The notes beneath the pieces are model-generated. The model was not told the DNA's origin and did not search any database. It saw nothing but the letters and a program-made list of their open reading frames with translations. From a virus: a DNA stretch of 21,268 nt. The stretch covers positions 1 to 21,268 of the IMG/VR virus record IMGVR_UViG_3300005613_000474, one strand, 5' to 3'. Below are positions 1 to 21,268 of the stretch, one piece after another (position 1 is the stretch's first letter; every line of letters begins with the position of its first letter). The position numbers and the translations under genes are program-made.

Positions 1-150
1 TTTTAACTTACCTACTTCTTCTCTCACTTTTAGCACATCTTGTTTTAGTTCATCTAATTGACGAGAGGTATCGATCGTATGGGCTTCGCTTAACGCTTCG
101 ATAACTGCAAGCCGTTTGTCAATATTATGAAATAGTTGTTCTAAATTCAT
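1..150 (-). CDS. Partial coiled-coil protein, C-terminus beyond left edge
   Basis: The frame opens with ATG at 150 and stays open for 50 codons to the window edge. A good AGGATA ribosome site lies just upstream, and the ATG overlaps the stop of the preceding gene as ATGA. The visible part starts MNLEQLFHNIDKRLAVIEAL and continues as a charged helix rich in Glu, Lys, Leu and Val with heptad-like spacing. No membrane segment is seen in the visible part. Proteins starting this way include XhlA-type phage lysis accessory proteins, where a membrane helix follows the coil, but here that part would lie outside the window. A spanin or tail chaperone cannot be excluded. The gene itself is well supported; its function is unknown. 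Confidence 0.7.
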   Translation of the reverse strand, partial: MNLEQLFHNIDKRLAVIEALSEAHTIDTSRQLDELKQDVLKVREEVGKLK

Positions 151-284
151 TTGCTATCCTTTTTGTCAAAAAAGTTAAATATCTTGTCATCCCACTTCCA
201 CGGGGTATAGCGAGAGATAATCTTCAATGCCCCTATGATAGCGAGTACGTCTTGTAAAATTTCTGCAATATTTGTGAGGTTCAT
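147..284 (-). CDS. 45-residue protein with TP-x-x-DD motif, possible lysis or membrane-associated protein
   Basis: ATG at 284 overlaps the TAA of the large ejection protein (TAATG), and TGA at 149-147 overlaps the next ATG (ATGA), so both ends are coupled to neighbours. The protein starts MNLTNIAEILQDVLAIIGAL. A mostly hydrophobic helix at about residues 5-24 is followed by YTPWKWDDKIFNFFDK and a lysine-rich tail. I recall small phage proteins with a hydrophobic helix followed by TPTxxDD; that resemblance is from memory. The helix carries Glu8, Asp12 and Lys21, so it may be amphipathic rather than membrane-spanning. Its place after the ejection proteins matches where many short-tailed phages keep a holin, but function is not proven. 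It is too short for common ORF cutoffs. Confidence 0.72.
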   Translation of the reverse strand: MNLTNIAEILQDVLAIIGALKIISRYTPWKWDDKIFNFFDKKDSK

Positions 285-3200
285 TATCTGCCCCCCAACT
301 GGCGCTTGATTTTCCTACGCTCCATCTCTTTTCTAGCTTTACGTACGCTCGGCACTTGATACTTACCAAGGATAGGAGCTAGCCGTCTATCTTCTTCAGT
401 CAATGGCACGATTTCTCGACCAATGTTTACATAGCCATCACGAGCGGCTTCGTTACCTTCCCAGGTCTTTTTAATCTGCATACCACCTGGAGCAAACTGT
501 AGCAATCCCTTGCCTAGGGCTTTCTGTGCTTCTTCTTGCTGCGTGGGATCATCACTAAATAGTGCCGTGTAAGAGTTTCGAAGTAAAGACTTCTTCTCTA
601 GGCCTAGCTCAGTTGTTAAGATACGGTGAGCTGGAGGCTGCACCCCCTCAACCAGTATCCTTGCTATTGGAACGTTGCCTACAGCAACTTTCTTAGCTAC
701 TCGCGCTAACTCTTCTGACGATACATTTTCTGGTGCTTCGAATGCAAATGGTGCAGGCATACCCATCATATCATATAGTTGATTTGCAGCTGCAATAGCT
801 GCTAGCGCTTTCATTGTTTCTCTTAATCGCGTAGTATTCTTTAGCTCAGCTAAAGCTTTTTGGTCACGAGACAGGTAATTCCATGCGTTAAAGAAAAAGG
901 ATTGGAGGGGTAGAAGTGCTCTTCCAGCCTTGCCCCTAAGCAATGCGGGCTTATAGATGCTACCATAGTTAGCGTGTAACATGCGAGCGACCTCATCTGA
1001 ATACTTAATCGCTGCTTCGGTTCCAAACCCTCGCCGCTTAGCGTTTACAAATGCAGCTTCCCAGCTAGCTCTAGCTACGAATTTATCGGTAAATTCTAAC
1101 CCGATAAGAATAAACTTTTGTGCGTTTTTCAATACACCTGTTTTTAACGGTATAACTTCATCCGATATTTGGCGCAAAGTTAAGAATGATGATGCGTCTG
1201 CAACCTGTTTAGGCAGCGGTCTAGTCGCCCTATAAAGCCCTACAAAGGTAGGCCATAAGCCTGCCTCTTTTACGGTAGCAGGCACCTGACTGAACTGGGT
1301 AGCTAATACGTTAAGGTTACCCAAAATGGCGGCTGTAGTAAAGTTTGAACTTAGTTTCGCTGCAAAATTTAATGGACCGCGCATTCCTAATTGTACCAGA
1401 ACATCATCTTTAAAGTCAAGCTGTCCAAGGAACGCCTCATTAATAAACCGCTGTTGTGAGGCTTTTAGAACAGCGTCCGGAAGTAAATCCGTTCTAGCTT
1501 GTACAATTGCTGCAGTATCAGTATAGTATAGCTGTTTACTTACGGCATCAATATAGCGCTCCATACTCATAAAAATGTCTTCAATCGCTTGCTCACCAGT
1601 TCTAGCCTTTTCAAATGCAAACCGAGCTTTCTCAGCTTTTTTAATTTTTGATAGCTTTGCGTCTGCATTGACGGCATCAAGTCCAAAACCTAACTCATCA
1701 AAGAAAGACATATCAGTAATGTGCGTGATATAGTTCTGACGCTTTTTAACTAAATCCATACCCCGCTCAGCACGAACACCATTCATTTGGTCAAAGGAAT
1801 CGCTATAAAATTTGGCCATGAAGTTTACTGCTTCAGTCTCTTGTGGGGTCAGATTTGCGGTTTCTCTCGGTATTTTACCGTCTGCTACGCGGTACAAGAA
1901 AGCATTTTTTTCTTTAGAGATATCAGAAAGACCTAACTCTTGCATCTTCTTTCTAAACGTCTCTTTCATGTTATTAGCCCACACTTGCCGTTCGCGGGTT
2001 GCTATCTCAATAGGCTCAACTAATAATTTATACAAAGGCCCTTGTAAGCGATTGCCATCAGCTTCTTGAATTAGTCTAACATGGTCTGTGCTAGAAAGTG
2101 GGCCAGCGGCTATTCTGTTAAGAACTCCACCCATACCCGGTTTAGATAAGCTTTGTGTTGGGTTTGTTAAAACTTCGATCTCGTCTGGGGTTACATTGAC
2201 ACCTTTGCTACTAATAGCTTGCTCAAACGCAGGCACTTCTTTGTTATTGACAACAACAGTTTTATTGTTAAGTAGGGCCTGGTTTTGTTTTCTCTGCTTA
2301 TAAACAGGAGATTCAATAACCTCTTGCCCTTCTCGAAGTGTGTTATAGTATCGTTGGTATGCTCGGTCAGAGCGTTGCTTTAGCTTTGCGATTTCAGCTG
2401 CCTGGTCTGGAGTCTTATCTGGCAACGCTTCTAGCGCAGCTTTTTCAGCGTCGATACGCGATATAACGCGTTCTTGCCGAGTTAAACTACGATCTAAATT
2501 CTTAGCCTTTTTAACTTCTTCGGCACTAAATAATTTTGCCGTAACTGCTGGCTGCTCAAAGCGAGCCTGGGCTTCGCCTAGTTGACCACGCTTAAATAGA
2601 GCACCTGCAGCATCGTCATAGGCTGTAACTTTCTCTTGCAGCTTTGCTGCAGACTTACCGACTTTAGCAGCGGCTTGCAAGGCAGGTTCTTCTAGGGCTA
2701 ACAACCCCCCTCCTACCATAACTCCAGTTTCAGCTAAACCTTTAGGCTCGAATGTAACTGTCTCAGCGATAGGAGTAGGCAGCCTAGCTGCCAGCTCTTG
2801 ACGTAAAGAAGGTACTTCTATACCCATATCTTGTAGCGCTTGTACGGCTGGGATTGTCTGTTGGAATTGTTCTTGGGCTTGTAGGATGCCTAATGGCAAA
2901 GAGGCTTGACCTGCAACAAATGCCTGTTTAAATCGCTCTGACTGTTCTTGAAGTGCTCTTAATTGTTCAGACCCACTTGGAAATTGCTCTTTTCTGGCGG
3001 CTTCAATAGCCGCAATATCTATATTTGCAGGTAACTCCATGGTTGTTGACTCCATAACTTGCGATGTTACTGCAGGCACTAAAATTTTACCTTCGCGTTC
3101 AAATCGTTTTTGAACACCTTTTTGCACATCTTTTGAGGAGCTTTTGAAATATTTCGGTATGGATTCGATTCGGTAGTTATTTAATTGTTGGATAAATTCT

Positions 3201-3802
3201 GTGTCAGACAGAGTATTTGCATTAACATTTTTGAATGCGTTTTCAATTAACACCCTTCCAGATTTAGGTCCATACTGGTTGGCGATAGAAAACATCAACT
3301 CTTGAACCGCGTTGCCACGGTCTTTAACGTTAAGTCCCTTGATTTGTAACTCATTTTCTAAAGGAGAGAAATTTTCATTTTTTATGAATTCTTCTTGCGC
3401 TTTAACAAAGTCGTCCTTAGTACTAAGTTCTTTAAACTTAGCATCAAAGTCTGCACTACCCGGTTTTAAATTTTTGAACTCAGGATATGAAGATATGAAT
3501 TTTTGTAGGGTTCCTGTTTTGCTTGCTAGTTGGTATGGTCCATAGGATTTACCGCCAAAATCACCCTTACCAGTCGAGATTACATCTACCTTACCGCCAG
3601 CTTCCATTTCACGAGTCATCCAACCTAGTGGTTTAGTAGCCGGTGCCATACCTAAATTACTTGGTTGTTGCTGTTCTAGAGCCTCTAATTGGCTTAGTTC
3701 TTGCTCTTCCGCCGGTGTTAAACCCATAGAGGGGGTAGAAGATTGCTTTTCGAACGCCTCTAATTGCTGTAACTCTAGTTCTTCTTGTGGTGTCAACGGC
3801 AT
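284..3802 (-). CDS. Large DNA-ejection (internal virion) protein with N-terminal peptidoglycan hydrolase-like domain
   Basis: This 1172-residue protein is close in length and position to T7 gp16. Residues 3-46 hold two copies of a motif of the form LTPxEExELxQLEAxE. Residues about 60-238 resemble the lysozyme-like domain at the C-terminus of some VgrG3-type effectors. Its key stretch is REMEAGG (Glu67 the likely catalytic residue), then STGKGDFGGKSYGPYQL at 76-92 and TGTLQKF at 96-102. The middle is long, helical and Ala/Gln/Lys-rich. The C-terminal third has patterns such as RQNYITHI and FVARASWEAAFVNAKRRGFG, seen in large podophage ejection proteins (possibly an LPD38-like region). ATG at 3802 follows the upstream stop by two bases, with AAGGGA as ribosome site. 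Expected role: packaged in the head, released at infection, wall digestion and channel formation. Confidence 0.8.
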   Translation of the reverse strand: MPLTPQEELELQQLEAFEKQSSTPSMGLTPAEEQELSQLEALEQQQPSNLGMAPATKPLGWMTREMEAGGKVDVISTGKGDFGGKSYGPYQLASKTGTLQKFISSYPEFKNLKPGSADFDAKFKELSTKDDFVKAQEEFIKNENFSPLENELQIKGLNVKDRGNAVQELMFSIANQYGPKSGRVLIENAFKNVNANTLSDTEFIQQLNNYRIESIPKYFKSSSKDVQKGVQKRFEREGKILVPAVTSQVMESTTMELPANIDIAAIEAARKEQFPSGSEQLRALQEQSERFKQAFVAGQASLPLGILQAQEQFQQTIPAVQALQDMGIEVPSLRQELAARLPTPIAETVTFEPKGLAETGVMVGGGLLALEEPALQAAAKVGKSAAKLQEKVTAYDDAAGALFKRGQLGEAQARFEQPAVTAKLFSAEEVKKAKNLDRSLTRQERVISRIDAEKAALEALPDKTPDQAAEIAKLKQRSDRAYQRYYNTLREGQEVIESPVYKQRKQNQALLNNKTVVVNNKEVPAFEQAISSKGVNVTPDEIEVLTNPTQSLSKPGMGGVLNRIAAGPLSSTDHVRLIQEADGNRLQGPLYKLLVEPIEIATRERQVWANNMKETFRKKMQELGLSDISKEKNAFLYRVADGKIPRETANLTPQETEAVNFMAKFYSDSFDQMNGVRAERGMDLVKKRQNYITHITDMSFFDELGFGLDAVNADAKLSKIKKAEKARFAFEKARTGEQAIEDIFMSMERYIDAVSKQLYYTDTAAIVQARTDLLPDAVLKASQQRFINEAFLGQLDFKDDVLVQLGMRGPLNFAAKLSSNFTTAAILGNLNVLATQFSQVPATVKEAGLWPTFVGLYRATRPLPKQVADASSFLTLRQISDEVIPLKTGVLKNAQKFILIGLEFTDKFVARASWEAAFVNAKRRGFGTEAAIKYSDEVARMLHANYGSIYKPALLRGKAGRALLPLQSFFFNAWNYLSRDQKALAELKNTTRLRETMKALAAIAAANQLYDMMGMPAPFAFEAPENVSSEELARVAKKVAVGNVPIARILVEGVQPPAHRILTTELGLEKKSLLRNSYTALFSDDPTQQEEAQKALGKGLLQFAPGGMQIKKTWEGNEAARDGYVNIGREIVPLTEEDRRLAPILGKYQVPSVRKARKEMERRKIKRQLGGR
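3089..3625 (-). other. Lysozyme-like (VgrG3 C-terminal-type) domain within the large ejection protein
   Basis: This segment encodes residues about 60-238 of the 1172-residue protein. The order Glu in EAGG, then STGKGDFGGKSYGPYQL, then TGTLQKF, then a helical FSIANQYGPKSG region, matches the pattern I know from the peptidoglycan hydrolase domain of VgrG3-like proteins. The assignment is by motif memory, not by a search. The end is set by RFEREGKILVPAV, after which composition changes. Confidence 0.6.
3665..3796 (-). repeat. Tandem duplicated acidic motif at the N-terminus of the ejection protein
   Basis: Residues 3-20 (LTPQEELELQQLEAFEKQ) and residues 28-45 (LTPAEEQELSQLEALEQQ) are two copies of one motif, 25 residues apart. 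Identities fall on Leu, Thr, Pro, Glu and the QLEA core. The copies precede the hydrolase domain. Confidence 0.75.
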
Positions 3803-3804
3803 GA

Positions 3805-4824
3805 TTACATCCCTTTACGCCTTCGTAGTTCTTCCAGTCTTTGCCGCATCTCGGGAGTCATAATGTTAGCAGCTGGTTGTTCGGCCTGCTGTCTTAATTG
3901 TTGTTGTCTTTGTGCTACTGATTTATACTCATTAATAGCATCTTGTGGAAAGTTACGTTTAAGGAACTCTTCTACAAATAAGTCTCGGGCAGCTTCTGTC
4001 GGTGTTCCTAAAAAATTACTTTTTGTTTGTGCTGCTTTATAGGCCTCGTCTACCGTTTTTAAAAATCTGGCCTGTTCTTGCTCGGATACCTTTTGGCTTT
4101 TTAGTAATGATTGCACACGAGTACGCAAATCCCGCTGGGTAATACCAGGCACAAATAACTGTGGTAGATTTGTTTCTAAAGACATGATTTGCTTTTGTGT
4201 TGGCGATAATTTACGCCCTTCTAACTCAGCTTGCTGTAAAAGAGTTTGTCTAGCATCTCGTTCACCGCGTAAAGCAGCGGCTTTTTGTGCTTGATCAGCA
4301 CGGTACTGAACATAAGCTTGGGAGATTCCAACTTGGCTAGCAAGATTTTCAAACATTGCCGCTTCCTCAGGATCGTTACGTATAGCTTTTGGTAATAAAC
4401 TTTTAGCAGCAGATTTAGCTTCTCGTCTTTTCTGTACTTCACCGTAGGCAGTAATCGCACGTCCGGGATCTCCCGACTTTATTGCAAGATCTAAAGTTCC
4501 TCGCTCTTCTTTCGGAATATTAGCTGACAGTTTAGTTAAATCCTCGAACAGTGATTTTCTTTGCGCCTGTTTTTCTTCTTGCTCAGCTAAACGATTTGCT
4601 ACTAGTTCTTGATAGGCTTGCTGCTGCTGTTCTTGTTGGGCAAGACGTCGTTGAGCCATACTATAATCAGCAACAGTACCACCTATTTGTGCAATAGGTC
4701 TTCCGATAGCAGCCGTTCGTTGCCCTTGTTTACCACCTTGTATGGCACCTACCAGTTGTGTTCCGGAACCAATTAAAGATGCCCCTAAACCTAAGCCACC
4801 TAGATTGTTACTGTCACCACCCAT
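3805..4824 (-). CDS. Putative DNA-ejection protein (glycine-zipper N-terminus, helical Gln/Ala/Lys-rich body)
   Basis: The 339-residue product starts MGGDSNNLGGLGLGASLIGS, a Gly-rich, hydrophobic segment (about residues 8-50) of the glycine-zipper kind. A long alpha-helical, charged body rich in Gln, Ala, Arg and Lys follows. I chose ATG 4824 because it comes one base after the upstream TAA and has AGGGGG just before it. The longer frame from 4899 would overlap the upstream gene by 74 bases. It sits between a Gln-rich protein and the large hydrolase-bearing ejection protein, so a role like T7 gp15 or P22 gp20/gp16 is inferred from position and composition. No domain was recognised. It ends AANIMTPEMRQRLEELRRRK, a basic helix. 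Confidence 0.7.
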   Translation of the reverse strand: MGGDSNNLGGLGLGASLIGSGTQLVGAIQGGKQGQRTAAIGRPIAQIGGTVADYSMAQRRLAQQEQQQQAYQELVANRLAEQEEKQAQRKSLFEDLTKLSANIPKEERGTLDLAIKSGDPGRAITAYGEVQKRREAKSAAKSLLPKAIRNDPEEAAMFENLASQVGISQAYVQYRADQAQKAAALRGERDARQTLLQQAELEGRKLSPTQKQIMSLETNLPQLFVPGITQRDLRTRVQSLLKSQKVSEQEQARFLKTVDEAYKAAQTKSNFLGTPTEAARDLFVEEFLKRNFPQDAINEYKSVAQRQQQLRQQAEQPAANIMTPEMRQRLEELRRRKGM

Positions 4825-4825
4825 A

Positions 4826-5428
4826 TTACCCCCTATTTGAATCAAAACCACTTGAGGCCTGTCCATATTGCTGATTAAGAGCACTTCGTCTTTGTTCACC
4901 CTTTATGGCAAATTGCTCTTGTCCGCCTGTGGCTTGCGCTGCACCTAATAAAGGCTGGAAAGCTTGAACAGCACTTTGAATAGGTGCTTGATAAGCCCCT
5001 AGTTGCTGTAATAATGCCGCATTTCTCATTTGCATCTGTTGTGCTTCTCTTTGACCCTGCTGCTGCATAGCGCTAAAAAGCAATGGATTGGCTTGTAATC
5101 TGGATCGCATCGCAGCTTGTTGCTGTAAAACCTGGCTAACCCCTGGCTGTCCTCGAAAAGCTTGTGCAATTTGCTGCTGTTGTGCACCAGTTTGTTGACC
5201 TAACGCTTGGTTTGCTTGAGATAATAACGCTCTTGTAACCTCGTCTGGACCTTGTGAAGCGACCTCTGTTTGGATTTGCCCCCCAATTTGTTGAGCTTGC
5301 TGCCCAAATTGCTGTTGCTGTTGCGCTAGCTGGTTTAATTGTGGAAATAATAAGTTACTAACTCGTGGATCAATTAAGGCTCTTGATACACTTTTTTGAA
5401 ATTCATCTGTTACTGGACCTGAACCCAT
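4826..5428 (-). CDS. Glutamine-rich virion or ejection protein
   Basis: The product is 200 residues, and I count 50 glutamines (25%), with runs such as LAQQQQQFGQQAQQ at about 34-47. The rest is mainly Ala, Leu, Gly and Ser, which predicts long helices or low complexity. Start ATG 5428 has a strong GGAGAA site (AAAAAAGGAGAAAACA before ATG). It lies in a four-gene run of Gly/Ala/Gln-rich proteins directly upstream of the large hydrolase-bearing ejection protein. That composition and place fit a small ejection protein, as in T7 gp14/gp15 or P22 gp7/gp20. I recognise no domain; a tail assembly chaperone is another possibility. Confidence 0.65.
   Translation of the reverse strand: MGSGPVTDEFQKSVSRALIDPRVSNLLFPQLNQLAQQQQQFGQQAQQIGGQIQTEVASQGPDEVTRALLSQANQALGQQTGAQQQQIAQAFRGQPGVSQVLQQQAAMRSRLQANPLLFSAMQQQGQREAQQMQMRNAALLQQLGAYQAPIQSAVQAFQPLLGAAQATGGQEQFAIKGEQRRSALNQQYGQASSGFDSNRG
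4829..4834 (-). promoter_or_regulatory. Ribosome site deciding start at 4824
   Basis: The minus strand reads AGGGGG, then TAAT, then ATG at 4824. The TAA of the upstream gene lies between site and start, so translation is probably coupled. This supports 4824 over the longer frame starting at 4899. Confidence 0.6.
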
Positions 5429-5442
5429 TGTTTTCTCCTTTT

Positions 5443-6006
5443 TTATCCTTGTTGAGATAATCTTAATAATTGTTGATACAAATCGTCATTTACCGGCTCT
5501 AACTGGATTGATTGTTGCTGTGGCATAGGTTGAAATCCAGCGTCTTCTTCTTGGCTTCCGCCCAGTTGGTCTAATAAACCAGATGCGGTATTGGCGTACC
5601 CGGCATATTTCATCATCTTATCTAAGTCATTGACTTTATCTGCGGTTTTAATTACGATTTTACCTGTGTCAGACAACATGTATTTTGGCGCTAATATTGT
5701 TTGAGATGCTGCACTAGCCGTTGAGGTACTAGGCGCAACTGCTGATTGTAATAATCTTTCTGAACCTGTTAAAGCTGTTTTGGCTGCACCTGACGCAACT
5801 CCGCCAGCTTTTACAGCGGTTGCTCCCTTAGCAGCTGTACTGGCCGCTCCAATACCAAGGGCACTGCCAGCTCCACCAACTAAACCGCCTGTAGCACCAC
5901 CAAGCAATGCCCCTTTAGCAATATCTCCAAAACTCCCGCCTTTTGCTGCGCTAATTCCACCCCCAACTACTGCGCCTGCAATAGGTAATAACCATGGACC
6001 TGCCAT
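5443..6006 (-). CDS. Glycine/alanine-rich putative ejection or pore protein
   Basis: The 187-residue product starts MAGPWLLPIAGAVVGGGISA, and residues 1-75 are almost all Gly, Ala, Ser, Val, Leu and Thr, with many GxxxG spacings. A 45-residue Ser/Thr/Ala stretch follows, then a more polar C-terminus ending in a Gln- and Leu-rich segment. Such glycine-zipper N-termini are typical of phage proteins that insert into membranes during DNA delivery (T7 gp14 forms an outer-membrane pore). The role here is inferred from that and from position right after the GNAT gene. ATG 6006 shares its last base with the upstream TAA stop (TAATG), and GAGGGGGGT precedes it, inside the end of the upstream gene. Confidence 0.68.
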   Translation of the reverse strand: MAGPWLLPIAGAVVGGGISAAKGGSFGDIAKGALLGGATGGLVGGAGSALGIGAASTAAKGATAVKAGGVASGAAKTALTGSERLLQSAVAPSTSTASAASQTILAPKYMLSDTGKIVIKTADKVNDLDKMMKYAGYANTASGLLDQLGGSQEEDAGFQPMPQQQSIQLEPVNDDLYQQLLRLSQQG

Positions 6007-6509
6007 TACATACCCCCCTCTAAATACTCAGACTTTAACTGGCAATAAATAAGCTCATCCCAAAATTTACCCTGCCAAAAACAACTTTGTTTTAATCTGG
6101 CTTCAAATTTTAATCCGTTTAACCCACACATACGAATAATATCTTTTCGGTGAGGCAAAATTTTACAGTAGGCTTTATTGAAATCCAGATAATTAAAAAC
6201 GTAGTCTCTTAATTGATTAGCTGATTCAAATACTGTTTTCACCGTTTGTTTTGTATTAGCTTGAATTAATACGCCGTATTCCACAGATTTTGCGTTGTTG
6301 TCTACATTAATTAAACTGCATAATCCAATCGTTGCCTCGTCTTGTCTAATTAAATACGATGTACTAAAAGTTGTTAATACGGCTTGGTCATCCCCCCATG
6401 TAAACACAGGAGGAAAGCGTCTAAAAAATTCGCCATAATAAGGATCCGATGCCCACGTTTTAATTAGTTCGATATCCTCAATTGTAACAGATTTAAGCGA
6501 AATGATCAT
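6006..6509 (-). CDS. GNAT-family acetyltransferase-like protein (T7 gp13-like position)
   Basis: The 167-residue length is normal for a single GNAT domain. The N-terminus (ISLKSVTIEDIELIKTW) fits strand 1 plus helix 1. YVFNYLDFNKAYCKILPHRK at 103-122 and MCGLNGLKFEARLKQSCFWQ at 127-146, with GKFWDELIY at 147-155, fit the end of RimJ/RimL-type enzymes. The acetyl-CoA pyrophosphate loop, normally Q/RxxGxG/A, is degenerate here (about QANTKQTVKT at 83-92), so catalytic activity is doubtful. It sits immediately before the ejection proteins, where T7 has gene 13, whose family I recall as GNAT-like. It may be a structural or assembly protein rather than an enzyme. ATG 6509 overlaps the TGA of a 23-codon reading frame upstream. 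Confidence 0.72.
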   Translation of the reverse strand: MIISLKSVTIEDIELIKTWASDPYYGEFFRRFPPVFTWGDDQAVLTTFSTSYLIRQDEATIGLCSLINVDNNAKSVEYGVLIQANTKQTVKTVFESANQLRDYVFNYLDFNKAYCKILPHRKDIIRMCGLNGLKFEARLKQSCFWQGKFWDELIYCQLKSEYLEGGM

Positions 6510-6577
6510 GTCTTTTTTCCGTTGTCCCCCGCAATTAAGAGGGGTAGGTCTTGTGATGTTACGCGTCGGAAGTGCAT
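6506..6577 (-). pseudogene. 23-codon reading frame resembling a GNAT N-terminus, possible remnant
   Basis: ATG 6577 opens a frame of 23 codons beginning MHFRRVTSQDLPLLIA and ending at TGA 6508-6506, which overlaps the GNAT start as ATGA. The first 16 residues match the usual opening of GNAT enzymes (strand, then VTxxDLPLL helix). The downstream gene has its own complete opening, so this is not simply its missing front. It may be the stump of a second, mostly deleted GNAT gene, or a translated leader. No clear ribosome site precedes it: the stop of the collar fibre gene lies one base upstream. Whether it is expressed is unknown. Confidence 0.4.
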
Positions 6578-6578
6578 G

Positions 6579-7751
6579 TTAGGCTTTTATAATGTATGCT
6601 ATTGCAATATTTGCTGGTCTAGTTTCAAGACCAGTACGCGGAGTTCCATTAACACCATCGTCTATTGGTGGTCCGGATTTATAAGTACCATTTGAAACAT
6701 TCCCGTATCCAGGACCAGTAAAAAAGTTTTGTAAAGCGTAGTCAAGATTTTGATAAAATTTCCCAGGGGGAGCTGCAGCTGGATCTAATGGAAAATGTAC
6801 GTGACCCTGCGTCTGATCCGCTTGTTTTGTATTTAATGCTCCACCGGTATATGTTACTCCTGAAATGGCTTGCGTAGTTGTACCACCCATTTCAGACCCA
6901 CGTGGGAAAATGCCTACAAAATTAGGTAATCGAAAATTACCAGCCCCTTCACCAGTTGTGTTATATGTTGTTCCAATTACAGCAAACAAATCAGGATAAG
7001 TAGTTTGAGATACTACCTGTCCATTACAGTATAACCAGCCTTGAGGAGCTGTACTACCTGCAAACATTTGCACACAACCTGTAGGTGTACTTGCTGGTAT
7101 CCAAGTAGTGTCAGTTCTAAATGCTACTTCTTTTTTAGTACTATCGTAAAGAACCGAACCTTCTTGAGTTACAGCATTTCGTTCTGTTGTAGTTCGTACA
7201 GGTAATTTAATCCTGGCATTACTTAATTCTATTGCACTATTAAAAAGTAGCAATTGAGAAGCAGATGCTTGTAATCCATTTGTAAAAAATGTAACTGCTG
7301 TTCCAGACATTTGCACAGCACTCGCATATAAATCCAACTGATCCTTAGTCAAGCTCATCGTCTCAACTGCGCCATGCTTTACTAAAATAGCAGGTATAGT
7401 TGATAACGGTTGCAAGTCTAAGAATAAGTTAGCACTGCCTGTTGTCTGCGTAGCATTATCATCAATATGTATAATAGAACTACCAGCACCTAAAACTGCA
7501 CTTTGAGTGATTTGCAACGCTGACTTTGTCCGTGAATTAAGTATGCTAAGAGCAATTTGCTCTTGGCTAGCCTGATTCAAAAACAAGATAGGCCCACCAA
7601 CACGAGATACTAAAGTATTCTCAAGGTTAGCAGTACCGATATTCTGACCATTTATATGGTCACGTATAGTTGTAAAGTTATCTTGTACTTCCGCTGCTAC
7701 GGCAGGTGTACCTGCTGTAAACGCTGGATACGGTAAAATAAGCGTTGCCAT
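6579..7751 (-). CDS. Tail fibre with phage collar domain
   Basis: The 390-residue product starts with LPYPAFTAGTPAVAAEVQDN, a virion-attachment type opening common in collar fibres (pattern: aromatic, AG.P..A.EV..NF). The centre (about 60-185) is Ser/Ala/Leu-rich shaft. Residues 199-218 hold SVLYDSTKKEVAFRTDTTW. The collar domain is clear at 223-285: PTGCVQMFAGSTAPQGWLYC, then NGQVVSQTTYPDLFAVIGTT, then GNFRLPNFVGIFPRG. The C-terminus ends in RPANIAIAYIIKA, the usual end of such proteins, after a QGHVHFP stretch. It probably recognises the host surface. It is separated from the other fibres by about 10 kb, which suggests a second adhesion element. ATG 7751 has AGGAG in a good position. Confidence 0.85.
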   Translation of the reverse strand: MATLILPYPAFTAGTPAVAAEVQDNFTTIRDHINGQNIGTANLENTLVSRVGGPILFLNQASQEQIALSILNSRTKSALQITQSAVLGAGSSIIHIDDNATQTTGSANLFLDLQPLSTIPAILVKHGAVETMSLTKDQLDLYASAVQMSGTAVTFFTNGLQASASQLLLFNSAIELSNARIKLPVRTTTERNAVTQEGSVLYDSTKKEVAFRTDTTWIPASTPTGCVQMFAGSTAPQGWLYCNGQVVSQTTYPDLFAVIGTTYNTTGEGAGNFRLPNFVGIFPRGSEMGGTTTQAISGVTYTGGALNTKQADQTQGHVHFPLDPAAAPPGKFYQNLDYALQNFFTGPGYGNVSNGTYKSGPPIDDGVNGTPRTGLETRPANIAIAYIIKA

Positions 7752-7763
7752 CTCTAACTCCTA

Positions 7764-8144
7764 TTAAGGCTGACGGTTAACAAACCAGAACTGAGCTGCA
7801 GCGCCTGCAGAAGGCGATACGCTGTTGTTTCTTAAGGTTGTTACTGCTACTACGCAGCCGTTAGCAAAAAATCGATATGGACTGTCATTGACATCCTTAC
7901 CGAATGCTTGGTCAGCTTTTACTCTAAAGGTAAAAACTGGTACGGTTACTCCTACTGTGACTGAAACTGCTGATGCAGCATCAAACACTTGTACGAAGAT
8001 GTCATCACCACTATTGTCCTCGACTAAGAAACCATAAAGGTTTCCTCGCCCTTGGAAAACAAGAACTGGTGAGGCATCTAGGTTTGCATTGTAGCTGTGA
8101 TATGTTGCGCTCGAAGCGCTTGCTGTTACTGAAGGTACTCCCAT
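7764..8144 (-). CDS. Small beta-rich virion protein of unknown role
   Basis: The 126-residue product has no charged coils and alternates short hydrophobic strands (VLVFQGRGNLYGFLV, DIFVQVFDAA, PVFTFRV, YRFFANGCVVAVTT, AAAQFWFVNRQP), which suggests a single beta-sandwich. The PYRFFANG...VAVTT pattern near the C-terminus occurs in small phage proteins encoded next to tail or head genes; I cannot name a family. It lies between the tail nozzle protein and the collar fibre, so it may join them or decorate the virion. ATG 8144 has AGGAG seven bases upstream. Confidence 0.65.
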   Translation of the reverse strand: MGVPSVTASASSATYHSYNANLDASPVLVFQGRGNLYGFLVEDNSGDDIFVQVFDAASAVSVTVGVTVPVFTFRVKADQAFGKDVNDSPYRFFANGCVVAVTTLRNNSVSPSAGAAAQFWFVNRQP

Positions 8145-8153
8145 TGTAGTCTC

Positions 8154-10226
8154 CTAAATACCCGAAAAGATGCTCCCCGATACTCCCCAACCGAGGAGAG
8201 TCGCTGGTGCTTCTAGGTCGTCTTGTGTAAAAACTAATTGCATCATTTGGGCTTTGCGATGCGTCGTGTACTTAAACTCGTTTAACGCTTGCCCAGACCA
8301 GATTAACGTACTTACGTTTACTGGCGGTGCCCAATTGAAAAAATCCCATGTTGTTCCAGTGCCTGGAACGAATAACGAAAGTGTGTTTACTGGAGCTTGT
8401 GCTAAATCAAATATTGCTCCAAACTTAAAGTCATAGCTTTGTGCCTGACCTTCCGCATAGATCTTAGCTGTTTTGTACAGCTTTGTTATCATCGGCTGCC
8501 CGAACATGTACGGCCTGCTAACTAGATACATGTAGGGTATAGAGGGGGTGATAGAGACCGCGTCACGCTCAGCTTTTAAATCCGAACCCCCGGTGTTCAT
8601 CTTATAATATTGCCCCTCATCAGTTGCAGAGCCAAAATAGATGTCTAGCCCGCCACTTGCAGTAGCCTCCGTTTGAAAAAAGCAGCCAGCTTTAATCCCT
8701 GGCATGTTAGCTTCTGGTCCCTTTTCATACGTAGTCCAACGAAATGTGGGATACTGCTGGTAGTCCCCAACTAGTGTGATGTTAGGCTCAGCTTCAGATG
8801 TATTCTCACAAATCTGTATGTAAATGCGACGGTTCTTTGTATCGTTAATTGCAGAAAGCTTTTCAGCTTTCAAACCGCTAAAATCAGCTGCTTTAATAAT
8901 CGACTGAATTTGTGTTGCAATTGGTCGTACGTTTTGACCATCGGTTGCGTATATGTTATCACGACCTAAAAATATAAGCTCGTCAAATACCTGGCATTGT
9001 GCAAAGTTAGATACTGCTCCTACTGTTTCAGAAATTTCTCGGTACAGATATGCTACGTTATCTTCACTATTACCTAGGTCAGGTAAACCAATTTCTTCTA
9101 AGCGACCAATCGATCTCTCTTTTAAAACAATTGGCACCCCTTTAATTTGACCGCATCCTACTAACCCATCTGCAGCTCCAAATTTACCTTCGACTGAGAA
9201 TTCATGGGTTACCGGAAAACTTTCTGGCAGTGGGCCATTAACGCCAATCTTTGAAAAACGACCTTTGTTAACAGTAGGGTGAAATACTACTAGTCTGTTT
9301 CTTGCAACGACTGGGAACCTAGCTTGCACATAATCACTGTACACAGTAAGTTTCGTATTATCAAAAGGCATCTGCTCTGCTAACAGAGCATCGTCAGATG
9401 CGTCTGATACATAGGTAATAGTTGCATTTACGGAAATAGCAGGGATATCTCCCTTTTCCAAAAACAAAATACTACCGTTTACCACTGTACGCCATAACCT
9501 GATGTATACTGTTAAGTGCGATAAATTTTGATTACCAAACAAATCATTTGGGAATGAGGATAGCACTAGGCTAACACGTTGATTTCCAGATGTAGTAGTA
9601 ATCGTAGCTGACAACGCTGAAGGACTACTCTCAGCTATAATTTGACCATCCTGTACAAATACGTATGTATAGGCGTATATGTAATCGCCAACATTTAAAT
9701 CAGTACCAACTGCTAAAGTACCAGTGGGAGCTGCTGCTGGCGGATCAATTCCAGCTAGTCTTGTATACTCAACATTTTGTTCATACACAAACGGTGCATC
9801 AGCACCATTAAATACGAAAAGACTGTTATTAACCTGTGCAAACGTAGGTCTAACTGTGGCAGTCAACACTAGATTCGAGCCGCTGTTATCCTGTAAATCG
9901 GTAAATACTCCTGACTGTATTTTACCTAATCGGCCAGTTGTATTGTTATCTGTAGCGTACAAAAGTATTTCCGTTAATGGAGCTGTATTAGCTTGAAACT
10001 TATAGCGGTACTCTAAACCTTGCCTAATCGAAAATCCGTTTAACTGATTAGCAACCAAGAACTGATTTACATAACCACTTCGCTTGCTGTAACCACCAGT
10101 ATATCCGAGATTAACATTATTTGCAACGCGGACGAAACCAGGAGCTAGTAAATTTATAGGCGAAGTTGTATCTAAGCCTTTAGCATCACTATATTCTAGT
10201 TCTTCTACGTAACGGTTAGTACCCAT
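8154..10226 (-). CDS. Tail hub/nozzle (stabilisation) protein
   Basis: The 690-residue product opens with LEYSDAKGLDTTSPINLLAP and then RVANNVNLGYTGGYSKRSGY. That is the usual start of podophage tail hub proteins, with an N-terminal strand region carrying a D.S.....P....N..N pattern and a YSKRxG segment. The body is beta-rich throughout with propeller-like strands (SLFVFNGADAPFVYE; NRLVVFHP; ELIFLGRDNIYATDG). P22 gp10 and T7 gp12 play this role: they extend the portal and adaptor channel and form the nozzle where fibres bind. Its length (T7 gp12 is 794 residues) and its place directly after the adaptor gene agree. GGAG lies ten bases before ATG 10226. Confidence 0.78.
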   Translation of the reverse strand: MGTNRYVEELEYSDAKGLDTTSPINLLAPGFVRVANNVNLGYTGGYSKRSGYVNQFLVANQLNGFSIRQGLEYRYKFQANTAPLTEILLYATDNNTTGRLGKIQSGVFTDLQDNSGSNLVLTATVRPTFAQVNNSLFVFNGADAPFVYEQNVEYTRLAGIDPPAAAPTGTLAVGTDLNVGDYIYAYTYVFVQDGQIIAESSPSALSATITTTSGNQRVSLVLSSFPNDLFGNQNLSHLTVYIRLWRTVVNGSILFLEKGDIPAISVNATITYVSDASDDALLAEQMPFDNTKLTVYSDYVQARFPVVARNRLVVFHPTVNKGRFSKIGVNGPLPESFPVTHEFSVEGKFGAADGLVGCGQIKGVPIVLKERSIGRLEEIGLPDLGNSEDNVAYLYREISETVGAVSNFAQCQVFDELIFLGRDNIYATDGQNVRPIATQIQSIIKAADFSGLKAEKLSAINDTKNRRIYIQICENTSEAEPNITLVGDYQQYPTFRWTTYEKGPEANMPGIKAGCFFQTEATASGGLDIYFGSATDEGQYYKMNTGGSDLKAERDAVSITPSIPYMYLVSRPYMFGQPMITKLYKTAKIYAEGQAQSYDFKFGAIFDLAQAPVNTLSLFVPGTGTTWDFFNWAPPVNVSTLIWSGQALNEFKYTTHRKAQMMQLVFTQDDLEAPATLLGWGVSGSIFSGI

Positions 10227-10244
10227 TCTCGCGATGCTCCGAAA

Positions 10245-10988
10245 TTAATCCCAAGGTCTAAAGCCAGGGATATCTAACAAACTACCAATACCATCGTATC
10301 TAAACTCTTCCATTGAACGAATGCGATCATCAACTTCAAGGTCAGACTGTATATCTTGCAAGATAAGCGTCATAGCTTCTTGCTTTTTAGCAAGAGCGCG
10401 GTCATCGTTTTCACGGTCTAACGCCATTGCTTTAATGTATTCAATAAACCCCTCTTGAAATCGAAGCGGAATTTGCGGGTATTGGTTATCAAAGTTTGAT
10501 GTAACTGTATCAGTCGGGTCTGGTAAAACAGGAATAACTTTCCCGTCAATCTTTAGTGTAATATTTTTTGTGGTCGGAGGCCAAATGCGAATACGATTTT
10601 CACCTGCTACTGACCAGTAGGAGGGCGTATCATTTGCAGAACCATCGTTGTTATCTGGGTCTAGCCGACGAATCTCGTCAAGCATAACACGTTTTAAAAC
10701 TACGTTGTCTGCTTCCGCTCTAATCGTTTCAACTTCGTTAGCAGCCATAGTATAGTTAGAAGCATTGATAGTAAATGCTAAATCATACTCTGCAGTACCA
10801 GAAACTACCGGAAGACTTAAATCAGTCTTTCTTAAAAAACTCCAGTCGTGCATTTTGTAATATCGCATTTCTGCTAACACTAGCATCTGTCGCATGTAGC
10901 GTTGAAACTCTAAATCTTCAGGTGCTTTACCAATATAGTTTACGATCATGTCTTTTATCTGACCGTAATTAAAACCTACGAAAGTCAT
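10245..10988 (-). CDS. Head-tail adaptor (SU10-type adaptor/gp11-like) protein
   Basis: The 247-residue product has the features of phage adaptor proteins: an N-terminal helical part (RYMRQMLVLAEMRYYKMHDW), the characteristic W.FL..T.LS.PVVSGTAEYDL at 50-71, then WSVAGENRIRIWPPTTKNI at 125-143, PQIPLRFQEGFIEYIKAMAL at about 171-190, and a C-terminal helix. These proteins form a ring below the portal and receive the nozzle. Its place between capsid protein and nozzle agrees. ATG 10988 shares a base with the preceding TAA (TAATG), with AGAGG about nine bases upstream. Confidence 0.78.
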   Translation of the reverse strand: MTFVGFNYGQIKDMIVNYIGKAPEDLEFQRYMRQMLVLAEMRYYKMHDWSFLRKTDLSLPVVSGTAEYDLAFTINASNYTMAANEVETIRAEADNVVLKRVMLDEIRRLDPDNNDGSANDTPSYWSVAGENRIRIWPPTTKNITLKIDGKVIPVLPDPTDTVTSNFDNQYPQIPLRFQEGFIEYIKAMALDRENDDRALAKKQEAMTLILQDIQSDLEVDDRIRSMEEFRYDGIGSLLDIPGFRPWD

Positions 10989-11476
10989 TATGCTAACCTC
11001 TTTGCAAATTCAATTTTACCAAAGAACGAGGCTTTGTCATAGTCGGATTCGCCTAGCCCTTGGCATTCAAAAACTTTTTTAATTTTATCTAGCGGTGCTA
11101 TCTTTCTCTCAGCTAGCATTAAAGCTAGCGATCTCCACCCCAGTACCGCTAATTTCGTATACTCCATATTGAATATATCATATTCTGGGATAAAGTCAAG
11201 ACAAATCGCAGTTACATACGTATCCATTACGCCACTTTCTAAAGCGTCTAAATATTTGGCATGCCCTTCATGGACAGCATTTCTGTCTGCTTTTTGTACA
11301 CGTGATTCTGACCGTCTAGCTTTTTTTAAATACAAAGGGGCAAATTTAAGTCCATTTTCACGTACTTGCGTGCTATCAGTGTCAATATACAGTTTGGTAT
11401 CTAATTGCTTTAACCTGCGCTGTAGATTCAGTAATAGCATCTTTGGTTGCTCCCAAGGTATTAGTGTAAAAGCCAT
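10988..11476 (-). CDS. Unknown virion-module protein between capsid and adaptor genes
   Basis: I do not recognise this protein. From ATG 11476 it is 162 residues, basic in the middle (LYLKKARRSESRVQKADRNA) with helical C-terminal half (LAVLGWRSLALMLAERKIAP). The gene sits in the slot where many short-tailed phages have a small head-completion or decoration protein. The start is uncertain. ATG 11476 has no ribosome site, because a GC-rich hairpin fills the leader. An internal ATG at 11440 (MLLLNLQRRL) has GGGAG nine bases before it and would give 150 residues. The stop overlaps the adaptor start. Confidence 0.62.
   Translation of the reverse strand: MAFTLIPWEQPKMLLLNLQRRLKQLDTKLYIDTDSTQVRENGLKFAPLYLKKARRSESRVQKADRNAVHEGHAKYLDALESGVMDTYVTAICLDFIPEYDIFNMEYTKLAVLGWRSLALMLAERKIAPLDKIKKVFECQGLGESDYDKASFFGKIEFAKRLA
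11450..11454 (-). promoter_or_regulatory. Ribosome site favouring start at 11440
   Basis: The minus strand reads GGGAG, then nine bases, then ATG at 11440. The upstream ATG at 11476 is preceded by GACTTTAACTGTCA with no purine-rich site, so initiation at 11440 is plausible. Confidence 0.45.
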
Positions 11477-11490
11477 TGACAGTTAAAGTC

Positions 11491-11517
11491 GGGGGCAGGT
11501 CTCCCCACCCCCTCCCC
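11491..11517 (-). terminator. GC-rich hairpin after the major capsid gene, possible partial terminator
   Basis: The minus strand downstream of the capsid stop reads GGGGAGGGGGTGGGG, then AGACCTG, then CCCCC, then GACTTTAAC. Four or five G:C pairs can form with alternative upstream G tracts. A U-rich tail is short, so the structure may be a weak terminator, a pause, or an mRNA-protecting stem. Its place just after the capsid gene is where T7 has its main terminator. Confidence 0.4.
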
Positions 11518-11520
11518 ATA

Positions 11521-12462
11521 TTATAACGCGGATGCGCCATTCACTGCGATTACTCGCTTAGAACCAGCATCAAGATACTTGGCAACAAAGCCGTGAATCT
11601 TGTATCCAACAGTTGCAAACTGATCCAGAGGATCGTTAGCACCTGCAGAACCGTGTCTTTTGATAAACATTTTCATGGCGTCGCCGTTAAGCTCCACACA
11701 TCCAAATGCTTCTTCACCGACCACGAATGATTGACAAACGTCAATTCCACCCGATCCAGTTCCAACTGAGGTCAGCATTTTGTCTGAAACGAGGAATCTC
11801 ATTCCGTACATTCTGCCGATTTCACCGTTCATTAAAGGACGGTTATCAGTGTACTTCTGGATGTCTAGCCAGCTACCAGCTTGGCTATCAGACAATAGAT
11901 CGTACTCAGCTCGTGGATGCAATACCACAACATAGTCACCAGACTCGTGCGGTCCAATGAAAGCTGCTTTTTGGCTGATCATAGCTTCGATAAGTTCTTT
12001 GTGAGTAAGAACATCGGCAGATGTGATAGCAGCAAAGTTTGCAGCATTTGCTACGTTTTGGTTAGCACAGTTATTTGCTAATTCAGAAACGATCAACTCT
12101 TCGATCGTCTTTGAAGCAGCAATACCGAAACGCTCAGACAGATTCTCCAACACTGGATCAATCGCTGTATCTGACAAAAGATCAGACACTTTAGCATATT
12201 GTCCGTATTGAACGATATCTGCTGTTACGTTCGAGGTGCTGAAGCTGATTTCAGAAGGTGGTGTACCTTCAGTCAGCGGACTGGTTGAACCAGCAATTGC
12301 GCTGTATCGTAACCATTTAACCTGCTTTCCATTTCCTTTTGGAAGACGTTGTTTTTTTCCAAGAGGCATAAGGACAAGACGAGGCTCAAGGACCGATAAC
12401 AGCTTCTTTTCATAATACAAATGCAGATTTGCTGCATTCGTTGATGTAGTTGAAGTAGCCAT
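11521..12462 (-). CDS. Major capsid protein, N4-gp56-like
   Basis: The 313-residue protein begins MATSTTSTNAANLHLYYEKK and continues LLSVLEPRLVLMPLGKKQRL, PKGNGKQVKWLRY and SPLTEGTPPSE. This order (helix with YY.KKLL, G....LPKG.GK.V...R, PLTEG.P) is characteristic of the N4-gp56 family of HK97-fold capsid proteins. Further support comes from VVVLHPRAEYDLLSD, MYGMRFLVS and TVGYKIHGFVAKYLD near the end. A very good AGGAG site precedes ATG 12462, as expected for the most abundant virion protein. Neighbours are the scaffold immediately upstream (nine-base gap) and an RNA hairpin downstream. Confidence 0.88.
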   Translation of the reverse strand: MATSTTSTNAANLHLYYEKKLLSVLEPRLVLMPLGKKQRLPKGNGKQVKWLRYSAIAGSTSPLTEGTPPSEISFSTSNVTADIVQYGQYAKVSDLLSDTAIDPVLENLSERFGIAASKTIEELIVSELANNCANQNVANAANFAAITSADVLTHKELIEAMISQKAAFIGPHESGDYVVVLHPRAEYDLLSDSQAGSWLDIQKYTDNRPLMNGEIGRMYGMRFLVSDKMLTSVGTGSGGIDVCQSFVVGEEAFGCVELNGDAMKMFIKRHGSAGANDPLDQFATVGYKIHGFVAKYLDAGSKRVIAVNGASAL

Positions 12463-12471
12463 TTATTACTC

Positions 12472-13293
12472 CTAATCGTCAGACCGACCAAGTGCACGTC
12501 TCATTTCGTCTAATGATAATTTTTCGAATGACACGGACTTGTCACCGTATGATACGGCGGATTCGGACTGCGCTCGTTGTTTTTCTGATCGCACAGAAAG
12601 ACCATCTTTCTGAACGCGCTCAGCAGCTTGCTTAGAATAATAATCTAGGTCAGCTCCTTTGGACATCAAGTCTAAAGCTTTTAACACTTTTGCAGAGTTA
12701 AGAAACTCAGGCTTAACGATGTCTTGAAGCTCCGATGCTAGCTGCTGCATAAGTGGCTCACGACGGGCGTAATCTGGATTTGCCTTTTTCTGTGTCCAGT
12801 AGTATTCAGCGCCTTCTGCTTGAATCTGCTGCAGAGTCTGTTGTTTGAATTTACTAGATACCGATTGATTAAGCCCTTTAAGAGCAGCTTTAATAGCTTC
12901 TTTCGGATCTTCTTCAAACTTGGACTCGAATACAGAAACGGGGTCCAGTTCTTCCTCTAGTTCTACCACTTTTGGCGGTCGCTGTGTAGGCATCTGCGTT
13001 TGAGCGATTCGTTCCCGCTCAAGAGCACGATACTGTTCCTCTAACGACTCCCTCTCTTTTCGAGTAGAACCCAACTCTGATGCTAACCTTCCACGATCTC
13101 TTTCGAGTTCGCGATAGGCCTGGATAATCTCCATTGGAGACTTTCCAACGAATTTCTCAGGTACTGAGTTTGCCTCTTCCACTGCGTCAGATTGTCCTTG
13201 AGTAGAGATCTCAGGGGTCTGCGGCTGAATTGAAGCTTCAGCCTGGCTTTCTTGCGAGGTCGCTTGTGGCTGCGCGATTTTCTCGTCTGTCAT
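12472..13293 (-). CDS. Scaffolding protein
   Basis: The 273-residue protein has the usual scaffold layout: an acidic, Gln-rich N-terminus (residues 1-45), then EKFVGKSPMEIIQAYRELER at 46-65, and a coiled coil rich in Arg and Glu to about residue 98. Then come a Pro/Glu spacer (PPKVVELEEELDPVSVF), a helical central part, and a C-terminal helix (SFEKLSLDEMRRALGR) like those that contact coat protein. It lies directly before the capsid gene, as in P22, T7 and relatives. It would guide procapsid assembly and then leave. ATG 13293 has a perfect AGGAGG site. Confidence 0.82.
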   Translation of the reverse strand: MTDEKIAQPQATSQESQAEASIQPQTPEISTQGQSDAVEEANSVPEKFVGKSPMEIIQAYRELERDRGRLASELGSTRKERESLEEQYRALERERIAQTQMPTQRPPKVVELEEELDPVSVFESKFEEDPKEAIKAALKGLNQSVSSKFKQQTLQQIQAEGAEYYWTQKKANPDYARREPLMQQLASELQDIVKPEFLNSAKVLKALDLMSKGADLDYYSKQAAERVQKDGLSVRSEKQRAQSESAVSYGDKSVSFEKLSLDEMRRALGRSDD

Positions 13294-13309
13294 GTTATCC
13301 TCCTACAGT

Positions 13310-13651
13310 TTAGCCCTCATCAGGGGACTGTTGTTGTTGTTCTTCCAAAGCCTTGCCTTCGGCGATTTTATAATCGACAAAGGTCAAGACATTTTGGTAA
13401 GCTTTTACGGCTTCTTGGAGGCGCCGAAACTTTTCGATATCGCTTTCATAAGCGAGTTTATCTTTTAAATCTATACAGGTATCTTTTAATAAGTTAGCAA
13501 TGATTTCCCAGCCAGCACTGCGTGCCATTGCTTGAACAGCATAACCTTCTTCAATAACGCGTGTAACTTCGCTATCGATAACTTCTTCCTTACCAGAGAG
13601 TTCTCCGGTCTCAGGATTCCATAGCTTTATGCTTTCGTTTTCGTATAACAT
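13310..13651 (-). CDS. Small helical protein between portal and scaffold
   Basis: The 113-residue protein has an N-terminal strand-like part (LYENESIKLWNPETGELSGK) and a helical remainder (AGWEIIANLLKDTCIDLKDK; FRRLQEAVKAYQNVLTFVDY) ending in a Gln-rich tail. I have seen small helical proteins of this length and place in portal-scaffold intervals of other podophages, but the function is not established. It could be a portal or scaffold partner. AGGA precedes ATG 13651, two bases after the portal stop. Confidence 0.65.
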   Translation of the reverse strand: MLYENESIKLWNPETGELSGKEEVIDSEVTRVIEEGYAVQAMARSAGWEIIANLLKDTCIDLKDKLAYESDIEKFRRLQEAVKAYQNVLTFVDYKIAEGKALEEQQQQSPDEG

Positions 13652-13652
13652 A

Positions 13653-15530
13653 TTATTGTCCTAGTCCCAGTGCTGCTAATGCATCCATAGTTGGGTTAAC
13701 ACCTAGCTCAGGTTGCCCTGCATTAGGCTGAGGAGCTGCTGCTCCTTGCTGAGCGTTAATAGCTTGCTGAGCTGCCATTTGCTGCATTTGCATTTGTTGC
13801 CGTTCTTCTGGTGTGTTTACAAAGCGTTTAACTTGGCGACCTAATAGAGGCCGCAAGAGAGCTTCTAGTATGACTTCACTCTTAATAGTACCAGGCTGGC
13901 TGTTTTCTACAGCCTGCAGGATTTGCGATACGGTTTGTATCTTTTGAAACTGCCCCTCTGGGCCTCCATTTTCCAACGTTGTCTCGACGTGGAAATCGAA
14001 GGCCCTGAAAAATGCGTCTGGCGGTAACTGTACGAAGGGGTTTGGCGTATTGGGGTCTAGTACGCGTACCCATTTTTCTTCGGTTACAAACTGCCGGTTA
14101 GTCAGTAGCATAAGCTTAGCTACCTGTTTAAAGTACATTTCAGCTAGCATGCGGGCTTTTAAGCTGATACGTGAGCTAGCAAAGCTTTGAATAAAGTTGA
14201 CACCAGTGGCTGAACGTCCAAATTGTTTGCCTAAGTTTGATGCAACAGGTGCAGCGTTAACCATGGCGGTAGCGTTTTGGATGTCATTCTGGATGAATGC
14301 CATCTCCTCACGAGATCCGATCGAAGGATCTAGGGGTGGGAGGGGTCTTATTGCGTTGACGTCGTTTGTCCAGATAACCCCGTTTGGCCTAGAGAACAAG
14401 CTCTTGGTGTTGATTCCTGCGGCCCGGTCTGCAATCCACATTGGGTTTACCGACAAGTTAATGTTATCGAGCCTAGCGTTCCGTAGCGTGTTAGCTTCTT
14501 TGATCAGTGAGCGTACGGCCATCAGCTCTGGTATGCCATAAAATTCAGACTCTCGGATGTAGTTGGGGCATGCTACAAATGGCTTAAACTTGTAATCGTA
14601 GAAGTTACGCTCGCACCGTAGCACTACGTCCCCGTTACCGATAACGATAATGTACTCTTCAAATTCACCGTCACCTTTAGGGTCGAATAACCCCCAGTAT
14701 TCCCATACTTCTACCGGACCTTCTTCTTTTACCCCCTCCTCATTATCATTGAGCCTATCGAATTCATCTTTATAAGCGTCGGAGTAGTAGGGTCTAGTCC
14801 AAGCGTCAGAACCTTTAGTTGCAACGCTATACTCTAGTTCGTCTACGTTTTTGTAAAGTGGATTTGCTTTAAGGCTAGCTACAGTTTTGAAAGTCCTGTG
14901 TACGCACGCGCGCATGGAGGCGACATCGCCGGGCTTTTTAACTGTCCAGTCAGGGAAGAAGTCATAGATAGGAATAAGTTCGAGGTCAGGACCATCGAAT
15001 AATACTTCTGTGGTAGGTACTTTAATAGATACAGATACGCCAGACTGTGGGTCTACTTGCGTAGTCCTTCGCATGGTCTCAATTTCTTTGTAGCGATAGG
15101 GTACTTTTGCAAAGGCAGTACCGTCTAATAGCATAGCTTTGATAAAAGCAGCTGTTTTGGCTTGGAATCCCATCTCTTCAAATTGATGGACGTGAAAATC
15201 GGTGATAGGATCTTCAAATTGTGCATCCTCAGCGTCCTGTCCTTTGAAAGAAATGACAGAACCGCCACGGAAAAAGATGTCAATAATCTGTGGAGTTTGG
15301 GTTTCGATGATAGTAAACCCGAAAGGTAGTTTAAGGTTGGCTCGTTGAACGATAGAACGGCTAGCAGGCGACCAGTTTTCATAGATTTCACGAGATTTGC
15401 GAGCGATTTCAACATGTGGCTCACGGTATTCGTCGCTTTTTGTCATAAAAGCACGAACGACACGTACAGCATGAATCTCCTTATCACGCTCAGGAACTTC
15501 GTTTACGTCTCTGTCAAATGGATTATACAT
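13653..15530 (-). CDS. Portal protein
   Basis: The 625-residue protein lies between the large terminase and the scaffold. Characteristic regions are IVQRANLKLPFGFTIIETQT (60-79), PIYDFFPDW (187-195), FVACPNYIRESEFYGIPELM (318-337), and then LIKEANTLRNARLDNINLSV (342-361), typical of the wing, crown and stem parts of podophage portals. The C-terminus (about 575-610) is Gln/Ala-rich. It forms the dodecameric ring through which DNA is packaged and to which the adaptor and tail bind. ATG 15530 lies three bases after the terminase stop, with AGGGT upstream. Confidence 0.85.
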   Translation of the reverse strand: MYNPFDRDVNEVPERDKEIHAVRVVRAFMTKSDEYREPHVEIARKSREIYENWSPASRSIVQRANLKLPFGFTIIETQTPQIIDIFFRGGSVISFKGQDAEDAQFEDPITDFHVHQFEEMGFQAKTAAFIKAMLLDGTAFAKVPYRYKEIETMRRTTQVDPQSGVSVSIKVPTTEVLFDGPDLELIPIYDFFPDWTVKKPGDVASMRACVHRTFKTVASLKANPLYKNVDELEYSVATKGSDAWTRPYYSDAYKDEFDRLNDNEEGVKEEGPVEVWEYWGLFDPKGDGEFEEYIIVIGNGDVVLRCERNFYDYKFKPFVACPNYIRESEFYGIPELMAVRSLIKEANTLRNARLDNINLSVNPMWIADRAAGINTKSLFSRPNGVIWTNDVNAIRPLPPLDPSIGSREEMAFIQNDIQNATAMVNAAPVASNLGKQFGRSATGVNFIQSFASSRISLKARMLAEMYFKQVAKLMLLTNRQFVTEEKWVRVLDPNTPNPFVQLPPDAFFRAFDFHVETTLENGGPEGQFQKIQTVSQILQAVENSQPGTIKSEVILEALLRPLLGRQVKRFVNTPEERQQMQMQQMAAQQAINAQQGAAAPQPNAGQPELGVNPTMDALAALGLGQ

Positions 15531-15533
15531 GTG

Positions 15534-17246
15534 TTACCCTATTATAAATCCCGTTTCGGGGTCAATAGCATACTCGCTTACTTCATATGAAGGTTGTTCA
15601 TCGCTATCCCAATTACGAGAGGTACTCATTTCTTCGGCTAAAGCAGCTGCCATCACTAAATCATCATGTGCGTCTGCGGTTGCTTGTCTCTTTACAGTTC
15701 CACCGCTTTTACCCGATATTTGAACAAATGTTGACATTTCTGAGATTAGCTCCTTATCAAGTATGATAAGTTTACCTTCTTTAGAAGCACTCTTAAGCTT
15801 CTCGGTGATCATAATCTTAGTCTGATTCGTGGTAACAAAACCTACTTTTTTTGTCGGTTTGTTAGTCATTTCATCTACGGTTGACCGCTTATATAAATTA
15901 CGGTAACCCATTTCTTTTAACACATGGACAACTACATGGCCATGATTATTGGCTTCAACGCATGCCCAAGCGTTATTATAAAATCTACCAAGCTTGTATA
16001 GTTCTCTAGCAAAATCAGCAGGAGCAAGGTCACCCCAAATGCGAGCAACAAGTTTATTAGTCTTGTTGTTTTTGACATAAGCAGCTCCATTATCTTGACC
16101 CACACCGCCACTGGGATCTGCCCCAATCGAATAAGTATGCGACGGGTCAGGTTCTTCCCAGATAGCGATGCATCCCTTTGGGTCGTCGTGTATTTCCATC
16201 TTGTTGCCGTCTGCAATCAAGTGGCCAACGAAAATAGGGTCTCTTGTGTTCCGGTCTTGCATCTTTAGGATGCTACTTGAGAACACGTTTGCATCGCCGG
16301 TTAAAAAACAGTCTTGGTCGTTGGTAGGGTATTCGTTTTCAAATAGCTCCTCATCCCCTCCACACTTTGCTTCAATGCACCAGCGACGCCAAAAAATATG
16401 CGCTTCACTAATCTTATTCTTATATGAGCTTAGTAGCTCTCGCTCTCGATTAGTAAGCGTTGTACCATCAGGCATATCCCAGTCTCCTGGGTTTTCCGGA
16501 TAGTGTTTATACCATGGCACAAAGCAACCTTTGTAAGGTGCGCTAGCTCCTTTAGCTCGCCAGCTTTGCCATAGTCTGTAAAATTCTCCGGATCTACCAG
16601 CAGCGGTTGATTCTAAAGTAATCTCGCCGTTGTCTGGTACTCCGTTTAGCGATCCTACTAGCCTGTCTTTTTCGATTCGCGCAGCTTCCGAAACGTGCAT
16701 GAAATGAATCGTTTTACCACGGAAGTCATGTAATACAAGAATAGAAGACTCCAGGGGACGGCCAAGACCATCGCTAGCAAAAGAAAGCGCTGTATTAGAG
16801 TCGCTTTTTTCCACCGGTTTGTAAAGATGGCCCCAATCGCGTACAAACCAATTATAACAGAACTTTGTGATATCATTAAAAATCGTTTTAACAACTTGCA
16901 GTTTGTGGCATAAAATGCCAGTCCTCATGTTGGATTCCCATAATGCATAATCAAGTGCTCTGATACAGTTCAGCGTTGTAAAGCCAACTTGCCTGCATTT
17001 GAGAATAATGTTCCTAGTATCTTTAGTTTTTAAGTACTGCTCTTGTGGAGCGTTAGGTACAAAAAACTTAGCTTGCTTTGTGAGCTTATCTTGAACCCTG
17101 TAAAGGTTACGGACTCTTTCTTCGTGTCCCAGCTCTAACATAGCGTCTCGAAAGGCCAGCATGCCCCTCTCTGGCCCTTCAAGCTCCGCTATCAATAAAA
17201 CCTTTTCATAGGCTTCTTTAAACTTTTTTGTAAAATGTTTAGCCAT
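15534..17246 (-). CDS. terL: Terminase large subunit
   Basis: From ATG 17246 the product is 570 residues. The ATPase domain has a Walker A-like KCRQVGFTT at 83-91, a Walker B plus catalytic Glu in IHFMHVSEAA (180-189), and a coupling motif ESTAAG at 212-217. The nuclease domain has Asp377 (YSIGADPSGG), Glu431 (ACVEANNHGH) and Asp528/529 (AHDDLVMAA), the expected acidic metal ligands. It packages DNA into the procapsid through the portal. ATG 17246 follows the preceding stop by two bases but has no clear ribosome site. A TTG at 17267 in frame, with GGA nearby, would add seven residues. No small terminase gene is recognised in the window. Confidence 0.92.
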   Translation of the reverse strand: MAKHFTKKFKEAYEKVLLIAELEGPERGMLAFRDAMLELGHEERVRNLYRVQDKLTKQAKFFVPNAPQEQYLKTKDTRNIILKCRQVGFTTLNCIRALDYALWESNMRTGILCHKLQVVKTIFNDITKFCYNWFVRDWGHLYKPVEKSDSNTALSFASDGLGRPLESSILVLHDFRGKTIHFMHVSEAARIEKDRLVGSLNGVPDNGEITLESTAAGRSGEFYRLWQSWRAKGASAPYKGCFVPWYKHYPENPGDWDMPDGTTLTNRERELLSSYKNKISEAHIFWRRWCIEAKCGGDEELFENEYPTNDQDCFLTGDANVFSSSILKMQDRNTRDPIFVGHLIADGNKMEIHDDPKGCIAIWEEPDPSHTYSIGADPSGGVGQDNGAAYVKNNKTNKLVARIWGDLAPADFARELYKLGRFYNNAWACVEANNHGHVVVHVLKEMGYRNLYKRSTVDEMTNKPTKKVGFVTTNQTKIMITEKLKSASKEGKLIILDKELISEMSTFVQISGKSGGTVKRQATADAHDDLVMAAALAEEMSTSRNWDSDEQPSYEVSEYAIDPETGFIIG

Positions 17247-17248
17247 TT

Positions 17249-17569
17249 TTAATACAAAGCTTGCCAAGCTGTTCCATCATAGCCGTAGTGTTTATTGTTT
17301 GTCGTATCATATACGATCATGCCAGCAACTGCTGACAAGGCTAAGCGTTCAGCTTGCGTTATACCTTCTAGCGGTATAACTTGTAAACTTTGTAAAATGC
17401 TAACTTTGTTTTCACGTCCTTGTTCGTCAACTTGGTAAAGGACGCCTTCTTTCATATATAGCTCTACAGTATTTGCCTGTGGAGCGCTGCTAGCTTCTCG
17501 CTGGTTACGCAGACGTATGCTGTCTAGTGCATATGTGCTGCGACCGTCTTGTAGTTTAACGAATGACAT
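17249..17569 (-). CDS. Small fibre-tip-like protein
   Basis: The 106-residue product has an N-terminus MSFVKLQDGRSTYALDSIRL, a middle of short strands, and a C-terminus GMIVYDTTNNKHYGYDGTAW that resembles the ends of tail-fibre tips (pattern VYDTTTNK...YDGTAW). Related motifs occur in the fibre at 18676 (IYVWDGSAW) and the collar fibre (VLYDSTKKEV). It lies between the propeller protein and terminase. It probably belongs to the adsorption apparatus rather than packaging, despite its position next to terminase. ATG 17569 has no Shine-Dalgarno, but the upstream stop is only three bases away, so translation may be coupled. Confidence 0.6.
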   Translation of the reverse strand: MSFVKLQDGRSTYALDSIRLRNQREASSAPQANTVELYMKEGVLYQVDEQGRENKVSILQSLQVIPLEGITQAERLALSAVAGMIVYDTTNNKHYGYDGTAWQALY

Positions 17570-17572
17570 AAT

Positions 17573-18676
17573 TTACAGTTTATTATAATAAGCGGATAAA
17601 CTTACATTTATGTTAAAGCCACCCCCGCCGCCATAAATGCGTGCAGACGTTGAATTGTACGGCACGCAAAATACTCGTCCGTCTGGCAGAAGGACGCCTC
17701 CAACAAAAGAACTACTTCCAGGATATGATCCTGTAGGCGTGCTAAGCGTATCGGTTACTGGATCATATATGCGTGCAGACGCTGAACTGAACGGCACGCA
17801 AAAAACTCTACCGTCTGGTAAAAGAACGCCACCGATAAAAGCATTACTTCCAGGATATGATCCTGTAGGCGTGCTAACCGTATCGGTAACTGGATCATAA
17901 ATGCGAGCAGTCGTTGAGTTACGGGGAACACAAAATACTCGTCCGTCTGGTAAAAGAACGCCACCCATAAAAGCAGTACTTCCAGGATATGATCCTGTAG
18001 GCGTGCTAACCGTATCGGTAACTGGATCATATATGCGAGCAGACGTTGAATTGAACGGCACGCAAAAAACTCTACCGTCTGGTAAAAGAACGCCTCCAGC
18101 AAAAGCATTACTTCCAGGATACGTTCCAGTCGGAGTGCTAAGCGTATCGGTTACTGGATCATATATGCGTGCAGAGTTTGAATTGAACGGCACGCAAAAG
18201 ACTCGTCCGTCCGGTAAAAGAACGCCACCGATAAAAGCAGTAGGTCCCGGAGATGTACCGGATGGGGTACTAACAGAATCAGTAACCGGATCGTAAATGC
18301 GAGCAGACGCTGAAATGTACGGCACGCAAAAGACTCGTCCGTCTGGCAGAAGGACGCCTCCAGTAAAAGCACCATTTCCAGGATACGTTCCAGACGGTGT
18401 AGTAAGAGTATCGGTAACTGGATCATAAATGCGAGCAGTCGTTGAGCTATTTGGCGCGCAAAAGACTCGTCCGTCCGGTAAAAGAACGCCTCCAAAAAAA
18501 GCGTTACTTCCCGGATATGCACCGGACGGAGTTGTTAATGTATCACTAACTGTAGTAGTTGCGATCGTTCCATTGATGCTCGTTTGATAAGCAGGCCAAT
18601 AGCTTGGACCGATAAGCCTCCAATCAAGACTGCTAGCTTGTTGGCGTCTAAAATTAATAAGTCTTAATAAGTTCAT
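17573..18676 (-). CDS. Seven-repeat kelch-like beta-propeller protein of the adsorption cassette
   Basis: The 367-residue product has an N-terminal 43-residue segment, then seven repeats of 44 residues without insertion or deletion (residues 44-87, 88-131, 132-175, 176-219, 220-263, 264-307, 308-348), and a Gly-rich C-terminus ending FNINVSLSAYYNKL. Each repeat reads roughly TDTLSTPTGTYPGSNAF, GGVLLPDGRVFCVP, ARIYDPV. GGxLLPDGRV and YDPxTD are the kelch/galactose-oxidase signature, and seven blades close a propeller ring. A Cys sits at the same place in every blade (73, 117, 161, 205, 249, 293, 337). It lacks visible enzyme residues, so glycan or surface binding is likely; this is inference. 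ATG 18676 overlaps the preceding TAA (TAATG), with no clear ribosome site. Confidence 0.75.
   Translation of the reverse strand: MNLLRLINFRRQQASSLDWRLIGPSYWPAYQTSINGTIATTTVSDTLTTPSGAYPGSNAFFGGVLLPDGRVFCAPNSSTTARIYDPVTDTLTTPSGTYPGNGAFTGGVLLPDGRVFCVPYISASARIYDPVTDSVSTPSGTSPGPTAFIGGVLLPDGRVFCVPFNSNSARIYDPVTDTLSTPTGTYPGSNAFAGGVLLPDGRVFCVPFNSTSARIYDPVTDTVSTPTGSYPGSTAFMGGVLLPDGRVFCVPRNSTTARIYDPVTDTVSTPTGSYPGSNAFIGGVLLPDGRVFCVPFSSASARIYDPVTDTLSTPTGSYPGSSSFVGGVLLPDGRVFCVPYNSTSARIYGGGGGFNINVSLSAYYNKL
17633..18547 (-). repeat. Seven tandem 132-base repeats encoding the propeller blades
   Basis: The unit length is 132 bases (44 codons), and the last unit is cut three codons short. Neighbouring units are nearly identical over long stretches, with recurring words such as GGATCATA, CTGGTAAAAGAACGCC and CTTCCAGGATATG on the plus strand. 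No unit is interrupted. High similarity at the base level suggests recent expansion or gene conversion. Confidence 0.9.
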
Positions 18677-20280
18677 TAGCTAAAGTCTGCTGCAAAGGTT
18701 CCGTAATAAGTAACCGTTCCCCCACCATCATCAATGTAGAGTAAATTAATAATGTCCACATCTCCCGTGGTGCCAGACAAAGTCGGAGCGGTTCCGCCGG
18801 GCCAGACGGCGTCTGCAAATCCTCCGGCAGTAAAGTCAATTGTGCCAGGGGTTGCGCCTTGAATAACTCTTAAAACGTATGCTCCGCCTTGCACTGGATT
18901 ACTTAAAGTAACGGTAGCATTTGAAGTGCCATTAAGTGTGACTGTTTGAACGGGAGAATTTGCCCAATCGATTGTAAAGTTTGTGGTTTCAGTTCCCTCG
19001 TCGTAATGAACCGGGCTTAAAATGTAATTAGGAACTTTTAAGTTTCCAGAGGCGTCAAGCGTCATGTTTGCGCCAACAACGCCACCGGATCTAAAACACA
19101 AGTCATCGCCAGTTGCCCCAATGCCTACATGGGTATCACTTGTCGTGGTTGAGTCTTGTAAAGTAATTCCTCCGCCGGTTGTATCGCTTTGAAAAGTTGC
19201 AACACATTGATTTGGACCACTAAAAACATGGAATTTTTTTGTAGGAGCAACTACGTTAATTCCAACGTCCCCTTCGCCAGTAATTCGCATAACTTCTGAC
19301 AAAGCGTTTTGCACGTTATTGCTAATAAGACCGGCAGGAGCCGTCTGAAATCTTATAGGGCCACCGGTTCCAGTTCCGGTTCCTTGGGCTCCGTTTATTG
19401 ACAAAATTCCTGTTGATGCGTCGCCATCGTTTACGGATCCGCCGGTGATATAGCTATTTGCAAAAATTTGATTTTCGCTCAAAGAAACCGTAAATTGCCT
19501 TTGAGCCCCCATGTTGTTTAAATACAAACGAGTGCTCTTTCCTAACAGCGTTGAATTTGCAACTGTTGCAGGAAGTAAAAAACCTATTGCATTGCTAACG
19601 CTTATTGTAGTTGCCAATCCATAAGAACCAATGTGTAAACTTCCAGCTCCGGTTACCCTACACAATTGACCGATAGCAATGTTGTCCCCGTTGGCAGTTG
19701 CTTGCGCCGCTCTTCCAATGGCGGTTGATCTAGCATTTTCTGCCCTAGCTTGATAACCAATAGCTGTATTTTGGTTAGCTTCGCAATAAGCTTGATAACC
19801 TATTGCGACGCTTTCTCCGCTTCCCCCTTGCGCCTCATTTCCAATTACAACACCATTGTTTCCATTATTTTGCTCAACGGCTTGATACCCAATACAAACG
19901 TTTCCGGTTCCCGTAGTAAGGTTTGTGCCGCCAGAATTTACGCCAACTAAAATATTTTTAATTCCAGAAAGAGTGGCGGGTTTTGCTCTTCCGACAATAA
20001 TTGTATCAGTAGGATAGGCAGCCGTTGTAGAACCAGTTCCAACGGTTCTCCATTCGGCGGCAGTAGAGGTTGAGTAAAGAACTTTGTCATCGTCAAACGC
20101 GGGTAAAGAACTTCCTCCAACGTTTTGCCAGGCGCTTCCGTCCCAAACATAAATTTCGCTTGTGGATTCAGTGACTCTAGCGTCACCCAGTTCGTTTCCG
20201 CTTGCTGGTAAACTTGCCGGATCAGCAACAGGGTCTTTCCAACTTGCAGAACCGTAAGAAGGAATATTAATAAAAGGCAT
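18676..20280 (-). CDS. Tail fibre with YadA-like repeats and C-terminal beta domain
   Basis: The 534-residue protein has an N-terminal attachment part with IYVWDGSAW (43-51). About residues 108-250 hold left-handed beta-roll repeats of the YadA/Hep-Hag type (GNVCIGYQA, VVIGNEAQG, SVAIGYQAY, NTAIGYQARA, STAIGRAAQA, NIAIGQLCR). Next is a segment with RFQTAPAG and MRITGEGDVG (310-340), which parallels the fibre at the right edge, then a polar domain (350-420). The C-terminal beta domain (about 428-534) has AYVLRVIQGATPGT and AVWPGGTAPTLSG, typical of fibre tips. YadA-like repeats and this C-terminus suggest a trimeric host-recognition fibre. ATG 20280 has GGAG in good position. Confidence 0.78.
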   Translation of the reverse strand: MPFINIPSYGSASWKDPVADPASLPASGNELGDARVTESTSEIYVWDGSAWQNVGGSSLPAFDDDKVLYSTSTAAEWRTVGTGSTTAAYPTDTIIVGRAKPATLSGIKNILVGVNSGGTNLTTGTGNVCIGYQAVEQNNGNNGVVIGNEAQGGSGESVAIGYQAYCEANQNTAIGYQARAENARSTAIGRAAQATANGDNIAIGQLCRVTGAGSLHIGSYGLATTISVSNAIGFLLPATVANSTLLGKSTRLYLNNMGAQRQFTVSLSENQIFANSYITGGSVNDGDASTGILSINGAQGTGTGTGGPIRFQTAPAGLISNNVQNALSEVMRITGEGDVGINVVAPTKKFHVFSGPNQCVATFQSDTTGGGITLQDSTTTSDTHVGIGATGDDLCFRSGGVVGANMTLDASGNLKVPNYILSPVHYDEGTETTNFTIDWANSPVQTVTLNGTSNATVTLSNPVQGGAYVLRVIQGATPGTIDFTAGGFADAVWPGGTAPTLSGTTGDVDIINLLYIDDGGGTVTYYGTFAADFS

Positions 20281-20283
20281 TGT

Positions 20284-20640
20284 TTAAACTCCTTTAGTCA
20301 CGCAAACGACATTAAGTGTTCCAGCATCTCCTCCAGCGGGAGCGTAGGTTACTCTTAGCCATAAATAATTTGAATTTTCTACATTCCACAAAGTGTTGCC
20401 GCCGCCAGAAAGAGTAACGCTACTAATAGTGGTCCAGGTGCCAGCGTTTAAAACGTTTTTCTCATTGTCCTCTGAGTGAGTGTTTGACCCTTCAAGCGAT
20501 AAAACTCCTCCAAGAGTTCCGCCCGTCGTGTACACGGCTTGAACTGAAAGACCAAAAACTTGATCAAGCGGCACGGTTTCAGAAGTAATGGCATTAGCCA
20601 TGTTTCCGTTTACTACAATGTCAATTGGTGCGTATCTCAT
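20284..20640 (-). CDS. Small beta-sandwich protein of the fibre cassette
   Basis: The 118-residue product starts MRYAPIDIVVNGNMANAITS and has regularly spaced short strands (GLSVQAVYTTG, GVLSLEGS, TWTTISSVTLSG, NYLWLRVTYAPAGG, GTLNVVCVTKGV). The layout, with WT.ISS...SG and YLWLRVTY..AGG..GTL, is common in small phage beta-sandwich proteins that look like carbohydrate-binding or decoration domains. It is encoded between two tail-fibre genes, so an accessory adsorption or fibre-joining role is likely. Function is otherwise unknown. ATG 20640 has an AGGA site. Confidence 0.62.
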   Translation of the reverse strand: MRYAPIDIVVNGNMANAITSETVPLDQVFGLSVQAVYTTGGTLGGVLSLEGSNTHSEDNEKNVLNAGTWTTISSVTLSGGGNTLWNVENSNYLWLRVTYAPAGGDAGTLNVVCVTKGV

Positions 20641-20650
20641 TATTTATCCT

Positions 20651-21268
20651 TTATGTGCCGTCTGTTGTGGCAAGTAAGTAATAAACTGTTCCGTTTACTT
20701 TAATTGCAATCTTGTGTGTGACCGACGTGTTTGTAATTCCAGCGCCCGTCATTCCGGTGCCTTCACTTCTGACATAGGGAATTGTATTTCCAGCGGTTAA
20801 ATCAACAGAGCCCATCACGATTTGATCTGCAACTGACGTTGAAGGCTCAGTGCCGTTTGCAATCCCAAAAGCAGCGGCAGCGCTTGTGCCAAAGGACGAG
20901 GCTTTTACGCCCACGTTTCCATCATAAAGTTTTAACGCAGGAAAATCGACGTTATTATTTCTTGTTCCCAGCGTTAAAATGAAATTTGACCCGGAAGGAG
21001 TACCAAATTCCATGTAACCGTTATATCTAGTCGATTCCTGTCGAGACAAAGTTATCAAACGCTGTTCTGTGTAACCCACAGGGTTTCCTACTTCTAGTTT
21101 TGTTGCAGGCGTTGCCGTTCCAATTCCCACGTTTCCAGTGCTATCAATGCGCATTCTTTCTGCGACCGTCGTGGAACCAGTTGGAGTTGTGTTAAAAGTT
21201 ATATATGTTCCCTGGGCTGAATCAGTTATGTCTTCCGCAGCCCTAAATGCAATAGAGGCCCTGGTGCC
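20651..21268 (-). CDS. C-terminal part of a tail fibre, start beyond right edge
   Basis: The frame is open from the window edge for 205 codons to TAA at 20651. An internal Met at 21154 is not the start, because 38 codons upstream continue without stop and contain fibre-like sequence (GTYITFNTTPTGSTTVAERM). Typical tail-fibre segments follow: MRIDSTGNVGIGTATPATKL, then a Ser/Thr/Gly-rich portion and C-terminal TVYYLLATTDGT. The GNVGIG...P..KLEV module is widespread in phage fibres and shows a related copy in the next-but-one gene. It recognises or supports host attachment; the N-terminal virion-binding part is not in the window. Confidence 0.78.
   Translation of the reverse strand, partial: GTRASIAFRAAEDITDSAQGTYITFNTTPTGSTTVAERMRIDSTGNVGIGTATPATKLEVGNPVGYTEQRLITLSRQESTRYNGYMEFGTPSGSNFILTLGTRNNNVDFPALKLYDGNVGVKASSFGTSAAAAFGIANGTEPSTSVADQIVMGSVDLTAGNTIPYVRSEGTGMTGAGITNTSVTHKIAIKVNGTVYYLLATTDGT

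Follow-up and report, generated by a model that had tools for sequence, protein, structure and literature searches.

The 367-residue protein encoded beside a fibre gene in the window (the whole 21,268-nucleotide stretch of viral DNA analysed here) is probably a separately encoded, exchangeable fibre-tip adhesin of the gp38 type, with a propeller head and an N-terminus docked on the fibre. The receptor-binding role proposed in the initial annotation is supported as probable by exchange of the head as a module among close relatives, by variability on one face of the predicted ring and by tail-gene neighbours in unrelated phages. The strongest evidence for this role is a lectin-like replacement behind the same N-terminus. 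Coordinates of the features are given in Table 1.

Table 1. Features of the propeller locus and of neighbouring genes, in window positions
Feature	Position	Strand	Basis or remark
Propeller gene, 367 aa	17573..18676	(-)	ATG start at 18676; 1-nt overlap with the upstream fibre stop, TAATG
Seven gapless 44-residue blade units, residues 42-349	17630..18553	(-)	Repeat comparison; 7 x 4 strands predicted
N-terminal plug peptide MNLLRLINFRRQQA	18635..18676	(-)	Common to non-propeller slot proteins of relatives
Helix, residues 24-40, around YWPAYQTSINGTIAT	18557..18607	(-)	AlphaFold2 model
C-terminal tail GGGGFNINVSLSAYYNKL	17576..17629	(-)	Compared across relatives
534-aa fibre-like gene (fib534), C-terminal domain DEGTETTNFTIDW...	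18676..20280	(-)	Weak YadA-head and tail-fibre matches; in relatives the C-terminal domain comes before slot genes
106-aa ORF (g106)	17249..17569	(-)	L078/L079 identity begins at its first base
Large terminase subunit	15534..17267	(-)	phrog_2, 5e-32
Portal protein, SU10-type	13653..15530	(-)	PF23899, 6.5e-44

Blades of the propeller protein follow one another at spacings of 44, 44, 44, 44, 44 and 44 residues without gaps. Residue identities at a lag of 44 numbered 219/323 in the window protein, whereas none of 2000 shuffles gave more than 43, and the 132-bp array was also picked up by TRF in the window DNA. The seven gapless 44-residue units described in the initial annotation were thus confirmed, and the span given there, 17633-18547, is correct within a few bases. 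Pairwise blade identity in the window protein was 66-89% for protein and 73-89% for DNA, with blades 1 and 3 the most divergent; the blades are highly alike, as had been claimed, and are not near-identical. The repeat also contains two long open frames, at 17637-18296 (+) and, in another frame, at 17755-18522 (-); both are in all likelihood by-products of the DNA periodicity and not genes. The location in a fibre cassette by the terminase also held, as the 534-residue fibre-like gene lies upstream and g106 lies between the propeller gene and the large terminase gene. The window gene is thereby encoded within a tail/fibre cassette, a property by which receptor-binding proteins are recognised.

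The fold was predicted with AlphaFold2. A ring of medium confidence was obtained without relatives, and with 30 family members the model was a closed ring of 7 x 4 strands (pLDDT 92.6, pTM 0.90) carrying a helix at residues 24-40 and an N-terminal helix (2-14) of low confidence. Stretches resembling W..(Y/F)...L...I precede the first blade in many relatives and may be compared with the helix at 24-40. Judged from the strand order, the units have a d-a-b-c register, which implies that the last blade is completed by the N-terminal strand, as is usual when propeller rings close. Comparison with known structures using Foldseek placed seven-bladed virginiamycin B lyase (Vgb; TM 0.86 by target length) and galactose oxidase among the nearest solved structures, with designed seven-bladed rings at TM 0.78 and six-bladed KEAP1-type kelch domains lower at TM about 0.63. 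The closed seven-bladed ring first proposed from the repeat count is therefore upheld as a prediction.

Relatives of the window phage were collected by a terminase search, which gave 36. In L078/L079 the terminase is 99.5% identical and the DNA 97.2% identical over 10,034 bp, and the match to the window breaks off precisely at 17569, where g106 has its first base. The position of the propeller gene (the slot) is occupied in L078/L079 by a lectin-like ORF of 258 residues, whose Laminin-G/concanavalin-type match is weak (3.8e-4) and falls short of the curated cut-off, and about 60% identity to the window fibre is retained only across the last 114-120 residues of their fibre. Since this swap replaces the upstream fibres too, it does not prove that the slot gene alone sets specificity. 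The terminase of L031 is 94% identical and its propeller, at the same position, only 57% identical to that of the window; L080 carries a third kind of domain in the slot. A start of the form M(S/N)LLRLI(T/N)FR is shared by the propellers of the window (MSLLRLITFR), L031 and L058 and by the slot proteins of L078/L079 and L080. A further protein, in L094, has a Laminin-G match above cut-off (5e-15) and an N-terminus, MNLLRLITTR, that is nearly identical to the plug.

When 2.9 million viral contigs were scanned for the plug peptide, seven contained a match, and six of these have the fibre-tip/slot arrangement. The match in the seventh, L126, was rejected as an out-of-frame chance match. In L124 the C-terminus of the fibre closely resembles that of the window and is followed by the plug and two copies of the third domain; no match to a window-type terminase was found in L124. 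In the window, and likewise in L124, the fibre stop shares one base with the start of the slot gene. The two tandem DxDAQAFITAAGIT... domains of the L124 slot protein are encoded at 687-2231; the domain is single in L080 and L100 and also occurs at the fibre end in L083, and no Pfam family was found for the copies of L080, L100 and L083. A separate gene after the fibre, a conserved N-terminus and a variable head are features of a gp38-type tip that the slot gene displays, the upstream gene presumably being the distal fibre. The slot gene is absent in L085, L086 and L088, where the fibre directly precedes g106. Compared with that of the window, g106 is 96-100% identical where a slot gene is present (L079, L080, L031) and also in L081, whose sequence does not cover the slot; the figure falls to 61-63% in relatives that lack a slot gene, though their terminase is still 88-92% identical. 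On this sequence pattern g106 could be the slot protein's partner.

Variability was compared along the blade for 392 distinct blades. Columns 20, 35, 17, 36 and 16 were the most variable, and the LLPDGRVF and IY stretches were nearly invariant. The DA and BC loops of a propeller form one face, and the AB and CD turns the other. The DA and BC loops were more variable than the AB and CD turns by 1.06 bits across the family (p=0.0011) and by 0.64 bits within the window protein (p=0.0085), in permutations that treated columns as independent. Synonymous changes were distributed across the conserved part of the blades, and the framework is therefore under purifying selection.

Relatives of the propeller were sought in viral contigs, giving 76 loci, some of which are one phage in several samples; dereplication left at least 46 distinct seven-bladed proteins. 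Blade number in the 73 contig-internal ORFs was seven in 63, six in five, and 1, 3, 4, 5 and 8 in one each, the one-blade ORF being a fragment. Related pairs differing in blade number were L036 (six) and L008 (seven), and L046 (eight) and L032 (seven); L046 contains an exact 220-bp duplication. Exact DNA repeats of 30-200 bp are present, so some low blade counts may reflect assembly collapse. Relatives with other repeat numbers are thus found and are few. The earlier suggestion that blade number could change by recombination agrees with the deviants (3, 4, 5, 6, 8), and free change as the rule is contradicted by the seven blades of 63/73 ORFs.

Blade identity within proteins averaged 0.65 over the 46 proteins (0.80 in the window protein), and between proteins it was 0.566 in the same register and 0.560 in other registers. 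Because blades are more alike within than between proteins and keep no memory of register, the blade pattern is of the kind that repeated re-amplification or gene conversion would leave. The same two properties mark highly repetitive propellers. L070 seems to be chimeric, combining two paralogous propellers (first and third copies). Three propeller genes with different N-termini lie close together in L008 (2936-6987), L040 (5587-9756), L048 (5986-11081) and L056 (5695-10176). The C-terminus follows the form S/G..N(K/R)x in 50/58 distinct propellers across unrelated phages, and 11/802 control ORFs end in N(K/R)x; one might guess that the conserved tail is a docking or ring-locking part.

Among 84,980 species genomes only one close relative was found, in an Afipia contig, where it adjoins fibre-like ORFs and a lysozyme-like ORF (named by reading the sequences) and probably lies in a prophage-like context. 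Matches in cultured phages (Cylindrospermopsis, Vibrio) reached only about 29% identity, most of them carrying the label hypothetical, and no close cultured relative was found by terminase, the best being 35%. Reverse transcriptase, the hallmark of a diversity-generating retroelement, was found in none of 15 records, a set that includes fragments, with control genomes positive, and the propeller gene was rejected as a target of such an element.

The gene neighbourhood of the propeller was compared in unrelated phages. A neighbour matches central tail fibre J in the L038 group, and genes with matches to collagen-like tail fibres lie nearby in L047 and to a baseplate wedge in L017. Tail fibre matches were found near the propeller gene of L071, L058, L057 and L076, and minor tail protein matches near that of L045 and L037. 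Several neighbours match families of unknown function only, or nothing, and the propeller gene of L010 adjoins head-morphogenesis genes.

The window protein is a member of the broad kelch/galactose-oxidase superfamily and is neither a strict kelch protein nor an oxidase. Pfam Kelch_1 (PF01344) matched at 26.2 bits against a cut-off of 20.1, no single stretch being significant alone, and the family profile found galactose-oxidase-type seven-bladed propellers nearest among solved structures (2.2e-10; PDB 9g43 and 1gof named). Likeness to the superfamily lies in this profile match, in the seven blades, as in galactose oxidase, and in the conserved LpDGrV and YDP.T motifs. The kelch diglycine at the end of strand b is absent, the strand ending C-V-P instead (P in 377/392 distinct blades); the kelch Trp of strand d is replaced by L/V, with the Tyr (column 43) retained, and the only Trp residues of the window protein are Trp19 and Trp27. 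The label kelch-like therefore stands in its wide sense, from the profile, and fails in its strict sense. The best Pfam match, DUF4651 (2.9e-12), was ignored as a short match multiplied by the repeat, as were several other Pfam, PHROG and NCBIfam matches, also short and repeat-multiplied and mostly without a significant single stretch. An enzyme acting on surface glycans, of galactose-oxidase or sialidase type, would agree with galactose oxidases as the nearest solved relatives by profile and with the best NCBIfam match, a stretch of the copper oxidase GlxA. That match covers about one blade and reaches 57 of the required 800 bits, and among the near-repeat blades none is distinct as a catalytic blade. 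The copper ligands of those oxidases include two His; the window protein contains no histidine and hence no copper site of the galactose-oxidase type. An enzyme is highly improbable on these grounds, in keeping with the initial view that the protein is not of oxidase type.

A tail decoration or structural protein, such as a whisker or spacer, in which the propeller would be only a stable scaffold without receptor binding, is unlikely. In its favour, jumbo phages are reported to carry kelch proteins for which no binding is known, one of them a virion component (CBB_552, PMC5259590), several viral Foldseek matches are labelled virion structural protein, and podophage SU10 has a structural propeller in its nozzle (PMC9509320). 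Against such a role, exchange for a Laminin-G protein behind the same N-terminus and variability on one face are what recognition parts, rather than scaffolds, typically show, and the propeller gene is separate from the 690-residue virion-structural gene of the window. A gene that follows the fibre gene immediately, and whose start overlaps the fibre stop, would also suit a fibre-assembly chaperone like T4 gp38, which is such a chaperone (PMC12892980), not retained in the virion; a change of fold between phages that are 97% identical would be unexpected for a chaperone, and the lectin-like replacement hard to explain, which makes this reading very unlikely. The low blade numbers of a few deviants would fit an accessory protein outside the virion, with a secreted or host-altering role, whose gene lies in the fibre region by chance. 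This is scarcely credible given the overlap of its start with the fibre stop in the window and L124 and the tail-type neighbours in several unrelated phages.

As a fibre-tip adhesin, the protein would be carried on the virion, with its short N-terminal segment docked on the product of the adjacent upstream fibre gene, at the conserved C-terminal domain, and the seven-bladed propeller as the head contacting the cell. The seven blades would offer repeated, slightly different DA/BC-loop sites on one face around the channel, an arrangement suited to weak, multivalent binding of a ligand that may be a repeating surface glycan or protein. Recombination at the slot edges would let phages exchange the whole head. 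Blades would be homogenised within the gene, and ring closure would hold their count at seven.

A propeller adhesin has precedents, contrary to the initial annotation, which regarded it as unusual: phi11 Gp45, a receptor-binding protein, PRD1 P2 and PhiKZ gp131C are named as propellers in PMC4901313, and CBB_552 is described in PMC5259590. Gp45 is likewise a virion-borne beta-propeller with a receptor-binding role, which is suspected for PRD1 P2 and PhiKZ gp131C (PMC4901313). Its last blade is closed by an N-terminal strand and three C-terminal strands, and the unit register of the window protein suggests the same. The phi11 and PRD1 propellers have five blades, in contrast to seven near-repeat blades here, and that of phi11 forms part of a larger trimeric protein that has a stem of its own, whereas the window protein is small and separate (PMC4901313). 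The gp38 of T-even phages binds gp37 by its N-terminus and varies in its head (PMC12892980). The tips of T2, S16 and PP01 resemble the slot protein in being encoded by a separate gene, in N-terminal attachment to the distal fibre, which for the window protein is presumed, and in a variable recognition part whose head is exchangeable in chimeras (PMC12892980). Their head is a poly-glycine II sandwich, whereas that of the window protein is a predicted propeller with no sequence relation seen.

Amplification of blades from single blades is shared with highly repetitive beta-propellers (PMC9218822; oligomeric, PMC6805158), which include members of the kelch superfamily and in which viruses are represented (PMC9218822). 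The main text of PMC9218822 does not mention phages, and here seven blades are held in a large phage family. The jumbo-phage kelch proteins (CBB_550/552/554, phage EL) are also kelch-type propellers, one found in the virion; they are described as six-bladed, near-repeat blades are not reported for them (PMC5259590), and their Foldseek match is weak (TM about 0.35-0.64). A search of a limited set of open-access literature found no highly repetitive propeller described as an exchangeable phage tip. Propeller adhesins, virion kelch proteins and highly repetitive propellers are known already, and their combination and the plug-in arrangement look new.

We tentatively suggest, as a possibility somewhat short of an even chance, that such tips are general plug-in parts, in which unrelated heads share a ten-residue N-terminal peptide and one fibre-tip domain, hosts are changed by the swap of one small gene, and seven co-evolving sites provide avidity. 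If so, one fibre-tip domain would take re-amplifying propellers, Laminin-G lectins and a third domain type, and in the propeller one variable binding site would be present seven times, the copies evolving together. The receptor-binding parts of uncultured phages are mostly unknown, and a small, self-contained head with a recognisable plug and a sharp exchange boundary helps both to identify and to compare host-recognition modules. The family is also a natural case in which propeller blades would be homogenised repeatedly with their number kept at seven by ring closure.

Two further observations were made outside the propeller gene. Window positions 21090-21268 and positions 5441-5619 of L058, both in fibre genes, are 97.2% identical in DNA over 179 bp, and because of this identity a recent exchange of fibre DNA between the two is indicated; no window-type terminase was found in the L058 contig. 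A 167-residue ORF at 6006-6509 (-), which we take to resemble a GNAT acetyltransferase, sits within the structural gene region and adjoins a tail-collar fibre gene.
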